A stretch of 64,000 bases of DNA from Aequorivita aquimaris. Lineage in GTDB: Bacteria > Bacteroidota > Bacteroidia > Flavobacteriales > Flavobacteriaceae. The position numbers and the translations under genes were made by a program. How positions within the stretch are numbered: position 1 is the stretch's first letter; each line of letters starts with the position of its first letter. The stretch covers positions 124,001-188,000 of the forward strand of contig NZ_JRWG01000002.1 of assembly GCF_001573155.1 (NCBI RefSeq). The letters are read 5' to 3'. Shown in pieces: positions 1 through 64,000 of this stretch. The notes beneath the pieces are model-generated. The model made no database searches, was not told the origin of the DNA, and saw only the letters and a list, made by a program, of their open reading frames with translations.

Positions 1-2
1 AT

Positions 3-74
3 GATTTTGGAGCAAGCAATATCAAAAAAGTTATTAATGGTAAAATGGAAAATTTCATAATTTATTCACTTTAA
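3..74 (+). CDS. Possible 3' end of a gene cut by the window edge
   Basis: An open frame enters from the left edge and stops at 72-74 after 23 codons. It overlaps the end of the minus-strand M23 peptidase by about 20 bp, tail to tail. The residues (FGASNIKKVINGK, then MENFIIYSL) look protein-like, but a second frame is also open from base 1 to 60, so the assignment is weak. No function can be given. Confidence 0.25.
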   Translation, partial: DFGASNIKKVINGKMENFIIYSL

Positions 75-1428
75 AGGTTTGGACTTTTGTACCTACTGTG
101 GCCTTAATTAAATAAATCCCCGATGATAGCGCGGAAAGATCCATTTCAGCTTTAGAAGCATTGGGCTTCAATGTTTGCACTTTTCTTCCAGCAAGGTCAT
201 ACACCAAAATGGATTCAATAGGTTCCTTACTCTCCAAAAATAGTTGTGAATTTGTTGGGTTTGGGTACAATACCACTGTATTCAAAGCCTCTACTTCGAC
301 CCCCAAATTGGTATTCACACCAAAAAAAGTTTCGTATGAATTGCCACCAAATTCCACTTCAATATTATAAACCCCATCGGGCCACGTATTGTCCACTATA
401 AAATTCCACTGTGCCCAAGCTTGTGGATAAAAGGGCCACGGCGAAGCGAATACCCAATCATACAGCACGGTTCCGTCCGGTTTTCTGAAAATGATATGGG
501 TTTCGGAATTGGTTTGAATATCGCGGTAAAAAATTCGGAAAACAAGTTCCTCACCGGGCTCAAAATTCAATTCTTCATACGTGTTTTCAACCACGCCACA
601 ATCATCGTCAAACGTTTGTGTGTTGTGCGTGGAAAGCCTATTAATAGTCGGTTGGAAATACTCGGGTTGGTTTGCCCACCAACTATCAGGGTTCATATTG
701 TTACAGGGACCTTCGTATGGGTCAATCAAATTGTCGTTGGCGTCATAAATCTCAAAGTGCAAATGGGGCACGGTACTACTGCCAGAGCTTCCCGCGGCGC
801 CAAGATATTCCCCTTCGGCAACCGAATCGCCAATATTTTTTGATGTGATTGCTCCATCCTTAAAATGCCAGTACCATGCCTGCGAACCGTCGGCATGTTC
901 TATAATTATTCCGTTCCAGTTTGGATTTCCGTTGTTTACGCAGTTTAAATCAAAAAAACCATCCCTTTTATTGATAATTACCCCCGGTGCGGCGGCAACA
1001 ACTTCCATCAGTTGCTCTTGCATGCGTTTCCACGGGTAAGGCCAAAGCACATAATCTGTTCCTTCGTGGTTACCATTTCCCCAGTCGTAGGTGCGTTGCC
1101 CACATTCATAATCGAGTAAATTACCGTTGGGTGTTAAGTTGTGGTCCACATAATTATTTATGGTATAATAGCCATAGTCATCAAAGCCAGCTTTCGGCCT
1201 AATGGGAAAAATAAACAACGGCGAGCCCCCTTTGTGCTGAAAGGCATTTGGGTTGGTTTGAAGAATCTGTTGTTTGTTCAAAGTATTTTGCTGCCTAACT
1301 TCCTGCCGTTGTGAATCTGTGATACATTCGGTCTTTTCAAATTCAACGGGATGAAATGATACTTTTGGCTGTTGTGCCGACGCAGAAACGGCAATGGTAC
1401 ATGCGAAAAAAAATAATTTTGATTTCAT
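55..1428 (-). CDS. Secreted M23 family metallopeptidase with T9SS sorting tail
   Basis: 457 residues. Likely a zinc endopeptidase acting outside the cell on peptidoglycan or other glycine-rich peptides. Residues 1-19 form a signal peptide. The LytM/M23 core is visible as the zinc ligands H121 and D125 (GNHEGTDY), the HLH motif at H222-H224, and a WYWHF segment near 185. The last 75 or so residues begin VVLYPNPTNSQLFLE and end in a short beta-rich tail, the type A sorting domain that directs proteins through the type IX secretion system. Between these lies an extended beta domain of unknown role. It stands alone and is divergent from pyrH. The family is clear; the substrate is not. Confidence 0.88.
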   Translation of the reverse strand: MKSKLFFFACTIAVSASAQQPKVSFHPVEFEKTECITDSQRQEVRQQNTLNKQQILQTNPNAFQHKGGSPLFIFPIRPKAGFDDYGYYTINNYVDHNLTPNGNLLDYECGQRTYDWGNGNHEGTDYVLWPYPWKRMQEQLMEVVAAAPGVIINKRDGFFDLNCVNNGNPNWNGIIIEHADGSQAWYWHFKDGAITSKNIGDSVAEGEYLGAAGSSGSSTVPHLHFEIYDANDNLIDPYEGPCNNMNPDSWWANQPEYFQPTINRLSTHNTQTFDDDCGVVENTYEELNFEPGEELVFRIFYRDIQTNSETHIIFRKPDGTVLYDWVFASPWPFYPQAWAQWNFIVDNTWPDGVYNIEVEFGGNSYETFFGVNTNLGVEVEALNTVVLYPNPTNSQLFLESKEPIESILVYDLAGRKVQTLKPNASKAEMDLSALSSGIYLIKATVGTKVQTFKVNKL

Positions 1429-1584
1429 AATAAACAGTATTTAAGGATTATATCTTTCTGAACATGCTTACATCGTATTGCAAAGCGTGATGTCATCACT
1501 AAACCGAAACTTTTTTTGCAGTTGGGTACTTATAAATAGAAAAACTACTTTTTTAATTACTTCCATAGCATCAATAATTTTCTT

Positions 1585-1592
1585 TATTTTTG
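1585..1592 (+). promoter_or_regulatory. -7 element of the pyrH promoter
   Basis: TATTTTTG fits the Bacteroidota TAnnTTTG element exactly. No good TTG lies at -33. Transcription should begin near 1597, 14 bases before the ATG at 1611. This excludes the in-frame TTG at 1590 as a start codon. Confidence 0.55.
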
Positions 1593-1610
1593 CCACAGCA
1601 AACCCAAACT

Positions 1611-2318
1611 ATGCAGTACAAAAGAATTCTTTTAAAACTTTCTGGCGAGGCCTTGATGGGCGAACAGCAATACGGAATAGATGCCGTTCGACTTAAGGAA
1701 TACGCCCACGAAATAAAACAGATAACCGATAAGGGAGTGGAAGTTGCCATCGTTATTGGCGGTGGAAACATTTTTAGAGGTTTGGCCGGAGCCAGCAGCG
1801 GGATGGACCGCGTGCAGGGCGACCATATGGGGATGCTCGCTACCGTAATCAATGGTTTGGCATTGCAAAGCGCCCTTGAGAATGAAGATGTGCCCACACG
1901 CCTGCAGAGCGCCATTAACATTAATGAGGTTGCGGAGCCGTTTATCCGCAGGAAAGCAATAAGACATTTGGAGAAAGGCCGCGTGGTTATTTTTGGAGGC
2001 GGCACCGGGAATCCTTATTTTACGACAGATTCGGCGGCGGTTTTAAGAGCTATTGAGATAGGTGCCGATGTAATATTAAAAGGAACCCGAGTAGATGGAA
2101 TCTATACCAGCGACCCAGAAAAGGATAAGCTGGCAACAAAATTTGATTTTATCAGTTTTGAGGATGTATTGCAGAAAGGTCTGAAAGTGATGGATACAAC
2201 GGCCTTTACCCTAAGCCAGGAGAATGAGCTGCCAATCATTGTTTTTGATATGAACACGAAAGGAAATCTACTAAAAGTTGTTTCCGGTGAAAAGATTGGA
2301 ACTAAAGTGAATTTATAA
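1611..2318 (+). CDS. pyrH: UMP kinase
   Basis: 235 residues, the usual length. Phosphorylates UMP to UDP in the cytoplasm, the step feeding UTP and CTP synthesis. It is a member of the amino-acid-kinase fold and unrelated to eukaryotic UMP-CMP kinases. The N-terminal nucleotide loop KLSGEALMG, the [11 protein letters not shown] segment and the [14 protein letters not shown] motif are all present. The frame can be extended to a TTG at 1590, but that codon lies inside the -7 promoter element, so ATG 1611 is taken. It is followed 115 bp later by frr, the pairing seen in many bacteria. Confidence 0.96.
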
Positions 2319-2334
2319 AAGTAGCCATGATTAC

Positions 2335-2360
2335 ACGAATCTTTTATAATTTTGATTCGT
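2335..2360. repeat. Short inverted repeat after pyrH
   Basis: ACGAATC and GATTCGT form a perfect 7-bp inverted repeat around a 12-nt AT-rich loop just past the pyrH stop. There is no T run, so this is at best a weak terminator or an mRNA-end hairpin. Confidence 0.3.
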
Positions 2361-2383
2361 AATAAATTATATTAAACCACTTA

Positions 2384-2403
2384 CCCTGAGCGCAGTCGAA
2401 GGG
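2384..2403. repeat. Dispersed-type palindrome CCCTGAGCGCAGTCGAAGGG
   Basis: This 20-bp imperfect palindrome lies between pyrH and frr. I recognise it as a short interspersed sequence that recurs in intergenic DNA of Bacteroidota. It is followed by the near-repeat ttgaacattgaatattgaac at 2404-2423. Only one copy lies in this window, so its dispersed nature is from memory. Confidence 0.4.
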
Positions 2404-2433
2404 TTGAACATTGAATATTGAACACTGATTTTT

Positions 2434-2988
2434 ATGGAAGACGAAATAGATATTATAATTGAAGGCACCAAAGAAGCTATGGGCAACGCCCTAAAGCATC
2501 TTGAAAAGCAATTGGTAAACATTCGTGCCGGAAAGGCTTCACCATCTATGGTAGGTAGTGTGATGGTAGATTATTATGGCAGCCCAACGCCATTGAGCCA
2601 AGTGGCAAACGTGAGCACTCCTGACGGAATGACCATTAGCATACAGCCTTGGGAAAAGCAAATGATTCCCGAAATAGAGCGCGGAATCCATCTTGCCAAT
2701 ATAGGTTTCAATCCTATGAACAATGGAGAAAGTGTGATCATTAACGTACCACCACTGACCGAAGAGCGCAGAAGGGAGTTGGCAAAGCAAGCCAAAGCTG
2801 CTGCAGAAGAGGCAAAAATTGGTGTACGTAACGATAGAAAGGTAGCTAACCACGATCTAAAAGGTTTGGATATTTCGGAAGATTTGAAAAAAAGCCTTGA
2901 GGACGATATCCAGGAAATGACCGATGCGCACATCAAAAAAATTGATGAAATCTTGGCCAAGAAAGAAAAGGAAATAATGACTGTGTAA
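2434..2988 (+). CDS. frr: Ribosome recycling factor
   Basis: 184 residues, full length. Splits the post-termination 70S complex together with EF-G. The three-helix-bundle sequence is recognisable throughout, including the VNIRAGKASPSMV segment near residue 30, the SIQPWEKQMIPEIERGI block, and the C-terminal charged helices. It lies downstream of pyrH, as is common. A hairpin with a T-rich tail follows at 3016-3045. Confidence 0.96.
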   Translation: MEDEIDIIIEGTKEAMGNALKHLEKQLVNIRAGKASPSMVGSVMVDYYGSPTPLSQVANVSTPDGMTISIQPWEKQMIPEIERGIHLANIGFNPMNNGESVIINVPPLTEERRRELAKQAKAAAEEAKIGVRNDRKVANHDLKGLDISEDLKKSLEDDIQEMTDAHIKKIDEILAKKEKEIMTV

Positions 2989-3015
2989 TACACATTTCGT
3001 TAAACTAAATATAAT

Positions 3016-3045
3016 AAAGCGGCATAATAGCCGCTTTCTCTTTAC
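3016..3045 (+). terminator. Rho-independent terminator after frr
   Basis: AAAGCGGC (3016-3023) and GCCGCTTT (3030-3037) form a perfect 8-bp stem around ATAATA, followed by CTCTTTACTTTT. Confidence 0.7.
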
Positions 3046-3075
3046 TTTTAAATGGTTACAAACCAACCTTTCCGA

Positions 3076-4341
3076 ATGCGAAAACTTCTTTTTCCTGTCT
3101 TTTTCAGTATTGCCTTTTTTGCTTTTGCGCAGGAGCCGGCAATAAAAACAGATAAGGACACCATCGCAGGAGTTGAGGACAAAAAAGATCATCCACTTTC
3201 CTCAGGATATTATCCTATAGGTTTTTTTGACATCGATCTAAAGACCCTAATTAAGCTAAATAATTATGAAGGCCTGCGTTTGGGCATTGGGGGATTGACC
3301 AATGACAGACTTTTTAAGAATTACAAATTTGGCGGGTACTATGCTTATGGTTTTAAGGACAAAACCTCTAAATATGGGGTAGGTGTTAGCGCTCGAGTTA
3401 ACAAAGAAAAGAAGGCTTGGCTAAGTGTATATTATGCCGATGATGTAAAAGAAATTGGAACTTTTGATTATTTGACCGATGCGCGTGTTTATTCCATCTT
3501 TGAACCTCGTCTTGTTAACATCACCCAATTTTATAAATACCGAAAATGGTATACGAGTATTGCGAGTGAACTTTCACCAAAAATATTGGCAGAAGTTCGT
3601 TTGGAACACAGCAATGTGGAAAATATTGAAAACTATTATTACATACACGATGGTGTACCCTACAGAAATTACCAGTTGGCAGAGGCAACGGTTTCTTTCA
3701 GAATTAGTCCGAAGACAAATTTCTTTACAAATGAAGACGGCACGAAAGAGTATTTTGATGGTTTTCCGAAAATAAGTGCGCAGATTACCCAAGGGGTGAA
3801 AGATGTGGTGGAAAGCGATTTTACCTATACCAAATTTGGGTTGAAGTTGGATTATTACATAAAGCGCACCGATCTTTCATCAACCAATATTCTGTTGGAA
3901 GGATCGTTGGCAACGGGCGATGTTCCGCTTACGCATTTATTCCACTCTTATCCCAACCAACCCACCAAAGATGAGGTACTGCAACGCTTTTCGGTGGCGG
4001 GCGTCCAAAGTTTTGAGACGATGTATTTTGGCGAATTCTTTTCAGACAGGCTTACTACACTACAAATAAAACATAGTTTGCGCAGGTTCAAGCTTACGGA
4101 AAAATGGAAGCCGGAACTGGTACTGATAACGCGCCATGCCCTAGGCGATATGAGCAACAGGGACCAACACTTTGGAATCCCTTTTAATACGCTGGACCAG
4201 CTTTATAACGAAACTGGTTTTGAAATAAATAAAATTCTCTTTGGGTTTGGGCTTAGCGCGGCTTACCGCTACGGGTATTACAATCTTCCAAAATTCTCAG
4301 ATAATATTTCGTTCAAGTTTACCTTCTACCTTAAGGTGTAG
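3076..4341 (+). CDS. DUF5686-like outer-membrane beta-barrel protein
   Basis: 421 residues from this start. MRKLLFPVFFSIAFFAFAQ is a clean signal peptide, so I prefer this ATG to the upstream one at 3052, which would add eight residues before it. The mature chain has alternating hydrophobic strands and aromatic residues and ends in FKFTFYLKV with a terminal strand, typical of an outer-membrane barrel. It resembles the C-terminal barrel half of flavobacterial DUF5686 proteins (YYPIGFFDIDL, then NYEGLRLGIGGLTND). It lacks the carboxypeptidase-regulatory domain and the N-terminal half usual in that family, so it may be a shortened paralogue. Function unknown. Confidence 0.65.
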   Translation: MRKLLFPVFFSIAFFAFAQEPAIKTDKDTIAGVEDKKDHPLSSGYYPIGFFDIDLKTLIKLNNYEGLRLGIGGLTNDRLFKNYKFGGYYAYGFKDKTSKYGVGVSARVNKEKKAWLSVYYADDVKEIGTFDYLTDARVYSIFEPRLVNITQFYKYRKWYTSIASELSPKILAEVRLEHSNVENIENYYYIHDGVPYRNYQLAEATVSFRISPKTNFFTNEDGTKEYFDGFPKISAQITQGVKDVVESDFTYTKFGLKLDYYIKRTDLSSTNILLEGSLATGDVPLTHLFHSYPNQPTKDEVLQRFSVAGVQSFETMYFGEFFSDRLTTLQIKHSLRRFKLTEKWKPELVLITRHALGDMSNRDQHFGIPFNTLDQLYNETGFEINKILFGFGLSAAYRYGYYNLPKFSDNISFKFTFYLKV

Positions 4342-4413
4342 GGGGAAGTTTTTGCTTTTAGCCCTTGGCCTTTGGCCGTTCGCTTCGTTTTACCCTAAAT
4401 TTATTTATTCACC

Positions 4414-4707
4414 CTATGCGTGCAGACGCTAACTCTATGCGTGCAGACGGCAGTTCTATGCGTGCAGACGCTAACTCTATGCGTGCAGACGGCAGTTCTA
4501 TGCGTGCAGACGCTAACTCTATGCGTGCAGACTCATACTCTATTCGTAAAATTATTCACCCTGTCCTATACGACGCTTATTCTAACCGATACGACGGCAG
4601 TTCTAACCGATACGACGCTAGTTCTATCCTATACTATGGCAGTTCTAACCGATATGACACAAGTTTTATCCTATACGACGGCAGTTCTATGCGTGCAGCG
4701 CAAAAGC
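4414..4707. repeat. 21-bp tandem repeat array (minisatellite), 14 units
   Basis: Fourteen consecutive units of exactly 21 bp without a single indel. Units 1, 3 and 5 read ctatgcgtgcagacgctaact; units 2 and 4 end in ggcagtt instead, giving a 42-bp higher-order repeat. Units 6-13 are diverged (for example ctaaccgatacgacggcagtt) but keep the period. Unit 14 returns to ctatgcgtgcag. Because 21 is a multiple of three, two plus-strand frames stay open by construction and yield heptad peptides such as SMRADGS. No convincing start or ribosome-binding context exists, so I treat the array as non-coding. The 530-bp gap 4342-4871 otherwise holds only the MMPL promoter. Confidence 0.9.
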
Positions 4708-4842
4708 CATAGCAACCACTAGGTATATTTTTGGGTTTCGGTGAAGGTTGTTTTCATTTGTGGTAGAAGTTAGTAAAAAAATGGAACTCCCACATCTTCC
4801 TAAAATACCCTGAAAATAAATTTCTTACTTATCGCAAATACG

Positions 4843-4850
4843 TACCTTTG
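4843..4850 (+). promoter_or_regulatory. -7 element of the MMPL transporter promoter
   Basis: TACCTTTG matches TAnnTTTG. Transcription would begin near 4855, consistent with the TTG start codon at 4872. Confidence 0.5.
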
Positions 4851-4871
4851 CCAAGTCTATAAAAAATTGCT

Positions 4872-7262
4872 TTGAACAAACTTTTTAGCATCGGGTTTTG
4901 GAGCTGGGTGGCCCGTTTTATCTTGCGGAACCGAACCTGGATTTTAATAGTTATAGCAGCCATAACCGTCCTGCTCGCGCTTCAGTGGAAAAACATGCGC
5001 TTCACCTATACCGAGGCTAACCTACTTCCGGACGACCACCCCATTAATCTTGAATACGACCAGTTTCTGTCGCATTTTGGCGAAGAGGGCAACTTGATTG
5101 TAATGGGGGTCAAGGACTCTACCATATTTACGCCCGAAAAATTTAAGGCGTGGAACCAGCTTTCCAAGGATATTGGCAAGTTTAACGAAGTAGAGCTCAC
5201 GCTTTCCGTGGGCAACCTGCAAAAACTTGAAAAGAAGACTGACACCACCGGTTTTGAATTGGTGCCCTTCATAAAAGATTCGGTATTTACCCAGGCCAAC
5301 CTTGCGGAATACAAAGACGAGCTTTTCAATAAACTGCCGTTCTATGACGGACTTATTTACAGCCCGGACAAGCAGAGCATCCGTTCGGCCATTTATCTGA
5401 AAAAGGACATTGTAAACACCGCCGCCCGAAAGGATTTTGTGATTGACGATTTGATACCCATCATCAAAAAATTTGAGGAAGACACGGGCGTTACGGTTTA
5501 CACTTCGGGCATGCCATACATCCGAACGTTGAATTCACAAAGTATCATCGACGAGATTGGGTTGTTCATTGGCGGGGCGCTGCTGGTTACCTCGCTTATC
5601 TTTTTCTTCTTTTTTCGCTCTTGGCGCGCTACCTTCATATCTATGTGTACCGTTATTATCGGGGTGATGTGGGCCTTCGGTTTTTTGGGGCTGATGCATT
5701 ATGAAATCACCGTACTCACCGCCTTGATTCCGCCGTTGATAATCGTAATCGGGATTCCGAACTGTATTTTCTTAATAAATAAATACCAGCAGGAAATAAA
5801 ACTCCACGGAAACCAAGCAAAGTCATTACAGCGCGTAATCGCGAAAGTGGGCAACGCAACCTTGATGACAAACCTTACCACGGCATCGGGTTTTGCTACT
5901 TTTATTTTGGTGAAAAGTGAGCTTTTGAGTGAATTCGGTATTGTGGCCTCCATCAACATTGTCGCCATCTTTTTACTGAGTTTGCTGATTATACCGATAA
6001 TCTACAGTTATATGGCGGTGCCGAAATATAAGCACCTAAAACATTTGAACAAAACGTGGATAAATGGTTTTGTGAATTGGATTGAGCGAATGGTAAAGGA
6101 GCGCCGCATAACCATTTATATTTCTGCGGTACTGTTGCTTTGCGCAAGTATTATTGGAATCTACAATATAAAAATCTCGGGAAGCCTTATTGAGGATATG
6201 CCGAAGAATACTGGTTTTTTTGACGATATCCGCTTTTTTGAGAAGGAATACGAAGGCATTATGCCCTTGGAAATAATGGTGGACACAAAGAAGAAAAAAG
6301 GCGTGATGAGCCTTTCCACCTTAAAACGAATTGACGAACTGCAGGACCATATCAAGGAAATTCCTGAATTTGCAAAGCCACTTTCCGTGGTTGAATTGGT
6401 GAAATATTCAAAACAGGCCTACTATAACGGCAACCCTGAATACTATCAATTGCCCAACAGCCAGGAAAAGAATTTTATACTTAGCTACGCCAAAAGCAGC
6501 AATACAGACACCAATCTGCTGAACAGTTATGTGGACAGTACGGGCCAATTTGCGCGTATCACCACCTTTATGAAAGATACTGAGCCGGATAGGTTTAAAC
6601 GCATCGAGGAGGATTTGCACAACGAAATAAACAAAGTCTTTCCGCCGGAGCGCTACAATGTTTCCGTTACCGGAAAGGCTTTGGTTTTCCAGAAAGGAAC
6701 GCATTATTTGGTAAACAACCTCATTCTCTCCCTTTCCCTCGCCATTTTCCTGATAGCAGTGTTTATGGCGTGGATGTTCCGAAGCTTTAAAATGATAATA
6801 ATCTCGCTTATCCCAAACCTGCTGCCCTTGATAATTACAGCCGGCGTCATGGGCTTTGTGGGCGTGCCCATAAAACCATCCACCATTTTGGTGTTCAGCA
6901 TTGCGTTTGGAATCTCGGTGGACGATACCATCCATTTTCTAGCCAAGTACCGGCAGGAACTGATAGCCAACAATTGGAAAATCAAAAAATCGGTTTTTGC
7001 CGCCCTGCGCGAAACGGCGGTAAGTATGTTTTATACTTCCATCGTGCTTTTCTTTGGCTTTTCGGTATTTACCATTTCCAGTTTTGGAGGGACGGTTGCG
7101 TTGGGCGCGCTGGTTTCCATAACGCTGCTTTTCGCCATGCTCTCAAACCTACTGCTGCTGCCCACGCTCCTACTTTCTTTGGAACGAAGCATCGCAAATA
7201 AGGAAACCATGAAAAAACCCGCCATCGAGATTTTAACCGATGACGAAGATGAAATAGAATAA
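4872..7262 (+). CDS. MMPL/RND superfamily exporter
   Basis: 796 residues, inner-membrane protein. The layout is one N-terminal membrane segment (about 22-40), a periplasmic domain, a block of five membrane segments (about 225-390), a second lone segment near 412, a second periplasmic domain, and a final block of five (about 625-775). This is the duplicated half-structure of RND permeases. The second block carries the GISVDDTIHFLAKYR motif typical of MMPL and sterol-sensing-type members. It starts at TTG. Members export lipids or hydrophobic compounds, and the substrate here is unknown. No adaptor or outer-membrane partner is adjacent. The acidic C-terminal tail (TDDEDEIE) is unusual but unexplained. 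Confidence 0.85.
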   Translation: MNKLFSIGFWSWVARFILRNRTWILIVIAAITVLLALQWKNMRFTYTEANLLPDDHPINLEYDQFLSHFGEEGNLIVMGVKDSTIFTPEKFKAWNQLSKDIGKFNEVELTLSVGNLQKLEKKTDTTGFELVPFIKDSVFTQANLAEYKDELFNKLPFYDGLIYSPDKQSIRSAIYLKKDIVNTAARKDFVIDDLIPIIKKFEEDTGVTVYTSGMPYIRTLNSQSIIDEIGLFIGGALLVTSLIFFFFFRSWRATFISMCTVIIGVMWAFGFLGLMHYEITVLTALIPPLIIVIGIPNCIFLINKYQQEIKLHGNQAKSLQRVIAKVGNATLMTNLTTASGFATFILVKSELLSEFGIVASINIVAIFLLSLLIIPIIYSYMAVPKYKHLKHLNKTWINGFVNWIERMVKERRITIYISAVLLLCASIIGIYNIKISGSLIEDMPKNTGFFDDIRFFEKEYEGIMPLEIMVDTKKKKGVMSLSTLKRIDELQDHIKEIPEFAKPLSVVELVKYSKQAYYNGNPEYYQLPNSQEKNFILSYAKSSNTDTNLLNSYVDSTGQFARITTFMKDTEPDRFKRIEEDLHNEINKVFPPERYNVSVTGKALVFQKGTHYLVNNLILSLSLAIFLIAVFMAWMFRSFKMIIISLIPNLLPLIITAGVMGFVGVPIKPSTILVFSIAFGISVDDTIHFLAKYRQELIANNWKIKKSVFAALRETAVSMFYTSIVLFFGFSVFTISSFGGTVALGALVSITLLFAMLSNLLLLPTLLLSLERSIANKETMKKPAIEILTDDEDEIE

Positions 7263-7358
7263 ACCGTATTCAACGAAATTTCAAACTTATACTAAAGGTT
7301 TAAAATCCGCCCTACGATAGTAGAGTTAGCTTCTCTGGAATTTGGTGCTTTTACTTTT

Positions 7359-7385
7359 TTGGAATTTTATTTAAAAGTATATTTG
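7359..7385 (+). promoter_or_regulatory. asnS promoter
   Basis: TATATTTG at 7378-7385 fits the -7 consensus, with TTG at 7359-7361, 16 bp upstream. The leader is about 15 nt. Confidence 0.5.
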
Positions 7386-7404
7386 CTCCTCTTAAAATAA
7401 GAAT

Positions 7405-8847
7405 ATGCAACACAAAACCATAGATGAATTGTTGAAAAGCGAAAAAACCCACATTGACGTGATTGTTCGCGGCTGGGTGCGCTCTTTCAGAAGCAATAGG
7501 TTCATCGCCTTAAACGACGGTTCTACCATCAAAACCCTGCAATGTGTAGTGGATTTTGAAAATTTTGATGAAGAAATTCTTAAGAAAACAACCGTGGGGG
7601 CCGCCATTGAAGTTGCCGGCGTGCTCGTGGAAAGTCAGGGTCAGGGCCAGACAGTAGAAGTACAAGTTTCAAAATTGACCGTTCTGGGCGAGGCCAATCC
7701 TGAAGATGTAAAGCTCACCATTTTATCGCCTAAAAGACATTCCTTGGAGACCTTGCGCGAACAGGCACACTTGCGCGTGCGGACCAATACCTTTGGCGCG
7801 GTGATGCGCACACGTTCCAAATTGGCTTTTGCAGTGCACGAGTATTTTCAGAAAAACGGGTTCAATTATATGCACTCGCCCATTATCACCGGAAGCGATG
7901 CCGAAGGCGCAGGCGAAATGTTCCGCGTTACAAATTTAGACGCCAAAAATCCGCCGCTTGATGAAAACGGCAATGTAGATTTTAAGGAAGATTTCTTTGA
8001 AAAGGAAACCAATCTCACCGTTAGCGGGCAATTGGAAGCCGAAACCTATGCAATGGCGCTTGGGAAGGTTTATACCTTCGGCCCTACTTTTAGGGCTGAA
8101 AACTCAAACACCAGCCGCCACTTGGCGGAATTCTGGATGATTGAGCCAGAAGTTGCTTTCAATGATTTGGACGCAAATATGGATTTGGCGGAAGATTTCA
8201 TCAAATATGTAATCAATTATGCGCTGGAAAATTGTGCCGACGATCTTGAATTCCTGGAAAACCGTTTGCTGGAAGAGGAGAAGAACAAACCGCAGGACGA
8301 ACGCAGCGAAATGAAACTACGGGAAAAGCTTCGTTTTATTTTGGAAAACAATTTTAAAAGGGTAAGCTATACCGAGGCGATTGATATTTTGAAGCGCTCA
8401 AAACCAAACCAAAAGAAAAAATTCAAATATATAATCGAGGAATGGGGCGCCGACCTACAGAGCGAGCACGAGCGTTTCTTGGTTGAAAAGCACTTTAAAA
8501 GCCCCGTTATCCTTTTCGATTATCCCGCAAAGATCAAGGCCTTCTATATGCGCTTGAATGACGATGGCAAGACGGTCCGCGCGATGGACGTACTATTTCC
8601 CGGTATCGGCGAAATAGTTGGCGGCTCACAGCGTGAGGAGCGTTATGATGTGCTAAAACAAAAAATGGAAGCGATGGACATTAGCACCGAGGAACTGTAT
8701 TGGTATTTAGACCTGCGTAAATTTGGAACCGCGGTCCACAGTGGTTTTGGGCTCGGTTTTGAGCGTTTGGTACAGTTCACTACGGGAATGGGCAACATTC
8801 GCGATGTAATTCCTTACCCAAGAACTCCGGGCAACGCAGAGTTCTAA
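7405..8847 (+). CDS. asnS: Asparaginyl-tRNA synthetase
   Basis: 480 residues. Charges tRNA-Asn with asparagine in the cytoplasm. It has an N-terminal OB-fold anticodon-binding domain (about 15-105), then the class IIb catalytic core. Motif 2 is seen as [21 protein letters not shown]-like sequence near 230, and motif 3 as [15 protein letters not shown] near the C-terminus. The [11 protein letters not shown] loop is typical of AsnRS rather than AspRS. A separate aspS lies at 32036, so the organism has both direct-charging enzymes. It sits immediately upstream of rpoN, with a hairpin terminator between them. Confidence 0.96.
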
Positions 8848-8874
8848 GCAATAAAAGCATAAGATTGTATTAAA

Positions 8875-8913
8875 ACTGGCTACTTAATTATTTTAGTAGC
8901 TGGTTTTTTTTAA
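8875..8913 (+). terminator. Terminator between asnS and rpoN
   Basis: AACTGGCTACT pairs with AGTAGCTGGTT (one mismatch and wobble pairs), followed by a run of Ts. It suggests rpoN has its own promoter or depends on read-through. Confidence 0.6.
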
Positions 8914-8937
8914 CTTTATGAAGTAGTAATTAGACGT

Positions 8938-10401
8938 ATGTTAAAGCAGCAATTAAATCTTAAACTTTCCCAGAAATTATCGCCTCAGCAGATACAGTTG
9001 ATGAAGATGATACAGTTGCCTACGCAGGCTTTTGAGCAGCGGATAGCGCAGGAATTGGAGGAGAACCCAGCCTTGGAGGGCGGGAAGGACGAAGGGGAGA
9101 ATTTTGATGATGAATTCAGCAATGATGAATTTGACGATAGCTATGACGAAGGCAACGAAGTAATTGAAACAGATATAAACGTTGATGATTACTTGAGCGA
9201 TGACGAAGTGCCGAGCTACAAACTTTCCGCAAACAATTACAGTGCAGATGATGAGGAACGCCAAATGCCCTATGCCGCGGGAACTTCCTTTACCCAGCAC
9301 TTAATGCAGCAATTGAGCACCTATCGCCTTGACGAAGAGGAAAAGCAAATAGCCGAGTTTCTGGTGGGCAGTGTGGATGAAAGCGGTTACATACGCCGCG
9401 AAATCCAGGATATTGTTGATGATTTGGCTTTTACCCAAAATGTTTACACCACCGAGGACAAAGTAGAAAAAGTTCTAAAAGTGGTTCAGGAGCTGGATCC
9501 CGCCGGCGTTGCGGCCCGCGATCTTCAGGAATGTTTACTGCTTCAATTGGAGCGAAGGGAACAAACGCCTTCCGTTGCATTGGCGATTGATATATTGGAT
9601 GATTCCTTCGATCATTTCAGCAAAAAGCATTATAAAAAACTCATTCAGAAATTCGATATTACGGAAGACCAGCTTCGCGATGCCATTCACGAAATTGAAG
9701 GCCTGAACCCAAAACCGGGCGGCACCTATTCGGGAAACAACAGGATTGTGGAGCACGTGGTACCCGATTTCGCGATAAAAATTGTGGATGGCGAATTGGA
9801 TTTAACCCTGAACGGCAGAAACGCTCCCGAGCTTCACGTGAGCCACGATTATACCAACATGCTTAAAGGGTATAAAGAATCCAAAGACAAATCGAAAGCG
9901 CAGAAGGACGCGGTAATGTTCATTAAACAGAAATTGGACGCGGCCAAATGGTTTATAGATGCAATCAAACAAAGGCAACAGACGCTCTACGTTACGATGA
10001 ACGCTATCATGCACCATCAAAAAGAGTATTTTTTGTCCGGAGATGAGCGCAAGCTGAAACCGATGATCTTGAAAGATATAGCCGATAAGATCAATATGGA
10101 CGTTTCCACCGTTTCACGCGTTGCAAATAGTAAATACGTTGACACGCCTTACGGGACAAAGCTGATAAAGGAATTTTTCAGTGAATCGATGAAGAATGAT
10201 CAGGGCGAAGATGTTTCTACCAAGGAAATCAAGAAAATTCTTGAAATAACCATTTCCGAAGAAGACAAAAGAAAGCCCCTTACCGACGATAAACTGGCAA
10301 AGATCTTATTGGAAAAGGGCTATCCTATTGCCCGGCGTACCATAGCCAAATACCGCGAACAACTGGATCTGCCAGTCGCGCGACTACGAAAGGAGATTTA
10401 A
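8938..10401 (+). CDS. rpoN: RNA polymerase sigma-54 factor
   Basis: 487 residues. An alternative sigma factor that recognises -24/-12 promoters and needs an AAA+ activator. Region I is Gln/Leu-rich (LNLKLSQKLSPQQIQLMK, 4-21). Region II is acidic and long (about 55-105, rich in D/E). The core-binding region follows. A helix-turn-helix is seen at KDIADKINMDVSTVSRVANS, and the RpoN box as ARRTIAKYREQL near the C-terminus (canonical ARRTVAKYRE). All parts are intact. The last base of its stop codon is the first base of the next ATG, so the downstream membrane-protein gene is translationally coupled. Confidence 0.96.
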   Translation: MLKQQLNLKLSQKLSPQQIQLMKMIQLPTQAFEQRIAQELEENPALEGGKDEGENFDDEFSNDEFDDSYDEGNEVIETDINVDDYLSDDEVPSYKLSANNYSADDEERQMPYAAGTSFTQHLMQQLSTYRLDEEEKQIAEFLVGSVDESGYIRREIQDIVDDLAFTQNVYTTEDKVEKVLKVVQELDPAGVAARDLQECLLLQLERREQTPSVALAIDILDDSFDHFSKKHYKKLIQKFDITEDQLRDAIHEIEGLNPKPGGTYSGNNRIVEHVVPDFAIKIVDGELDLTLNGRNAPELHVSHDYTNMLKGYKESKDKSKAQKDAVMFIKQKLDAAKWFIDAIKQRQQTLYVTMNAIMHHQKEYFLSGDERKLKPMILKDIADKINMDVSTVSRVANSKYVDTPYGTKLIKEFFSESMKNDQGEDVSTKEIKKILEITISEEDKRKPLTDDKLAKILLEKGYPIARRTIAKYREQLDLPVARLRKEI

Positions 10402-11006
10402 TGAGATTTTTTCTAAAAGCTGCTTCCTATATTTTTCATCCATTGTTGATGCCGCTTTTGGGCACCGTGCTCTATTTCAACGTTACACCGAGATACCTTG
10501 AACCAGAGTTGATGCGCGCCAATCTCTTCGCCATCGGCATAATCACCGTGTTAATACCGTTGGTGGTTTTCTTTCTTCTGAAAAACCTTGGAGTAGTAGA
10601 AACGATTTACCTAAAAGAGGTGCGGGAACGCAAGTTTCCCTTAATGATCCAGTGCATACTCTTACTGCTCATCATCAAGATGATATTTGATCCCTATGAA
10701 GATCCAGAGCTGTACTATTTTTTTGTAGGCATGTTGTTTTCAGCCTTCAGTGCGCTTGTAATGGTGCTTTTTAAATTAAAGGTAAGCCTGCACCAAATGG
10801 GCGTTGCCGGTATTTTGATGTTTCTTGTGGGGCTGAGCGCGCATTTCAAAATAAACCTTTTGGTTACTATTTCCTTTTTCCTCTTTGTAAATGGTTGGGT
10901 AGCCTCATCGCGGTTAAATAGTGATTCGCACACCTATCCTGAACTGGGCATTGGCTTGTTATTGGGAGCCATACCGCAATTGATTCTTTTCAACCTTTGG
11001 TTATAG
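10401..11006 (+). CDS. Multi-pass membrane protein with degenerate PAP2-like motif
   Basis: 201 residues with about six hydrophobic segments. It overlaps rpoN by one base. The C-terminal part reads SSRLNSDSHTYPEL, with S170-R171 and H177 spaced as in the third motif of PAP2 phosphatases (SRxxxxxH). A weak KVSLHQMG could be a relic of the second motif, while the lysine-containing first motif is missing. It is probably a catalytically altered or non-enzymatic PAP2 relative. The stop overlaps that of the convergent PorT-like gene by 6 bp. Function unknown. Confidence 0.7.
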   Translation: MRFFLKAASYIFHPLLMPLLGTVLYFNVTPRYLEPELMRANLFAIGIITVLIPLVVFFLLKNLGVVETIYLKEVRERKFPLMIQCILLLLIIKMIFDPYEDPELYYFFVGMLFSAFSALVMVLFKLKVSLHQMGVAGILMFLVGLSAHFKINLLVTISFFLFVNGWVASSRLNSDSHTYPELGIGLLLGAIPQLILFNLWL

Positions 11007-11705
11007 AATGTAAAACAGCAATCCTACTTTTAACACCCTCATATCCACACTTTCACCATCAATGGTAACGGCATCCTTAAAAAAAGGATTGATACTGTAG
11101 GAAGCAAAAAAGTTAAACGTATTGTAGCCCAGACTAAGTGTAGCGGAAAGTCTTAATGGATCGAATTCCGGAATTTTAGTTTGGTTTACTGTGTTTCCAG
11201 ATTGCTTGAAAGTTGCCTTGTAATAATAGGCATAGCCCACTCTAAAACCTCCGTAAACCCTCCAAAACTTATAACTGGAAGGCGTGGAAGTACGCCATCT
11301 AAATTCAACAGGAGCTTCAATTATTGCCATATTGAAGCGGTTTCGTGTATAATCTACGTTACCATCGAGTACCCTAAAAATGGTTTCATCATTTGTTGTT
11401 TCACCAATAAAAAGATTTTCACCCAATTGATCAATCGCAAGCCCTGCGCCTATGGCGATGGCCACGTTTCGTTGTTTGTTAATGGGCATATCCCGTAAAA
11501 AGCCAAATTGTATCCCTCCGGAAAGGCCGCGGATATTTCCGCCCGATGGAAGATTCAGTGGCACATTATAGGTAACGCCGATATAAAACTGGTCTTCCCT
11601 ATATAAAGAATCAACGGGGAATTTTGGAATGCTATCCTGGGCCACTGTTTTAAGTGAAACCAGGCCCAGAAAAAGTGTAAAAAGAATTTTTAGTGCGCTT
11701 TGCAT
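11001..11705 (-). CDS. PorT-like outer-membrane beta-barrel protein
   Basis: 234 residues from the ATG at 11705. It begins with the signal peptide MQSALKILFTLFLGLVSLK, cleaved near AQ at 22-23. The frame stays open up to 11765, but that extension runs through the hairpin terminator at 11747-11789 and would bury the signal peptide, so it is rejected. The mature chain alternates hydrophobic and polar residues with many glycine-aromatic strands (FYIGVTYNVPL, GLSGGIQFGFL, GLLFYIL at the end), as in small 8-10 strand barrels of the PorT/OMP_b-brl type. Its place after the ExbB/ExbD operon is common in flavobacteria. Some relatives work in T9SS, but that role is not shown here. Confidence 0.65.
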   Translation of the reverse strand: MQSALKILFTLFLGLVSLKTVAQDSIPKFPVDSLYREDQFYIGVTYNVPLNLPSGGNIRGLSGGIQFGFLRDMPINKQRNVAIAIGAGLAIDQLGENLFIGETTNDETIFRVLDGNVDYTRNRFNMAIIEAPVEFRWRTSTPSSYKFWRVYGGFRVGYAYYYKATFKQSGNTVNQTKIPEFDPLRLSATLSLGYNTFNFFASYSINPFFKDAVTIDGESVDMRVLKVGLLFYIL

Positions 11706-11746
11706 ACGAATCAAAGATACTTGTATTTTCAAAATATGGCGCATAA

Positions 11747-11789
11747 AAAAACGCCTTGGACCCAAAATTTTGGTACAAGGCGCTTTAAA
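11747..11789. terminator. Terminator between exbD2 and the PorT-like gene
   Basis: ACGCCTTG and CAAGGCG form the outer stem, with a second palindrome (CCCAAAATTTTGG) inside the loop. A/T runs on both sides allow activity in either direction. It separates the ExbBD operon from the barrel gene. Confidence 0.6.
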
Positions 11790-11805
11790 ATAAAGTCGAT
11801 ACCTT

Positions 11806-12279
11806 TTATTGATTTATTTCATTGCCAGGAGTGGTAATGTATATAATCTTCAACATATTAAGATCACGTAACTCCTGCTTGATGTCAGTTACCATTCCAG
11901 TATTAGTCTTCTCATCAACCTTAAGGGCCACCATTACCTTATCCTGAAGTTCAGGAAGTAGTTTTTGACGGGCCTCTGTCAAAGCAAACTTGATATTGGA
12001 TATATCTGTGTACTTATCGCCAATTTGGATTTTAGCCTCAGAACCATACTTATCCTGATATCTTGAACTTGGCTTTCCGGCATAGATATATACGGAACGG
12101 TCCTTCTTCAACTTTTCAACTTGATCTGCCTTTGGCAACTTGTTCTGAACAAGCAGATTGTCATCGCGAAGTACCGTTACAACCATAAAGAAGAACAGTA
12201 GCATAAATACAATATCCGGAAGGGATGCTGTAGATATAGCTGGCAATCCGCCGTCTTTTTTCTTTTTAAATTTTGACAT
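11806..12279 (-). CDS. exbD: ExbD/TolR family biopolymer transport protein (second copy)
   Basis: 157 residues. Part of the inner-membrane proton-driven motor that energises TonB-dependent outer-membrane transport or a Tol-like system. A single N-terminal membrane helix (about 20-38) contains the proton-carrying aspartate, D22, in ASLPDIVFMLLFFFM. The rest is a periplasmic domain. It lies 10 bp after the longer ExbD gene and is the last member of the four-gene operon that starts with ExbB at 14163. Two ExbD genes behind one ExbB is a usual Bacteroidota arrangement. The TonB partner is not in this window. Confidence 0.9.
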   Translation of the reverse strand: MSKFKKKKDGGLPAISTASLPDIVFMLLFFFMVVTVLRDDNLLVQNKLPKADQVEKLKKDRSVYIYAGKPSSRYQDKYGSEAKIQIGDKYTDISNIKFALTEARQKLLPELQDKVMVALKVDEKTNTGMVTDIKQELRDLNMLKIIYITTPGNEINQ

Positions 12280-12289
12280 ATTCTAAATA

Positions 12290-12916
12290 TTATTGTCCAG
12301 ATTTTTTTGGTTCAGCTTCTGAAAGTTTTAGCGGGAATAATTTTTGAACATTCTCCAATTTTTCCTGCAGTGCCTCTTTAGCGGCTTCACCCTTTATCTT
12401 TCCTTCATCGAGGTCTTTACTCTTTTCGGTAAATTTCCATCCGTATAATCTTTCTGATTCCCTGTCTCTCAAATAATTGTATGCCGCCACCAGCTCATTT
12501 TGAACGGCAATGTACATTTTATATGAAGTAAGCCTGTCATTTTGTACAGAGATTACTGCTTTATCGGGGTTATCAGACGATTCTGGGTCACGTTTTCCTT
12601 TGCAATAACTGCAATATTCCGGGCTTCCGGAAGGTGCTCCACCGTTGTCGAGAAAAGCGATCGCGGCTTGACGGAGATCTTTAAGCTCCATCAATTTTTC
12701 TTCAACCAATAATTGATCGCTCCTGTTTACGTTTACAATAAATAGGTTTTTCTCTTTAATTTTTGGCGGATCCACAACATCTTCCTTAGGTGGCAGCTGT
12801 CTCGCGATTCCTTTGTCCTTTTCAATGGTAGTAGTTACCAAGAAAAAGATAAGCAATAGGAAAGCGATGTCAGCCATCGACCCTGCATTCACTTCGGGTG
12901 TTGCTCTTCTTGCCAT
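12290..12916 (-). CDS. exbD: ExbD/TolR family biopolymer transport protein, long form
   Basis: 208 residues, about 60 longer than a standard ExbD. The membrane helix at about 14-30 carries the conserved aspartate D16 (SMADIAFLLLIFFL). The periplasmic domain contains an insertion near 95-118 with a CxxC pair (C102, C105 in YCSYCKGK), which could form a disulfide. The C-terminal 60 residues are a charged, probably coiled-coil tail rich in Lys and Glu. Its first base is shared with the stop of the preceding membrane-protein gene, so expression is coupled. Confidence 0.88.
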   Translation of the reverse strand: MARRATPEVNAGSMADIAFLLLIFFLVTTTIEKDKGIARQLPPKEDVVDPPKIKEKNLFIVNVNRSDQLLVEEKLMELKDLRQAAIAFLDNGGAPSGSPEYCSYCKGKRDPESSDNPDKAVISVQNDRLTSYKMYIAVQNELVAAYNYLRDRESERLYGWKFTEKSKDLDEGKIKGEAAKEALQEKLENVQKLFPLKLSEAEPKKSGQ

Positions 12917-13341
12917 TATTTAGTTACTTTTTTAATTCCGCTGAAAACCATTGAGCCCACAGCCAATATTGCTAATATGTAAAAAGCATATAATCCAGTT
13001 CCTACCCATTTGGATCCGCTAGCTGAAAGCATTTCGCCTTCCTGCATCGGCATTGGGTTTCCGTCTGCCAGCACGTATGCGATTACTACGATAAGTAGAA
13101 ATGCGCCCACGGATATCAAGGTGTTCTTTATGTTTCCTGCAAAAATTCCTTTTAGTACAAAGAACAAAACAAATACAATTGTTATAGCAAATGTAATATA
13201 AGCAACATACAAGAAACCATCAACGCCTTCACCGGTTGCCGATACAGCCTCATCCCCTTTGGCGATGATCATTGCAAGAAAAATAACTCCCGCAACGCCG
13301 AGAAGCAACGCTACTATTTTTAAAATTTTATGTAATGCCAT
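12916..13341 (-). CDS. Four-helix membrane protein of the ExbB/ExbD operon
   Basis: 141 residues with four predicted membrane helices (about 7-27, 45-65, 75-92, 115-133) and no extended soluble domain. I do not recognise a named family. It sits between ExbB (12 bp upstream) and the long ExbD (1 bp overlap), an arrangement I recall from other flavobacteria. That suggests it is an accessory subunit or assembly factor of the motor complex. This is an inference from position only. Confidence 0.75.
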   Translation of the reverse strand: MALHKILKIVALLLGVAGVIFLAMIIAKGDEAVSATGEGVDGFLYVAYITFAITIVFVLFFVLKGIFAGNIKNTLISVGAFLLIVVIAYVLADGNPMPMQEGEMLSASGSKWVGTGLYAFYILAILAVGSMVFSGIKKVTK

Positions 13342-13353
13342 CTTGTGGTTTGT

Positions 13354-14163
13354 TTAGATTTTGTTTTTTTGTTTGTAGTCGAACAACATATCGATCAAAG
13401 TGATGGAAGCATCTTCCATACTGTTTACGATACTATCAATCTTAGCGATAATATAGTTGTAGAAAATTTGAAGTATAATAGCCACGATCAAACCAAATAC
13501 GGTTGTTAAAAGTGCCACTTTAATACCTCCAGCCACAAGTGATGGGTTCATATCACCAGCCGCCTGAATTTTATCGAATGCAATAATCATCCCGATTACA
13601 GTACCCATAAACCCAAGCATAGGAGCCAGAGCGATGAAAAGCGAAATCCAAGAAACATTCTTTTCAAGTTGACCCATTTGAACACCTCCATAGGCAACTA
13701 CTGCTTTCTCAGCAATGTCGATACCTTCGTGGGCGCGGTCCAGACCTTGGTAGTAGATTGAGGCAACAGGGCCTTTTGTGTTTCTGCACACTTCTTTTGC
13801 AGCTTCGATACCACCGCTATTTAAAGCGTCTTCCACATCCTGAGCCAATTTTTGTGTATTGGTAGTAGAAAGGTTAAGGTAGATAATTCTTTCAATAGCA
13901 ATTGCCAATCCAAGAATCAAACACAATAATACGATCCCCATAAATCCAGGACCCCCCTCCACGAAACGCTCTTTCAATTCTTGATGAAATCCTTTTTCGG
14001 GTTCTGCTGCAGGCGCAGTTTCATCTTGAATAAAGGAAACTGTAGTTGCCGTCACCAAAGCTTGAGAGCTCGTTGGCATTGTTTGCGCTGTTGTTGCGTT
14101 CGCGTTTAATGTGCCTACAAATACCATTGCGGCAACCGCCATAATAGAAAATAATTTTTTCAT
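13354..14163 (-). CDS. exbB: MotA/TolQ/ExbB proton channel family protein
   Basis: 269 residues, inner membrane. Forms the pentameric channel in which ExbD helices sit, coupling proton flow to TonB or Tol movement. An N-terminal signal-like helix (1-24) and an Ala/Pro-rich linker precede the first core helix (about 72-92, GIVLLCLILGLAIAIERIIY). Two further helices lie near 165-190 and 205-230, with the family motif APMLGFMGTVIGMIIAFD. First gene of the minus-strand operon 14163-11806. The promoter at 14200-14231 has both elements. Confidence 0.93.
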   Translation of the reverse strand: MKKLFSIMAVAAMVFVGTLNANATTAQTMPTSSQALVTATTVSFIQDETAPAAEPEKGFHQELKERFVEGGPGFMGIVLLCLILGLAIAIERIIYLNLSTTNTQKLAQDVEDALNSGGIEAAKEVCRNTKGPVASIYYQGLDRAHEGIDIAEKAVVAYGGVQMGQLEKNVSWISLFIALAPMLGFMGTVIGMIIAFDKIQAAGDMNPSLVAGGIKVALLTTVFGLIVAIILQIFYNYIIAKIDSIVNSMEDASITLIDMLFDYKQKNKI

Positions 14164-14199
14164 TGCTATCGACTTAAAGTTTGTTTTTAGTTAAAGGTT

Positions 14200-14231
14200 T
14201 AAAGATATAAAATAATTTAGTTAATCTGCAA
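14200..14231 (-). promoter_or_regulatory. Promoter of the ExbB/ExbD operon
   Basis: On the minus strand, TTG (14231-14229), a 21-bp spacer and TATCTTTA (14207-14200) match the Bacteroidota promoter with one deviation in the last base. Confidence 0.5.
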
Positions 14232-14284
14232 GAATATTAATTGACAGTACAAATGAGTTAATTAATACACTGTTACGTTTGTTG

Positions 14285-14372
14285 CAGAGAGGAAGGGATT
14301 CGAACCCTCGATACGCTTGTGGCGTATACACACTTTCCAGGCGTGCGCCTTCGACCACTCGGCCACCTCTCT
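14285..14372 (-). tRNA. tRNA-Ser (anticodon GGA)
   Basis: 88 nt. The 7-bp acceptor stem AGAGAGG/CCTCTCT is perfect and the discriminator base is G. The anticodon stem CACGC/GTGTG encloses loop CTGGAAA, placing anticodon GGA at 14338-14336 (reads UCC and UCU). A long variable arm (TATACGC...GCGTAT) confirms a class II tRNA. The TTCGAAT T-loop is present. CCA is not encoded. Confidence 0.97.
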
Positions 14373-14452
14373 ATTAATATTTAGCCATTTTTTGAATGGA
14401 GTGCCAAATATCAAAAAAAAAACAACGCCATAAAATAATTTAAGCGGTTTAT

Positions 14453-15481
14453 TTATTGCATTTCTCCGCGCAAAGAGGTTTCAAATATGGTTTTGAAGCT
14501 ATTAGCCGAAATTTTCTGCCCCAATAAATACATCAATTTAGCCAAAGACGCCTCTGTCGTGCAGTCCTTTGCGCTAATAACCCCTATTCTTTTTAACTCC
14601 GTGCTGGTTTCGTATAATCCCATATTGACGCTTCCGCCCGAACACTGGGTAACATTTATAACGGGAATACCTTTTTTTATTACAGATTTTAATGGGTTTA
14701 TAAACCATTCGGCATTGGTTACGTTTCCGGCGCCGTAGGTTTCCAGCACCAAGCCCTTCATCTGGGGATAGTCAAAAAGATATTTAATGGTAGCCTCATC
14801 CATCCCCGGAAACACTTTCACCAAAAGAATATTGCTTTCCAAAGTTTTATGGACCTTCAGCTTTTTTCTTCTATTGGGTTTATAAAGCGCTTCGTTGTTC
14901 ACCACCAAATGCACGCCGCTTAGTACGAGCTCTGGATAATTTAGGGAAGCGAAAGCCTCAAAATGCTCCGCGTTTATCTTTGTAGTTCTATTGGCCCTAT
15001 ATAATTTGTATTCAAAATAAAGGCAGACCTCAGCAATTTTTGAAACGCCTTTTTCCTGCAAAGCGGCAATCTGGATGGAAGTGATTAAATTTTCCTTGGC
15101 ATCGGTCCGCAGATCGCCAATGGGAAGCTGTGAGCCCGTGAAGATTACCGGCTTGCCCAGATTTTCCAACATAAAACTTAAGGCCGAGGCGGTGTAGCTC
15201 ATCGTATCGCTACCGTGCAGCACCACAAACCCATCCATCTTTTCATAATTTTCTTCAATTATGGTCGCAATATCTACCCAATATTTCGGGTTCATATTAG
15301 AGCTATCGATGGGTTTTTTAAAAGAAGTGGTTGTAATGTTGCAATCCAAGAGTTTTAGTTCGGGAATATGGTTCAGCAGTTCATCAAAATTGAAATTGCG
15401 CAACGCCCCGGTCTCAAAATCCTTGATCATCCCGATGGTTCCACCTGTATATATAAGGAGTATGTTTGGCTTTTTTGTCAT
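14453..15481 (-). CDS. ansA: Type I L-asparaginase
   Basis: 342 residues. Hydrolyses asparagine to aspartate and ammonia. No signal peptide, so cytoplasmic, as expected for AnsA. The first catalytic threonine lies in IYTGGTIGM (T15) and the second catalytic region in VVLHGSDTMSYTASAL. The C-terminal domain has the usual VLETYGAGN segment. Its start is 15 bp from the end of the upstream TatD gene, so the two probably form one transcript. Confidence 0.93.
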   Translation of the reverse strand: MTKKPNILLIYTGGTIGMIKDFETGALRNFNFDELLNHIPELKLLDCNITTTSFKKPIDSSNMNPKYWVDIATIIEENYEKMDGFVVLHGSDTMSYTASALSFMLENLGKPVIFTGSQLPIGDLRTDAKENLITSIQIAALQEKGVSKIAEVCLYFEYKLYRANRTTKINAEHFEAFASLNYPELVLSGVHLVVNNEALYKPNRRKKLKVHKTLESNILLVKVFPGMDEATIKYLFDYPQMKGLVLETYGAGNVTNAEWFINPLKSVIKKGIPVINVTQCSGGSVNMGLYETSTELKRIGVISAKDCTTEASLAKLMYLLGQKISANSFKTIFETSLRGEMQ

Positions 15482-15496
15482 ATTATTTATAACTAT

Positions 15497-16261
15497 TTAT
15501 ATTCCAAAAACATCTTTTGAATTTTCAGTAGTAACTTTCGCTATCTCTTCTTCCGAAACATTATAAATCTCCGAAAGTTTTTTACAAACCAATGCCAAAT
15601 AGCTACTTTCGTTACGTTTGCCTCGAAAGGGTGCCGGCGCGAGATAGGGCGAATCCGTTTCCAAAACGATGTGCTTTAAAGGGATTTGATCCAAAAAAGT
15701 ATCTATTTTTCCGTTTTTAAAAGTAACCACCCCCCCAATACCCAGCTTCATATTAAAAGACAATGCCCGTTGCGCCTGTTCATAAGTTCCTGTAAAGCAA
15801 TGAAAAATTCCGAAGAGATCATCGCTCTTTTCGGTTTCCAAAACTTCAAAAATCTCATCAAAGGCATCGCGGCAATGGATAACGATAGGCAGTTTGTATT
15901 TTTTGGCCAATTGAATTTGGCGCTTAAAAGCTATTTTCTGTATTCCCAAGGTAGATTTATCCCAATACAGGTCAATGCCTATTTCGCCCACGGCGTAAAA
16001 ATTTCTTCTTTTAAATTGTTCTTCAACGTGGGCCAATTCTTCCTCAAAATTTTCCTTTACCGAAGTAGGATGCAGCCCCATCATCAAAAAAACGTTTTTG
16101 GGATAGTCTGCTTCCAGGGCATACATCGCCTCGGTATAACCCGAATCAATGGCGGGAATAAAAAAACGGTCAATGCCGGCGTCAAAGGCCCGTTGCATCA
16201 TTTGGTTGCGGTCCTCGGCAAAGGCCTCGCTGTATAAATGGGTATGGGTATCTGTAAGCAT
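15497..16261 (-). CDS. TatD family metal-dependent hydrolase
   Basis: 254 residues, full length. A TIM-barrel nuclease of the TatD family; known members are 3'-5' exonucleases or DNases and some remove D-amino acids from tRNA. The metal-binding residues are visible: THTH (H6, H8), the glutamate in GEIGID, histidines in VIHCRDAF and IFHCFTG, and the aspartate in LETDSPYLAP. It is the upstream gene of a two-gene unit with asparaginase and is divergent from the aspartyl protease gene, 48 bp away. Confidence 0.9.
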   Translation of the reverse strand: MLTDTHTHLYSEAFAEDRNQMMQRAFDAGIDRFFIPAIDSGYTEAMYALEADYPKNVFLMMGLHPTSVKENFEEELAHVEEQFKRRNFYAVGEIGIDLYWDKSTLGIQKIAFKRQIQLAKKYKLPIVIHCRDAFDEIFEVLETEKSDDLFGIFHCFTGTYEQAQRALSFNMKLGIGGVVTFKNGKIDTFLDQIPLKHIVLETDSPYLAPAPFRGKRNESSYLALVCKKLSEIYNVSEEEIAKVTTENSKDVFGI

Positions 16262-16309
16262 AACTGCAAAGCTACTTATTTTGTTTGCTATCTTTACACA
16301 AAAAAGCTG

Positions 16310-16744
16310 ATGCAGTTACGCAAATTTATTGAAGCCGAGGGTTTTTACCGTATTCCGTTAAAAAGGCTTGCCACCGGCCATTATCTTTTTTCGGCAAAAA
16401 TCAATGGTGTTTCGGGCAAATTTATTTTGGACACCGGTGCTTCCACGAGCTGTGTTGGCTTTACCGATAGCGCCCATTTTTTATTGATAAGCGAGGAGAG
16501 TATTATTAAAGCTGCCGGGGCCGGGGCCATAAATATGAAAACCATGCTCTCTCGCGGAAATAAATTTAACATTAAGAGTTGGAGCGTTAATAACATGGAT
16601 TTTGTACTCTTTGATCTTTCACACGTAAACGCCGCACTTCAGCAAGTAAATGAAAACGCCATTCACGGGATAATTGGTGCAGATTTTTTAAAACAGCACA
16701 GAGCGGTAATTGATTATGGCAGAAATTGTTTTTACGTTAAATAG
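16310..16744 (+). CDS. Retropepsin-like aspartyl protease
   Basis: 144 residues from the ATG at 16310. Upstream in-frame starts lie inside the divergent tatD gene and are rejected. The catalytic motif FILDTGAST (near residue 42) and the later hydrophobic-glycine motif GIIGADFLKQHRAVIDY are those of single-domain clan AA proteases, which act as dimers. There is no signal peptide or membrane segment. The substrate is unknown. It is a single-gene unit. Confidence 0.85.
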   Translation: MQLRKFIEAEGFYRIPLKRLATGHYLFSAKINGVSGKFILDTGASTSCVGFTDSAHFLLISEESIIKAAGAGAINMKTMLSRGNKFNIKSWSVNNMDFVLFDLSHVNAALQQVNENAIHGIIGADFLKQHRAVIDYGRNCFYVK

Positions 16745-16813
16745 AATGATTGCCGATATGTTTATTTCCAATAATTTAAGTACTTTTATCTTTCTTCTGA
16801 AATAAACTTTTTT

Positions 16814-18823
16814 GTGCTGAAAAAAATTTTTGCATTACTTTTCCTTTTTACGCTTTACTCAATTTCAGGGTATGGCCAGAATATTTCACATTATGAAAAG
16901 ATTGTAAATACGACCTCTAACAAACAGGAGAAGCTTACAGCGCTGGACAGTTTATTAAAACGTACTTACTCAAAAGACACAGATGCCTTCATTAAATACA
17001 GCCTACAATATATAGATCTTGCCCAGGAATTGGACAGCATAGAGCTGGCAGCAAAAAAAGCAATGAACCTTCAGTATCCGCTTACCAATTATGCAAATGA
17101 TCCATTGAATGCAATTACCGTTATCAATAGCGTTTTGGCCCGCAAATACAAAATAGAGGACAGCCTTTTATTAGGTGGATTATATATGAAACGTGGGAGT
17201 GCCAATACCAAGGTAGACCTTAAAAGAGCAATCGAGGACTACAACGTGGCATTAGAAAATTTTTCATCAAAAGATACTATGAATATTGCGGATACTTATC
17301 TTTTTAGAGGGCAGGCATATTCACAAATGGGGAAATTTGTACTTGCCGGTGAAGACTTCACCCGAGCCTATACCTTATATGAGCTTAAACAGGAATACGA
17401 TTACATGGTTTATGCCCAACAGGGCATCATCAGCATGTTCAGTATGAATGGCTTTCACCAAAAAGCCAAGATAGAGCGCGATGCATTAATTGAGAAAATG
17501 AAGAGTTTGGGGCTCAATCGATTTTTATCCTATGAATATTACAACCAAGCCCTTGATTATAAAAAAATGGGCAATCGCGATTTAGAGCATAAGGCACTAC
17601 TGATGGCCGAAAAGAGCTTTGAGCGTGACAATTCAAATAAATCTACCTACATAGGAATTCATTCTCGGCTTATTGAATATTATTGCGAACAAAATCAAAT
17701 CATTGAAGCCAAAAAACATCTGGATCAATTGGAAGCCTTAGATTTTGACCTTTCAGGAAATCCCCCTGCCGAACTGAACTTTTTGGGCGGAAAAGCCAAA
17801 TATCTACAGACCATCGGCAACTATGAAGTTGCATTAGCGCTGGCAAAGAAAAAACTAGAGATTGCCAAAAGTTTGGGAATGGAGGATGAAATCATGGGAA
17901 CGTATTCCTTTTTGTCAGAAATCTATTATGATATGGGAGAATACAAAAAAAGCATTGAAAACAACCAAGCTTCCGCCGCCATAAAAGATTCCATTTACAA
18001 CCGAAGTACCGCAAATGCCCTCGCATATTACCAAACGCTTTATGAAACTGAAAAAAAAGAAAAAGAACTGGTAGAAAAAACAACCAGCATAAGCCTTTTG
18101 GAAAAAGATAATGAAAGTTTCAAAAAAGCGATGCTTTTCGGGGGTATTGCCATTCTTCTGGGTTTTGGACTTATTCTTTTGTACAGAAACCAAAGACACT
18201 TAAAGAGCAATAAAGTTCTTCAGGAAAAATTCAGCCAGGAGCTGCTCATTTCGCAGGAAGGGGAACGCCGGAGGATTTCAAAGGACCTTCACGATGGCAT
18301 CGGGCAACAATTGTTGGTCATCAAAAACAAGTTGATGAGCAGCGGCGATGCAGATACCAAAAAAATGGTTGACCACACCATTGAGGAAGTTCGGGCCATC
18401 TCGCGCGATCTGCATCCTTTTCAGTTACAGGAACTCGGGATCACCAAGGCAATTGAGTATACCATAAACCAAATAGATGAAAACACAACACTTTTCATTT
18501 CTGCTGAAATTGACAACATAGATGATATATTCTCAAAAGAAGACGAAGTGAATATTTATAGAATCATTCAAGAAAGCCTGAGCAATATCCTTAAACACGC
18601 AAATGCGGAGGCAGGCAAGGTTTCAATAAAAAAGTTTGCCAACAATATCCTGATATCCATACGTGACAATGGTGTAGGTTTTGATTTTGCCGAAAAATAT
18701 CAGGATGTAAAATCTTTAGGTTTAAAAACACTTTTGGAACGCACAAAATTCTTAAAAGGCCAAATGAAGGTAACTTCTAAAAAAGACACCGGCACTGTGC
18801 TGGAATTTCAATTTCCATTATGA
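16814..18823 (+). CDS. TPR-containing sensor histidine kinase (HisKA_3/NarL-type)
   Basis: 669 residues, GTG start. Residues 1-21 form a signal peptide. About 25-400 is a periplasmic array of tetratricopeptide repeats, followed by a coiled coil (400-435), one membrane helix (about 438-457) and a cytoplasmic kinase. The phospho-acceptor is H493 in RRRISKDLHDGIGQQL. The ATP-binding domain shows the N box QESLSNILKHANA and IRDNGVGFDF. The last 4 bases overlap the response regulator, so the pair is a translationally coupled two-component system. The signal is unknown; TPRs suggest a protein or peptide partner. Confidence 0.93.
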   Translation: MLKKIFALLFLFTLYSISGYGQNISHYEKIVNTTSNKQEKLTALDSLLKRTYSKDTDAFIKYSLQYIDLAQELDSIELAAKKAMNLQYPLTNYANDPLNAITVINSVLARKYKIEDSLLLGGLYMKRGSANTKVDLKRAIEDYNVALENFSSKDTMNIADTYLFRGQAYSQMGKFVLAGEDFTRAYTLYELKQEYDYMVYAQQGIISMFSMNGFHQKAKIERDALIEKMKSLGLNRFLSYEYYNQALDYKKMGNRDLEHKALLMAEKSFERDNSNKSTYIGIHSRLIEYYCEQNQIIEAKKHLDQLEALDFDLSGNPPAELNFLGGKAKYLQTIGNYEVALALAKKKLEIAKSLGMEDEIMGTYSFLSEIYYDMGEYKKSIENNQASAAIKDSIYNRSTANALAYYQTLYETEKKEKELVEKTTSISLLEKDNESFKKAMLFGGIAILLGFGLILLYRNQRHLKSNKVLQEKFSQELLISQEGERRRISKDLHDGIGQQLLVIKNKLMSSGDADTKKMVDHTIEEVRAISRDLHPFQLQELGITKAIEYTINQIDENTTLFISAEIDNIDDIFSKEDEVNIYRIIQESLSNILKHANAEAGKVSIKKFANNILISIRDNGVGFDFAEKYQDVKSLGLKTLLERTKFLKGQMKVTSKKDTGTVLEFQFPL

Positions 18824-19458
18824 GCGAAACTACACCATCCATCATTATTGCAGATGACCATCCCCTTTTATTAAAAGGATTAAGCGACTTTTTGATAGAA
18901 AAGGGTTATAATCTATTGGGAAGCGGAAATGATGGAAGAGAAGCTTACAATTTAATCACCCAGAAAAAACCAGACATAGCCATCTTGGATATTCAGATGC
19001 CGTACATGTCTGGACTGGAGATAGCCCAACAATGCAAGGGAACCGATATTCAGACCAAAATCGTATTGATAACACTTCATAAAGAAAAAGACCTATACCA
19101 AAAGGCGCAAGAGCTTAATATCTTTGGATACATCTTAAAAGAATTCGCGCTTGAAGAAATTGAAAACTGCATTAAAACCGTTAAAGAAGGTGTTCCTTTT
19201 TTTAGCGAAAAGATAAAAGAGCTTATTGGCGTGGTACTTGTAGAAGATAGCGAACTCTCCACACTTACTCCTTCAGAAAAAAAGATTTTAAAACTAATTG
19301 CCCAAGATAAAACAAATAAGGAAATAGCCTCACAACTTTTTATTTCATACAGAACAGTTGAAAAACACCGTAGCAACATCATCACAAAACTCAATATTGA
19401 ACCAAAGACCAATAGCTTGCTTATATGGGCAAAAGAGCATCATGACAAGCTGTTATAG
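18820..19458 (+). CDS. LuxR/NarL family response regulator
   Basis: 212 residues. The receiver domain (about 7-125) has the acidic pair D12-D13 and phospho-acceptor D57 (IAILDIQMP), plus the conserved lysine in GYILKEF. The C-terminal LuxR-type helix-turn-helix (about 147-205) contains LTPSEKKILKLIAQDKTNKE and the recognition helix region FISYRTVEKHRSNI. It is the cognate partner of the overlapping histidine kinase. Targets cannot be read from the sequence. Confidence 0.95.
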   Translation: MSETTPSIIIADDHPLLLKGLSDFLIEKGYNLLGSGNDGREAYNLITQKKPDIAILDIQMPYMSGLEIAQQCKGTDIQTKIVLITLHKEKDLYQKAQELNIFGYILKEFALEEIENCIKTVKEGVPFFSEKIKELIGVVLVEDSELSTLTPSEKKILKLIAQDKTNKEIASQLFISYRTVEKHRSNIITKLNIEPKTNSLLIWAKEHHDKLL

Positions 19459-19537
19459 AAACAATTATATCCTAATTGACAAAAATTACGTGTTACCACG
19501 TATTTTTTTTTCTTCAGAAATTTTGGATATTTACACT

Positions 19538-19681
19538 ATGAAAGATACAGTTTATATAAAGGATAAAGAAAAAGATTTTTCTACTTCGGAAACTTCAAAA
19601 AAACCTTTAGTAGTCGCGCTGACTATCTCAATAATATTGATTCTTTTATTAAACTTAATTACAACTATTATTTTTTATTGA
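19538..19681 (+). CDS. Small single-pass membrane protein
   Basis: 47 residues: a charged N-terminal half (DTVYIKDKEKDF...) and a C-terminal membrane helix (about 25-46, VVALTISIILILLLNL...). The frame is open further upstream inside the response-regulator gene, but the first sensible ATG outside it is 19538. It is followed by a strong terminator at 19703-19737, consistent with a real transcript. No family recognised. It could be a separate small gene or the tail of the kinase/regulator operon. Confidence 0.5.
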   Translation: MKDTVYIKDKEKDFSTSETSKKPLVVALTISIILILLLNLITTIIFY

Positions 19682-19702
19682 GAAGATGTTTCCTAACTAA
19701 CC

Positions 19703-19737
19703 AAAAAAATCCGGCTCTACAGGCCGGATTTTTTTAT
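19703..19737. terminator. Bidirectional terminator
   Basis: AAATCCGGC and GCCGGATTT pair around a short CTACAG loop, with A and T runs on both sides. It serves the small membrane-protein gene and the convergent odhB gene. Confidence 0.8.
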
Positions 19738-19756
19738 TTTCATCCTTTGGTTGGAA

Positions 19757-21001
19757 TTATAATTCCAAAGCTCGCTTAACGTCATTGTCCATTAAAAGTT
19801 CTTCGGGACTTTCCAAAGCTTCTTTTATTGCCACAAGGAATCCCACAGACTCACGGCCATCAATAATTCTGTGGTCATATGAAAGTGCCACATACATTAC
19901 TGGCGCTACAACAATTCCACCATCACGCACAATAGCACGCTCCACAATATTGTGCATTCCCAAAATTGCAGATTGCGGTGGATTAATAATTGGAGTTGAA
20001 AGCATACTTCCGAAAACACCTCCGTTAGAGATTGTAAAAGTACCGCCGGTCATTTCATCAACGGTAATCTGTCCATCACGAGCTCTAATTGCAAGTCTTT
20101 TCACTTCATCTTCAACACCTCTGAAGCTTAGATTTTCAGCATTTCTTATTACAGGGACCATTAATCCTTTTGGTCCTGAAACAGCAATTGATATATCTTT
20201 AAAATCATAGGTGATCATATAATCACCATCAATCATTGAGTTTACGTCTGGATAAAGCTCTAGCGCGCGAACCACTGCTAACGTAAAGAATGACATAAAG
20301 CCAAGGCCTACCCCATGCTTTTCTTTAAACTGCTCTTTGTATTGGTTTCGCAATTCAAAAATAGCAGTCATATCTACTTCATTAAAAGTAGTAAGCATAG
20401 CGGTTTCATTTTTTGCTGAAACCAAACGCTCGGCAACTTTTCTACGTAGCATGGAGAGTTTTTTACGCTCACTGCCCCGACTACCAGTACCTGGAGTTCC
20501 CATAGAAGGTGTAGCGTTTGAGGCGTCGTTCTTAGTTATACGTCCATCGCGACCACTGCCTTTCACTTCTTTTGAAGAAATTCCTTTTTCGTCAAGAATT
20601 TTCTTAGCTGCAGGCGAAGGCGACCCTGTTGCATACGTTTTTTTATCTTGCTCTTGGTTGGGAGTTGATGGTTTTGAAGCAGTCTCCTTTTTGGCTTCTG
20701 CTTTTTTTGGAGATTCTTCCTTTTTTTCAGATTTTTTTTCAGCATCATCGTCGCCGGGCTTTTTCGCATCTGTGTCGATTAGGCAAACTACATCGCCTAC
20801 AGCAACTGTATCCCCTTCTTCAGCTTTTAAAGTGATGATTCCGCTGGCTTCTGCCGGAAGTTCAAGTGTTGCTTTGTCACTGTCTACTTCAGCGATTGCT
20901 TGATCTTTTTCAACATAATCGCCATCTTTTACTAGCCAAGATGCTATTTCAACTTCGGTGATGGATTCTCCCGGGGATGGGACTTTCATTTCTAATGCCA
21001 T
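19757..21001 (-). CDS. odhB: Dihydrolipoyllysine succinyltransferase, E2 of 2-oxoglutarate dehydrogenase
   Basis: 414 residues. Transfers the succinyl group to CoA in the 2-oxoglutarate dehydrogenase complex of the TCA cycle. An N-terminal lipoyl domain has the lipoylated lysine K43 in EVDSDKATLEL. A Lys/Glu/Pro-rich linker (about 82-118) leads to the small peripheral-subunit-binding domain (SPAAKKILDEKGI). The catalytic core ends with SYDHRIIDGRES, giving H377 and D381. A single lipoyl domain fits OdhB rather than a pyruvate dehydrogenase E2. It lies 85 bp after odhA on the same strand. Confidence 0.95.
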   Translation of the reverse strand: MALEMKVPSPGESITEVEIASWLVKDGDYVEKDQAIAEVDSDKATLELPAEASGIITLKAEEGDTVAVGDVVCLIDTDAKKPGDDDAEKKSEKKEESPKKAEAKKETASKPSTPNQEQDKKTYATGSPSPAAKKILDEKGISSKEVKGSGRDGRITKNDASNATPSMGTPGTGSRGSERKKLSMLRRKVAERLVSAKNETAMLTTFNEVDMTAIFELRNQYKEQFKEKHGVGLGFMSFFTLAVVRALELYPDVNSMIDGDYMITYDFKDISIAVSGPKGLMVPVIRNAENLSFRGVEDEVKRLAIRARDGQITVDEMTGGTFTISNGGVFGSMLSTPIINPPQSAILGMHNIVERAIVRDGGIVVAPVMYVALSYDHRIIDGRESVGFLVAIKEALESPEELLMDNDVKRALEL

Positions 21002-21086
21002 ACGTTCTTTAATTTATATAAACCCTAGGTTTACAATTCTTTAAATTTAATTTCTTTTTTTGTTTCTGTAAAAATTTTCAGAAAAA

Positions 21087-23858
21087 CTATTCCATATTTT
21101 TATCAAACACGTTTTCAATCACTTTAGCGTGACGTGCTTTTGACCTCACGGTACTGCCCGCTGCAGGAGCCGCATACATTTTTCTGCTGCAAACTCTGAA
21201 ATTCCTCGCTTCTTCAAAATGCATTAAAATATGCGAATAGGCACCCATATTTTTAGGTTCTTCCTGCGCCCATACTACATCGTCTGCATTTTTATACTTT
21301 TTAAGGATTTTTTTCATTTGGTCTGTTGGCAATGGGAATAATTGCTCAACACGTACCAAAGCCACATCGTCTCTTTTCAATTCTTCTCGTTTTTCAAGCA
21401 GATCGTAATAGAATTTACCGGTAAGGAATACCAATGTTTTCACTTTCGTAACTTTTGCCTCGGCATCGTCAATCACCATTTGAAAACTTCCGTTGGCCAA
21501 TTCTTCTTTAGTGGAAACCACTTTTGGGTGGCGCAGCAAACTCTTGGGCGTAAATACGATCAACGGCTTGCGATAATTTACTTTTAATTGTCGCCTGAAA
21601 AGGTGAAAAAGATTAGCTGGCGTTGTTACGTCTGCCACAAACATATTGTCGGTCGCACATAATTGAAGGTAGCGCTCCATTCTGGCTGAAGAGTGTTCTG
21701 CTCCCTGGCCTTCATAGCCGTGTGGCAAAAGCATTACCAAACCGTTCTGCAGTTTCCACTTGTCTTCAGCTGCAGAAATATATTGATCTATCATTATCTG
21801 CGCCCCATTACTGAAATCGCCAAACTGTGCCTCCCAAAGCGTTAACGTTTTCGGGCTTGCCATTGCGTAACCGTAATCAAATCCAACTACGCCGTATTCC
21901 GAAAGCAGGGAATTGTATATGTAAAAATCGCCTTGGTCGCCTTTCAAATGGTTTAAAAGAACTACCTCTTCTTCACTGTCTTCTACTTTTATAACGGCAT
22001 GGCGATGTGAAAAAGTTCCGCGTTCCACATCCTGCCCGCTCATACGTACATCGTGGCCTTCTTTTAAAAGGGTTCCGTACGCAAGCAATTCTCCCATCGC
22101 CCAATCCAATTTGTTGTCTTCAAAATACATTTGGCGCCTTGCTTCAACAAGTTTGGCTATTTTTTTTAGGAATTTTTTGTCTTCAGGCAATTTGGTGATG
22201 ACTTCGGCAATTTCATCCAACTTTTTCAAATCAAAAGTTGTATCAACATCCTCCATCATTTTATCTTCTTCGGCATATTCATATCCATCCCATTCATCCT
22301 GCATAAAGGGAGTGATGGTGGTTTTATCTTCTTTTCTGGAATCTTCAAGATTTTCTTCCAGCTTGTCTTTAAATTCTTGCTCCAGTTTATCGGTATATCC
22401 CTTGTCAATTACACCTTCGGCAATAAGTTTTTCGGCATAAATGTCTCTTGGATTATTATGCTTGGCAATAGCCTTATAGAGTTTGGGTTGTGTAAAACGC
22501 GGTTCATCGCCTTCATTGTGGCCATATTTTCTGTAGCCCAACAAATCGATGAATACATCGCGTCCAAACTCCATTCTAAAATCCAAAGCAAAATTCATGG
22601 CGTGTACCACAGCTTCCACATCATCGGCATTTACGTGCAATATTGGTGAAAGTGTAACCTTTCCAACATCGGTACAGTAAATTGAGGAGCGCGCATCCAA
22701 ATAATTTGTGGTGAAACCTATTTGGTTGTTAACTACAATATGAATAGTTCCTTGGGTCTTGTAGCCATCCAGTTGCGCCATTTGCACAATTTCATACACA
22801 ATACCTTGTCCTGCAATTGCCGCATCGCCGTGGACGATGATTGGCAAAACCTTGTTTGGGTTGTCTTTGTGATGGTCGTCCTGTTTAGCTCTTGTTATTC
22901 CTTCAACCACCGCGCCCACGGTCTCTAAATGTGAAGGATTTGGAGCAATATTTAAATTTATTTCTTTTCCAGATTCAGTTTTTCTTTTGGAAGTCCAACC
23001 CAAGTGATATTTTACGTCGCCGTCAAAAATATCCTGTGCGTAGTCCTTTCCATCAAATTCGCTAAATATATCTTTTGCACTTTTTCCGAAGATGTTCGTC
23101 AGTGTGCTCAAACGGCCGCGGTGTGCCATTCCCATTACAAATTCCTCCACTCCTTTTTCAGCGGCATTTTCAATTAGGGTGTCCAAAGCAGGGATCAGGC
23201 TTTCGCCTCCTTCCAAAGAAAAACGTTTTTGGCCAACGTACTTTGTATGTAGAAAACTCTCAAAAGCTACTGCTTCGTTGAGTTTCTTTAAAATGTGCTT
23301 TTTGTGTTCCGTGGAAAAATTGGGCTGATTATCGTTAATGTTCAGCTTCTGCTGAATCCATTGAATCTCGTCCGGTTTGCGGATGTACATATACTCAATC
23401 CCAATAGAATCGCAATATATGCTCTCAAGATGCTTTATGATTTCTTCCAGGGTAGTTTCACCTATTCCAAGTATTTCGCCTGCTTTAAAAGTGGCTTTAA
23501 GGTCGTGTTGCGAAAGCCCGAAATTTTCCAAAGCAAGGGTTGGCGTATATTTTCTACGTTCACGAACGGGATTTGTTTTTGTAAAAAGATGCCCACGAGT
23601 CCTGTAACCATCAATAAGTTTCACAACCTGAAATTCCTTTACAACATCCTCGCAGTTGTCACCCTCTGCAAGTCGTGGCGCTTCCGATGCTTCGTCTATA
23701 CCGAAAAATTCGTGTGCACTATTTTCAGAACCAAAATCAAAACCTTGGAAAAATGCTCTCCAACTGGGCTCAACGCTGTCTGGGTATTGTAAATATTTTT
23801 CGTAAAGTTCCGCGATGTAAGATGGGTGAACCGCGTTTAAGAAGGAAAATTTATCCAT
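21087..23858 (-). CDS. odhA: 2-oxoglutarate dehydrogenase E1 component
   Basis: 923 residues, close to the E. coli length. Thiamine-diphosphate-dependent decarboxylation of 2-oxoglutarate. I start it at MDKFSFLN, where the N-terminal helix that binds other subunits begins (FLNAVHPSYIAELYEKY). The in-frame extension to 23906 overlaps the -7 promoter element at 23896-23903 and is not used. The E1 core is recognisable by GMAHRGRLSTLTNIFGK, the thiamine-binding GDAAIAGQGIVYE and the C-terminal transketolase-like domain (LLPHGYEGQGAEHSSAR). It is the first gene of an odhA-odhB unit. Confidence 0.95.
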   Translation of the reverse strand: MDKFSFLNAVHPSYIAELYEKYLQYPDSVEPSWRAFFQGFDFGSENSAHEFFGIDEASEAPRLAEGDNCEDVVKEFQVVKLIDGYRTRGHLFTKTNPVRERRKYTPTLALENFGLSQHDLKATFKAGEILGIGETTLEEIIKHLESIYCDSIGIEYMYIRKPDEIQWIQQKLNINDNQPNFSTEHKKHILKKLNEAVAFESFLHTKYVGQKRFSLEGGESLIPALDTLIENAAEKGVEEFVMGMAHRGRLSTLTNIFGKSAKDIFSEFDGKDYAQDIFDGDVKYHLGWTSKRKTESGKEINLNIAPNPSHLETVGAVVEGITRAKQDDHHKDNPNKVLPIIVHGDAAIAGQGIVYEIVQMAQLDGYKTQGTIHIVVNNQIGFTTNYLDARSSIYCTDVGKVTLSPILHVNADDVEAVVHAMNFALDFRMEFGRDVFIDLLGYRKYGHNEGDEPRFTQPKLYKAIAKHNNPRDIYAEKLIAEGVIDKGYTDKLEQEFKDKLEENLEDSRKEDKTTITPFMQDEWDGYEYAEEDKMMEDVDTTFDLKKLDEIAEVITKLPEDKKFLKKIAKLVEARRQMYFEDNKLDWAMGELLAYGTLLKEGHDVRMSGQDVERGTFSHRHAVIKVEDSEEEVVLLNHLKGDQGDFYIYNSLLSEYGVVGFDYGYAMASPKTLTLWEAQFGDFSNGAQIMIDQYISAAEDKWKLQNGLVMLLPHGYEGQGAEHSSARMERYLQLCATDNMFVADVTTPANLFHLFRRQLKVNYRKPLIVFTPKSLLRHPKVVSTKEELANGSFQMVIDDAEAKVTKVKTLVFLTGKFYYDLLEKREELKRDDVALVRVEQLFPLPTDQMKKILKKYKNADDVVWAQEEPKNMGAYSHILMHFEEARNFRVCSRKMYAAPAAGSTVRSKARHAKVIENVFDKNME

Positions 23859-23895
23859 GATAAATATACAAATGGGTCTTTTTGATAAAACGGTA

Positions 23896-23903
23896 CAAAA
23901 ATA
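23896..23903 (-). promoter_or_regulatory. -7 element of the odhA promoter
   Basis: TATTTTTG on the minus strand fits the consensus and lies 38-45 bp upstream of the chosen ATG. No clear TTG at -33. Confidence 0.45.
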
Positions 23904-24010
23904 CAATAATTAAAGTAACTAGCTGACTGTATTGCTCAGATTTATACGGTTTGAAATCTTAAAATATTCCCAAATGGATTCTAGTGTAAATTTGCTTTTG
24001 TGAATAGGTT

Positions 24011-24985
24011 TTAAACACTTCGTTGCATTAAATTGTGGCCAAACTCACGAAACATTTCTTTCTTTTCTTCAGAAATATTAATGCCATCCAGCAATGAGTA
24101 TGCGTGGTTACTGTATTTTTCAATCTCTTTTCGGGTAGCTTCAGCCGCACCGGAGTTTAAAAAGATTTCTTTTACAGTCAGAATTTTATCCGTTGGGTCT
24201 TTGGGGTTTATGCTGAAAAGATGATCAAGTTCTTCCGCTTGTGTCAAAGTTCCCTGCCCTACAGCCATTATGTAAAGAAAGGTTTTTTTATTTGAAATAA
24301 TATCACCGCCTACTTGCTTTCCGAAAGTTTCCGGATTGCCGAAGACATCCAGATAATCATCCTGCAACTGAAAAGCAATGCCCAAATTTCTTCCGAATTG
24401 ATAGATTTTTTCTTTATCACTTTCTGCAGCTGCTGCAACAATAGCCCCCATTTGCATTGCTGCGCCCAATAAGACCGCAGTTTTGTGATCTATCATTTGT
24501 ATATATTCCACGAGCGTAACATCGTCACGGGTTTCAAAATCCATGTCGTGCTGTTGGCCTTCGCAAACTTGCAGCGCTGTTTCACCGAAGAGTTTTGCAA
24601 GCTCTTGGAACATTTTCGGTTCATAATTCTCAAAAAATTGATAGGCCAAAATAAGCATTGCATCTCCCGAAAGTATCGCTGTGTTCACGTCCCATTTTTC
24701 GTGAACTGTTCTCTTCCCCCTTCGCAGTGGGGCGTTATCCATAATATCATCGTGGATTAGCGAAAAATTATGAAACAGCTCTACAGCAAGCGCTGCGCTC
24801 ATCGCTTTTTTATAATCGGTTCCAAAAAAATCGCACACCATTAAGGTCAACGCTGGACGAATGCGCTTTCCTCCTAAAGACAGAATGTATTTTATTGGGT
24901 CATAAAGTTGTCGCGGCTCTTTATGTGAAACAGCTTTGGCAAGATACGCTTGAAGGTCGTCGTTGTATTTTTTCAGAATTTCCAT
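24011..24985 (-). CDS. All-trans polyprenyl diphosphate synthase
   Basis: 324 residues. Condenses isopentenyl diphosphate with allylic diphosphates to make a prenyl chain. The first aspartate-rich motif is D79-D80-I-M-D83 in SLIHDDIMDNAPLRRG, and the second is D209-D210-Y-L-D213 in FQLQDDYLDVFG. GGKRIRPAL near residue 38 binds the diphosphate. An aromatic residue (F74) sits five positions before the first motif, which argues for a short to medium product, but chain length cannot be fixed from sequence. It may supply menaquinone side-chain or farnesyl/geranylgeranyl units. Confidence 0.9.
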   Translation of the reverse strand: MEILKKYNDDLQAYLAKAVSHKEPRQLYDPIKYILSLGGKRIRPALTLMVCDFFGTDYKKAMSAALAVELFHNFSLIHDDIMDNAPLRRGKRTVHEKWDVNTAILSGDAMLILAYQFFENYEPKMFQELAKLFGETALQVCEGQQHDMDFETRDDVTLVEYIQMIDHKTAVLLGAAMQMGAIVAAAAESDKEKIYQFGRNLGIAFQLQDDYLDVFGNPETFGKQVGGDIISNKKTFLYIMAVGQGTLTQAEELDHLFSINPKDPTDKILTVKEIFLNSGAAEATRKEIEKYSNHAYSLLDGINISEEKKEMFREFGHNLMQRSV

Positions 24986-25091
24986 GGTTGAAGAAAATTT
25001 CGGCTAAAGTAAAACAAGCATTTCAAAAGCACACAATTTATAGTTGCAAAATACCCTAGTGGTTAAGGTTCTGTTAAATAAAATAAAACCA

Positions 25092-25133
25092 AGGAAACTA
25101 TTTTTGTTTTAAAAGTTTCCTGACATATCTTTG
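25092..25133 (+). promoter_or_regulatory. Promoter and probable TetR operator of the efflux operon
   Basis: TTG (25104-25106), a 19-bp spacer and TATCTTTG (25126-25133) form a consensus promoter just 8 bp before the ATG. A perfect 8-bp inverted repeat, AGGAAACT (25092-25099) and AGTTTCCT (25114-25121), straddles the TTG and most of the spacer. A repressor bound there would block RNA polymerase, so this is the likely autoregulatory site of the TetR protein. Confidence 0.6.
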
Positions 25134-25141
25134 CGCCCGCT

Positions 25142-25753
25142 ATGAGAAATAAGATAATTCAAAAGTCGACAGATTTATTCCTAAAGCTTGGCTTTAAAAG
25201 CGTAACCATGGACGATATTGCCAATGAAATGGCCATTTCAAAAAAAACCATTTATACGCATTTTAAAAATAAAACGGCCTTGGTAAAGGAATGTACCCGC
25301 AACGTACTGCACAATATTACTACTGGTATAGATGAAATTTGCTCGCTTGAACAAAACCCCATTGAAGAACTTTTCGAAATAAAAAAGTTTGTAATGGGAA
25401 CCATTGAAGCAGAACAATCATCGCCTCAATACCAGCTACAAAAGTATTATCCCGAAATTTTTGAAGGTATAAAGGAAAGCCATTTTGAGAAAATGATGGA
25501 ATGTACCCGGAAAAATCTTCGTAGGGGCATTGACCAAGGTTTATATCGAAGCAACCTTGACATAGATTTTATTTCAAGGCTATATTTTTTGGGCATTCAC
25601 GGAATAAAAGACCAAAACCTGTTTCCGCTGGAAAAGTTTTCAACGCAATTTTTAACCGAGGAATATCTTGAATATCATATTCGCGGAATTGTAACGCCAG
25701 AAGGTTTTCTAACACTAAATAAATTCATCAAAGAGCACCAGACCAATGATTAA
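25142..25753 (+). CDS. TetR/AcrR family transcriptional regulator
   Basis: 203 residues. The N-terminal helix-turn-helix (about 8-52) reads KSTDLFLKLGFKSVTMDD, then EMAISKKTIYTHFKNK, the classic TetR signature. The C-terminal all-helical domain should bind a ligand that relieves repression. It is the first gene of the efflux operon and overlaps the TolC-family gene by 8 bp. With the palindrome over its own promoter, it is probably an autorepressor controlling the pump. Ligand unknown. Confidence 0.93.
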   Translation: MRNKIIQKSTDLFLKLGFKSVTMDDIANEMAISKKTIYTHFKNKTALVKECTRNVLHNITTGIDEICSLEQNPIEELFEIKKFVMGTIEAEQSSPQYQLQKYYPEIFEGIKESHFEKMMECTRKNLRRGIDQGLYRSNLDIDFISRLYFLGIHGIKDQNLFPLEKFSTQFLTEEYLEYHIRGIVTPEGFLTLNKFIKEHQTND

Positions 25754-27125
25754 AAAACTTTTAATTTTCAGTTTATTACTATCTGTAACTTTAGGTTTTT
25801 CGCAACAGCAGAAAGAATACAGTTTTAGTCTGCAAGAAGCAGTAACCTTTGCGCTGGACAGTAATTATGCATCCATAAACGCACGCCGCGATATCGCAAA
25901 GGCCATTAAGCAAAAGTGGGAAACCACGGCGAGCGGGCTTCCGCAGATAGATGCAAATGTGTCTTACAACAACAACCTAAAACAGCCCGTTACCCTTTTG
26001 CCAGCAGAAATTACAGGGGGTGAGCCCGGCACTTTCGTTCCCGTAACCTTTGGCACCAAACAGAATGCAAACGCAGTTGCCACATTAAACCAGCTAATTT
26101 TTGACGGAAGTTATCTCGTAGGGCTTAAAGCCGCCAAATCTTTTTTGAGATATTCCGAAAACATCAACGAAAAAACGCGATTGGAAGTTCGCAAAGGCGT
26201 TATCAATGCCTACGGTAGTGTTTTATTAGCGCAGGAATTGGTAGCTATTTTCGAAAAAAACAAGTCTAATCTTGAGGAAAACCTCAACGAAACCCGTAAA
26301 ATCTTTGAAAATGGTTTGGCCGAGGAAGAAAGCGTGGAGCAGTTGGAAATAACACTTTTGGACATTGAAACACAGCTTAACAACGCCCGTAGAAGCCAAG
26401 CTATTGCTAAACAAATGTTCAATCTGGCCTTGGGCATAGATGTGGAAGCGCCCATTACTTTAACGGACGATCTGGATGAATTAGCCAACCAAAATATCAG
26501 TCTTGCTCTTTTGGATGCTTCACTAAATATAGAAGACAACGCAGATTATAAAATTGCGCAAAACCTGATAGAGCAACGTTATTTTGAAAACCGCTTGGAA
26601 AAAAGCAAGTTTTTGCCCAGTCTATCGGCTTTTGTCAATTATGGAACTTCGGCAAACAGTGATGATTTCACATTTTTTAATGGTGACCAAAAATGGTTTC
26701 AGTCGTCAGTTTTAGGTGTGAGCCTTAACATACCCATTTTCAGTAGCGGCATGCGAAGTGCGGCCAACCAGCGAACAAAAATAGCGCTCGACCAAGCAAA
26801 GACCGATTTTGAACAGACGCAACAACAAATAAAATTGGACTTAACCACGGCGCAGAGCAACTACCAATTTGCGATTGAGAATTATGAAAATTCAAAGAAA
26901 AACCTTGCCCTCTCAGAACGTATTGAAAATAAAAACCAAATAAAATTCACCGAAGGTCTTTCAACCAGTTTTGATCTGCGCCAGGCCCAAACACAGTTAT
27001 ATACCGCCCAACAACAATATTTCCAAGCGATGCTGGAAGTAATAAATGAAAAAGCAAATCTTGAAACCGTGTTGAATATTCCGCAACTGCGAATTAATTC
27101 GGAAGAAATAAAAGATAAATACTAA
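25746..27125 (+). CDS. TolC family outer-membrane efflux protein
   Basis: 459 residues. The outer-membrane channel of the tripartite pump. It has an N-terminal signal peptide (1-19, ending GFSQQ). The mature chain is the duplicated OEP domain: long coiled-coil helices with heptad leucines and the family motifs near ALDSNYASINARRDI and, in the second half, IPIFSSGMRSAA. No lipobox cysteine, so it is not a lipoprotein of the OprM type. It overlaps tetR and is 36 bp before the adaptor gene. Confidence 0.93.
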   Translation: MIKKLLIFSLLLSVTLGFSQQQKEYSFSLQEAVTFALDSNYASINARRDIAKAIKQKWETTASGLPQIDANVSYNNNLKQPVTLLPAEITGGEPGTFVPVTFGTKQNANAVATLNQLIFDGSYLVGLKAAKSFLRYSENINEKTRLEVRKGVINAYGSVLLAQELVAIFEKNKSNLEENLNETRKIFENGLAEEESVEQLEITLLDIETQLNNARRSQAIAKQMFNLALGIDVEAPITLTDDLDELANQNISLALLDASLNIEDNADYKIAQNLIEQRYFENRLEKSKFLPSLSAFVNYGTSANSDDFTFFNGDQKWFQSSVLGVSLNIPIFSSGMRSAANQRTKIALDQAKTDFEQTQQQIKLDLTTAQSNYQFAIENYENSKKNLALSERIENKNQIKFTEGLSTSFDLRQAQTQLYTAQQQYFQAMLEVINEKANLETVLNIPQLRINSEEIKDKY

Positions 27126-27161
27126 AAAACTTCAACTAATTAGAATAAAAAAAATCAACAA

Positions 27162-28322
27162 ATGAAAAAATCACTCTTTCTTTTAATACTAATTGCCACG
27201 CTGGTATCCTGCGGTGGAGACAACAAATCTGTTGATGCTATAATAAGCGCTGGCGATATGACCGCTGTAAAAGCGAAACGCGCCGAATTAAACAAACAGC
27301 AGCGGGAATTAAAAACTGAAATAGATAAACTTAACCAATACATTGAGACACACGAAAAAAAGGAGCGCCCTGCATTGGTTACTGCCGAAGTGATAAAAGA
27401 TACGCTTTTCAAACATTACGTTGAAGTTCAAGGCAATGTGGAAACAGATCAAAACGTAGTGCTTAATGCTGAGTACTCTGGGGTACTAACCAATGTGTAT
27501 GTAAAGGAAGGGCAACGCGTCTCCAAAGGACAACGACTGGCAAAAATTGACGATGGCGGTCTTTCAAGCCAAGTGGCGCAACAAGAAGCCCAAATGGCTT
27601 TGGCACAAACCACTTTTGAACGCCAACAAAGACTTTGGGAACAAAAAATTGGTTCAGAAATTCAGTATCTGCAAGCCAAGACCAATTACGAATCGGCTAA
27701 AAACGTCACCCAACAGTTGCGATCACAATTATCAAAAACTGTCATCACCGCTCCATTTAGCGGGGTTGTAGATGAAATTATATCAGATCCTGGACAAGTA
27801 GTAGTTCCGGGCCAAACGCCCATTATCCGCTTGGTAAATTTAAGCGATATGTATGTAAAAGCCTCCATTCCAGAAACCTATCTGAAAAGCATAAAAAAAG
27901 GAACACAGGTTAAGGTTACCTTAGCTTCCATTAACGAAGAATTCACTGGGAAAGTACGCCAAGTAAGCAACTATATTAACCCAAACAATAGAAGTTTTGA
28001 TATTCAGATAGAGATTCCAAACAAAGACGGTTTGGTAAAACCAAATCTTATCGCAACCGTGAAAGTAAATGATTACAGCGCCGAAAACGTAATTACCGTA
28101 CCTGAAAATATTTTACAGGAAAATGCCGCAGGGGAAACCATTGCTTACTTGTACCAACCCATTAATGATTCAATTGGTGTAGCAAAGCGTGTGCTCCTTG
28201 AAACAGGACTTTCCTATGAAAACCATACAGAGGTAAAATCTGGAATTAAAAAAGGCGACACAATAATCAAGGAAGGTGCAAAAACCCTTCGCGACGGCCA
28301 GAAAGTAACCATCAAAAACTAA
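27162..28322 (+). CDS. RND efflux periplasmic adaptor (membrane fusion protein)
   Basis: 386 residues. Links the RND pump to the TolC channel. A lipobox (LIATLVSCGG) gives a lipid-anchored Cys near residue 17. Next come a coiled-coil start (about 35-65), a lipoyl-like hairpin (GVLTNVYVKEGQRVSKGQ, then FSGVVDEIISDPGQVVVPG), a beta-barrel domain, and a membrane-proximal domain. The second gene of the structural operon, 15 bp before the RND gene. Confidence 0.93.
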   Translation: MKKSLFLLILIATLVSCGGDNKSVDAIISAGDMTAVKAKRAELNKQQRELKTEIDKLNQYIETHEKKERPALVTAEVIKDTLFKHYVEVQGNVETDQNVVLNAEYSGVLTNVYVKEGQRVSKGQRLAKIDDGGLSSQVAQQEAQMALAQTTFERQQRLWEQKIGSEIQYLQAKTNYESAKNVTQQLRSQLSKTVITAPFSGVVDEIISDPGQVVVPGQTPIIRLVNLSDMYVKASIPETYLKSIKKGTQVKVTLASINEEFTGKVRQVSNYINPNNRSFDIQIEIPNKDGLVKPNLIATVKVNDYSAENVITVPENILQENAAGETIAYLYQPINDSIGVAKRVLLETGLSYENHTEVKSGIKKGDTIIKEGAKTLRDGQKVTIKN

Positions 28323-28337
28323 GAAACCCATTGCACC

Positions 28338-31300
28338 ATGAGCAAAAATCCGTATAAAGAATTTAGCATATCGTCTTGGGCCATTGACAATAAAATGACG
28401 GTCTATGTAATTATGGCCATCATCCTGTTTTTGGGTGCTTTCGCGTATTACAGTATGCCGCGAGAGGCTTTTCCCGAAATTATCGAGACCAAAATCTACG
28501 TGAGCTCCGTGAACCCCGGAAACTCTGCAGAGGACGTAGAAAAATTCATCACCGAACCTTTAGAGCAGGAATTTAAAGATGTGGGAGGCGTAAAAGAAAT
28601 TACTTCCACAACGCTTCAGGATTATTCCATAATAATTGTGGAGTTTGAGGAAACGGTAGAAATCCCCGTTGCCAAACAATTGGTAAAAGATAAGGTTGAC
28701 CAAGTAAAGGCCGAAACTACTTGGCCCACGCTCACCAATGGTGCTAAGGTAGAACCCAATGTTTTTGACTTGAACTTTTCAGAAGAAATGCCCATTCTCA
28801 ACATAAATCTTACGGGCGATTATCCTGTGCAGAAATTGAAGGAATACGGCGAATATCTTCAGGACAAGATTGAGTTGCTACCGCAAATAAAGGAAGCTAC
28901 CATTCGTGGGGCAGAGGAAAAAGAAGTTGAAATAGCTGTGGACATTTATAAAATGACCGCCTCGCAAGTAAGCTTCGATAATATAATTAATGCTATAAAG
29001 GGCGAAAACAGCACTATTTCCGGTGGAAATATAATTACGAATGGCGTTCAAAAAAACATTCGGATAACAGGCGAAATTGAAGACCCGAATGAACTGGAAA
29101 AAGTTGTAGTGAAAAAGGACGATGGCATCATATTTCTAAAAGATATAGCCGAAATAAAATTTAAGGAAAAAGACGCTACAACCTATGCGCGCGAATACGG
29201 CGATCCGGTAGTAATGCTTGATGTAAAAAAGCGCGCAGGAAAAAATATGATCGAGGCCGTTGAGCAGATCAAAGAAATAGTAGCCCAGGAGCAGGAAAAT
29301 TATCTACCTAAAAGTCTTCACATAAGCCTTTCCAACGATCAATCCATCAAAACTGAAAACCAAGTGAACGATTTGGTAAACAACATCATCTTCGGGGTAC
29401 TTTTGGTAGTAATCGTGTTGATGTTTTTCCTCGGTTTTAGAAACGCGCTTTTTGTAGGTTTTGCCATTCCGCTTTCTATGTTAATGTCCCTGTTTATCCT
29501 TTCATCCTTGGGCTTCACCCTAAACACCATGGTGCTTTTTGGGCTCGTTATGGGGCTGGGAATGCTGGTGGACAACGGTATTGTGGTAGTGGAGAACGTA
29601 TATACGCTAATGAGCGAGGGAATGTCTCCGAGAAAAGCAGCCAAACAAGGGATGGGCGAGATTGCTTGGCCCATTATTGCTTCAACGGCTACAACACTTG
29701 CGGCATTCTTTCCGCTTGGGCTTTGGCCGGGGATGATTGGTAAGTTTATGATTTACTTCCCAATCACCCTTTCGGTGGTGCTTTCGTCGTCACTTTTTGT
29801 GGCGCTTATCATCAACTCCATGCTTACTTCAAAATTTATGAAAGTGGAAGAGGAACCACTTACAAAAAAGAAGCTAATACGCTGGAGCCTGATTTTGGTT
29901 GGAGTGGGTATTTTGCTATTGGCAGCCGGCTTTGCAATGGACGTTGCCGCTTTCCGAGGCTTCGGAAATTTAGCGATACTAGCAGCGCTTTTACTTTGGC
30001 TGTATAAATATGTTCTGGCAGGCGCGGTAGATTACTTTCAGTATAAATCACTTAAAAAGCTGGAGAATTTTTACGAAAAAACCCTAAAATACGCTTTGCG
30101 CGGAAGAAAAGCCTATGTTTTCTTTTTTGGAACAATTATCCTTTTGATTTTATCATTCGTTTTGGTAGGTATTGCACAGCCAAAAGTGCTCTTTTTTCCT
30201 GAAAATGAACCCAACCAGATTATTACTTATATAGAATATCCGCAGGGAACGGATATTGAAAAAACCAACGAACTTACCAAGCAGGTTGAAAAACAGGTTT
30301 TTGACGCCATTGCAAAATATGACGACAATGGCTACAACTATATGGTAGAATCAGCCATTTCGCAGGTAGGCCAAGGCGCCGGAAATCCACAGACCGATGG
30401 CGGACAAAGCAATGAAATGCCACAAAAAGGAAAAATAACCCTTTCCATGCGCGATTTCCAATTGCGCCGTGGCGTAAAGAGTAGCACCGTTTTGGAAGAA
30501 GTGCGCGATGCGGTTAAAGGTTTCCCGGGCGCTTCCATTATTGTTGAAAAGGATGCCGCAGGCCCACCCGTGGGTTACCCAATCAATATTGAATTGAGCG
30601 GAGAGGATTATGAACAAATGCTTCGCGAAGCTGAAAACCTGCGCTCTTATATTGAAGGTTTGGGCATTAGTGGTATTGAAGAACTAAAGATAGACGTAAA
30701 CAAAAGCAAGCCTGAAATGGACGTGACCGTGGACCGCGAGAAAGCAGGCCAGTTGGGCATTTCCACCTCACAAATTGGACAAACCTTACGCCGTGCTATT
30801 TTTGGGGAAGAAGCCTCCACTTATAAAGAAGGCGATGACGATTACGAAATAAACGTTCGTCTTTCCGACAAATCACGTTATGATGAAAGTGCGCTTTTCA
30901 ATCAGCCGATCACTTTCAGAAACAATCAAGGCAATATTGTTCAAGTACCTATTTCGGCAATGGTTACAAAAAACAATACCGCTTCTTTCAGTTCCATAAA
31001 AAGGAAAGATTTAAAGCGAACCATAACCGTATATTCCAACGTACTTGGAGGATATAACGCAACAGAAATTGTAAACGATTTAAAAACCGAACTGCAAAAC
31101 TACGAGCTTCCAAAAGACATAAATCTTGCCTTTACTGGCGAGCAGGAAGAACAGGCAGACAATATGGGTTTCCTTTTGTTGGCCTTGTTTTATGCCATGG
31201 GCGGCATCATGCTTATTTTGGTGGCACAGTTTAACTCCCTGAGCAAACCTTTCATCATTTTAACCGCCATTGTTCTTAGTTTGGCGGGGGTGTTTATTGG

Positions 31301-31832
31301 TCTGGTAGTTTTCCAGATGGATTTCGTGATTATTATGACGATGATGGGTATTATTTCACTCGCGGGAATTGTGGTAAACAATGCCATCGTACTTATAGAT
31401 TACACCCAGATTCTAATAGACCGAAAAATGCAGCAATTGGAAATGGAAGATGATGATATGCTCACAAAAATGCAGTATTTTGATATTATCGTTGCTGGAG
31501 GAAAGTCGCGTCTGCGCCCCGTATTGCTTACCGCAATAACAACCGTATTGGGGCTTATCCCCTTAGCCATTGGTCTAAACATAGATTTTTTTGGTTTCTT
31601 TACAGATTACAACCCAAACATTTATGTAGGTGGTGATAACGTAATATTCTGGGGCCCGCTGGCGTGGACGGTAATTTTCGGCTTGATCTTCGCTACCTTC
31701 CTAACCTTGATTGTGGTTCCGGTAATGTTCTATTTGGTAAACCGCGCCAAGATTAAATTCAGGAAAAAGCGCAGGATGAAAGAGTTAAAGAAGCAAAAGG
31801 CGAAGCAACAACTGAGAATGGAAAATCAATAG
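28338..31832 (+). CDS. RND family efflux pump permease (AcrB/MexF type)
   Basis: 1164 residues. A proton-driven inner-membrane pump of the HAE/RND family. It has one N-terminal helix, a large periplasmic porter domain, helices 2-6, a second porter domain and helices 8-12. Motifs include GLVMGLGMLVDNGIVVVENV in helix 4, with the acidic proton-relay residue, and GIVVNNAIVLIDY in helix 10. It is about 120 residues longer than AcrB: an extra membrane-associated segment lies near 505-570 and a further insertion near 1075-1105 (DITGF-like loop with GLNIDFFGFFTDYNPNIYV). The end is Lys/Gln-rich. Last gene of the operon, before a strong hairpin. Confidence 0.93.
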   Translation: MSKNPYKEFSISSWAIDNKMTVYVIMAIILFLGAFAYYSMPREAFPEIIETKIYVSSVNPGNSAEDVEKFITEPLEQEFKDVGGVKEITSTTLQDYSIIIVEFEETVEIPVAKQLVKDKVDQVKAETTWPTLTNGAKVEPNVFDLNFSEEMPILNINLTGDYPVQKLKEYGEYLQDKIELLPQIKEATIRGAEEKEVEIAVDIYKMTASQVSFDNIINAIKGENSTISGGNIITNGVQKNIRITGEIEDPNELEKVVVKKDDGIIFLKDIAEIKFKEKDATTYAREYGDPVVMLDVKKRAGKNMIEAVEQIKEIVAQEQENYLPKSLHISLSNDQSIKTENQVNDLVNNIIFGVLLVVIVLMFFLGFRNALFVGFAIPLSMLMSLFILSSLGFTLNTMVLFGLVMGLGMLVDNGIVVVENVYTLMSEGMSPRKAAKQGMGEIAWPIIASTATTLAAFFPLGLWPGMIGKFMIYFPITLSVVLSSSLFVALIINSMLTSKFMKVEEEPLTKKKLIRWSLILVGVGILLLAAGFAMDVAAFRGFGNLAILAALLLWLYKYVLAGAVDYFQYKSLKKLENFYEKTLKYALRGRKAYVFFFGTIILLILSFVLVGIAQPKVLFFPENEPNQIITYIEYPQGTDIEKTNELTKQVEKQVFDAIAKYDDNGYNYMVESAISQVGQGAGNPQTDGGQSNEMPQKGKITLSMRDFQLRRGVKSSTVLEEVRDAVKGFPGASIIVEKDAAGPPVGYPINIELSGEDYEQMLREAENLRSYIEGLGISGIEELKIDVNKSKPEMDVTVDREKAGQLGISTSQIGQTLRRAIFGEEASTYKEGDDDYEINVRLSDKSRYDESALFNQPITFRNNQGNIVQVPISAMVTKNNTASFSSIKRKDLKRTITVYSNVLGGYNATEIVNDLKTELQNYELPKDINLAFTGEQEEQADNMGFLLLALFYAMGGIMLILVAQFNSLSKPFIILTAIVLSLAGVFIGLVVFQMDFVIIMTMMGIISLAGIVVNNAIVLIDYTQILIDRKMQQLEMEDDDMLTKMQYFDIIVAGGKSRLRPVLLTAITTVLGLIPLAIGLNIDFFGFFTDYNPNIYVGGDNVIFWGPLAWTVIFGLIFATFLTLIVVPVMFYLVNRAKIKFRKKRRMKELKKQKAKQQLRMENQ

Positions 31833-31883
31833 AATTTTATCCTTTCGAAATTAGTCTAAAACTTATATTAGATTATATAAATC

Positions 31884-31920
31884 ACCTGCAAGGTTTTGAA
31901 AACCTTGCAGGTTTTTCTTT
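31884..31920 (+). terminator. Terminator of the efflux operon, REP-like
   Basis: ACCTGCAAGGTTTT and AAACCTTGCAGGT make a near-perfect 13-bp stem followed by TTTTTCTTTT. I recall palindromes of this form recurring between flavobacterial genes. Confidence 0.8.
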
Positions 31921-32002
31921 TCAAAACAATTTTGTATTCTTGATAACCCATCTGCCAAAATAATAATACCCTTAAAACCACAACAATTCATTTAATACTT
32001 AT

Positions 32003-32010
32003 TAAATTTG
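32003..32010 (+). promoter_or_regulatory. -7 element of the aspS promoter
   Basis: TAAATTTG matches the consensus. It lies 26 bp before the aspS ATG. Confidence 0.5.
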
Positions 32011-32035
32011 CCGTCTCAATTTTTTTCAGAATAAA

Positions 32036-33790
32036 ATGTACAGAACGCACAACAACGGCCAGCTTCGCGCGGCAGATATCAATAAAACAGTAACCCTCGC
32101 GGGATGGGTACAAAAAACCCGTGACAAGGGCTTTATGGTCTGGGTGGATCTCCGCGACCGCTACGGTATTACCCAACTTATTTTTGATGAGGAAAGAACA
32201 CCCAAACAAGTAATGGAAAAAGCCACAAAACTGGGGCGCGAGTTCGTTATCCAAGTTACGGGAACCGTTATTGAGCGCGAATCCAAAAACCCAAACATGC
32301 CTACCGGCGATGTGGAGATTTTAGTTTCTGAACTGACTATTTTGAATGAATCCCTCACCCCGCCCTTCACTATTGAGGATGAAACCGATGGCGGCGAGGA
32401 TTTGCGTATGAAATATCGCTACCTCGACATCCGCAGAAAACCTGTTCGCGAGAATCTTATCTTCCGCCACAAAGTGGCTATTGCCGTTCGCAATTATTTA
32501 TCAAACCAAGGTTTCGTTGAAGTAGAAACCCCATATTTAATAAAATCAACTCCCGAAGGTGCGCGCGATTTTGTTGTGCCTTCACGAATGAATGAAGGGC
32601 AGTTTTATGCCCTTCCGCAATCGCCCCAAACTTTTAAACAATTGCTGATGGTTGGCGGATTGGATAAATATTTCCAAATAGTGAAATGCTTCCGCGATGA
32701 GGATTTGCGTGCAGACCGCCAGCCGGAATTCACACAAATTGACTGCGAAATGGCCTTCGTGGAGCAGGAAGATATTTTAAATGCTTTTGAAGGCTTGACA
32801 AAACATTTGCTGAAAGAAATTAACGGCATTGAAATCTCCGAATTCCCAAGAATGACGTATGATGAAGCGATGGCGAAATACGGAAACGACAAACCGGATA
32901 TTCGTTTTGGGATGGAGTTTGGCGAGCTGAACGCAGTTGCGCAACACAAAGATTTCAACGTTTTCAACCAAGCTGAATTGGTGATCGGAATTGCGGTTCC
33001 CGGCGGAAACAATTTCACACGAAAAGAAATAGACAATTTAATTGATTGGCTGAAGCGTCCGCAAATTGGAGCTTTGGGAATGGTTTACGTTCGCTGCAAT
33101 GAGGATGGAACTTATAAATCTTCCGTGGATAAATTTTATACTGAAGAAGATTTAGCAAAATGGGCAGAAGTTACTGGCGCAAAAGCGGGCGATTTAATCT
33201 GTGTGCTTTCCGGAGCAAAAAACAAAGCTAGAACACAGTTGAGTGCGTTGCGTATGCATTTGGCAGAACAACTTGGTTTACGAAAGAATGACGAATTCGC
33301 ACCACTTTGGGTTGTGGATTTTCCACTTTTGGAATGGGACGAGGAAACGGAGCGCTACCACGCCATGCACCACCCCTTTACTTCCCCAAAACCGGGACAG
33401 CTTGAACTTTTAGCCACAAATCCTGGCGAAGTAAAAGCAAACGCCTACGATTTGGTTTTAAACGGAAACGAAATTGGCGGCGGTTCCATCCGTATCCACG
33501 ACAAAAAAACACAGGCGTTGATGTTTGATTATTTGGGCTTCACACCCGAAGAAGCAAAAGCACAGTTCGGCTTTTTGATGGACGCATTTCAATATGGCGC
33601 GCCTCCGCACGGTGGTATTGCCTTCGGTTTGGATAGATTGGTTGCCATTTTGGGCGGTCAAGAAACCATCCGTGATTTTATTGCTTTCCCAAAAAACAAC
33701 GCGGGCCGCGATGTGATGATTGACGCCCCTGCGCTAATTGACGAAAAACAGTTGGAGGAACTTCATCTAAAGGTTCAAATAAATTCATAA
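32036..33790 (+). CDS. aspS: Aspartyl-tRNA synthetase
   Basis: 584 residues, bacterial type. Charges tRNA-Asp. It has an N-terminal OB-fold (about 10-105), the class IIb core with motif 2 ([20 protein letters not shown]), the bacterial GAD insertion domain (about 280-410) and motif 3 ([13 protein letters not shown]). Length and GAD insertion separate it from the shorter AsnRS encoded at 7405. A strong terminator follows directly. Confidence 0.96.
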
Positions 33791-33791
33791 T

Positions 33792-33819
33792 AAAAAATCC
33801 TGCACTTGCAGGATTTTTT
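33792..33819. terminator. Terminator after aspS
   Basis: AAAAAATCCTGCA and TGCAGGATTTTTT are perfectly complementary (13 bp) with a minimal loop. Confidence 0.85.
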
Positions 33820-33832
33820 GATAGCTTTAAAG

Positions 33833-34387
33833 ATGAATTGGAAAAAAACAATAAAGATCGCCGCATTAGTTATTGGGTTTCTTGTTTTAGCCTTTATTGG
33901 TTTTAGCGGTTATGTTTATTATAATTTCTACGGAAAATTTAAGGCAGATGAAAGCAGGTATCCGTATTATATAGGCTACATAGACCAAGAAACCGCTTTG
34001 CTAAATGATAATTTTGAGCTCTGTGGAGATCGCACAATTTACAAAACCCACCACGGCGCACCGTTTGATGCATACCAAAACAACAAAAGAACTTTTACTG
34101 AAAGTGTTCATAAAACATATAAAAACGAAGGCTATACCGATTCTGGTTATGTAAATTTCAGGTTTTTGGTAAACTGTGAAGGTAATCCCGGATGGTTCGA
34201 GATTATTGAAATCAATGAAAATTATGAAGAGGTTTCACATACCAAACAAATGGTTGCCCAACTTTTAAAAATAACTTCAGATCCTTCGCATTGGGCAATT
34301 TATACTGCCGATAAAATGCCCAAAAATTATTACCATTACGTATCCTATAAAATTGAAAATGGAGAAATTATCGAAATACTTCCTTAG
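33833..34387 (+). CDS. Membrane-anchored protein of unknown function
   Basis: 184 residues from the ATG at 33833. The frame opens nine codons earlier, but inside the aspS terminator. One membrane helix (about 8-30) is followed by an exported domain with two cysteines (C63 region, and C near 113 in LVNCEGN), which could form a disulfide. The segment SGYVNFRFLVNCEGNPG faintly resembles the start of the TonB C-terminal fold, but this is not enough to assign it. The next gene starts 29 bp before its stop, so they are cotranscribed. Confidence 0.7.
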   Translation: MNWKKTIKIAALVIGFLVLAFIGFSGYVYYNFYGKFKADESRYPYYIGYIDQETALLNDNFELCGDRTIYKTHHGAPFDAYQNNKRTFTESVHKTYKNEGYTDSGYVNFRFLVNCEGNPGWFEIIEINENYEEVSHTKQMVAQLLKITSDPSHWAIYTADKMPKNYYHYVSYKIENGEIIEILP

Positions 34388-35231
34388 TATATTCGTGCTA
34401 TTTCTGGCATTTTCATGTGCAGAAAAAGGCAAGGATTACAGCGCACTTTCCAAAGAAGAGCGCAAAAAATTATCTTCCGAAGTCTTTGATGGAGGCAGCC
34501 ATCTTCCGCAGGGATCACCAAAAAGTATGACCCGTATTGAGGAAGCCATTGCAATAGACCCCGATAATTGTGATGCTGTCCGCGAACTTTCCGTAGCCTA
34601 TTTAAAACGCGGTATGCCGAATAAGTGGAAAATTGAAATGGACAAAGCCGTAGCCTGTAATACTGCTATTTGGCAACCCTACAGAGGCTACAATTACTTA
34701 TGGTTTTACCGCGACTATAAAAAAGCAATCGCAGATTTTGATGCTTCGGACACTTTGACTCCAAATTTTACAGATGCACCACAGGGCCATAGTGTAGATT
34801 ATTGGCGTGGCATTGCCTATTTGGGACTGAGGGATTATGAAAAATCAATCAGTTATTTCGATAAGTATTTAACCCAAATCACAGAAGAAAGCGGTGAAGA
34901 TTGGGCAGAGCCCACGGCATTCCTGTACCGCGGAATTGCTTATTATGAAAAGCGTAATTTTGAGGAAGCTTTAAAAGATTTTGACAAATTGCTTTTTTAC
35001 AATAAGGACCGTTCCGCTGATGGAAAATATTATAAAGCCCTAATTTTGAAGGAAAAAGAAGATTGTGAAACCTCTCGGCAATTGTTGGCCGAAGCAGAAA
35101 CAGATTTTGCAAACGGGTATTACAACAATAGGCACTATGTGGAAACGCTCTATCAAATTTACCCGCAAGACTTTGAAAAACTTAATACGGAACTGAAAAC
35201 CCAATGCCAAAACAAAAACGAAACTTACTGA
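34359..35231 (+). CDS. TPR-repeat lipoprotein
   Basis: 290 residues. The lipobox at the end of MEKLSKYFLSIFVLFLAFSC gives lipidated Cys20. An in-frame TTG six bases earlier is less likely. The mature part has several tetratricopeptide-like helix pairs (for example AVRELSVAYLKRGMPNKWK and DYWRGIAYLGLRDYEKSIS). It overlaps the previous gene by 29 bp and the ClC gene by 28 bp, so the three form a tight unit. Probably a periplasm-facing scaffold. Specific role unknown. Confidence 0.8.
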   Translation: MEKLSKYFLSIFVLFLAFSCAEKGKDYSALSKEERKKLSSEVFDGGSHLPQGSPKSMTRIEEAIAIDPDNCDAVRELSVAYLKRGMPNKWKIEMDKAVACNTAIWQPYRGYNYLWFYRDYKKAIADFDASDTLTPNFTDAPQGHSVDYWRGIAYLGLRDYEKSISYFDKYLTQITEESGEDWAEPTAFLYRGIAYYEKRNFEEALKDFDKLLFYNKDRSADGKYYKALILKEKEDCETSRQLLAEAETDFANGYYNNRHYVETLYQIYPQDFEKLNTELKTQCQNKNETY

Positions 35232-37000
35232 CCCGCTTTCTTATTTGGCGAATTAAATACATCTCGCAAACGCAGTTTGTGTATTTAATAGCTATAGTTG
35301 TGGGATTTTTATCTGGCGTTGGCGCGGTCATTCTTAAAAACCTTACGCACTTTATCCAGCACATGCTGGAAGGAAACCTAATACAATATTACCATACGGC
35401 CTTTTATTTTGTGTTTCCCATCCTTGGACTCACCCTTGTTTATTTTATAATAAAATATGTAATTCGAAAGAAAGTAAGCCATGGCATTCCTTCCACGCTA
35501 TTTGCAATATCAAAAAAGAAAGGGTTCATAAAGCGGTATCAAATGTTTGGCAGTATTTTAACGGCGCCCATAACTGTAGGTTTTGGGGGTTCGGTGGGAC
35601 TGGAAGGCCCTACCGTGGCTACTGGAGCCGCTTTAAGTTCAAACCTATCTCGCGTTTTGCACCTTAACCAGGCAAACAGAACCCTATTAATTGGTTGCGC
35701 CGCAGCGGGAGCAATGGCTTCAATTTTTAAAGCGCCCATCGCAGCACTAATTTTCGCAATAGAAGTTTTCAGTCTGGATTTAACTTTGATTTCTATGCTT
35801 CCGCTTTTGTTGGCTTCTATTTCGGGTATTCTCACATCGTATTTTTTCTTCGGAAATGATATTCTTCTTCCCTTTAAGAATACCGACGCATTTTATTTAA
35901 GCGATGTGCCATTTTATATGATTCTGGGTCTTGCCGCAGGGTTTACCTCTGTTTATTTCACAAAGGTATATGCCTATTTTCAAATGATTTTCGAAAAAAT
36001 AAATTCTCCCGCAAAGCGCCTACTTGCAGGCGGTGTAGGACTTGGGATACTTGTATATTTTATCCCTCCACTCTATGGCGAAGGGTTTGATGTAATAAAC
36101 AATCTTGTAAAAGGAAATCCCGAAATAGCCTTACAGAACAACATCTTTAATCTAGACTTAACTAGTATTTGGGTGGTAATAGCACTTTTGGCAGGTCTGG
36201 TTTTTTTCAAGATTATTGCCAGTGCACTTACCTTTGGCGCAGGTGGCGTAGGTGGTATTTTTGCTCCCGTATTGTTTATGGGGAGTATCATGGGCAATGT
36301 GGTTGCAAAAATTCTGAACAACTGCGGTCTATTTCCCAACGGTGTTTCTGAAAGCAATTTTACATTGGTGGGAATGACGGGCCTAATGGCGGGTGTTCTT
36401 TACGCGCCACTTACCGCAATATTTTTAATTGCGGAAGTAACTGGCGGGTACGAACTCTTCATTCCATTGATGATTACGGCGGCTATTAGTTTTTCCATTA
36501 CCAAATACTTCATTCCACATTCCGTTTATGCAATGGAGTTGGGCAGAAAGGGTGAACTAATAACACACGATAAGGATCACGCCGTACTTACCTTGATGGA
36601 TATACGGTCTGTTATTGAACGTGATTTCATATCAATTTACCCACAGATGAATCTTGGTGAAATTGTGCATCAAGCCGTTGTAAAATCTAAAAGAAATCTT
36701 TTTCCTGTGCTTGACAAAGATACAAATGCCCTTGAGGGAATTATCCTTCTTGATGATTTAAGACCAGTTATGTTTGACCAAAACTTGTATGAAGAATTGA
36801 AAGCCAAGGAGCTTATGCACAGCCCTCCAAATATTATAAATTTGGAAGAAGATAAAATGACCGATGTTATGAAAAAATTTCAGGACACAGGCGCTTGGAA
36901 TCTTCCTGTGATAAGCCACGGGAGATATTATGGTTTCGTTTCAAAATCAAAACTACTTACTGCCTATCGCAGAAAATTAATTGATTTTTCAGGAAAATAA
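35204..37000 (+). CDS. ClC family chloride channel/antiporter with CBS pair
   Basis: 598 residues. About 20-440 is the ClC membrane domain: SHGIPS (near 92, equivalent of GSGIP), GGSVGLEGPT with the gating glutamate E134, and GGVGGIFAPVLFMGS forming the third ion-binding loop. About 460-598 holds two CBS domains, likely binding adenine nucleotides (IRSVIERDFISIYP and KELMHSPPNIINLEED). Moves chloride, in exchange for protons in most bacterial members. It overlaps the upstream lipoprotein gene by 28 bp. Confidence 0.93.
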   Translation: MPKQKRNLLTRFLIWRIKYISQTQFVYLIAIVVGFLSGVGAVILKNLTHFIQHMLEGNLIQYYHTAFYFVFPILGLTLVYFIIKYVIRKKVSHGIPSTLFAISKKKGFIKRYQMFGSILTAPITVGFGGSVGLEGPTVATGAALSSNLSRVLHLNQANRTLLIGCAAAGAMASIFKAPIAALIFAIEVFSLDLTLISMLPLLLASISGILTSYFFFGNDILLPFKNTDAFYLSDVPFYMILGLAAGFTSVYFTKVYAYFQMIFEKINSPAKRLLAGGVGLGILVYFIPPLYGEGFDVINNLVKGNPEIALQNNIFNLDLTSIWVVIALLAGLVFFKIIASALTFGAGGVGGIFAPVLFMGSIMGNVVAKILNNCGLFPNGVSESNFTLVGMTGLMAGVLYAPLTAIFLIAEVTGGYELFIPLMITAAISFSITKYFIPHSVYAMELGRKGELITHDKDHAVLTLMDIRSVIERDFISIYPQMNLGEIVHQAVVKSKRNLFPVLDKDTNALEGIILLDDLRPVMFDQNLYEELKAKELMHSPPNIINLEEDKMTDVMKKFQDTGAWNLPVISHGRYYGFVSKSKLLTAYRRKLIDFSGK

Positions 37001-37028
37001 GCGAAGTTGGAATTAATAAAAAATAAAA

Positions 37029-37274
37029 ATGAAATACATTATAGGTATCCTCTTTATTTCTGTACTTATTGCTTTAGGCATCGGGTTTTACCTCAAGCCT
37101 GATGATGAAGCAACGGGCAATTTAATCATTGGTCTATCCTTAATGATCGGATTTCTTGTACTCATGCCGCTGTTTATTTATTACCGCTGGAAAAACAGAA
37201 GTGTGAAAGACTATATGCTTACAAAAGAAAATATTAAAAAAATGCAAGATTATCAGAAGGAAAAAAAGATTTAA
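37029..37274 (+). CDS. Small two-helix membrane protein
   Basis: 81 residues with two hydrophobic helices (about 3-20 and 33-52) and a Lys-rich cytoplasmic tail. Starts 28 bp after the ClC gene on the same strand, so it is probably cotranscribed. I do not recognise a family. Confidence 0.65.
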   Translation: MKYIIGILFISVLIALGIGFYLKPDDEATGNLIIGLSLMIGFLVLMPLFIYYRWKNRSVKDYMLTKENIKKMQDYQKEKKI

Positions 37275-37332
37275 AAGGCAATCCGTTTTCAAAAAATTTT
37301 CATTTTCTTAACAACTAAAATCATAAATATTA

Positions 37333-37340
37333 TACATTTG
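37333..37340 (+). promoter_or_regulatory. -7 element of the cold-shock gene promoter
   Basis: TACATTTG fits the consensus. The predicted leader is about 27 nt and extremely AT-rich, far shorter than the long structured leaders of enterobacterial cspA. Confidence 0.5.
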
Positions 37341-37371
37341 TAACTTATTATTAATTTATTTTTTATTTAAA

Positions 37372-37569
37372 ATGGAAGGAACAGTAAAATTTTTTAACGA
37401 ATCAAAAGGTTTTGGTTTTATCACCAATGATGAAACTGGAAAAGACATTTTTGTACACGTAACCGGCTTAAACGGCGAAGCCCTTAACGAAGGTGACAAA
37501 GTAGAATATGTTGAAGAAGAAGGTAGAAAAGGAATGGTTGCGGCTCAAGTTCGCGTAATCCATGACTAA
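37372..37569 (+). CDS. Cold-shock domain protein
   Basis: 65 residues, a single cold-shock domain (OB fold) binding single-stranded RNA and DNA. RNP1 (KGFGFIT) and RNP2 (DIFVHV) are intact, and the start MEGTVKFFNESKGFG is typical. It has its own promoter and a strong terminator, so it is monocistronic and likely abundant. Whether it is cold-induced cannot be told. Confidence 0.95.
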   Translation: MEGTVKFFNESKGFGFITNDETGKDIFVHVTGLNGEALNEGDKVEYVEEEGRKGMVAAQVRVIHD

Positions 37570-37591
37570 AAAGATATACGTTTCGAGTTGT

Positions 37592-37620
37592 AAAAGCCTT
37601 TCATTTTTGAAAGGCTTTTT
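37592..37620. terminator. Terminator between the cold-shock gene and tadA
   Basis: AAAAGCCTTTC and GAAAGGCTTTTT form an 11-bp stem around ATTTTT. Runs on both sides serve the converging genes. Confidence 0.85.
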
Positions 37621-37623
37621 ATT

Positions 37624-38079
37624 TTAGTTTAAGTTCCTTTTTTCGATAAAGAACCGTTTTAGCAGTTTTGATGCCTCATCTGCCATCACTCCTCCCCTAA
37701 ATTCGGTTTTAGGGTGAAGTTTAGTATTTAAGGCAATACACCCACGCTGCTCATCTCTAGCGCCATATACAATTTTTGAAATCTGGCTCCAAAACAATGC
37801 TCCTGCGCACATTTGGCAAGGCTCAATCGTTACATAAAGCGTACAGTCTATTAAATACTTTCCTCCTAAATAGTTAGCAGCAGCGGTAATTGCCTGCATT
37901 TCGGCATGTGCCGTAACGTCATTAAGTGTTTCAGTAAGGTTATGCGAACGGGCAATAATCTGGTTGTTTATAACTATTACGGCACCAATGGGCACTTCGC
38001 CTTTATCATAGGCCATTTCAGCTTCTTGCATGGCCCTTTTCATAAAATAGGTATCGTCGTAAGGATTTATTATACTCAA
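37624..38079 (-). CDS. tadA: tRNA-adenosine deaminase / nucleoside deaminase
   Basis: 151 residues from a TTG at 38079. The frame is open to 38238, but that would run through AT-rich repeats and overlap dxs, and flavobacterial TadA proteins start at this INPYDDTYFMKRAM segment. Deaminates the wobble adenosine of tRNA-Arg(ACG) to inosine. The zinc motif is TAHAEMQ (H58, catalytic E60) with PCQMCAGAL. It is divergent from dxs and shares its control region. A guanine-deaminase-like role is less likely from the motifs. Confidence 0.88.
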   Translation of the reverse strand: MSIINPYDDTYFMKRAMQEAEMAYDKGEVPIGAVIVINNQIIARSHNLTETLNDVTAHAEMQAITAAANYLGGKYLIDCTLYVTIEPCQMCAGALFWSQISKIVYGARDEQRGCIALNTKLHPKTEFRGGVMADEASKLLKRFFIEKRNLN

Positions 38080-38107
38080 GTTTCTTGGAATTTTATAATG
38101 ATAGTTA

Positions 38108-38159
38108 AAAACGAAATTACGAATTAACAAATTAACGAATTCATCAATTAACAAATTCG
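38108..38159. repeat. AT-rich degenerate repeats of AATTAAC/AAATTC type
   Basis: The divergent tadA-dxs region contains repeated acgaattaacaaatt-like words, three or four copies of AATTAAC in about 50 bp. Similar strings recur between flavobacterial genes as I recall. No function is evident. Confidence 0.4.
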
Positions 38160-38168
38160 CAATAACTG

Positions 38169-38176
38169 TATCTTTA
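38169..38176 (+). promoter_or_regulatory. -7 element of dxs, close to the start codon
   Basis: TATCTTTA (consensus TAnnTTTG, last base off) ends 4 bp before the GTG at 38181. If used, transcription would begin at or next to the start codon. Confidence 0.4.
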
Positions 38177-38180
38177 CACC

Positions 38181-39959
38181 GTGCCACAAGATGTACTAAA
38201 TACAATAAGTTATCCTGCCGACCTTCGGAAAATTCCAAAGGAAAAATTGCCGCAATTAGCGCAGGAACTTCGTGAATTTATTATAAATATTGTGGCAACA
38301 AAAGAAGGTCATTTGGGTGCTAGCCTAGGCGTAATTGAACTTACCATCGCCTTACATTACGTTTTTAATACCCCTGATGATATTTTGGTTTGGGACGTTG
38401 GTCATCAAGCCTACGGACATAAAATCTTAACTGGCAGAAAACACATTTTTCACACAAATAGACAGTTAAACGGCATCAGTGGTTTTCCAAAACGGGCCGA
38501 GAGTATCTATGATACTTTTGGGGTTGGACATAGCAGTACCGCAATTTCTGCAGCTCTGGGAATGGCAATTGCTTCAAAATTAAAAGGTGAAATAGAAAAG
38601 CAGCATATTGCTGTAGTGGGCGACGCTTCCATTGCCAGCGGAATGGCCTTTGAAGCATTGAACCACGCAGGAGTTACGGACACAAACCTTTTGATTATTC
38701 TAAATGATAATGCCATTGGCATTGACCCCAGTGTGGGCGCGCTGAAAAATTATTTCACCAAAGTAAAACTGAACGGCGCAAAAGAGGCTGATAATATTTT
38801 TGAAGCATTAAACTTTAATTATTCCGGACCAATCAATGGGCATAATTTGGAATTGGTTATTTCAGAATTGGAGCGACTTAAAAATGTTTCTGGACCAAAG
38901 GTACTTCACGTAATAACAACCAAAGGCAAAGGGCTACGACAAGCAGAAGAAAATCAAGTAGTGTATCATGCTCCAGGAAAATTTGATGCCCTTACGGGAG
39001 ATCTTCCGCCAAAAACCAACGAGGCGCAACCTCCCAAATTTCAAGATGTATTTGGAAGAACGTTGGTTGAATTAGCTTCAGAAAATGAAAAGATTATTGG
39101 CATTACCCCTGCAATGCCAACGGGGAGTTCCTTAAAGTTTATGATGGACACTTTTCCCCAACGTGCCTTTGACGTAGGGATTGCTGAACAACACGCTGTA
39201 ACTTTTTCAGCGGGAATGGCTACGCGAGGTTTTGTCGTTTTCTGCAATATATATTCTACTTTTTTACAACGGGCTTTCGATCAGGTAATCCACGATGTGT
39301 GCCTTCAAAAAATACCTGTAATTTTTTGTTTGGATCGCGCCGGGATTGTAGGTGAAGATGGGGCAACACACCACGGTATTTTTGATTTGGCATATTTAAA
39401 CTGCATTCCAAACCTTATCATTTTTGCACCCCGTAACGAAACAGAGCTGCGGAATATAATGTTCACTGCGCAAAAGGGACTTGATTTGCCGATCTTTATC
39501 CGTTATCCGCGTGGGAGAGGCAATATACTCGAGTGGCAAAAACCATTCAATTTAATTGATATTGGAAAGGCTGAAACTCTAAAGGAAGGGAATAGAATTC
39601 TCATATTAACTATTGGCACTATAAATCATAATGCGTTGAAAGCAATTGACTTGCTTTCCGCTTCCGAAAGAGAAAAAGTGGGCTGCATTGATGTTCGCTT
39701 TTTAAAACCTCTGGATGAAAATCTACTGCACGAAGTTTTTCAGAAATACGGAACTATAATCACTGTGGAAGATGGTACTACCGTAGGTGGTCTGGGAGGG
39801 AGTATTGCTTCTTTCGCCGCTATCCATAATTATCAGCGGAAAATTGAACAATTGGGCGTTCCCGATGTTTTTCTAGAACATGGTACTGTTGAGGAGCTTC
39901 AGAAACAAGCAGGTATTTCTTCAGAAGAAATCTATAAAACCATTAAAAAATATTTATAA
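38181..39959 (+). CDS. dxs: 1-deoxy-D-xylulose-5-phosphate synthase
   Basis: 592 residues, GTG start. First enzyme of the non-mevalonate isoprenoid pathway: pyruvate plus glyceraldehyde 3-phosphate to DXP, thiamine-dependent. Typical are KEGHLGASLGVIELTIALH, VWDVGHQAYGHK, SGFPKRAES and the DRAGIVGEDGATHHG block. The thiamine motif reads GDASIASG...N where the textbook form is GDGALTGG...N; this variant is, to my memory, usual in flavobacterial Dxs. It is about 30 residues shorter than the E. coli enzyme. No in-frame ATG offers a better start. Confidence 0.93.
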   Translation: MPQDVLNTISYPADLRKIPKEKLPQLAQELREFIINIVATKEGHLGASLGVIELTIALHYVFNTPDDILVWDVGHQAYGHKILTGRKHIFHTNRQLNGISGFPKRAESIYDTFGVGHSSTAISAALGMAIASKLKGEIEKQHIAVVGDASIASGMAFEALNHAGVTDTNLLIILNDNAIGIDPSVGALKNYFTKVKLNGAKEADNIFEALNFNYSGPINGHNLELVISELERLKNVSGPKVLHVITTKGKGLRQAEENQVVYHAPGKFDALTGDLPPKTNEAQPPKFQDVFGRTLVELASENEKIIGITPAMPTGSSLKFMMDTFPQRAFDVGIAEQHAVTFSAGMATRGFVVFCNIYSTFLQRAFDQVIHDVCLQKIPVIFCLDRAGIVGEDGATHHGIFDLAYLNCIPNLIIFAPRNETELRNIMFTAQKGLDLPIFIRYPRGRGNILEWQKPFNLIDIGKAETLKEGNRILILTIGTINHNALKAIDLLSASEREKVGCIDVRFLKPLDENLLHEVFQKYGTIITVEDGTTVGGLGGSIASFAAIHNYQRKIEQLGVPDVFLEHGTVEELQKQAGISSEEIYKTIKKYL

Positions 39960-39960
39960 A

Positions 39961-39988
39961 AAAAGAGGCTCTTCTGAGCCTCTTTTCT
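39961..39988. terminator. Bidirectional terminator between dxs and the M36 peptidase gene
   Basis: AAAAGAGGCTC and GAGCCTCTTTT pair over 11 bp around TTCT. Confidence 0.85.
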
Positions 39989-40007
39989 ATTTAAAACTAT
40001 TTCAGTT

Positions 40008-42608
40008 TTAGTTAATTATCAGCTTAGATGTTTGAGAACGGTTATCTCCCTCTATCTGTATTAAATAAATTCCAGCGTTCAGACCGCTTGCATTTACATT
40101 TGCAGTAGTATGAAGTTCAAGTTGTTGCGTGTAAACCTTCCTTCCGTTCATATCAAAAATTGATATAGTTGCTTCTCCAACATCCACACGAGATTTGATT
40201 GTAATCTCTCCATTTGATGGGTTTGGATAAACTATAAAGTTATTTTCTAAGTTACCATTATCAGAAACTCCTAGCTCGCATCCAGCAGGCACATCAAAAG
40301 CTTCAGTACCGTCAGATCTACTACCTGAACTTCCCTGGCTTGCACTTTCACCAAGACCACGCTTAGCAAAAGCTCTCCAGATCAAACATCTGTTTGCTCC
40401 GCCATAGGCAATTTGATCTGCTTCAAGTATTGCATCACGACCGTCTACAAAACCAGGACTACATGGCTGTAATTTCATACCGTCAAGAACAAGTTGCAAT
40501 GCAATATTGTTACCCCCTGTACCATTATATAGATCTGCATCAAAACCATATACATCTATTAAATCCCAAGTTAAATCCCATAACATTGTGGCCCAAACTG
40601 ATCCCACTCCATGTGGAACTGACTGTGTTTTAATATCATCATAAGTAAAATCATTAACAGCAAAATCTGAGCTATAGGCTTTGGTCCTTAAACCAATACC
40701 TGAAATACCTTGTCCTAAAGCATAAGTTCCTGTTCCACGAGGATCATTTCGAGTATCACCAGGTTTCATTGTAAGTACAAATCCTAGATAATCGCTCCAT
40801 CCTTCTCCCATTTGTTCTTGGTTTTGCAAGCATCCAGCTTGTAAGCGTCCACCAGTCAAACGGTTTGAAACACCATGACCGTATTCGTGAGCAACTATTA
40901 CATTGTCTAAATCTCCATCGCGTTGAAAATTATCAGTTCCCGATCCATCATCTACTAAAGTTGCATTAATTGTATCTCCATTTAAAAGTGAAGTAATTAA
41001 AGCTTCTCCATCAGATTGATAAATCATCACAGCAGGAATATTAATTTGAGCTCCATTTCCGCCCATTACAATTGGCTCTAAAGGCACATTGTTCACAATT
41101 ATTACAGCTATTGCGCCTTCATTTTGTGCATTTAATACTTTAACGGTGAAGTTACACTCACCTCTCCTTACAACAGCTATTTTTCCTGAAATACTTGATC
41201 CGTTTGTAATATTATCACAACCGTCATAAGTATCTGTGGAAGGTCCTGAGTTATCGTCTTCAACCACTACAAGATCTGCTGTTATCGGGGTATTGGTCAA
41301 TGGCTCTGCGAAATTGGAATCCATAGCGTAATATTGTCCAGCTAATGGTCCGTTGTTAACAGTCAGATAGGTCCCCAATACTGTGCCAGGAGCAGTCCAA
41401 AGGTACATTTGCATTCTTGGCGCTCCACCATCTGGAGGAGTTCCAAAGTTTGCATTATTTATTCCACTACCATCTTGGGCATCGGCAAAAACATAATCAC
41501 CAGCACCTGGGGCTCCAGTGTAATTATTTACCTGGAAGTTTCCGCTAGCTTCATCAAAACCATAATGGAACATAACATCATGCATCATATTGTTCATATA
41601 AAACAAATTGGTGATGGCTCCATCGGTAAATGAATTTGGATTCTGAGGCAAGTTAAATGGAAAATCGAATGTAAGTGTTGGACCACCTTCGGCTTTTGCA
41701 CCCACTCCGTTGTTTCCATTTTTGTCTTCTTGTGCAATAACATTGTTACCACGAGTGTATGTGTACTCTGGTCCTGGAACTCCATCATTATCATGCCATC
41801 CAAATGGAGAGGCAACAGGGTCTGATGGATCATTCACTAATTGATCTGCACCATCATTGGGTCCAACCAATGGCAATGGAAATACACGATAGGCCGCAGC
41901 GGCGCTTGTTACAAGAGAGCTGGCTTCACTTTTATTGGCAAACAAAACACTTTGTTCGTTTGAGTGCGAATGAGCTTCTTCGCCAAAATTACAGCTTACA
42001 ACCCAATCCATTGTTTCTAATAATTCTCCAGTCATAGCATCAATACGAACACTGTAATAATGTGATGCATCTAAAAGATAAATGCTCAAGTTCCAAGCTA
42101 ATCTCAAATTGCCCGTATTTTCCATTTTTTGATACACAAGCTCTACCGGAATGTTTTCTAAAGAAATATTTCCATTAGAAAAAATATAGTCGTGGTCTGA
42201 AAGTGTTTCAATCAAACTTAAATTTGAGGGACTTTGCAAACCAAGTGCATTGGCTGCCTTCCCAATAGCGCCCACTGCCGATATTGATGGAGCAGTACTA
42301 TTAACCTTTGCAGAAACATTTTCAGTGAAAGAAATTTTAGCACTGTACACAGCTCCATCTTTAATAACGAATGGAGATGTTGAATTAAAAATCTCAATGC
42401 CTTGATAACGTTGTTCTACATATACGTTATGAACCTGCATACTTTTTGAAAAACTCTGCGAGGTAATAGATACATCTGTTATATCCTGTGGCTGTAAAGA
42501 ATGCAGCGTTCGGTTTTGCTGAAGATACGTTTTTACCAAATTGCTGTAATCCTGCGCAAAGGAAACATTTACAGCAAAAATGATAATTAAGTAAAGAACT
42601 TTTTTCAT
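40008..42608 (-). CDS. Secreted M36 (fungalysin) metallopeptidase with PA domain and T9SS tail
   Basis: 866 residues. Order: signal peptide (1-19); FTP-type propeptide (about 25-200) that keeps the enzyme inactive; N-terminal catalytic part; a protease-associated insert (about 440-555, GKIAVVRRGECNFTVKV); the zinc site HEYGH at 574-578, with the third ligand E602 in GEGWSDY; and the C-terminal type A sorting domain beginning NNFIVYPNPSNGEITI and ending in LNAGIYLIQIEGD. It should be exported by T9SS and degrade proteins outside the cell for nutrition. Monocistronic on the minus strand. Confidence 0.94.
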   Translation of the reverse strand: MKKVLYLIIIFAVNVSFAQDYSNLVKTYLQQNRTLHSLQPQDITDVSITSQSFSKSMQVHNVYVEQRYQGIEIFNSTSPFVIKDGAVYSAKISFTENVSAKVNSTAPSISAVGAIGKAANALGLQSPSNLSLIETLSDHDYIFSNGNISLENIPVELVYQKMENTGNLRLAWNLSIYLLDASHYYSVRIDAMTGELLETMDWVVSCNFGEEAHSHSNEQSVLFANKSEASSLVTSAAAAYRVFPLPLVGPNDGADQLVNDPSDPVASPFGWHDNDGVPGPEYTYTRGNNVIAQEDKNGNNGVGAKAEGGPTLTFDFPFNLPQNPNSFTDGAITNLFYMNNMMHDVMFHYGFDEASGNFQVNNYTGAPGAGDYVFADAQDGSGINNANFGTPPDGGAPRMQMYLWTAPGTVLGTYLTVNNGPLAGQYYAMDSNFAEPLTNTPITADLVVVEDDNSGPSTDTYDGCDNITNGSSISGKIAVVRRGECNFTVKVLNAQNEGAIAVIIVNNVPLEPIVMGGNGAQINIPAVMIYQSDGEALITSLLNGDTINATLVDDGSGTDNFQRDGDLDNVIVAHEYGHGVSNRLTGGRLQAGCLQNQEQMGEGWSDYLGFVLTMKPGDTRNDPRGTGTYALGQGISGIGLRTKAYSSDFAVNDFTYDDIKTQSVPHGVGSVWATMLWDLTWDLIDVYGFDADLYNGTGGNNIALQLVLDGMKLQPCSPGFVDGRDAILEADQIAYGGANRCLIWRAFAKRGLGESASQGSSGSRSDGTEAFDVPAGCELGVSDNGNLENNFIVYPNPSNGEITIKSRVDVGEATISIFDMNGRKVYTQQLELHTTANVNASGLNAGIYLIQIEGDNRSQTSKLIIN

Positions 42609-42774
42609 AAGCTTTAAATTAAGTTTTTAGGTGATTAATGGTAGATAAGACCTATCTATAAATTATTGATTTTCTATTCCCAAATATAGGATTGCTAAAA
42701 ATATCATAAAATTGACAATATAACCCTCTAAAATTCAATTTTTAACATTTTTAAACCATATAAACATGATTTTG

Positions 42775-44106
42775 CTACAAATTGCCTTTTATTTTTTGAA
42801 AAATCTGAAGTGCATTACCATCTGTTAAGCGTGAAATATAATTGCAACACTCCATTAAATATTCATAGACAGATCGGTTTTGATGAGGATGGGAGTCAAT
42901 AAGTTGCAGCAAAATTTTGTCATAATGCCGCGCTATTCCATTTTGATAATTTTCAAAAGCAGAAGTAAATGTTTCCAGCAAAGTTGATAATATAGTATAG
43001 CCTGCTATTTCTTTTTCCATCACCTCTGTACTTTGATAAACTTTTTCAATGCTAATTTTTATTATGTCAGCAATTTGGGCCTTGTATTGACTTCTGTCTA
43101 ACAATGCTTCAGAAAAAGTTCCTCTCAGAATTTCTTCTTCATTTTCAATAAAAATAGAAGCTGCTTCGGCAATTAAAGTATTAATGGCGAGTGATCGCAA
43201 ATAAGCCAACCTGTCCTGCACCGTTTGCAGACGTGAGTAGATGTCTTTTTTCAAACTATCTCGAACCAAATTAATCAAATATTCCAGCGCAATGTCTTCT
43301 TCAATCAAACCCAGGTTTATACCGTCTTCAAAGTCAATAATAGTATAGCAAATATCATCTGCAGCTTCTACAAGAAATGTAAGTGGGTGGCGGGAATAAC
43401 CGTTATTTCCCCTACTTAAAAGTCCAAGTTCTGTGACTACTTCATTGAAAAATCCAGTGTCACTTTGGAAAACGCCGAATTTTTTATCGGCAACGTGAGA
43501 AGTAGGTTTTTTGGGAAGCGATTGTTTGGGGTATTTCATAAATGCACCAAGCGTTGCGTACGTCAATCGCAGTCCGCCCTCAACGCCATTTTTGGATTCG
43601 GTTAAAATTTTAAAACCGTTTGCATTTCCTTCAAAAGCAACCAAATCCTGATATTCCTTCTCGGAAAGTTGATTTTTAAAACGTTTGCCATTTCCGTTAA
43701 GAAAGTAATCGCCAATGGCCTTTTCGCCACTGTGACCGAACGGAGGATTGCCAATATCGTGCGCCAAAGCAGCGGCGGCAACAATCGCCCCAAAATCGTT
43801 AAACTGATACCCGTGCACACCCTGCAATTGTGGGTGTTTTTTCAAAATTTCCTTCCCAACAATTCTTCCCAAAGAGCGGCCCACCACGGAAACTTCCAAA
43901 CTATGCGTTAATCGGGTGTGAACAAACGAAGTCTTTGAAAGCGGGATAACTTGGGTTTTATCCTGCAAACTTCGGAAAGCGGAGGAAAAAATTACCCGGT
44001 CATAATCTACTTCAAACCCCAAACGGGTCTCGTTCTCCTCAATTCTCAGTCTTTTGTTTTTATCTCCGTGCTTCCGTAGTGAAAGCAACTGTTCCCATTG
44101 CATCAT
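42775..44106 (-). CDS. dgt: dGTP triphosphohydrolase (dGTPase)
   Basis: 443 residues. Cleaves dGTP, or dNTPs more broadly, to the nucleoside and triphosphate, adjusting the nucleotide pool. It is an HD-domain enzyme: H68 in RLTHSLEVS, H116-D117 in AALAHDIGNPPFGHSGE, and a later aspartate near ADDICY. The N-terminal SSAFRSLQDKTQV is the usual substrate-gate region. Two adjacent methionines allow a start one codon later. It is divergent from the phosphate-type promoter at 44176-44254. Confidence 0.9.
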   Translation of the reverse strand: MMQWEQLLSLRKHGDKNKRLRIEENETRLGFEVDYDRVIFSSAFRSLQDKTQVIPLSKTSFVHTRLTHSLEVSVVGRSLGRIVGKEILKKHPQLQGVHGYQFNDFGAIVAAAALAHDIGNPPFGHSGEKAIGDYFLNGNGKRFKNQLSEKEYQDLVAFEGNANGFKILTESKNGVEGGLRLTYATLGAFMKYPKQSLPKKPTSHVADKKFGVFQSDTGFFNEVVTELGLLSRGNNGYSRHPLTFLVEAADDICYTIIDFEDGINLGLIEEDIALEYLINLVRDSLKKDIYSRLQTVQDRLAYLRSLAINTLIAEAASIFIENEEEILRGTFSEALLDRSQYKAQIADIIKISIEKVYQSTEVMEKEIAGYTILSTLLETFTSAFENYQNGIARHYDKILLQLIDSHPHQNRSVYEYLMECCNYISRLTDGNALQIFQKIKGNL

Positions 44107-44175
44107 AATTTTAAAAATTTTGTAGGCAAGATACTATTTTCAAAAGGCAAACCAATCAATTTTTTTTGGTTTCGG

Positions 44176-44254
44176 CTTAACGTTTAGCTAACCCTAAAAT
44201 GACGAACTGGTAACTTCAGTTTAACACAAACCTTACATAAGAGAACCATCTTTG
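44176..44254 (+). promoter_or_regulatory. Phosphate-box-like promoter of the lipoprotein/TonB receptor genes
   Basis: Six 7-bp units lie in exact 11-bp register: CTTAACG (44176), GCTAACC (44187), AATGACG (44198), GGTAACT (44209), TTTAACA (44220), CCTTACA (44231). The -7 element CATCTTTG ends at 44254, with its TTTG at 44251. The units at 44209, 44220 and 44231 are therefore at -42, -31 and -20 from that TTTG. There is no TTG at -33, as expected for an activator-dependent promoter. The 7+4 spacing is that of PhoB-type sites; the activator is inferred. Confidence 0.65.
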
Positions 44255-44282
44255 CCCCAAGAAATTAATTTATAAAATTAAG

Positions 44283-45539
44283 ATGAAACTAATGAAAAAA
44301 TTCTTTTTACCTCTAATAGCGATTTTTGCTCTTGTGCTTAGCGTTAGCTGCAGCAGTAATGACGACGGACCAATTATTGATCCAGACCCAGATCCCGTAA
44401 ACAATAAACTATCTGGTCAAATTACATCAGACATGACATTAACCAATGATGTTATTTGGGAACTTGATGGCCGTGTAACAGTTACCTCCGGCGCTACCTT
44501 AACCATTAATGAAGGAACAATAATAAAAGCCTATGCGGGTCAAGAAGCTAGTGCTGCTGTACTTATTATTGCTAGAGGTGCAAAAATTGAAGCCAATGGA
44601 ACAGCTGATAAGCCAATTATTTTTACTTCAATTGCAGATAATATAGCGTTGGGACAAAAATCTGGCACTAATCTTACTGAAAATGACAGAGGCCTTTGGG
44701 GCGGTGTTATAATATTAGGTAAGGCAAAAGCCTCTTTGTCTGGTGATGCCCTTGAAAACCAAATTGAAGGTATTCCAGCCAGTGACACCAATGGTCTTTA
44801 TGGAGGATCTGATAATGCAGATGATTCAGGTACTTTGAATTATGTTTCCATTCGCCACGGAGGTACTTCTATTGGTGATGGTAATGAAATCAACGGTCTT
44901 ACACTTGGAGCCGTGGGAACAGGAACTTCTATTTCAAACATTGAAGTTGTAGCAAATGTGGATGATGGCATCGAGTGGTTCGGAGGATCTGTAAATGTTT
45001 CAAACGCAATAGTTTGGGCCTGCGGTGATGATGCCCTTGATATAGACGAGGCTTATTCCGGTACAATTTCAAATTCTGTTGCAATCTTAGGAAATGTTTC
45101 AGACCACGCTTTGGAAATTGACGGCCCAGCAGGATCGTTGGAAGGAAGATTCACATTGGACGGTATCACGTTAATCGGAAATACTACTACAGAAAATGGC
45201 GAATATGCAGATTTGCGCGACAGAGCAATGGGCACCCTAAAAAACATTTATGCAGTAGGTTTTAAAGCAGATTCTGATGTAGAGTTAGACAACAATGCAG
45301 TGGCACAAAACTTCCTCGATGGAAAGCTATCGTTTTCAAATTGGACTGTAAGCTTACCTAGTGGTGTTGCTAACGCTAATGACATTTTTGTTGAAAAAAC
45401 TGGCGAAGGCGAAACACCGATAATCCTTAATCCATCATTTACTGAAAGAGCTGCTTCTTGGGCAAACTCTGGAAATTCAGGAGGAGCCAATCTTTCAAAC
45501 TTTACTTGGACTTACACACAATCTAAAGGAGCTTTCTAA
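44283..45539 (+). CDS. Surface lipoprotein, beta-helix-like, paired with a TonB receptor
   Basis: 418 residues. The lipobox (LSVSCSSNDDG) gives lipidated Cys23, followed by an Asp/Pro linker typical of exported Bacteroidota lipoproteins. The body has many short beta strands with NGT, GGS and DGI turns (TLTINEGTIIKAYAG, VSIRHGGTSIGDGNEINGL), suggesting a right-handed beta-helix. No enzyme motif is seen. It is not SusD-like. It precedes the TonB receptor by 92 bp and follows the phosphate-box-like promoter, so it is probably the outer-face partner of that receptor, binding or presenting a phosphorus source. The ligand is inferred, not shown. Confidence 0.75.
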   Translation: MKLMKKFFLPLIAIFALVLSVSCSSNDDGPIIDPDPDPVNNKLSGQITSDMTLTNDVIWELDGRVTVTSGATLTINEGTIIKAYAGQEASAAVLIIARGAKIEANGTADKPIIFTSIADNIALGQKSGTNLTENDRGLWGGVIILGKAKASLSGDALENQIEGIPASDTNGLYGGSDNADDSGTLNYVSIRHGGTSIGDGNEINGLTLGAVGTGTSISNIEVVANVDDGIEWFGGSVNVSNAIVWACGDDALDIDEAYSGTISNSVAILGNVSDHALEIDGPAGSLEGRFTLDGITLIGNTTTENGEYADLRDRAMGTLKNIYAVGFKADSDVELDNNAVAQNFLDGKLSFSNWTVSLPSGVANANDIFVEKTGEGETPIILNPSFTERAASWANSGNSGGANLSNFTWTYTQSKGAF

Positions 45540-45579
45540 AAATTTGTATTCTCATTTAACTTGTTTTAAATCAATTAGC

Positions 45580-45616
45580 AATTTGCTCGTCTTTCTAAAA
45601 GAAGACGGGCAAATTT
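45580..45616 (+). terminator. Hairpin between the lipoprotein and TonB receptor genes
   Basis: AATTTGCTCGTCTTTC pairs with GAAGACGGGCAAATT (one bulge, one G-U). The tail TTTATAAAT is a poor U run. It may partly stop transcription, lowering the receptor relative to the lipoprotein, or protect the 3' end of the first gene. Confidence 0.5.
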
Positions 45617-45631
45617 TATAAATATATTTTT

Positions 45632-48463
45632 ATGAAAAATATTTTCCCATTGCTTATTGCAATGTTTTTATTTCAAATTTCCTTTTCACAAACAGGTGTT
45701 GTTACGGGGGTTATAAATGATGGTGAATATAATGACGTGCTTTCTTTTGCAAACGTTATTGTGAAAGGTTCACAAACGGGAACAACCTCTGATTTTGATG
45801 GCAAGTACAACCTAAAGTTAGATGCTGGAACTTACACACTTGTTTTCTCGTTCGTTGGATATCAAACTAAGGAAATTACAGAAGTAAAAATAAATCCAGG
45901 CCAAACCACAACTGTTGATGTTACGCTTAATGCTTCTGCTGGACAACTGGATGAAGTGGTTGTTACCACAACTGCCCGTAAAAACACAGAAGCTTCTGTT
46001 TTAAGCATTCAGAAAAACTCAGTTACCCTAATGGATGGCTTGTCTTTGGAATCCATTAAAAAAACTGGTGCAAGCGATGTGGCTTCAGCAGTTCAAAACG
46101 TTCCGGGCGTTTCGGTACAAGGAGGAAAATACGTGTATGTTAGGGGCTTAGGAGACCGATACACAAAATCCATACTAAATGGCATGGAAGTGCCCGGTTT
46201 GGACCCTGATAGAAATACACTGCAACTGGATATTTTTCCTTCACAAATTCTAGAAAATGTATTGATTACCAAATCTGCAACTGCAGACCAGCCAGCCGAC
46301 TTTACCGGCGGTGTAATAAACATCGTAACCAAGGACATTCCTAGCAGGGCTGAATATAGTATTTCGCTTGGAGTGGGCTACAACGCTGATTTTCATTTCA
46401 AAAACAACTACTTAACAGGCGATAAAAGTGGTACAGACTTTTTAGGTTTTGATGACGGGCTAAGGGACAATCCTATTCCCCAATCGCAACAAGTGCCTTT
46501 ACCGCAACAGGACGGAGAGCTTGTTCGAGATTTAACCCAACGGTTTAACCCACAAATGGCAGCAGAGCGGGAACAAAGTTTTATGAACTATAACTTTGCT
46601 ATAACAGCGGGAGATCAATTTGATGTAGGCGAAAATAAATTAGGGTATTTGGCATCAGTGTCATACCGAAATGAAACAAAGTATTACGATGAATACATCA
46701 ATGGCCAGCTATACAGAAAAGACGAATCAGACAGATCTAATTTTGAACTTTTAGCAGACCGCACACAAACTGGTGAGTTAGGAAACAACACCGTTTTAAT
46801 TAGCGCCCTTGGTGGGTTGACATTTAAAACCGAAAAATCAAAATATCAATTTAATGTACTTCACATCCAAAATGGAGAATCTGAAGCTGGCATTTTTAGG
46901 CTGGATAATTTTATAGTTAGCAGCAATACGATTAAAAAAGACAACCTTACCTACGTTCAGAGATCCATTACAAATGGACTATTAAAAGGCACACATACCC
47001 TTGGCAGTAATAATGACTGGAATTTGGAATGGAACCTATCGCCCTCCCTTGCCAAGGTGGACGATAAAGATTTTCGCACAACTCCTTTTAGAGTATCCAT
47101 AAATCCAACTACGGGCGAGGAAGTATTCACAATTGAGCCAAGTGAATCTGGCGATGCGTCAAGGTTTTTTAGATCACTTGAAGAATTAAATCTTGCCGGA
47201 AAAATTGGTCTTGAAAAGGAGCACAATCTTTTTGGATTTGAAGCAAAAGCTAAAATTGGCGGTGCTTTTACCCAAAAAGAAAGAGACTTTGAAGTAATAA
47301 AATACTCTTTGCCGTTGCTTAATTTTTCGTCGGCAACATTTGGAGGTAATCCAAACCAACTATTGATCCCAGAAAATATTTATGACCCAAATACAAATAG
47401 CGGAACCTATGTGCGCCAAGACTCCAACGATTCAGATTCTTACAATTCAAAAATACAAATCGCAGCAGGGTATATAGCTGAAGAATTTAAGGTAACAAAT
47501 TGGATGAATGCAGCTTTAGGGGTGCGGTTTGAAAAATTCGACTTGATTTACACAGGTGAAAGACAGGACGGAACCAGACTGGAAGATGCCAAAATTTTAG
47601 AAAAATCAGACTTTTTCCCATCGGCAAATCTAATTTTTGATTTGAATGAAGATGAAAACAAAAAAATACGTACTTCCTATTCAAGAACTACGGCAAGACC
47701 TTCATTTAAAGAAGCCTCACTCGCCGAAATTTTTGACCCAATAAGCAGTACCACATTTATTGGCAATATAAACCTTCAGCCTACTTATGTAAATAATTTT
47801 GACATTAGATACGAACAATATGGAGAAGCAGGAGATTTCTTCGCAATAAGCGGATTCTATAAATCTTTTACTGATCCTATTGAGCTTTCATTTATCAGGA
47901 GGGCATATGGACAATACACGCCACTAAACTTAGGAGACGCAAAAGTTTTTGGGGGTGAGCTAGAAATAAGAAAAAATCTCGGGTTTATAAGCGGTTTACA
48001 GAACATAGATTTCAATTTAAATTTCTCACTTATAGAATCGCAACAGCAGTACAGTGAAGACGAAAGGACAGGAAGGCTAGATAATTTACGTACCGGTGAA
48101 ACTCTTGACGACAATAGACAATTGCAAGGCCAAAGCCCTTATTTAATAAATCTTGGCTTCAATTATAAAGATGCGGAAACTGGACTCCAAGGAGGCCTTT
48201 TCTACAATACTCAGGGAAAAACCCTTCAAATTGTAGGCGCAGCAGATGTGGCAGATGTTTATACAATGCCCTTTCACAATGTGAAACTGAACATTTCAAA
48301 AAGCTTTGGATCAAACAGAAATTCAACAATATCCTTAAAGTTTGACAACTTATTAAATGACGATATTGAAAGCGTTTATCAATCGTTTGGAGCAGAAGAT
48401 CAACTATTTTCCAAATGGAGTCCGGGACAAGAAATTAGTTTGGGCTACTCACTCAAATTTTAA
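45632..48463 (+). CDS. TonB-dependent receptor with carboxypeptidase-regulatory-like N-domain
   Basis: 943 residues. Signal peptide (1-19, ending SFSQ). An N-terminal CarboxypepD_reg-like domain (about 22-110, SDFDGKYNLKLDAGTYTLVF). A plug domain (about 115-240) with VPGVSVQGGKYVYVRGLGDRY and PADFTGGVINIVTKD. A 22-strand barrel follows, ending in SLGYSLKF. It imports a substrate across the outer membrane using TonB/ExbBD. It does not look SusC-like and has no SusD neighbour. Upstream context (phosphate-box promoter, lipoprotein) and downstream context (phosphate porin, Pit) point to a phosphorus-containing ligand. Confidence 0.9.
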   Translation: MKNIFPLLIAMFLFQISFSQTGVVTGVINDGEYNDVLSFANVIVKGSQTGTTSDFDGKYNLKLDAGTYTLVFSFVGYQTKEITEVKINPGQTTTVDVTLNASAGQLDEVVVTTTARKNTEASVLSIQKNSVTLMDGLSLESIKKTGASDVASAVQNVPGVSVQGGKYVYVRGLGDRYTKSILNGMEVPGLDPDRNTLQLDIFPSQILENVLITKSATADQPADFTGGVINIVTKDIPSRAEYSISLGVGYNADFHFKNNYLTGDKSGTDFLGFDDGLRDNPIPQSQQVPLPQQDGELVRDLTQRFNPQMAAEREQSFMNYNFAITAGDQFDVGENKLGYLASVSYRNETKYYDEYINGQLYRKDESDRSNFELLADRTQTGELGNNTVLISALGGLTFKTEKSKYQFNVLHIQNGESEAGIFRLDNFIVSSNTIKKDNLTYVQRSITNGLLKGTHTLGSNNDWNLEWNLSPSLAKVDDKDFRTTPFRVSINPTTGEEVFTIEPSESGDASRFFRSLEELNLAGKIGLEKEHNLFGFEAKAKIGGAFTQKERDFEVIKYSLPLLNFSSATFGGNPNQLLIPENIYDPNTNSGTYVRQDSNDSDSYNSKIQIAAGYIAEEFKVTNWMNAALGVRFEKFDLIYTGERQDGTRLEDAKILEKSDFFPSANLIFDLNEDENKKIRTSYSRTTARPSFKEASLAEIFDPISSTTFIGNINLQPTYVNNFDIRYEQYGEAGDFFAISGFYKSFTDPIELSFIRRAYGQYTPLNLGDAKVFGGELEIRKNLGFISGLQNIDFNLNFSLIESQQQYSEDERTGRLDNLRTGETLDDNRQLQGQSPYLINLGFNYKDAETGLQGGLFYNTQGKTLQIVGAADVADVYTMPFHNVKLNISKSFGSNRNSTISLKFDNLLNDDIESVYQSFGAEDQLFSKWSPGQEISLGYSLKF

Positions 48464-48483
48464 AATGTATTACTTGAAAAATA

Positions 48484-48516
48484 AAAAACCCTAGCATTTG
48501 AGCTAGGGTTTTTTAT
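48484..48516. terminator. Bidirectional terminator
   Basis: AAAAAACCCTAGC and GCTAGGGTTTTTT form a perfect 13-bp stem around ATTTGA, between the receptor gene and the convergent small secreted protein. Confidence 0.85.
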
Positions 48517-48534
48517 GTATAATAGAATTAGAGT

Positions 48535-48894
48535 TTAATTAGAAACAATTTGAATATCGTCAGATTTCCAAGTTACAACCTTGGCAATACGGGCATCAGC
48601 ATAAGAAACTTCTTTTATGTCTTCATTTGTAAAGAAATACCACGTGCCCACTTTTTCACCATTATTATATTGCGCAATGGCAGTCTTATTACCGTTAAAA
48701 TCATAGCTCACCCATTCTCCAGTTAGCTTATTGTCTGCAGTATAGTAGCCAGTTTGTGCAACCGTTCCATTATCGTGATATATTGTTGCCTTAATCACAT
48801 TGCCATCCAAATAATACGTGTTTTTATTAGCATTTTGTGCAAATGCCATTGAAACTGTTAATACGATTGCAAAAAGGGTGATTAAATTTTTCAT
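48535..48894 (-). CDS. Small secreted MORN/YwqK-like protein
   Basis: 119 residues. Signal peptide 1-19 (ending AFAQ). The mature part has repeated strand-turn units of the MORN/YwqK type: KATIYHDNGTVAQTGYY, GEWVSYDFNGNKTAIAQYN, GEKVGTWYFF. Such repeats appear in many flavobacterial secreted proteins, some annotated as antitoxin YwqK, but no toxin is adjacent. A perfect -7 element (TAAATTTG, 48931-48924 minus) lies upstream. Function unknown. Confidence 0.75.
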   Translation of the reverse strand: MKNLITLFAIVLTVSMAFAQNANKNTYYLDGNVIKATIYHDNGTVAQTGYYTADNKLTGEWVSYDFNGNKTAIAQYNNGEKVGTWYFFTNEDIKEVSYADARIAKVVTWKSDDIQIVSN

Positions 48895-48923
48895 TTTTCA
48901 AAGTTTTAGATTTTCAGAATAAT

Positions 48924-48931
48924 CAAATTTA
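48924..48931 (-). promoter_or_regulatory. -7 element of the MORN-like gene promoter
   Basis: TAAATTTG on the minus strand is a perfect consensus, 30 bp before the ATG. The -33 region has no TTG; it overlaps the 11-bp-spaced boxes at 48936-48975. Confidence 0.5.
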
Positions 48932-48935
48932 CAAA

Positions 48936-48975
48936 ATTAACGCTTACGAAACCATTTGGTAACGTTAACTTAACA
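48936..48975 (+). promoter_or_regulatory. Cluster of four phosphate-box-like units
   Basis: ATTAACG (48936), CGAAACC (48947), GGTAACG (48958) and CTTAACA (48969) are in exact 11-bp register. They are oriented rightward like the units at the other three sites, that is, away from the MORN-like gene. The nearest rightward TTTG is at 49021, which places the units at -85, -74, -63 and -52, one base off the register of the other promoters. Confidence 0.5.
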
Positions 48976-49025
48976 TTAAACCTTTAACCTGTTTATTTTC
49001 AGTGTTTTAAAAAACAATCCTTTGT

Positions 49026-49190
49026 TTCGAATCAATATCTTAATGATTTGGTAAAGCTATCTTCACACTAAGTTATGATCGATAGATTTTCTTTGTAATT
49101 GCCTATTATATTGGGCAATTTTTGAAATCGTTTAGTTTTTGTCGACTAGATTTTCAAATGGGGCTGTTCGTTATGGACAGCCCTTTTTTA
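49026..49190 (+). ncRNA. Candidate phosphate-regulated small RNA
   Basis: About 165 nt without a usable reading frame. It lies downstream of the box cluster at 48936-48975 and of a weak -7 element ending in TTTG at 49024. A hairpin is at 49097-49120 (AATTGCC/GGCAATT). It ends in a strong intrinsic terminator at 49161-49190 (GGGCTGTTC/GGACAGCCC, then TTTTTT). That terminator follows no gene on the plus strand, which is the main reason to propose a transcript. Could also be the relic of a lost gene. Confidence 0.35.
49161..49190 (+). terminator. Orphan intrinsic terminator
   Basis: A 9-bp stem GGGCTGTTC/GGACAGCCC around GTTAT with six Ts. The nearest upstream plus-strand gene, the TonB receptor, already has its own terminator about 650 bp before. 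Confidence 0.75.
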
Positions 49191-49220
49191 TTAAATTTAT
49201 AAGAAACTAAAGAAACGTTG

Positions 49221-49266
49221 CTTAACATTACGGAAACATACAATTAGTTTAAAATTTAGTCCTTTG
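49221..49266 (+). promoter_or_regulatory. Phosphate-box-like promoter of the OprO/P porin
   Basis: CTTAACA (49221) and GGAAACA (49232) are 11 bp apart and lie at -42 and -31 from the TTTG at 49263-49266. A degenerate AAGAAAC unit is at 49210. The -7 element itself is weak (GTCCTTTG). The spacing equals that of the promoters at 44254 and 50554. Confidence 0.6.
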
Positions 49267-49295
49267 CAGCGACAAAAACTATAATCGATTTTAAA

Positions 49296-50498
49296 ATGTA
49301 CCTAAAGAATATTTTCTTTTTTGGTTTTCTATTTTTATGTGTTTCCGCGGTCCATTCACAAATAAGCGTTCCAAAATTTGGTGACGGCATGCTTAACGTT
49401 GTGGGCAAAGACAGTACGTGGAGCGTCCGTTTTGCGCCACGAATTCAAGTACGGGCCAATTCTTCCTGGGATCACGATGGCGATAAATATGGAAAACCGG
49501 AACAAAGCTTTATCATCCGCCGTGCTAGATTAAAATTTGATGGATTTGCTTATTCTCCAAAGCTGCGCTATAAAATTGAATTAGGTCTTTCAAATTTTGA
49601 TGTGGCAGGAGCTTCAGAATTCACTGGCAATGCTCCTCGAATCATTTATGACGCAGTAATAATGTGGGAGTTCTACAAAAATCTGGAGCTATGGGCAGGA
49701 CAGACAAAACTTCCCGGGAACAGGGAACGTGTAATATCTTCCGGTAATCTTCAGCTTATAGACCGTTCCAGACTTAACAGGTTATTCAATATTGACAGGG
49801 ATCTTGGAGTACAATTGCACCATAGTTTTAAGGCTTCTGAAAATTTCCTAATTCGCGAAATGTTTGCCGTTTCACAGGGAGAAGGTAGAAATATTACAAC
49901 CGGAAATATTGGAGGGTTTCAATATACAACCCGCGTAGAGCTATTGCCTTTTGGCGAATTTACCAAAAAAGGTGATTACATTGGCGGAGATATTTATAGA
50001 GAAAAAACTCCAAAACTTGCCATTGGCGCCACTTATGATTTTAACAATAATGCCGTAAAAACCCGAAGCAATCAAGGCAGCTATATGCGCAATGATATCG
50101 GTTTTTACGAAACCAATATAAGTACCATTTTTGTGGATGCTATGTTTAAATATAACGGGTTTTCATTAATGGGAGAATATAGTTATCGCGATGCTGAAAA
50201 CCCTCTAGTAATCAATAGTGATGGTTCTATTACAGAGCAGGAGGTTTATACGGGGCAAGGGCTCAATTTTCAAGGAGGCTATGTTTTTAAAAACAATTGG
50301 GAAATTTCCGGACGTTTTACCACTATTTTGCCAGACAATACATTTTCTTCCAATGACACACAAAATCAATATACTTTGGGAGGGTCTAAATATATAGTGG
50401 GCCATAAATTAAAAATTCAAACAGATTTATCATATTCAACCATTGCGGGTGAAAGCAGCTCTTTGGAATACAGGCTGGGTTTTGACCTTCATTTTTAA
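49296..50498 (+). CDS. Phosphate-selective porin OprO/OprP family
   Basis: 400 residues. Signal peptide 1-22. The beta-barrel fills the rest, with RFAPRIQVRANSSWDHDGD and SFIIRRARLKFDGFAYSPKLRYKIELG near the N-terminus, the hallmark start of OprO/OprP-type porins, and a final strand ending LGFDLHF. It should carry orthophosphate or polyphosphate across the outer membrane. It lies 78 bp before the Pit transporter gene, and each has its own phosphate-box-like promoter. Confidence 0.88.
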   Translation: MYLKNIFFFGFLFLCVSAVHSQISVPKFGDGMLNVVGKDSTWSVRFAPRIQVRANSSWDHDGDKYGKPEQSFIIRRARLKFDGFAYSPKLRYKIELGLSNFDVAGASEFTGNAPRIIYDAVIMWEFYKNLELWAGQTKLPGNRERVISSGNLQLIDRSRLNRLFNIDRDLGVQLHHSFKASENFLIREMFAVSQGEGRNITTGNIGGFQYTTRVELLPFGEFTKKGDYIGGDIYREKTPKLAIGATYDFNNNAVKTRSNQGSYMRNDIGFYETNISTIFVDAMFKYNGFSLMGEYSYRDAENPLVINSDGSITEQEVYTGQGLNFQGGYVFKNNWEISGRFTTILPDNTFSSNDTQNQYTLGGSKYIVGHKLKIQTDLSYSTIAGESSSLEYRLGFDLHF

Positions 50499-50508
50499 GA
50501 AAAATACA

Positions 50509-50554
50509 GATAACAATTTGGTAACAATCAATCCTATTTTATATGGGAAATTTG
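50509..50554 (+). promoter_or_regulatory. Phosphate-box-like promoter of the Pit transporter
   Basis: GATAACA (50509) and GGTAACA (50520) are 11 bp apart at -42 and -31 from the TTTG at 50551-50554 (-7 element GAAATTTG). This is the cleanest pair in the window. The first unit lies 11 bp past the porin stop codon. Confidence 0.65.
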
Positions 50555-50576
50555 CACCAACTTAATTAAAACTAGA

Positions 50577-52820
50577 ATGGATAATATTTATTTATTAATG
50601 ATTGTTGCACTTGCCGCGCTTGCAATTGCAGATCTAGTGGTTGGCGTTAGTAATGATGCCGTAAACTTCTTAAACTCAGCCATTGGCTCTAAAGCACTTT
50701 CCTTTAGGACTATTTTAATAATAGCCAGTTTAGGTATTTTCATTGGTGCCGTTTTCTCCAGTGGAATGATGGAAGTGGCGCGAAAGGGCATCTTTGTCCC
50801 CGGAGAATTTTACTTCGATGAAATAATGATTATTTTCATGGCAGTAATGATTACCGATATCTTACTGCTGGATTTCTTTAATACTATTGGATTGCCCACA
50901 TCTACCACGGTCTCCATCGTTTTTGAACTGCTGGGAGCTGCCGTTATTATGGCGTTGATAAAAATAGGCCATAACGATGCGGAAACCATTTCAGCCATCA
51001 CAAAATACATCAACACCGAAAAAGCGGTAGAAATTATAACAGGAATTCTACTTTCGGTTGTGATTGCTTTTACCGTGGGGGCAGTAGTTCAATACCTGTC
51101 GAGGCTAGTATTTACCTTCCACGTTGAGCGAAAAATGAAATATTTCGGGGCTATTTTTGGTGGTTTGGCCCTTACCTGTATTAGTTATTTCATCCTCGTA
51201 AAAGGATTAAAGGGTACGCCATTTTACGGAAGTTTTAAAAACATTATTGAAAGCGACACGTGGTTGCTTATCGGCGGTAGCTTCATATTCTGGACGGTTT
51301 TCTCACAGCTTTTTATGATGATTTTCAAGAAGAATATTCTCATAATCGTAATTGCTGTAGGTACTTTCAGTCTTGCCCTTGCGTTTGCGGGGAACGATTT
51401 GGTAAACTTTATAGGCGTACCGATGGCGGCCTACCATAGCTACATAGATTGGGCAGCTTCCGGGGTGGCGGCTTCAGATTACAACATGCACAGTCTGGCA
51501 GATCAGGTGCCCGCAGAACCCTTGCTTCTATTTATTGCGGGTGGTATTATGGTACTTACCCTTTGGTTTTCCAAAAAAGCACGTACCGTTTCTGATACCG
51601 AGATAGACCTAGCCCGCCAAGGCGAAGGGCACGAAAAGTTCAGTCCCAATATGCTTTCGCGCTTTTTGGTAAAGTCGAGTACACAGGTTGCAACTTATTT
51701 TGAATTTATTATTCCGAAATCGCTTCAAACCAAAATAGATAAGCGTTTTGAAAAACCGGTAGTAAATCTTCCAAAGCACAAAACCTACGAACTTCCTGCC
51801 TTTGACATGATCCGTGCGTCCATAAACCTTATGGTTGCGGGTATTTTGATCGCTACGGCGACGTCAATGAAACTGCCGCTTTCCACCACCTATGTAACCT
51901 TTATGGTAGCCATGGGTACGTCCCTTGCCGATAGGGCTTGGGGCCGCGAAAGTGCCGTTTATCGCGTGGCAGGGGTTATGAATGTAATAGGCGGATGGTT
52001 CTTTACCGCATTTGTGGCCTTTACGGCTGCCGGCACGCTGGCATACCTAATCTATATTGGAAGGGGCGCCATGATTGCCGTATTGCTGCTATTGGCCATC
52101 CTTTTGTTGGTTCGAAATTATCTTTCACATAAAAATAAGGTGAAATTGAAACTGGACAAAAGCGGACTGAAAAAGACCGAAAGCAAAACCGTTCAGGGAA
52201 TTATCCAGGAAAGTGCCGAAAATATCAGTAATGTTGTCTCACGTTCAAATAAAATTTATACCGATATGTTGCGCGGCCTTGCCAAACAGGACACCAAAAA
52301 ACTGAAAAAGAGCAAAAAAGGTGTAAATAAACTGAATGACGAAGTAGAGGAACTGCGTGATAATATTTTCTACTTTATCAAGAATCTGGACGAGACCAGC
52401 GTTCGCGGAAGCAATTTCTACATTATCATCCTCGGCTATCTAACCGATGTTGTACAGTCGCTGGAATTTATTTCAAAGGCGAGCTACAAGCACGTGAACA
52501 ACAATCACAAGGCGCTTCGTTTCAACCAAATAAAGGATCTTCAGGAAATAGACAACCATTTGGAAGAGCTTTTAAATGAAATTGAAGACATCTTCCACAA
52601 AAAGGAATTCCAGCGCATCGGGAATGTACTTGAGAAGAAAGACGAAATCTTCGCAAGCCTTTCAAATAAAATTGAAAAGCAAATAGCCCGAACCCGCACC
52701 GAGGAGTCAAGCCCTAAAAACACCACTTTGTATTTCAGCCTATTGCTTGAAACTAAAGATCTGGTAACGGCCTTGATGAACTTGATGGAAGAATATTACA
52801 CCAGTTATAAGAAAGCGTAG
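50577..52820 (+). CDS. Inorganic phosphate transporter (Pit) with C-terminal PhoU-like domain
   Basis: 747 residues. The N-terminal 520 residues form a PiT/PHO4 transporter with two PD001131-type repeats (GVSNDAVNFLNSAIGSKAL near 25 and FAGNDLVNFIGVPMAAYHS near 275). These are split by a long cytoplasmic loop (about 340-405). About 535-747 is a helical PhoU/DUF47-like domain with long coiled coils (KSKKGVNKLNDEVEELRDNI). In many bacteria Pit and the DUF47/PhoU protein are separate genes. Here they are one chain, so regulation is built in. Imports phosphate with cations across the inner membrane. Confidence 0.92.
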   Translation: MDNIYLLMIVALAALAIADLVVGVSNDAVNFLNSAIGSKALSFRTILIIASLGIFIGAVFSSGMMEVARKGIFVPGEFYFDEIMIIFMAVMITDILLLDFFNTIGLPTSTTVSIVFELLGAAVIMALIKIGHNDAETISAITKYINTEKAVEIITGILLSVVIAFTVGAVVQYLSRLVFTFHVERKMKYFGAIFGGLALTCISYFILVKGLKGTPFYGSFKNIIESDTWLLIGGSFIFWTVFSQLFMMIFKKNILIIVIAVGTFSLALAFAGNDLVNFIGVPMAAYHSYIDWAASGVAASDYNMHSLADQVPAEPLLLFIAGGIMVLTLWFSKKARTVSDTEIDLARQGEGHEKFSPNMLSRFLVKSSTQVATYFEFIIPKSLQTKIDKRFEKPVVNLPKHKTYELPAFDMIRASINLMVAGILIATATSMKLPLSTTYVTFMVAMGTSLADRAWGRESAVYRVAGVMNVIGGWFFTAFVAFTAAGTLAYLIYIGRGAMIAVLLLLAILLLVRNYLSHKNKVKLKLDKSGLKKTESKTVQGIIQESAENISNVVSRSNKIYTDMLRGLAKQDTKKLKKSKKGVNKLNDEVEELRDNIFYFIKNLDETSVRGSNFYIIILGYLTDVVQSLEFISKASYKHVNNNHKALRFNQIKDLQEIDNHLEELLNEIEDIFHKKEFQRIGNVLEKKDEIFASLSNKIEKQIARTRTEESSPKNTTLYFSLLLETKDLVTALMNLMEEYYTSYKKA

Positions 52821-52842
52821 TAAATTCTAGAACACCTTTAGC

Positions 52843-52875
52843 AAAAAGGAGTCCGAATCGGGCTCCTTTTTCTTT
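52843..52875 (+). terminator. Terminator after the Pit gene
   Basis: AAAAAGGAGTCCG pairs with CGGGCTCCTTTTT (one G-T pair), followed by CTTTTT. Confidence 0.85.
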
Positions 52876-53014
52876 TTAAAATTTGAAGTAACGCTAAACT
52901 TTATAGGGCATCTGCCGTATTTTGATGCTTTCGGAACCGATTTTTCACCAAAATAATTCTCCGTTTCAAATTAATGTTGGAATATTGTTTCAGCAACCAA
53001 TTAATCTCAACATT

Positions 53015-53791
53015 ATGAAACTAAAATTTTTATCAATCGTACTATTAATGGCCTGCGGCTTTGGCTTTGCGCAGGACAAGGTTAAATATAGCGACGAGGA
53101 AAAGGACATGTTAAAAACCTATTATTTCAACGAAGGTTTTGACCAACCTGCCACTAAAAAAGTATCGACCGTGATTATGAAGGACGGTTCCGAACACAAG
53201 GGCTACTGCAAAGGCATTGTAACCAAAAAAGGGCAGATTGCCCAAATGGTCTTCAAGGACAGTATTACCGACAAAAAAGAAACCTACGATGCATCGCAGA
53301 TTGCCGAGGCTTACCTTTACGCCAGCGGATGGGAAAAATTCGGAAAGGTTTCCCAAAAGTTCAGCAATTATGGGATGGGAAGAAGAAACAGCGCAAAAAA
53401 ATTGACCAGCAATGACCAGATTTATTTTGTGAACCAAAAAGTTTCCCTAAAAAACAAAAAAGACGAAAAGGAATTTTTGATGCAACTGATAAATCCGGAA
53501 TTCAGCCAAATAATTTCGGTTTACCACGATCCATTTGCCAAAGAATCAAAAGGTTTTAAAATGGGTCCCGGCCCAACCATTGGTGGCGGTGTTGTGAAAT
53601 CGTACTACGTTCAGAAGGGCGATAAAATATTTTGGCTGCCAAAAAGTGATTTTGAGGAAAATTATGAATTACTATTTGGCGACAATGCCGAGTTTATGGC
53701 GAAATATCCGTACAAATCAATTAACTGGGATTGGCTCAGTGCCCTCGTGCTGGAATATACCAGAATGTCCCTACCTTCCGACGAAGGATAA
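53015..53791 (+). CDS. Secreted protein of unknown function
   Basis: 258 residues from the ATG at 53015, which opens the signal peptide MKLKFLSIVLLMACGFGFAQ. Upstream in-frame ATGs at 52922 would put 31 unrelated residues before it. The mature chain contains TVIMKDGSEHKGYCKGI and a lysine-rich middle, with no recognisable catalytic motif, membrane segment or sorting tail. Such proteins occur widely in flavobacteria. It has no box of the phosphate type upstream and probably does not belong to that locus. Confidence 0.7.
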   Translation: MKLKFLSIVLLMACGFGFAQDKVKYSDEEKDMLKTYYFNEGFDQPATKKVSTVIMKDGSEHKGYCKGIVTKKGQIAQMVFKDSITDKKETYDASQIAEAYLYASGWEKFGKVSQKFSNYGMGRRNSAKKLTSNDQIYFVNQKVSLKNKKDEKEFLMQLINPEFSQIISVYHDPFAKESKGFKMGPGPTIGGGVVKSYYVQKGDKIFWLPKSDFEENYELLFGDNAEFMAKYPYKSINWDWLSALVLEYTRMSLPSDEG

Positions 53792-53809
53792 ATAATTTCT
53801 TCTTAAATC

Positions 53810-53846
53810 GAAAAAGCCCTTGCTCAATTGAGCAAGGGCTTTTTCA
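53810..53846. terminator. Bidirectional terminator before nrdA
   Basis: GAAAAAGCCCTTGCTC and GAGCAAGGGCTTTTTC form a perfect 16-bp stem around AATT, serving the secreted-protein gene and nrdA. Confidence 0.88.
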
Positions 53847-53867
53847 TTTATAAAGTTATTCCAAAAT

Positions 53868-56282
53868 TTACGATCCGCACATCAAGCAATCATCATCCGG
53901 AGCGTTTTTGGATTGTGCCAGCATTTCGCGCAATTCCTGCGGTGTCATTGGCTTTGTTGATACATCTTCTACTACATTTGCCTCAACTTCGGCACCAACG
54001 GTTTCCTTTTTCTCTTCCTTTTTAAGTGTGAATTTAATGGCATCCACTGCACTTTTGGTCCGTAAGTAATACATTCCAGTTTTTAAACCGCTTTTCCAAG
54101 CATAAAAATGCATCGAGGTTAGTTTTGCCATATTTGCGTTTTCCATAAAAAGATTTAAAGACTGGCTTTGGTCAATGAAATAACCACGGTGGCGGCTCAT
54201 ATCAATAATATCTTTCATGGAAAGTTCCCACACGGTTTTATAAAGTTCCTTCAGTTCCTGCGGAATTATTTCCACATCTTGGATTGAACCATTGGCACGC
54301 ATAATTTCTTCCTTTAAATCCTCATTCCACAAACCAAGTTCCACCAAGTCCTTTAAAAGATGCTGGTTTACCACAATAAATTCTCCCGAAAGTACGCGAC
54401 GGGTGTAAATATTTGAAGTGTATGGCTCAAACGCCTCGTTATTTCCAAGAATCTGCGACGTGGAAGCTGTTGGCATTGGCGCTACCAAGAGCGAGTTGCG
54501 AACGCCGTGCTTCTTTACGTCTTTGCGCAGTTTGCCCCAATCCCAACGGCCGCTTAACTCTTCGTCCTTTATTCCCCATAAATTATGCTGAAATAATCCT
54601 TCGGAAATGGGCGAACCTTTATAACTTTCGTAGGGACCGTCTGCCTTTGCTTCTTCCATAGAAGCAGTAACGGCTGCAAAATATAGCGTTTCAAAAATTT
54701 CTTGGTTCAATTTTTTGGCTTCATCACTGGTAAACGGCAAACGAAGCATGATAAAGGCATCTGCCAAACCTTGAATTCCCAACCCAACCGGACGGTGCCG
54801 GAAATTGGAGTTTTGCGCTTCAATAACCGGATAGTAATTTCGGTCAATTACGCGATTCAAGTTTTTGGTTACACGTTTGGTTACTTTGAAAAGTTCTTTA
54901 TGGTCAAATTCGCCATTCTTCACAAACATGGGTAGGGCGATGGAGGCCAAATTGCAAACTGCCACCTCATCTTTGGAAGTATATTCCATAATTTCGGTAC
55001 ATAAATTTGAAGAACGAATGGTTCCCAAATTCTTCTGGTTGCTCTTTCGGTTTGCGGCATCTTTGTAGAGCATATACGGCGTGCCGGTCTCAATTTGCGA
55101 TTCCAGGATTTTTTCCCAAAGCTCACGGGCCTTTACGGTTTTTCTGCCCTTGTTATCAGCTTCATATTTATGGTAAAGTGCTTCAAAATCCTCACTATGG
55201 CAATCATATAGTCCGGGGCATTCGTTCGGGCACATCAATGTCCATTCGGCATCGTCCTGAACGCGTTGCATAAACAAATCTGGAATCCACATGGCGTAAA
55301 AAAGATCGCGGGCGCGCATTTCCTCTTTTCCGTGGTTTTTCTTCAAATCCAAAAAGTCAAAAATATCGGCGTGCCACGGTTCTACATAAATTGCAAAACT
55401 TCCCTTTCGCTTTCCGCCGCCTTGGTCCACGTACCGCGCGGTATCGTTAAAAACGCGAAGCATCGGCACAATTCCGTTTGAAGTTCCATTGGTACCGGAA
55501 ATATAAGAGCCCGTTGCACGCACGTTGTGGATTGAAAGACCAATTCCGCCAGCAGATTGTGAAATCTTTGCGGTCTGTTTCAACGTATCGTAAATTCCAT
55601 CGATGCTGTCGTCCTTCATTGTAAGCAGAAAACAGGATGACATCTGCGGTTTCGGAGTTCCACTGTTGAAAAGTGTTGGGGTTGCGTGGGTGAAATATTT
55701 CTTCGACATCAACTCATAGGTTTCCTTCACTGCTGCCAAATCGTTCATATGAATTCCTACGGAAACACGCATCAACATATGCTGCGGACGTTCTGCAATC
55801 TTTCCGTTCAATTTCAGCAAATAGGAGCGTTCCAAAGTTTTAAAACCGAAATAATCGTACCCAAAATCACGGTTATAAATGATGGTTGAATCAAGTTCCT
55901 CAGCGTTGTTTTTTATCACCTCAAAAACCTCATCGCTCAACAATGGCGCTTTTTTTCCGGTACGCGGATTTACGTATTCGTAAAGATCCGTCATCACTTC
56001 CGAAAATGATTTTTTGGTGTTTTTATGTAGATTGGAAACAGAGATTCGAGCCGCCAAACGTGCGTAATCCGGGTGCGAAGTGGTCATTGTTGCGGCAATT
56101 TCCGCAGCCAAATTATCCAGCTCGCTGGTTGTTACACCGTCGTAAAGCCCTTCAATTACACGCATTGCTACTTTTACGGGATCTACCAATTCGTTTAAAC
56201 CGTAGCACAGTTTGCGCACGCGAGCCGTAATTTTATCAAACATTATGGGCTCTTTCCGGCCGTCTCTTTTTACTACATTCAT
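53868..56282 (-). CDS. nrdA: Class Ia ribonucleotide reductase, large subunit
   Basis: 804 residues. Reduces ribonucleoside diphosphates to deoxyribonucleotides. An N-terminal ATP cone (about 1-90, [20 protein letters not shown]) gives allosteric activity control. The active site is complete: C217 (SSCFLL), N426, C428 and E430 in [10 protein letters not shown], and C443 in VAVCNLA. The C-terminal redox pair C799-x-x-C802 is in DDDCLMCGS. It resembles the eukaryotic type. nrdB lies upstream on the same strand, but a four-helix-bundle gene and two repeats intervene. Confidence 0.96.
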
Positions 56283-56389
56283 AATTCTTAATTTTTGTGG
56301 TTAGATACTTTTGATACTGTTTTTGCTATGGATACTATTGATTCTGTTGTTGCTGTTGATACTATTGATACTGTAGATGCTGTTGGTGT

Positions 56390-56446
56390 TTACAATAGAA
56401 TCAATTTATTATCTATAGTATCCACTTAGTATCTACTTAGTATCCA
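56390..56446. repeat. Direct repeat, left copy (flanks the four-helix-bundle gene)
   Basis: About 56 bp, 51 identical to the copy at 56901-56957. It starts ttacaatagaatcaattta and contains AGTATC three times at 11-bp spacing (56417, 56428, 56439). Upstream, GATACT words at 56358 and 56367 can pair with these AGTATC words into a hairpin. The last codons and TAG stop (56435-56433) of the four-helix-bundle gene lie inside this copy. Confidence 0.85.
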
Positions 56447-56834
56447 TAGAATCATTCAAATCATCGAACTTATTGTGATTCTTTTCTATACTTTGCAAAA
56501 AGTTGTTGATTTTAATTCCTAATTGCTTTGTTCTTTTGTGTAAATCTTGATACAACTCTTCATTTTTTAAGGACTTCGTTTCATATAGTGTTTCCAAATG
56601 ATCTATTGTTTCATCATTTGAAGAAAGCGCAAAAACCATAAACCGAATGTATTCTTGCTTATATCTTCTTCTACCATATCCTTCTACAATATTTGATTTT
56701 ACAGATTTTACAGACCGTCTAATTTGGCTCCCAACTTCAAATTTTTCAAATGCAGGAAGATTTAAAGACATATTATGTACATCAATAACAAGCAATCGAG
56801 CAAGCTGCCAAATCTGTAAATTCCTATAACTCAT
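56433..56834 (-). CDS. Four-helix bundle protein of the 23S rRNA intervening-sequence (S23) family
   Basis: 133 residues. Typical family sequence: [20 protein letters not shown] at the start, then [25 protein letters not shown], and later helices to about residue 115. Members were first found inside intervening sequences of 23S rRNA genes. Here the gene stands between nrdA and nrdB, away from any rRNA, bounded by two nearly identical repeats. The last residues (SMDTK) are encoded by the left repeat. Molecular role unknown for the family at large. A known relative (Avd) serves diversity-generating retroelements, but no reverse transcriptase is nearby. Confidence 0.9.
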
Positions 56835-56900
56835 TTTGAAATGGTTCTATTGATGCTGTTGATACTGTTGATACTGTTGATGCTGTTGTTTGTTGGGAAG

Positions 56901-56957
56901 TTACAATAGAATCAATTTAGAATCTATAGTATCCACTTAGTATCTACCGAGTATCAA
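56901..56957. repeat. Direct repeat, right copy (flanks the four-helix-bundle gene)
   Basis: Same 56-bp unit as 56390-56446, exactly 511 bp away, with AGTATC at 56928, 56939 and 56950. It is preceded by a 9-bp-period run (gatactgtt, gatgctgtt) at 56850-56889, like the run before the left copy. It ends 5 bp before the nrdB stop codon. Confidence 0.85.
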
Positions 56958-56961
56958 TAAT

Positions 56962-57939
56962 CTAAAACTCCGCGTCGAAACTGATTTTGTTTGATTCCTT
57001 GTCTTTGTTGGTAACCCCAGCTTTTTGGTATTCGCCTACGCGTTTTTCGAAGAAATTGGTTTTCCCTTGAAGCGAAATCATATCCATAAAATCAAATGGG
57101 TTGGTAACGTTGTATTCCTTTTCGCATTCCAATTCCACCAAAAGCCTGTCGGTTACAAATTCAAGGTATTGGGTCATCAATTTGGCGTTCATCCCTATCA
57201 AACTTACGGGAAGTGATTCGGTAATAAACTCGCGCTCAATATTCAAGGCGTCCACAATTATCTCGCGGATGCGCTCTTTAGAAACTTTGTTCACCAAGTG
57301 GTGGTTGTGAAGATGAACGGCAAAGTCGCAATGAACGCCTTCGTCGCGCGAAATCAATTCGTTTGAAAAGGTAAGCCCTGGCATCAAGCCGCGTTTTTTC
57401 AACCAGAAAATAGAGCAGAAAGCCCCTGAAAAGAAAATTCCCTCCACTGCTGCAAAAGCTATCAAACGCTCGGCGAATGAATCACTCTCAATCCATTTCA
57501 AAGCCCAATCGGCTTTCTTTTTAATTGCTGGAAAAGTTTCAATGGCGTTGAAAAGTTGGTCTTTTTCCTTTTCATCCTTTACGTACGTATCAATCAAAAG
57601 AGAATAGGTTTCACTGTGGATGTTCTCCATCATAATCTGGAAGCCATAGAAAAATTTTGCTTCGCTGTACTGAACTTCGTTTACGAAATTTTCAGCTAGA
57701 TTTTCATTTACAATGCCATCCGACGCGGCGAAAAAGGCAAGAATATGTTTTATGAAATAACGCTCGTCATCATTCAGTTTTGAATTCCAATCGGTAAGGT
57801 CTTGGTGCAAATCAATTTCCTCGGCTGTCCAAAAACTGGCTTCGCTTTTTTTATACCAGTCCCAAATGTCGTGGTGTTGAATAGGAAATATTACGAATCT
57901 GTTTTTGTTTTCCTGTAAAATTGGTTCAATTGCACTCAT
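56962..57939 (-). CDS. nrdB: Class Ia ribonucleotide reductase, small (radical) subunit
   Basis: 325 residues. Houses the di-iron centre and tyrosyl radical that starts each turnover of NrdA. The motif [18 protein letters not shown] carries the probable radical tyrosine Y98 and iron ligands, matching eukaryotic-type R2 sequences. Further ligands lie in [15 protein letters not shown] and [14 protein letters not shown]. The C-terminal tail, ending SFDAEF, should dock to NrdA. Full length. It precedes nrdA on the minus strand, with the four-helix-bundle gene between. Confidence 0.96.
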
Positions 57940-58296
57940 AAGTCCTTTGTTTTTAGATTAAAATTTATTGATACTCGGGACTAACAAATATGAAGAAATT
58001 AAAAGGTTATTCCAGGTGAATTGTTTTGTCTTTTTTAACAAAGTTTTCAACATAAAAAATAAAAAGTTTACAAAAAAATTGAAATCATCTTTTCTAACAG
58101 TCTTATAATAAGGATATTATATACTTTTTAGTGGACTTGGCGAGTAAAAAAGTTTACAAAAAATGAAAACTATAACCAGAATATTTTAAAGATTTAAAAT
58201 GATTTCCCAAGCCGTGAAAAACTGTCCTCTGTGAAGAAATACTACCACGAATTCACGAATATTTTAAAAATTATTCGTGAATTCGTGGTAAATAAA
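57940..58296. other. 357-bp intergenic region upstream of nrdB
   Basis: AT-rich and without a credible gene. It contains a direct repeat AAAAAGTTTACAAAAAA at 58061 and 58147 (86 bp apart), a possible minus-strand -7 element (AAACTTTG, 58046-58039), and the long palindrome at 58243-58290. It is the presumed control region of the nrd operon. Confidence 0.5.
58243..58290. repeat. REP-like perfect palindrome
   Basis: TACCACGAATTCACGAATA (58243-58261) and its exact complement (58272-58290) are separated by 10 AT-only bases. A 19-bp perfect stem directly after the serS stop codon region. I recall CACGAATTCACGAAT-type palindromes recurring in flavobacterial intergenic DNA. It may act as a terminator or mRNA 3' protector for serS. 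Confidence 0.75.
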
Positions 58297-59568
58297 TTAT
58301 TTTATAAAATCAAACCCACAATATGGCACCAAAACCTCGGGGATTTTTATTCCATCTTCGGTTTGGTAGTTTTCAAGAATGCCCGCCAGAACGCGCGGCA
58401 ATGCCAAAGCGCTTCCATTTAAGGTGTGCGCGAGTTTGTTTTTACCGTCTTTATCTTTAAAGCGAAGTTTCAATCTATTGGCTTGAAAGGTTTCAAAATT
58501 TGAAACTGAGGAAATTTCCAGCCAACGGTCCTGCGCGGTTGAAAACACTTCAAAATCATATGTCAATGCCGATGTAAAGCCCAAATCGCCGCCACAAAGA
58601 CGAAGAATTCGGTATGGTAATTTCAATTCGCGAAGAATTCCTTTTACGTGCTCCACCATTCCGTCCAAAGCTTGGTAGGAATTATCAGGATGCTCGATGC
58701 GGACGATTTCCACCTTATCAAATTGGTGCAAACGGTTGAGGCCGCGAACGTGTGCGCCGTAGCTTCCGGCCTCGCGGCGGAAACAAGGTGTATAGCCCGT
58801 GCAGGTAATTGGCAATTCCGAATGATTAAGCAAATCGCCACGGAACATATTTGTTACGGGAACCTCAGCCGTTGGAATTAAGTAAAGGTCGTCTATGCCC
58901 ACGTGGTACATCTGCCCTTCCTTGTCAGGAAGTTGGCCGGTGCCATAGCCCGAAGCTTCGTTCACCAAATGCGGCACTTGATATTCGGTATAACCGGCTT
59001 TTGTGTTTTTATCCAAAAAGTAAGCAATCAACGCCCGTTGCAGACGCGCCCCCTTCCCTTTATAGACGGGAAAACCTGCGCCCGTAATTTTTACGCCGAG
59101 TTCAAAATCAATCAAATCGTATTTTTTGGCAAGTTCCCAATGCGGCAGCGCGCCATCAACAAGTTTTGGAATTTCGCCTTCCTTGAAAACTTCTTCGTTG
59201 TCGTTTTCATCGGTTCCGGCAGGCACCAAATCATTCGGAATGTTTGGAAGCGTATATAATAATTGCTGCAATTTTTCGGCAGCGGCAAGCATTTGCTCGT
59301 TCAGTTGTTTTGAGGACTCCTTCAATTCAACTGTTTTCTCTTTTAGTTCGTTTGCTTTTTGGACTTCGCCACTTTGAAAAAGTTTCCCGATTTCCTTTGA
59401 ATAGGAATTGCTCTGTGCCAAAACCTCATCCAGCTGCGCTTGCGAAGCGCGGCGTTCTTCATCCACATTTAAAACTTCCTCCAAAACGGAAGCAGCATCT
59501 ATGCCGCGTTTGGCCAGTGCTTTTATGTACTTTTCTTTGTTTTCGCGGATGTCGGTTACTTGTAGCAT
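58297..59568 (-). CDS. serS: Seryl-tRNA synthetase
   Basis: 423 residues. Charges tRNA-Ser (one isoacceptor is encoded at 14285). The N-terminal coiled-coil arm that grips the long variable arm spans about 25-105. The class II core has motif 2 as TPCFRREAGSYG with RGLNRLHQFDKVE, and motif 3 as NGSALALPRVLAGILENYQ. All motifs intact. Monocistronic on the minus strand. Confidence 0.96.
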   Translation of the reverse strand: MLQVTDIRENKEKYIKALAKRGIDAASVLEEVLNVDEERRASQAQLDEVLAQSNSYSKEIGKLFQSGEVQKANELKEKTVELKESSKQLNEQMLAAAEKLQQLLYTLPNIPNDLVPAGTDENDNEEVFKEGEIPKLVDGALPHWELAKKYDLIDFELGVKITGAGFPVYKGKGARLQRALIAYFLDKNTKAGYTEYQVPHLVNEASGYGTGQLPDKEGQMYHVGIDDLYLIPTAEVPVTNMFRGDLLNHSELPITCTGYTPCFRREAGSYGAHVRGLNRLHQFDKVEIVRIEHPDNSYQALDGMVEHVKGILRELKLPYRILRLCGGDLGFTSALTYDFEVFSTAQDRWLEISSVSNFETFQANRLKLRFKDKDGKNKLAHTLNGSALALPRVLAGILENYQTEDGIKIPEVLVPYCGFDFIK

Positions 59569-59601
59569 GTTCTGATTTTTGAAGCCGCTAAGTTACAACA
59601 G

Positions 59602-59636
59602 ACCCCAAAGGTTTTCAAACACTTTGGGGTCTTATT
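59602..59636. terminator. Hairpin between the toxin gene and serS
   Basis: CCCCAAAG and CTTTGGGG form an 8-bp stem. The T-rich tail is on the plus strand, and on the minus strand the tail is TCTGTTG, so termination of the toxin gene would be weak. Confidence 0.4.
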
Positions 59637-59649
59637 TTATGATTAAAAT

Positions 59650-59958
59650 CTATTCCCTTAAAAGTTTATTTAAGGTTTTGGGATTCATTCTATTATTGAA
59701 AAAGGTAATGATGTAAATTTTTTGGACAGAAATATCTTCGCGATAATAAAACGAAACATTTTTATGCACGACAGCTTTTCGGATACTTAGTTTTTCATTT
59801 ACTACAGGACACGTTATTTGTTGAGTTGCAATTTTCTGCAGCAGACTTTGGGTCAAATCCCTGAATTTTCTCATTTCTTTTTTCGTCCACCGAAATTGAA
59901 GATTTTCAAAAATTTCTTTATACGTAATAAGCGCAAGTTTTGACCAAACTATTTCCAT
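59650..59958 (-). CDS. RelE/ParE-type toxin of a type II toxin-antitoxin pair
   Basis: 102 residues. The ParE/RelE fold is suggested by the start IVWSKLALITYKEIFENL, the middle NEKLSIRKAVVHKNVSFYYRE and the hydrophobic strand KIYIITFFNNRMNP at the end. Members either cut mRNA at the ribosome or poison gyrase, and sequence alone does not separate the two here. It starts 2 bp after the antitoxin gene, the standard antitoxin-first order. Confidence 0.8.
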   Translation of the reverse strand: MEIVWSKLALITYKEIFENLQFRWTKKEMRKFRDLTQSLLQKIATQQITCPVVNEKLSIRKAVVHKNVSFYYREDISVQKIYIITFFNNRMNPKTLNKLLRE

Positions 59959-59960
59959 TT

Positions 59961-60200
59961 TTACAGGCCATACTTTTCATTAATCTCAAGAATAACTTCT
60001 TCATTTGTAAAAACATTTCCTTCCTTAATATCTTTTAATCCAGCCTCAACAAAAAGCTTTTCGGTTTCAGAAATATCATAATTCCAGTCAGTATCTTTAG
60101 AAAATGATTCCTTGAAATTCTTCAATTTCTCAATAACTTCTTCACTATTCTGTTGGATTAACCATTCAACCAATTTGTATTTTTCCAATTGAATATCCAT
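59961..60200 (-). CDS. Antitoxin partner of the RelE/ParE-type toxin
   Basis: 79 residues, acidic, mainly helical. I see no classical DNA-binding motif. The C-terminal part (TNEEVILEINEKYGL) probably wraps the toxin. Assigned from size, charge and its position immediately before the toxin gene. Confidence 0.7.
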   Translation of the reverse strand: MDIQLEKYKLVEWLIQQNSEEVIEKLKNFKESFSKDTDWNYDISETEKLFVEAGLKDIKEGNVFTNEEVILEINEKYGL

Positions 60201-60230
60201 GATTCCTTTTTTATTTAAAGATAATGAAAT

Positions 60231-61574
60231 TTAGTTTGAGTTTGGTTTTGGCTTTTCAATATAATCCTCCGGCGAGGGCAAAATCCATTCACTATGCTTA
60301 AAGGGATGCCATGGCTCGGCGGCCAAATCTACGGTTGGATCGGTAAAGGGGTGGTATTTACCGTGATTTACGCGAACGGAAGCTTCCATATACACAGCCA
60401 CATCATTCCCTTTTTTAGCTTCCACTGCTTTTATTTTTTGGGCAAGTTGCCACATAACATCTGGCTTTGTAGCGACGGAGCCTTGTTGCTTGGGACCCAA
60501 AAGCTCACTATAATTGTACCGTCTCTTTTCACCATCAGGCTTATTTTTTACCCACACTGTAAGACTTCCGCTTTTGGAACGGAGCATCATCCGCCAGCTA
60601 AGCCTGTGGCCTTCTTCGGTCCAAAGCACATCGTCCTTAAAGAACCAATGCCGCAGCGGTAAACCTATTTGAAAGGCGAAATAAATCCCAAAAACCGCAA
60701 GCAACAGGTTTTTGTATTTCGGCACGATTACCGCATTGCCCGTATATAATTTTTTCTTCGGGAGAAATCGTTTTTTGAGTATTTCCGGAGAAAAGAAAAA
60801 CAGTGCGAACGCAATGGACATATACGGAAAAATGCCAATCTGAAAGACGATTGAGTTGAAAAGATGAAAAAACACGGAAATTATAAAACCCAATAAGCGC
60901 GTACGTTTCCACAGCATTAACGGCACTATGAGCAAATCGAAAAAAATACCCGTATAAGCAATGGCCCAATGCACCCAGTTTTGCTGCAAAAATTCGCCAA
61001 TGAGCCAATAATTTTTTTTCCCGGCCATCAACAGTGCCGGCATGGAGGCATCGAGCCAATCGGGGTATAGTTTTGCGATGGAGGCGTAGGTATAAACTAT
61101 CCATACCTGCAAAATCAAAATCAACAGCATCCAGCGCGGCATGGACGGCGATTTAATTTCAGGATTTAGGTTTGCATCCACTGAAAACCATCGGTTGGCG
61201 GGAAGAAAGGCCATAATCCAGCACAGCAGCATCATTAGGTAATAATGGTTGTTATAGCTGCTTTTCTGCATTAAATATACGCAGGTCCACATTAGCGCAT
61301 AGGCTATCATGCTGAACCTATACTTAAAACCAAGCATCACAAAAATTCCGAAAATGCCCATTATCATGAAGTAATAATACATTCCGGGACCTTGCAAATG
61401 CTGCAAAAAGTCAAACCCGATAAAGTTGAAAGTGAAAGGCGGTTCTACCAGTGTACGCCGCACCCACCCCGTGGCAATTGCCCCAAAAGCCTCGATGGTT
61501 ATTAAAAGACCGAAAACGGCCCTAAATAGGACCAAACCAATATTGTCAATTTGTTTGAAAAGAAATTTATCCAC
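60231..61574 (-). CDS. HTTM domain / vitamin-K-dependent gamma-carboxylase-like membrane protein
   Basis: 447 residues with about eight membrane helices in the first 310 residues and a C-terminal lumenal-type domain (about 325-447). The stretch YASIAKLYPDWL aligns with the human carboxylase segment LKKLDADW, so K168 corresponds to its catalytic Lys218. FHLFNSIVFQIGIFPY aligns with FHCMNSQLFSIGMFSY, so H237 corresponds to His287. Both are kept. In bacteria such proteins are of unknown function; some are reported to have only epoxidase activity. It overlaps ribF by 8 bp, so it is in the same transcript. Confidence 0.8.
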   Translation of the reverse strand: MDKFLFKQIDNIGLVLFRAVFGLLITIEAFGAIATGWVRRTLVEPPFTFNFIGFDFLQHLQGPGMYYYFMIMGIFGIFVMLGFKYRFSMIAYALMWTCVYLMQKSSYNNHYYLMMLLCWIMAFLPANRWFSVDANLNPEIKSPSMPRWMLLILILQVWIVYTYASIAKLYPDWLDASMPALLMAGKKNYWLIGEFLQQNWVHWAIAYTGIFFDLLIVPLMLWKRTRLLGFIISVFFHLFNSIVFQIGIFPYMSIAFALFFFSPEILKKRFLPKKKLYTGNAVIVPKYKNLLLAVFGIYFAFQIGLPLRHWFFKDDVLWTEEGHRLSWRMMLRSKSGSLTVWVKNKPDGEKRRYNYSELLGPKQQGSVATKPDVMWQLAQKIKAVEAKKGNDVAVYMEASVRVNHGKYHPFTDPTVDLAAEPWHPFKHSEWILPSPEDYIEKPKPNSN

Positions 61575-62499
61575 GGCCCTCTAAAAATTGCTTTGCGAAC
61601 GTTTCGTCCTTTTCAATTTCCCGCTTTAGAATTTCCACCGAATCAAACGTTTCCTCGTCGCGGATGTATTTTAAAAACGCAATGGTTATTTCCTTTCCAT
61701 AAAGGTCTTTGTTGAAATTGAGAAAATGCGTTTCGATGGTTTTTTCGGTTCCGCCAACGGTGGGGTTGGTGCCGATGCTTGTTATTCCAAATTTTTTTTC
61801 GCCTTCAATTGTGGATTCTACAATATAAACGCCGTTTTTGGGAACGAGTTTGTATTTTTCCTTCAATTTCAAATTTGCCGTAGGGTAATTTATAGTTCGG
61901 CCAATGGCTTTTCCCTTAACCACTTCGCCTGAAATCATAAAGTCATACCCCAAATAACTGTTAGCGGTTTCAATATCGCCTTCGTTCAAAGCCTTTCTTA
62001 TTTTAGTGGAACTTACAGCAACATCGTCAATTTCCTTTGCTGAAATTTCCTCCACTTCAAAATTATAGGTTTTTCCGAATTCCTTTAAATCCTCAATATC
62101 GGCATTTCGGTTTCTTCCGAAGCGGTGGTCGTAACCGATGATGATTTTTTTCGCCTTTAAACTATTTACCAAAATATCGCGCACGTATTCCAAAGCGGTC
62201 AATCGTGAAAAAGCGTGGGTAAACGGATGGATAACCAAATGGTCCAGCCCTGTGTTTTCGAGCAGTTCGGTGCGCTCTTCGATGGTGTTTATCAATTTTA
62301 TATCCACATTTTGTTGAAGCACCATCCGCGGATGTGGGAAAAAAGTCAGCACCACGGAATCCAGATTTTCCTTTTTTGCGGTTTCTACCAAACGCTTCAA
62401 AATGGCTTTGTGGCCAATATGCACGCCATCAAAAGTACCGATAGTGACCACACTTTGGCGGGAATTTTTATATGCGGAAGCTGATGGATATTTCTTCAA
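61567..62499 (-). CDS. ribF: Bifunctional riboflavin kinase / FMN adenylyltransferase
   Basis: 310 residues. Makes FMN and then FAD from riboflavin. The N-terminal adenylyltransferase has GTFDGVHIGHKAIL with H27 and H30 of the HxGH motif, and ISAKEID...SSTKIRKAL. The C-terminal flavokinase domain (about 185-310) has the PTANL motif. Followed by the HTTM gene (8-bp overlap) and preceded 2 bp away by pth, forming a pth-ribF-HTTM run. Confidence 0.95.
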   Translation of the reverse strand: MKKYPSASAYKNSRQSVVTIGTFDGVHIGHKAILKRLVETAKKENLDSVVLTFFPHPRMVLQQNVDIKLINTIEERTELLENTGLDHLVIHPFTHAFSRLTALEYVRDILVNSLKAKKIIIGYDHRFGRNRNADIEDLKEFGKTYNFEVEEISAKEIDDVAVSSTKIRKALNEGDIETANSYLGYDFMISGEVVKGKAIGRTINYPTANLKLKEKYKLVPKNGVYIVESTIEGEKKFGITSIGTNPTVGGTEKTIETHFLNFNKDLYGKEITIAFLKYIRDEETFDSVEILKREIEKDETFAKQFLEGRG

Positions 62500-62501
62500 A
62501 A

Positions 62502-63137
62502 TTATTTGCCGTTATATGTGTTCATCGTAATATTCATCCCTGCGAGGGCAAAGGATTCAATAATTTTACAGCTTAACTCCAGCCTCTCGGGCAGTTGTTT
62601 TTCCTCTTCGGCTTCCCATTCGCCCAAAACGTAATCTACCTGTCTCCCTTTTGAGAAAGCATCGCTTATCCCGAAACGGAAACGGTTGTAATTGGTGGTT
62701 TGCAGCGTATTCTGAATATCCTTCAACCCGTTGTGCCCACCGTCGCTGCCTTTGGTTTTTATGCGAATGGTTCCAAAGGCCAAATTTAAATCGTCCGTAA
62801 TCACCAGCATATTTTCCAAAGGGATTTTTTCTTTTTCAAGCCAGTAATTTACGGCCTTTCCGCTTAAATTCATATACGTGCTCGGCTTCAGAAATATGAG
62901 CGTTCTTCCTTTTACTTTATGCGAAGTAACGTCGCCCAATTTTGCCGTTTCCCACGAAAGTGAATTCTTTTCGGCATAAAAATCAACCACTTTAAAACCG
63001 ATGTTGTGGCGGGTGTTTGCGTATTTTGGGCCAATATTGCCAAGGCCCACAATAAGGAATTTCTTCATTGGATCTGTTTCTTCTGAAATAGTATCGACAG
63101 TTTTTGCCGAAAAAAGTTTTTTGAAAAATGAAAACAT
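62502..63137 (-). CDS. pth: Peptidyl-tRNA hydrolase
   Basis: 211 residues from MFSFFKKLFS. Releases peptides from stalled peptidyl-tRNA. The enzyme core begins at MKKFLIVGLGNIGPKYANTR (internal Met24), with N34 and catalytic H44 in NTRHNIGFK, an aspartate in ITDDLNLAFG, and GSDGGHNGLK. Flavobacterial Pth proteins often carry such a short FxxLF-type leader, so I keep this start, but the ATG at 63068 or the one at 63173 are possible. It stops 2 bp before the ribF ATG. Confidence 0.93.
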   Translation of the reverse strand: MFSFFKKLFSAKTVDTISEETDPMKKFLIVGLGNIGPKYANTRHNIGFKVVDFYAEKNSLSWETAKLGDVTSHKVKGRTLIFLKPSTYMNLSGKAVNYWLEKEKIPLENMLVITDDLNLAFGTIRIKTKGSDGGHNGLKDIQNTLQTTNYNRFRFGISDAFSKGRQVDYVLGEWEAEEEKQLPERLELSCKIIESFALAGMNITMNTYNGK

Positions 63138-63169
63138 ACTACTGTCAATCTTCGGTAAAAATAAAAAAA

Positions 63170-63200
63170 GCACCCCGAATTAACGGGATGCTTTTGGGTA
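63170..63200 (-). terminator. Hairpin between rplY and pth
   Basis: AAAGCATCCCG and CGGGATGCTTTT flank AATTAACGGG-type loop sequence (on the plus strand: AAAAAAAGCACCCCGAATTAACGGGATGCTTTT). The stem is imperfect at its centre, with a terminal T run on the plus strand and an A/T run on the minus strand. It probably ends the rplY transcript. Confidence 0.6.
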
Positions 63201-63218
63201 ATCTTCTTAAAAAGAAAT

Positions 63219-63866
63219 TTATTCCTTTACTGCAGCAACATCATCGGTTTCTGTAGCTGGAACTTCTTCTCCTTCTGCACCTTCAGCAGTTTCATCTTCT
63301 TCTTCAACTTCGTCCACAATGGCGGTACGTGAAGTTCTAACCTGACAGATAACAGTGTTATCTGGGTGCATGATTTTGTAATTGTCAGTTTTAAGTGACT
63401 TTGTGTACATTTTGTTACCAATACGCATTTCGGTAATGTCTGCCTCAATAAAATCCGGTAGATTTTCTGGCAAAGCCTTCACACGAAGTTTACGTGTAAC
63501 AATACGCAAAACCCCACCGTTACGAACACCGCGAGAGTTACCAACGGTACGCACCGGAATTTCCATAGTTACTTCCTTGTCATCAAAAATTTGATAAAAA
63601 TCGATGTGAAGAATACGGTCAGTCACTGGGTGAAATTGTATATCCTGAAGGATGGCGTTAATCTTTGTGCCTCCCAGGTTGATTACAACTGTGTGTACGT
63701 CTGGAGTGTAAACCAAGTCTTTAAATGCAATTTCCTCTGCTGAAAAGCTAATTGGCTCATCCCCTCCGTAAACTACGCAAGGAACCATTCCAGCATTACG
63801 TAGGGCTTTCGTTGCCTTTTTGCCCACGCTTTCTCTTTGTGATCCTTTAATTGTAATAGATTTCAT
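63219..63866 (-). CDS. rplY: 50S ribosomal protein L25/general stress protein Ctc
   Basis: 215 residues, the long (CTC/TL5) form: an N-terminal L25 5S-rRNA-binding domain (about 1-92, [28 protein letters not shown]), a C-terminal beta domain (about 93-185) and an acidic tail (about 185-215, rich in Glu). Incorporates into the large ribosomal subunit. A hairpin and promoter sit just upstream (63895-63932). Confidence 0.95.
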
Positions 63867-63894
63867 TTTGTTTGAATTGTTTATTTATTAAAAA

Positions 63895-63932
63895 ACTCCC
63901 TAAAAAGCTGTTTTTTAGGGAGTGCAAAGATA
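63895..63932 (-). promoter_or_regulatory. rplY promoter with leader hairpin
   Basis: On the minus strand, TATCTTTG (63932-63925) is a perfect -7 element. Directly below it lies ACTCCCTAAAA...TTTTAGGGAGT (63923-63895) followed by TTTTTT, a full intrinsic terminator. It ends 28 bp before the rplY ATG. It is either the end of an upstream gene beyond the window or an attenuator at the very 5' end of the rplY mRNA. Confidence 0.5.
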
Positions 63933-64000
63933 AATTTTATTTTGGATTATCCGTTTAGGAAATTTGATTTTTTCCGTGTGAAGAAGTTTACATTAAAAAC

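Follow-up and report, generated by a model that had tools for sequence, protein, structure and literature searches.

The window analyzed here is a 64,000-nt stretch of DNA from Aequorivita aquimaris (Flavobacteriaceae; GCF_001573155.1, NZ_JRWG01000002.1:124,001-188,000, forward strand). Its plus strand carries a lipoprotein gene without a Pfam match (44283-45539), a TonB-dependent receptor gene (45632-48463), a gene of the phosphate-selective porin family Porin_O_P (49296-50498), and a PHO4/Pit phosphate permease gene (50577-52820). A sequence-only reading of this DNA had placed a lipoprotein gene and two phosphate genes behind three promoters with a shared repeat, and the profile matches to Porin_O_P and PHO4 agree with it. 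Between these promoters we describe a further gene, for a small RNA whose predicted target is the porin mRNA.

Phased heptamer boxes upstream of phosphate-uptake genes

The earlier reading had put paired heptamers at identical distances from the promoter core, and we recover them exactly: GGTAACT (44209) and TTTAACA (44220) before the lipoprotein gene, CTTAACA (49221) and GGAAACA (49232) before the porin gene (49221-49238), and GATAACA (50509) and GGTAACA (50520) before the Pit gene (50509-50526), each pair standing at -42 and -31 from its TTTG (44251-44254, 49263-49266, and 50551-50554). It had also extended the lipoprotein promoter to six 11-bp-phased units (44176-44237). All six are present (CTTAACG at 44176, GCTAACC at 44187, AATGACG at 44198, then GGTAACT, TTTAACA, and CCTTACA at 44231), but those at 44198 and 44231 are poor. 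On both strands of the window, among 1279 TTTG, the pattern of [AT]AAC at -40 and -29 occurs three times, only at the named promoters; 200 dinucleotide shuffles of the window gave a mean of 0.19 matches and a maximum of 2. Comparison with relatives points to the same arrangement, a single 11-bp register holding 158 of the 171 NN[TA]AACA units in 82 distinct porin promoters.

A fourth in-register promoter, overlooked earlier, precedes the small RNA gene and has weaker units, CTTAATG, GGTAAAG, and CTTCACA, at -53, -42, and -31 (49039, 49050, and 49061; 49039-49067 in all) from the TTTG at 49092. Among 80 small RNA promoters, counted with the looser unit pattern TTAA/TTACA/TTCAC, a unit stands at -53 in 70, at -42 in 42, and at -30 or -31 in 39. 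Also overlooked was a conserved box, GGTAACG-ttaa-CTTAACA (48958-48975), which lies 63 and 52 bp 5′ of the TTTG at 49021 and is out of register with it.

Heptamers that recur in direct orientation every 11 bp, at a fixed distance from the promoter core and ahead of phosphate-uptake genes, are best read as PhoB-type phosphate boxes, a reading that is well supported. Their TTAACA half-site is like what we take to be that of B. subtilis PhoP. In this respect the earlier reading is supported, but not in its suggestion of novelty: it knew of no described consensus for the group, whereas a Flavobacteriia PhoP motif in which TTTAACA is the best-conserved stretch was published in 2022 (PMC9603813). 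The genome scan it had proposed, which we ran with two [AT]AAC units plus TTTGC, supports the reading weakly. Flexible spacing gave 18 matches against 16 for a reversed-pattern control and thus no enrichment, so that only exact spacing is informative; there, the five matches comprise the three named promoters, one site before a MoxR ATPase gene, and one inside an ORF. The genome encodes two OmpR-type regulators, one of which is PhoB-like and adjoins a PhoR-like kinase. Both of these proteins fall under curated cut-offs (for the PhoB-like protein, 218.1 against 296.2 bits for TIGR02154 and 209.3 against 270 for NF053854), and a profile search of the genome gave no match for PhoU. At the phoB promoter, none of the positions -42, -31, and -20 is exactly occupied by a forward unit; its 11-bp-spaced GTTA units occur in the opposite orientation only. 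As a search rule for the regulon, an 11-bp array at a fixed distance from TTTG is usable.

A small RNA gene between the promoters

Judged by fold and alignment, a previously unrecognized small RNA gene, missed in the sequence-only reading, is located between the phosphate-box promoters. The gene is about 90 nt long (about 49100-49189, plus strand), its 5′ end being predicted from a TAnnTTTG promoter element, which is placed at -12 to -5 relative to the start in a published account (PMC9723704). The predicted RNA forms a 5′ hairpin (about 49097-49120), a middle or seed hairpin (about 49121-49158), and a terminator hairpin (49160-49183) followed by a T-run up to 49189, with a fold z of -9.08. 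Its core, TTTAGTTTTTGTCGACTAGATTT (49131-49153), presents UUUGUC as the predicted hairpin loop; the ACTA part of the core also pairs within the hairpin. The gene has its own promoter and an intrinsic terminator and appears non-coding, no ORF of at least 100 codons being listed at this place. Rfam gave five matches in 44000-53000 of the window (E up to 1), none within 49100-49189 and none reaching the gathering score. Hfq (PF17209) had no match in this 99.97% complete genome, and 5 of 14 control genomes did match.

An alignment of 47 diverse sequences (A2), made with a structure that we specified, showed two-sided changes at all nine terminator pairs. The covariation score of the 13-pair structure, 0.455, was reached in none of 500 shuffles, and its count of 10 two-sided pairs in 7 of 500. 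In 13 of the 47 sequences the inner hairpin cannot form its outermost pair (columns 57-72), in contrast to the intermolecular x1-y1 pair described below, which pairs in 85 of 88 loci. An earlier alignment fold (A1) had returned the middle hairpin alone and no covariation, a result of misaligned terminators, and was dropped.

We confine the distribution claim to the Flavobacteriaceae. A first covariance model (R1) gave 78 matches, of which eight with E of 0.0064-0.0099 were left out; one more (L172) lacked the core and was dropped, the second model (R2) finding a different, core-bearing place in the same genome (L236). R2 has matches in 200 of 397 Flavobacteriaceae genomes at E ≤ 0.001, an upper figure, since many weak matches outside the family (best, 45.6 bits) mean that this threshold takes in background; about 144 genomes, counted by hand, have strong matches with E < 1e-7. 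A porin ORF lies downstream in 88 of 101 core-bearing loci, a set that leaves out three congeneric genomes, among them that of the window itself (L126-L128), and in which some species are represented twice (e.g., L083/L133 and L088/L131), so that locus counts are not independent. It also lies downstream of all 20 hand-picked R2-only matches (14 strong, 6 weaker). Some porin starts are misassigned in our locus tables (L070, L157, L252, and L253), and one locus (L245) ends at a contig end, where the sequence is GACAGAAA. The distance between the core and the porin leader is only slightly above 100 bp in most loci.

Complementarity and co-variation with the porin leader

The small RNA core can pair with the porin mRNA over a stretch that runs from the predicted mRNA start (+1 at 49271) to the start codon, in GACAAAAACTA (49271-49281) and CGATTTTAAAA (49286-49296) of the plus strand, and the predicted duplex over the 25-nt leader has an energy of -23.8 kcal/mol. 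Across the 88 loci followed by a porin, to which the pairing counts are restricted (the 13 of 101 without a porin ORF being omitted), [CT]GACAAAAA is found in 86 leaders. In the gapless register, pairing declines outward, from 77 of 88 at x2-y2 to 51 at x3-y3 and 31 at x4-y4.

The position x1-y1 varies and does so in a compensatory manner, with T-A in 71 loci, A-T in 13, T-T in 2, and A-A and T-G in one each; it is non-pairing in 3 of 88. About one-third of the 88 loci were fetched by the exact core, which fixes x1 there. Among the model-found loci of the porin tree, 55 of 56 pair, and none of 20,000 permutations did as well, a count that overstates independence because the loci are related. 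By parsimony on this tree of 86 tips, which omits 2 of the 88 loci, x1 changes 6 times, y1 10 times, and the joint state 10 times. Cognate duplexes average -21.47 kcal/mol, and swapping the partners weakens this mean to -17.49 kcal/mol; none of 2000 permutations did as well, with the same overstatement. Further compensations appear among the R2-only matches, namely C-G at x1 (L254) and G-C in the core (L252). In A. vitellina (L092) most of the complementarity is lost. The conserved seed, complementary to its target mRNA and changing with it in this way, is what we would expect of a trans-acting, base-pairing small RNA. Conservation of the 3′ half of the core, ACTAGATTT, exceeds what pairing with the porin requires, and it equals that of the seed in close relatives, for which the core itself served to fetch the sequences.

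Of the 13 porin-less loci, 5 either run out of sequence within 400 bases or show the leader motif before an ORF that is truncated or of another kind; the other 8 have at least 885 bases downstream, with neither porin nor leader motif there. Searching 7 of these 8 genomes for a porin elsewhere, we found in 5 a porin that has the leader motif, at a distance of about 3 kb or on another contig, and none with the leader in 2 (G052 and the 76% complete G198). By comparison, complementarity is kept without adjacency, and the RNA would act in trans.

A proposed circuit and its place among known systems

The whole is, in our view, probably best explained by phased PhoB-like promoters combined with a small RNA that pairs with the porin leader and damps the porin. 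Upstream of the Bacteroidota TTTG element, a PhoB-like regulator would bind heptamers of the type NN[TA]AACN that recur at 11-bp intervals, and promoters of this kind would drive expression of the small RNA, the porin, the Pit permease, and the lipoprotein together with its TonB receptor. The ~90-nt RNA would offer UUUGUC in the loop of the middle of its three hairpins and pair in trans with the whole 25-nt leader of the porin mRNA, starting at its predicted 5′ end (GACAAAAACUA) and reaching the AUG. Because this leader would be the ribosome's sole landing place, pairing would most likely stop initiation or destabilize the mRNA. PhoB would switch on the porin together with its own brake, an incoherent feed-forward loop, and outer-membrane porin would be limited during phosphate starvation. 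Our judgment is evenly balanced on the fuller claim of an Hfq-free, family-wide small RNA that shares its target's phosphate box, caps the porin through the first nucleotides of its mRNA, has co-evolved with the leader in a third to half of the sampled genomes, and belongs to the core of this major marine group's phosphate response.

Pairing could instead activate the porin by shielding the mRNA 5′ end from decay, the porin then needing both promoters. Pairing that begins at the predicted +1, where a 5′ end could be protected, and phased boxes at both promoters would suit this, but a duplex extending to the AUG of a 25-nt leader should hinder initiation, and we think activation unlikely and repression the probable outcome. 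A somewhat better chance, though still a doubtful one, goes to a wider regulon in which the porin is only the anchor target and further mRNAs, or a protein, are the partners of the ACTAGATTT half. The conservation of that half in close relatives fetched by the core and the genomes with the small RNA but no nearby porin point this way, as does L258, a weak candidate target with GACAAAAA 9 nt before a 146-codon ORF. Against it, TTTG-N1-7-GACAAAAA has 18 matches in the window's own genome and 23 in the control, hence no excess; apart from the porin, only L258 among the GACAAAAA matches has a close ORF start, with complementarity apparently limited to those 8 bases, and another place, L267, was rejected as lying inside a gene. 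The 17-mer complement with 3 mismatches likewise gave 23 matches against 42 in the control, in a test too strict to recover the porin leader itself, and the ACTA part is engaged in the hairpin as well.

That the boxes are bound by a regulator other than PhoB, such as an RprY-like protein, outside any phosphate circuit, seems to us improbable. The sub-cut-off TIGR02154 and NF053854 scores, the lack of a PhoU match in the genome, the opposite orientation of the GTTA units at phoB, and the unenriched loose scan would fit such a regulator, but the Riemerella PhoP motif has TTTAACA as its published core, and the one exact-spacing promoter match besides the three in the window lies before a MoxR gene; a Riemerella gel-shift legend under the title "Identification of PhoP binding" includes moxR in its promoters (PMC9603813). 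Moreover, the phoBR operon of Flavobacterium johnsoniae is described with a porin of the same family, a TonB receptor, and lipoproteins, the latter two strongly phosphate responsive (PMC8115612). Least credible of all, and very improbable, is that only the phosphate boxes function, with complementarity left over from an inverted duplication or due to a DNA element common to both places. An extremely conserved core and places mostly little over 100 bp apart would be expected of it, but compensatory changes at several positions, complementarity that persists about 3 kb apart or across contigs, and a covarying terminator hairpin are not. With repression by a PhoB-driven small RNA as the preferred reading, the pair and its natural compensatory variants offer a ready test of small RNA control of translation in a genome with no Hfq match and, in so far as flavobacteria generally lack them, no Shine-Dalgarno leaders. 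Flavobacteriaceae are a major marine group, and a post-transcriptional porin brake, if true, would alter how transcriptomes of their low-phosphate response are read.

Among known systems, the Riemerella anatipestifer PhoP studied by DAP-seq shares the TTTAACA core, and its gel-shift legends name promoters of moxR, a TonB receptor, and an outer-membrane protein (PMC9603813). The passages of that study give a single conserved motif and no small RNA, whereas here an 11-bp-phased array stands at -42/-31/-20 from TTTG and a small RNA accompanies it. In F. johnsoniae, the phoBR operon likewise includes a TonB receptor, lipoproteins, and an OprP porin (pf07396), the first two being strongly induced by phosphate depletion; OprP was not induced (-1.3, p 0.245), which counts against our best explanation, and the main text of that study does not contain "pho box," "motif," or "srna" (PMC8115612). 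Rfp18 of Flavobacterium psychrophilum is also a structured small RNA conserved in flavobacteria, with predicted pairing through one stem-loop, but its reported targets are metalloproteases, and "porin" does not occur in the main text (PMC9723704). A mostly title-level literature search without supplements recognized no porin-pairing, PhoB-driven small RNA for Bacteroidota. Targets backed by co-evolution are, to our knowledge, available for few Bacteroidota small RNAs. Parallels are also offered by MicF, MicC, OmrA/B, and similar trans-acting, Hfq-dependent enterobacterial small RNAs that pair with leaders of outer-membrane protein mRNAs under stress control. Trans pairing with such a leader is what we propose here too. 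Compared by sequence through Rfam alone, the Aequorivita RNA differs in that its genome has no Hfq match, it adjoins its target and has the same kind of box, and its pairing with a 25-nt leader would start right from the predicted mRNA 5′ end.

The predicted small RNA gene and its surroundings

The A. aquimaris genome (3.15 Mb, 99.97% complete) carries in this window a lipoprotein gene with no Pfam match, a TonB-dependent receptor gene, a MORN-like gene on the opposite strand that scores just below the Pfam cut-off, and, both assigned by Pfam, genes for a Porin_O_P porin (49296-50498, forward strand) and a PHO4/Pit permease. The Pit protein is 82-100% identical in 23 searched genomes of the genus, and an A. 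vladivostokensis record (L087) has the same porin locus. The lipoprotein/TonB-receptor pair (44283-48463) was compared with the same place in 20 relatives' loci (L049-L068): a near-identical pair occurs in two and a roughly 70% identical pair in one, 13 have only 25-37% identical matches, and four have no match in the examined stretch, as if modules had been swapped.

When the stretch preceding the porin was aligned among relatives, the block AATCGTTTAGTTTTTGTCGACTAGATTTT was identical in 14 of 14 rows, and the terminator behind it varied in sequence while keeping its pairing. This block marks a predicted small RNA gene (approximately 49100-49189, forward strand) with no Rfam match; window positions 49097-49190 fold into three hairpins (-36.8 kcal/mol, z = -9.08). 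A search of 84,980 species' genomes gave exact matches to its 23-base core in 34 stretches; those with organism names are Aequorivita, Patiriisocius, Cochleicola, and Ulvibacter, and the others are metagenome-assembled genomes titled Flavobacteriaceae or Bacteroidetes. One of these, CALTCK01, has the exact core on two contigs (L071, L082) with the same aligned upstream sequence, probably an assembly duplicate. Of 397 Flavobacteriaceae genomes, 78 were matched at E <= 0.01 by a first covariance model (33 sequences) and 200 at E <= 0.001 by a second (47 sequences), about 144 of the latter by hand count with E < 1e-7. In the 47 sequences of the second model, all nine terminator pairs show two-sided change.

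Predicted pairing with the porin leader

We assembled 101 core-bearing loci (the 34 exact-core stretches, the window, and 66 of 67 further model matches) and searched up to 1.9 kb downstream where sequence allowed. A Porin_O_P-type ORF follows in 88, and 86 of these 88 leaders contain [CT]GACAAAAA, the two others being L179 (GATAAAAA) and L092 (GACATACAA). The porins are of two types, KFG.G... and NPF[ST]FKW.NGFK..., the second found in L069, L070, L075, L077, L081, L091, L092, L097, and L099, among which only L092 lacks the leader motif. With the TAnnTTTG promoter element at -12 to -5 (PMC9723704), the porin transcript is predicted to begin with the G of GACAAAAACUA, at 49271, and to have a 25-nt leader. 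The predicted duplex with the small RNA covers 49271-49281 and 49286-49296 (-23.8 kcal/mol). Elsewhere in the genome, TTTGTGAGACAAAAA lies 9 nt upstream of a 146-codon ORF (L258, contig C1:130331-130345, minus strand), a weak candidate for a second target.

The two partners change together. At the small RNA base before AGUUUUUGUC (x1) and the leader base after GACAAAAACU (y1), the 88 loci have T-A in 71, A-T in 13, T-T in 2, and A-A and T-G in 1 each; in gapless register beyond this position, pairs become fewer outward (77, 51, and 31 of 88). Parsimony on a single porin gene tree of 86 tips gives 6 changes at x1, 10 at y1, and 10 in their joint state; all x1 changes can thus be assigned to branches on which y1 also changes. 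The partner of x1 within its own hairpin tracks it less well, that pair failing in 13 of 47 sequences. Mean duplex energy is -21.47 kcal/mol for cognate versus -17.49 for swapped partners (0 of 2000 permutations). Among 20 later-examined, hand-picked matches found by the second model only (14 among the strongest, 6 weaker), all precede a porin ORF, and two show new compensations: UUACAG with leader CUGUAA in L254, and GGUUUUUGUC with GACAAAAACC in L252.

Thirteen loci lacked a porin ORF; eight of these extend 885 bases or more beyond the small RNA without showing the leader motif. In two genomes (L136, L175), Pit is the first ORF encountered downstream of the small RNA, and no porin intervenes. 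Whole-genome searches for seven of the eight loci with no leader motif recovered a leader-motif porin in five, about 3 kb downstream of the small RNA in G138, G338, G115, and G395 and on another contig in G275; none was found in G052 or G198. Separation of this kind speaks more for a trans-acting RNA than for a cis attenuator. Pairing would most likely block initiation or destabilize the porin mRNA; stabilization of the message is a rival account of the same duplex. The genome gave no Hfq match. With phased boxes in both promoters, an incoherent feed-forward loop appears likeliest, in which small RNA and porin would both be driven from phased-box promoters.

Phased boxes and their probable regulator

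The sequence-only reading had placed paired heptamers at -42 and -31 of the TTTG in the lipoprotein, porin, and Pit promoters; all six stand at those positions and distances, and the six-unit register described for the lipoprotein promoter is also present, though two units are weak. Across both strands of the window, [AT]AAC at -40 and -29 of TTTG matches only these three promoters (200 dinucleotide-preserving shuffles: mean 0.19, maximum 2). Upstream of Pit, TAA[CT]-N7-TAACA is found in 20 of 20 fetched relatives, also where the upstream gene differs, and TTTG follows at the aligned position in 17 of 20, read by eye. Units matching NN[TA]AACA in 82 distinct porin promoters from relatives fall at -31 (76), -20 (61), and -42 (19) from TTTG; of 171 such units, 158 fit a single 11-bp phase. 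The small RNA promoter has CTTAATG, GGTAAAG, and CTTCACA at -53, -42, and -31 of its TTTG; with a looser pattern (TTAA/TTACA/TTCAC), 80 such promoters have starts at -53 (70), -42 (42), and -30/-31 (39), with smaller out-of-register peaks at -25 (14) and -46 (9). The interval from the MORN-like gene to the small RNA holds another conserved box, GGTAACG-ttaa-CTTAACA (48958-48975), which does not keep register with the TTTG after it; this box may belong to the divergent gene, or it may act as a distal element in the promoter of the small RNA.

The genome encodes two OmpR-type regulators, one RprY-like and one PhoB-like with a PhoR-like kinase gene behind it; the latter has PhoB scores below curated cut-offs, and the genome gave no PhoU match. 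Upstream of the PhoB-like gene (L196 2172-2430, contig C4) are three GTTA motifs in the opposite orientation at 11-bp spacing, possibly an autoregulatory or divergent phosphate box. The proposal that the three-promoter box is a PhoB-type phosphate box has good support, but its consensus had been described before. A fourth exact-spacing match preceding a gene (L005, contig C2:443689-443733, minus strand) lies before a gene that was recognized by eye, from its sequence, as a MoxR ATPase; PMC9603813 lists moxR with the promoters used in gel shifts of Riemerella PhoP. The F. johnsoniae phoBR operon is listed (PMC8115612) as including lipoproteins, a TonB receptor, and a porin that shares its Pfam family with the one in the window; there the receptor and lipoproteins respond strongly to phosphate, and the porin is not induced.
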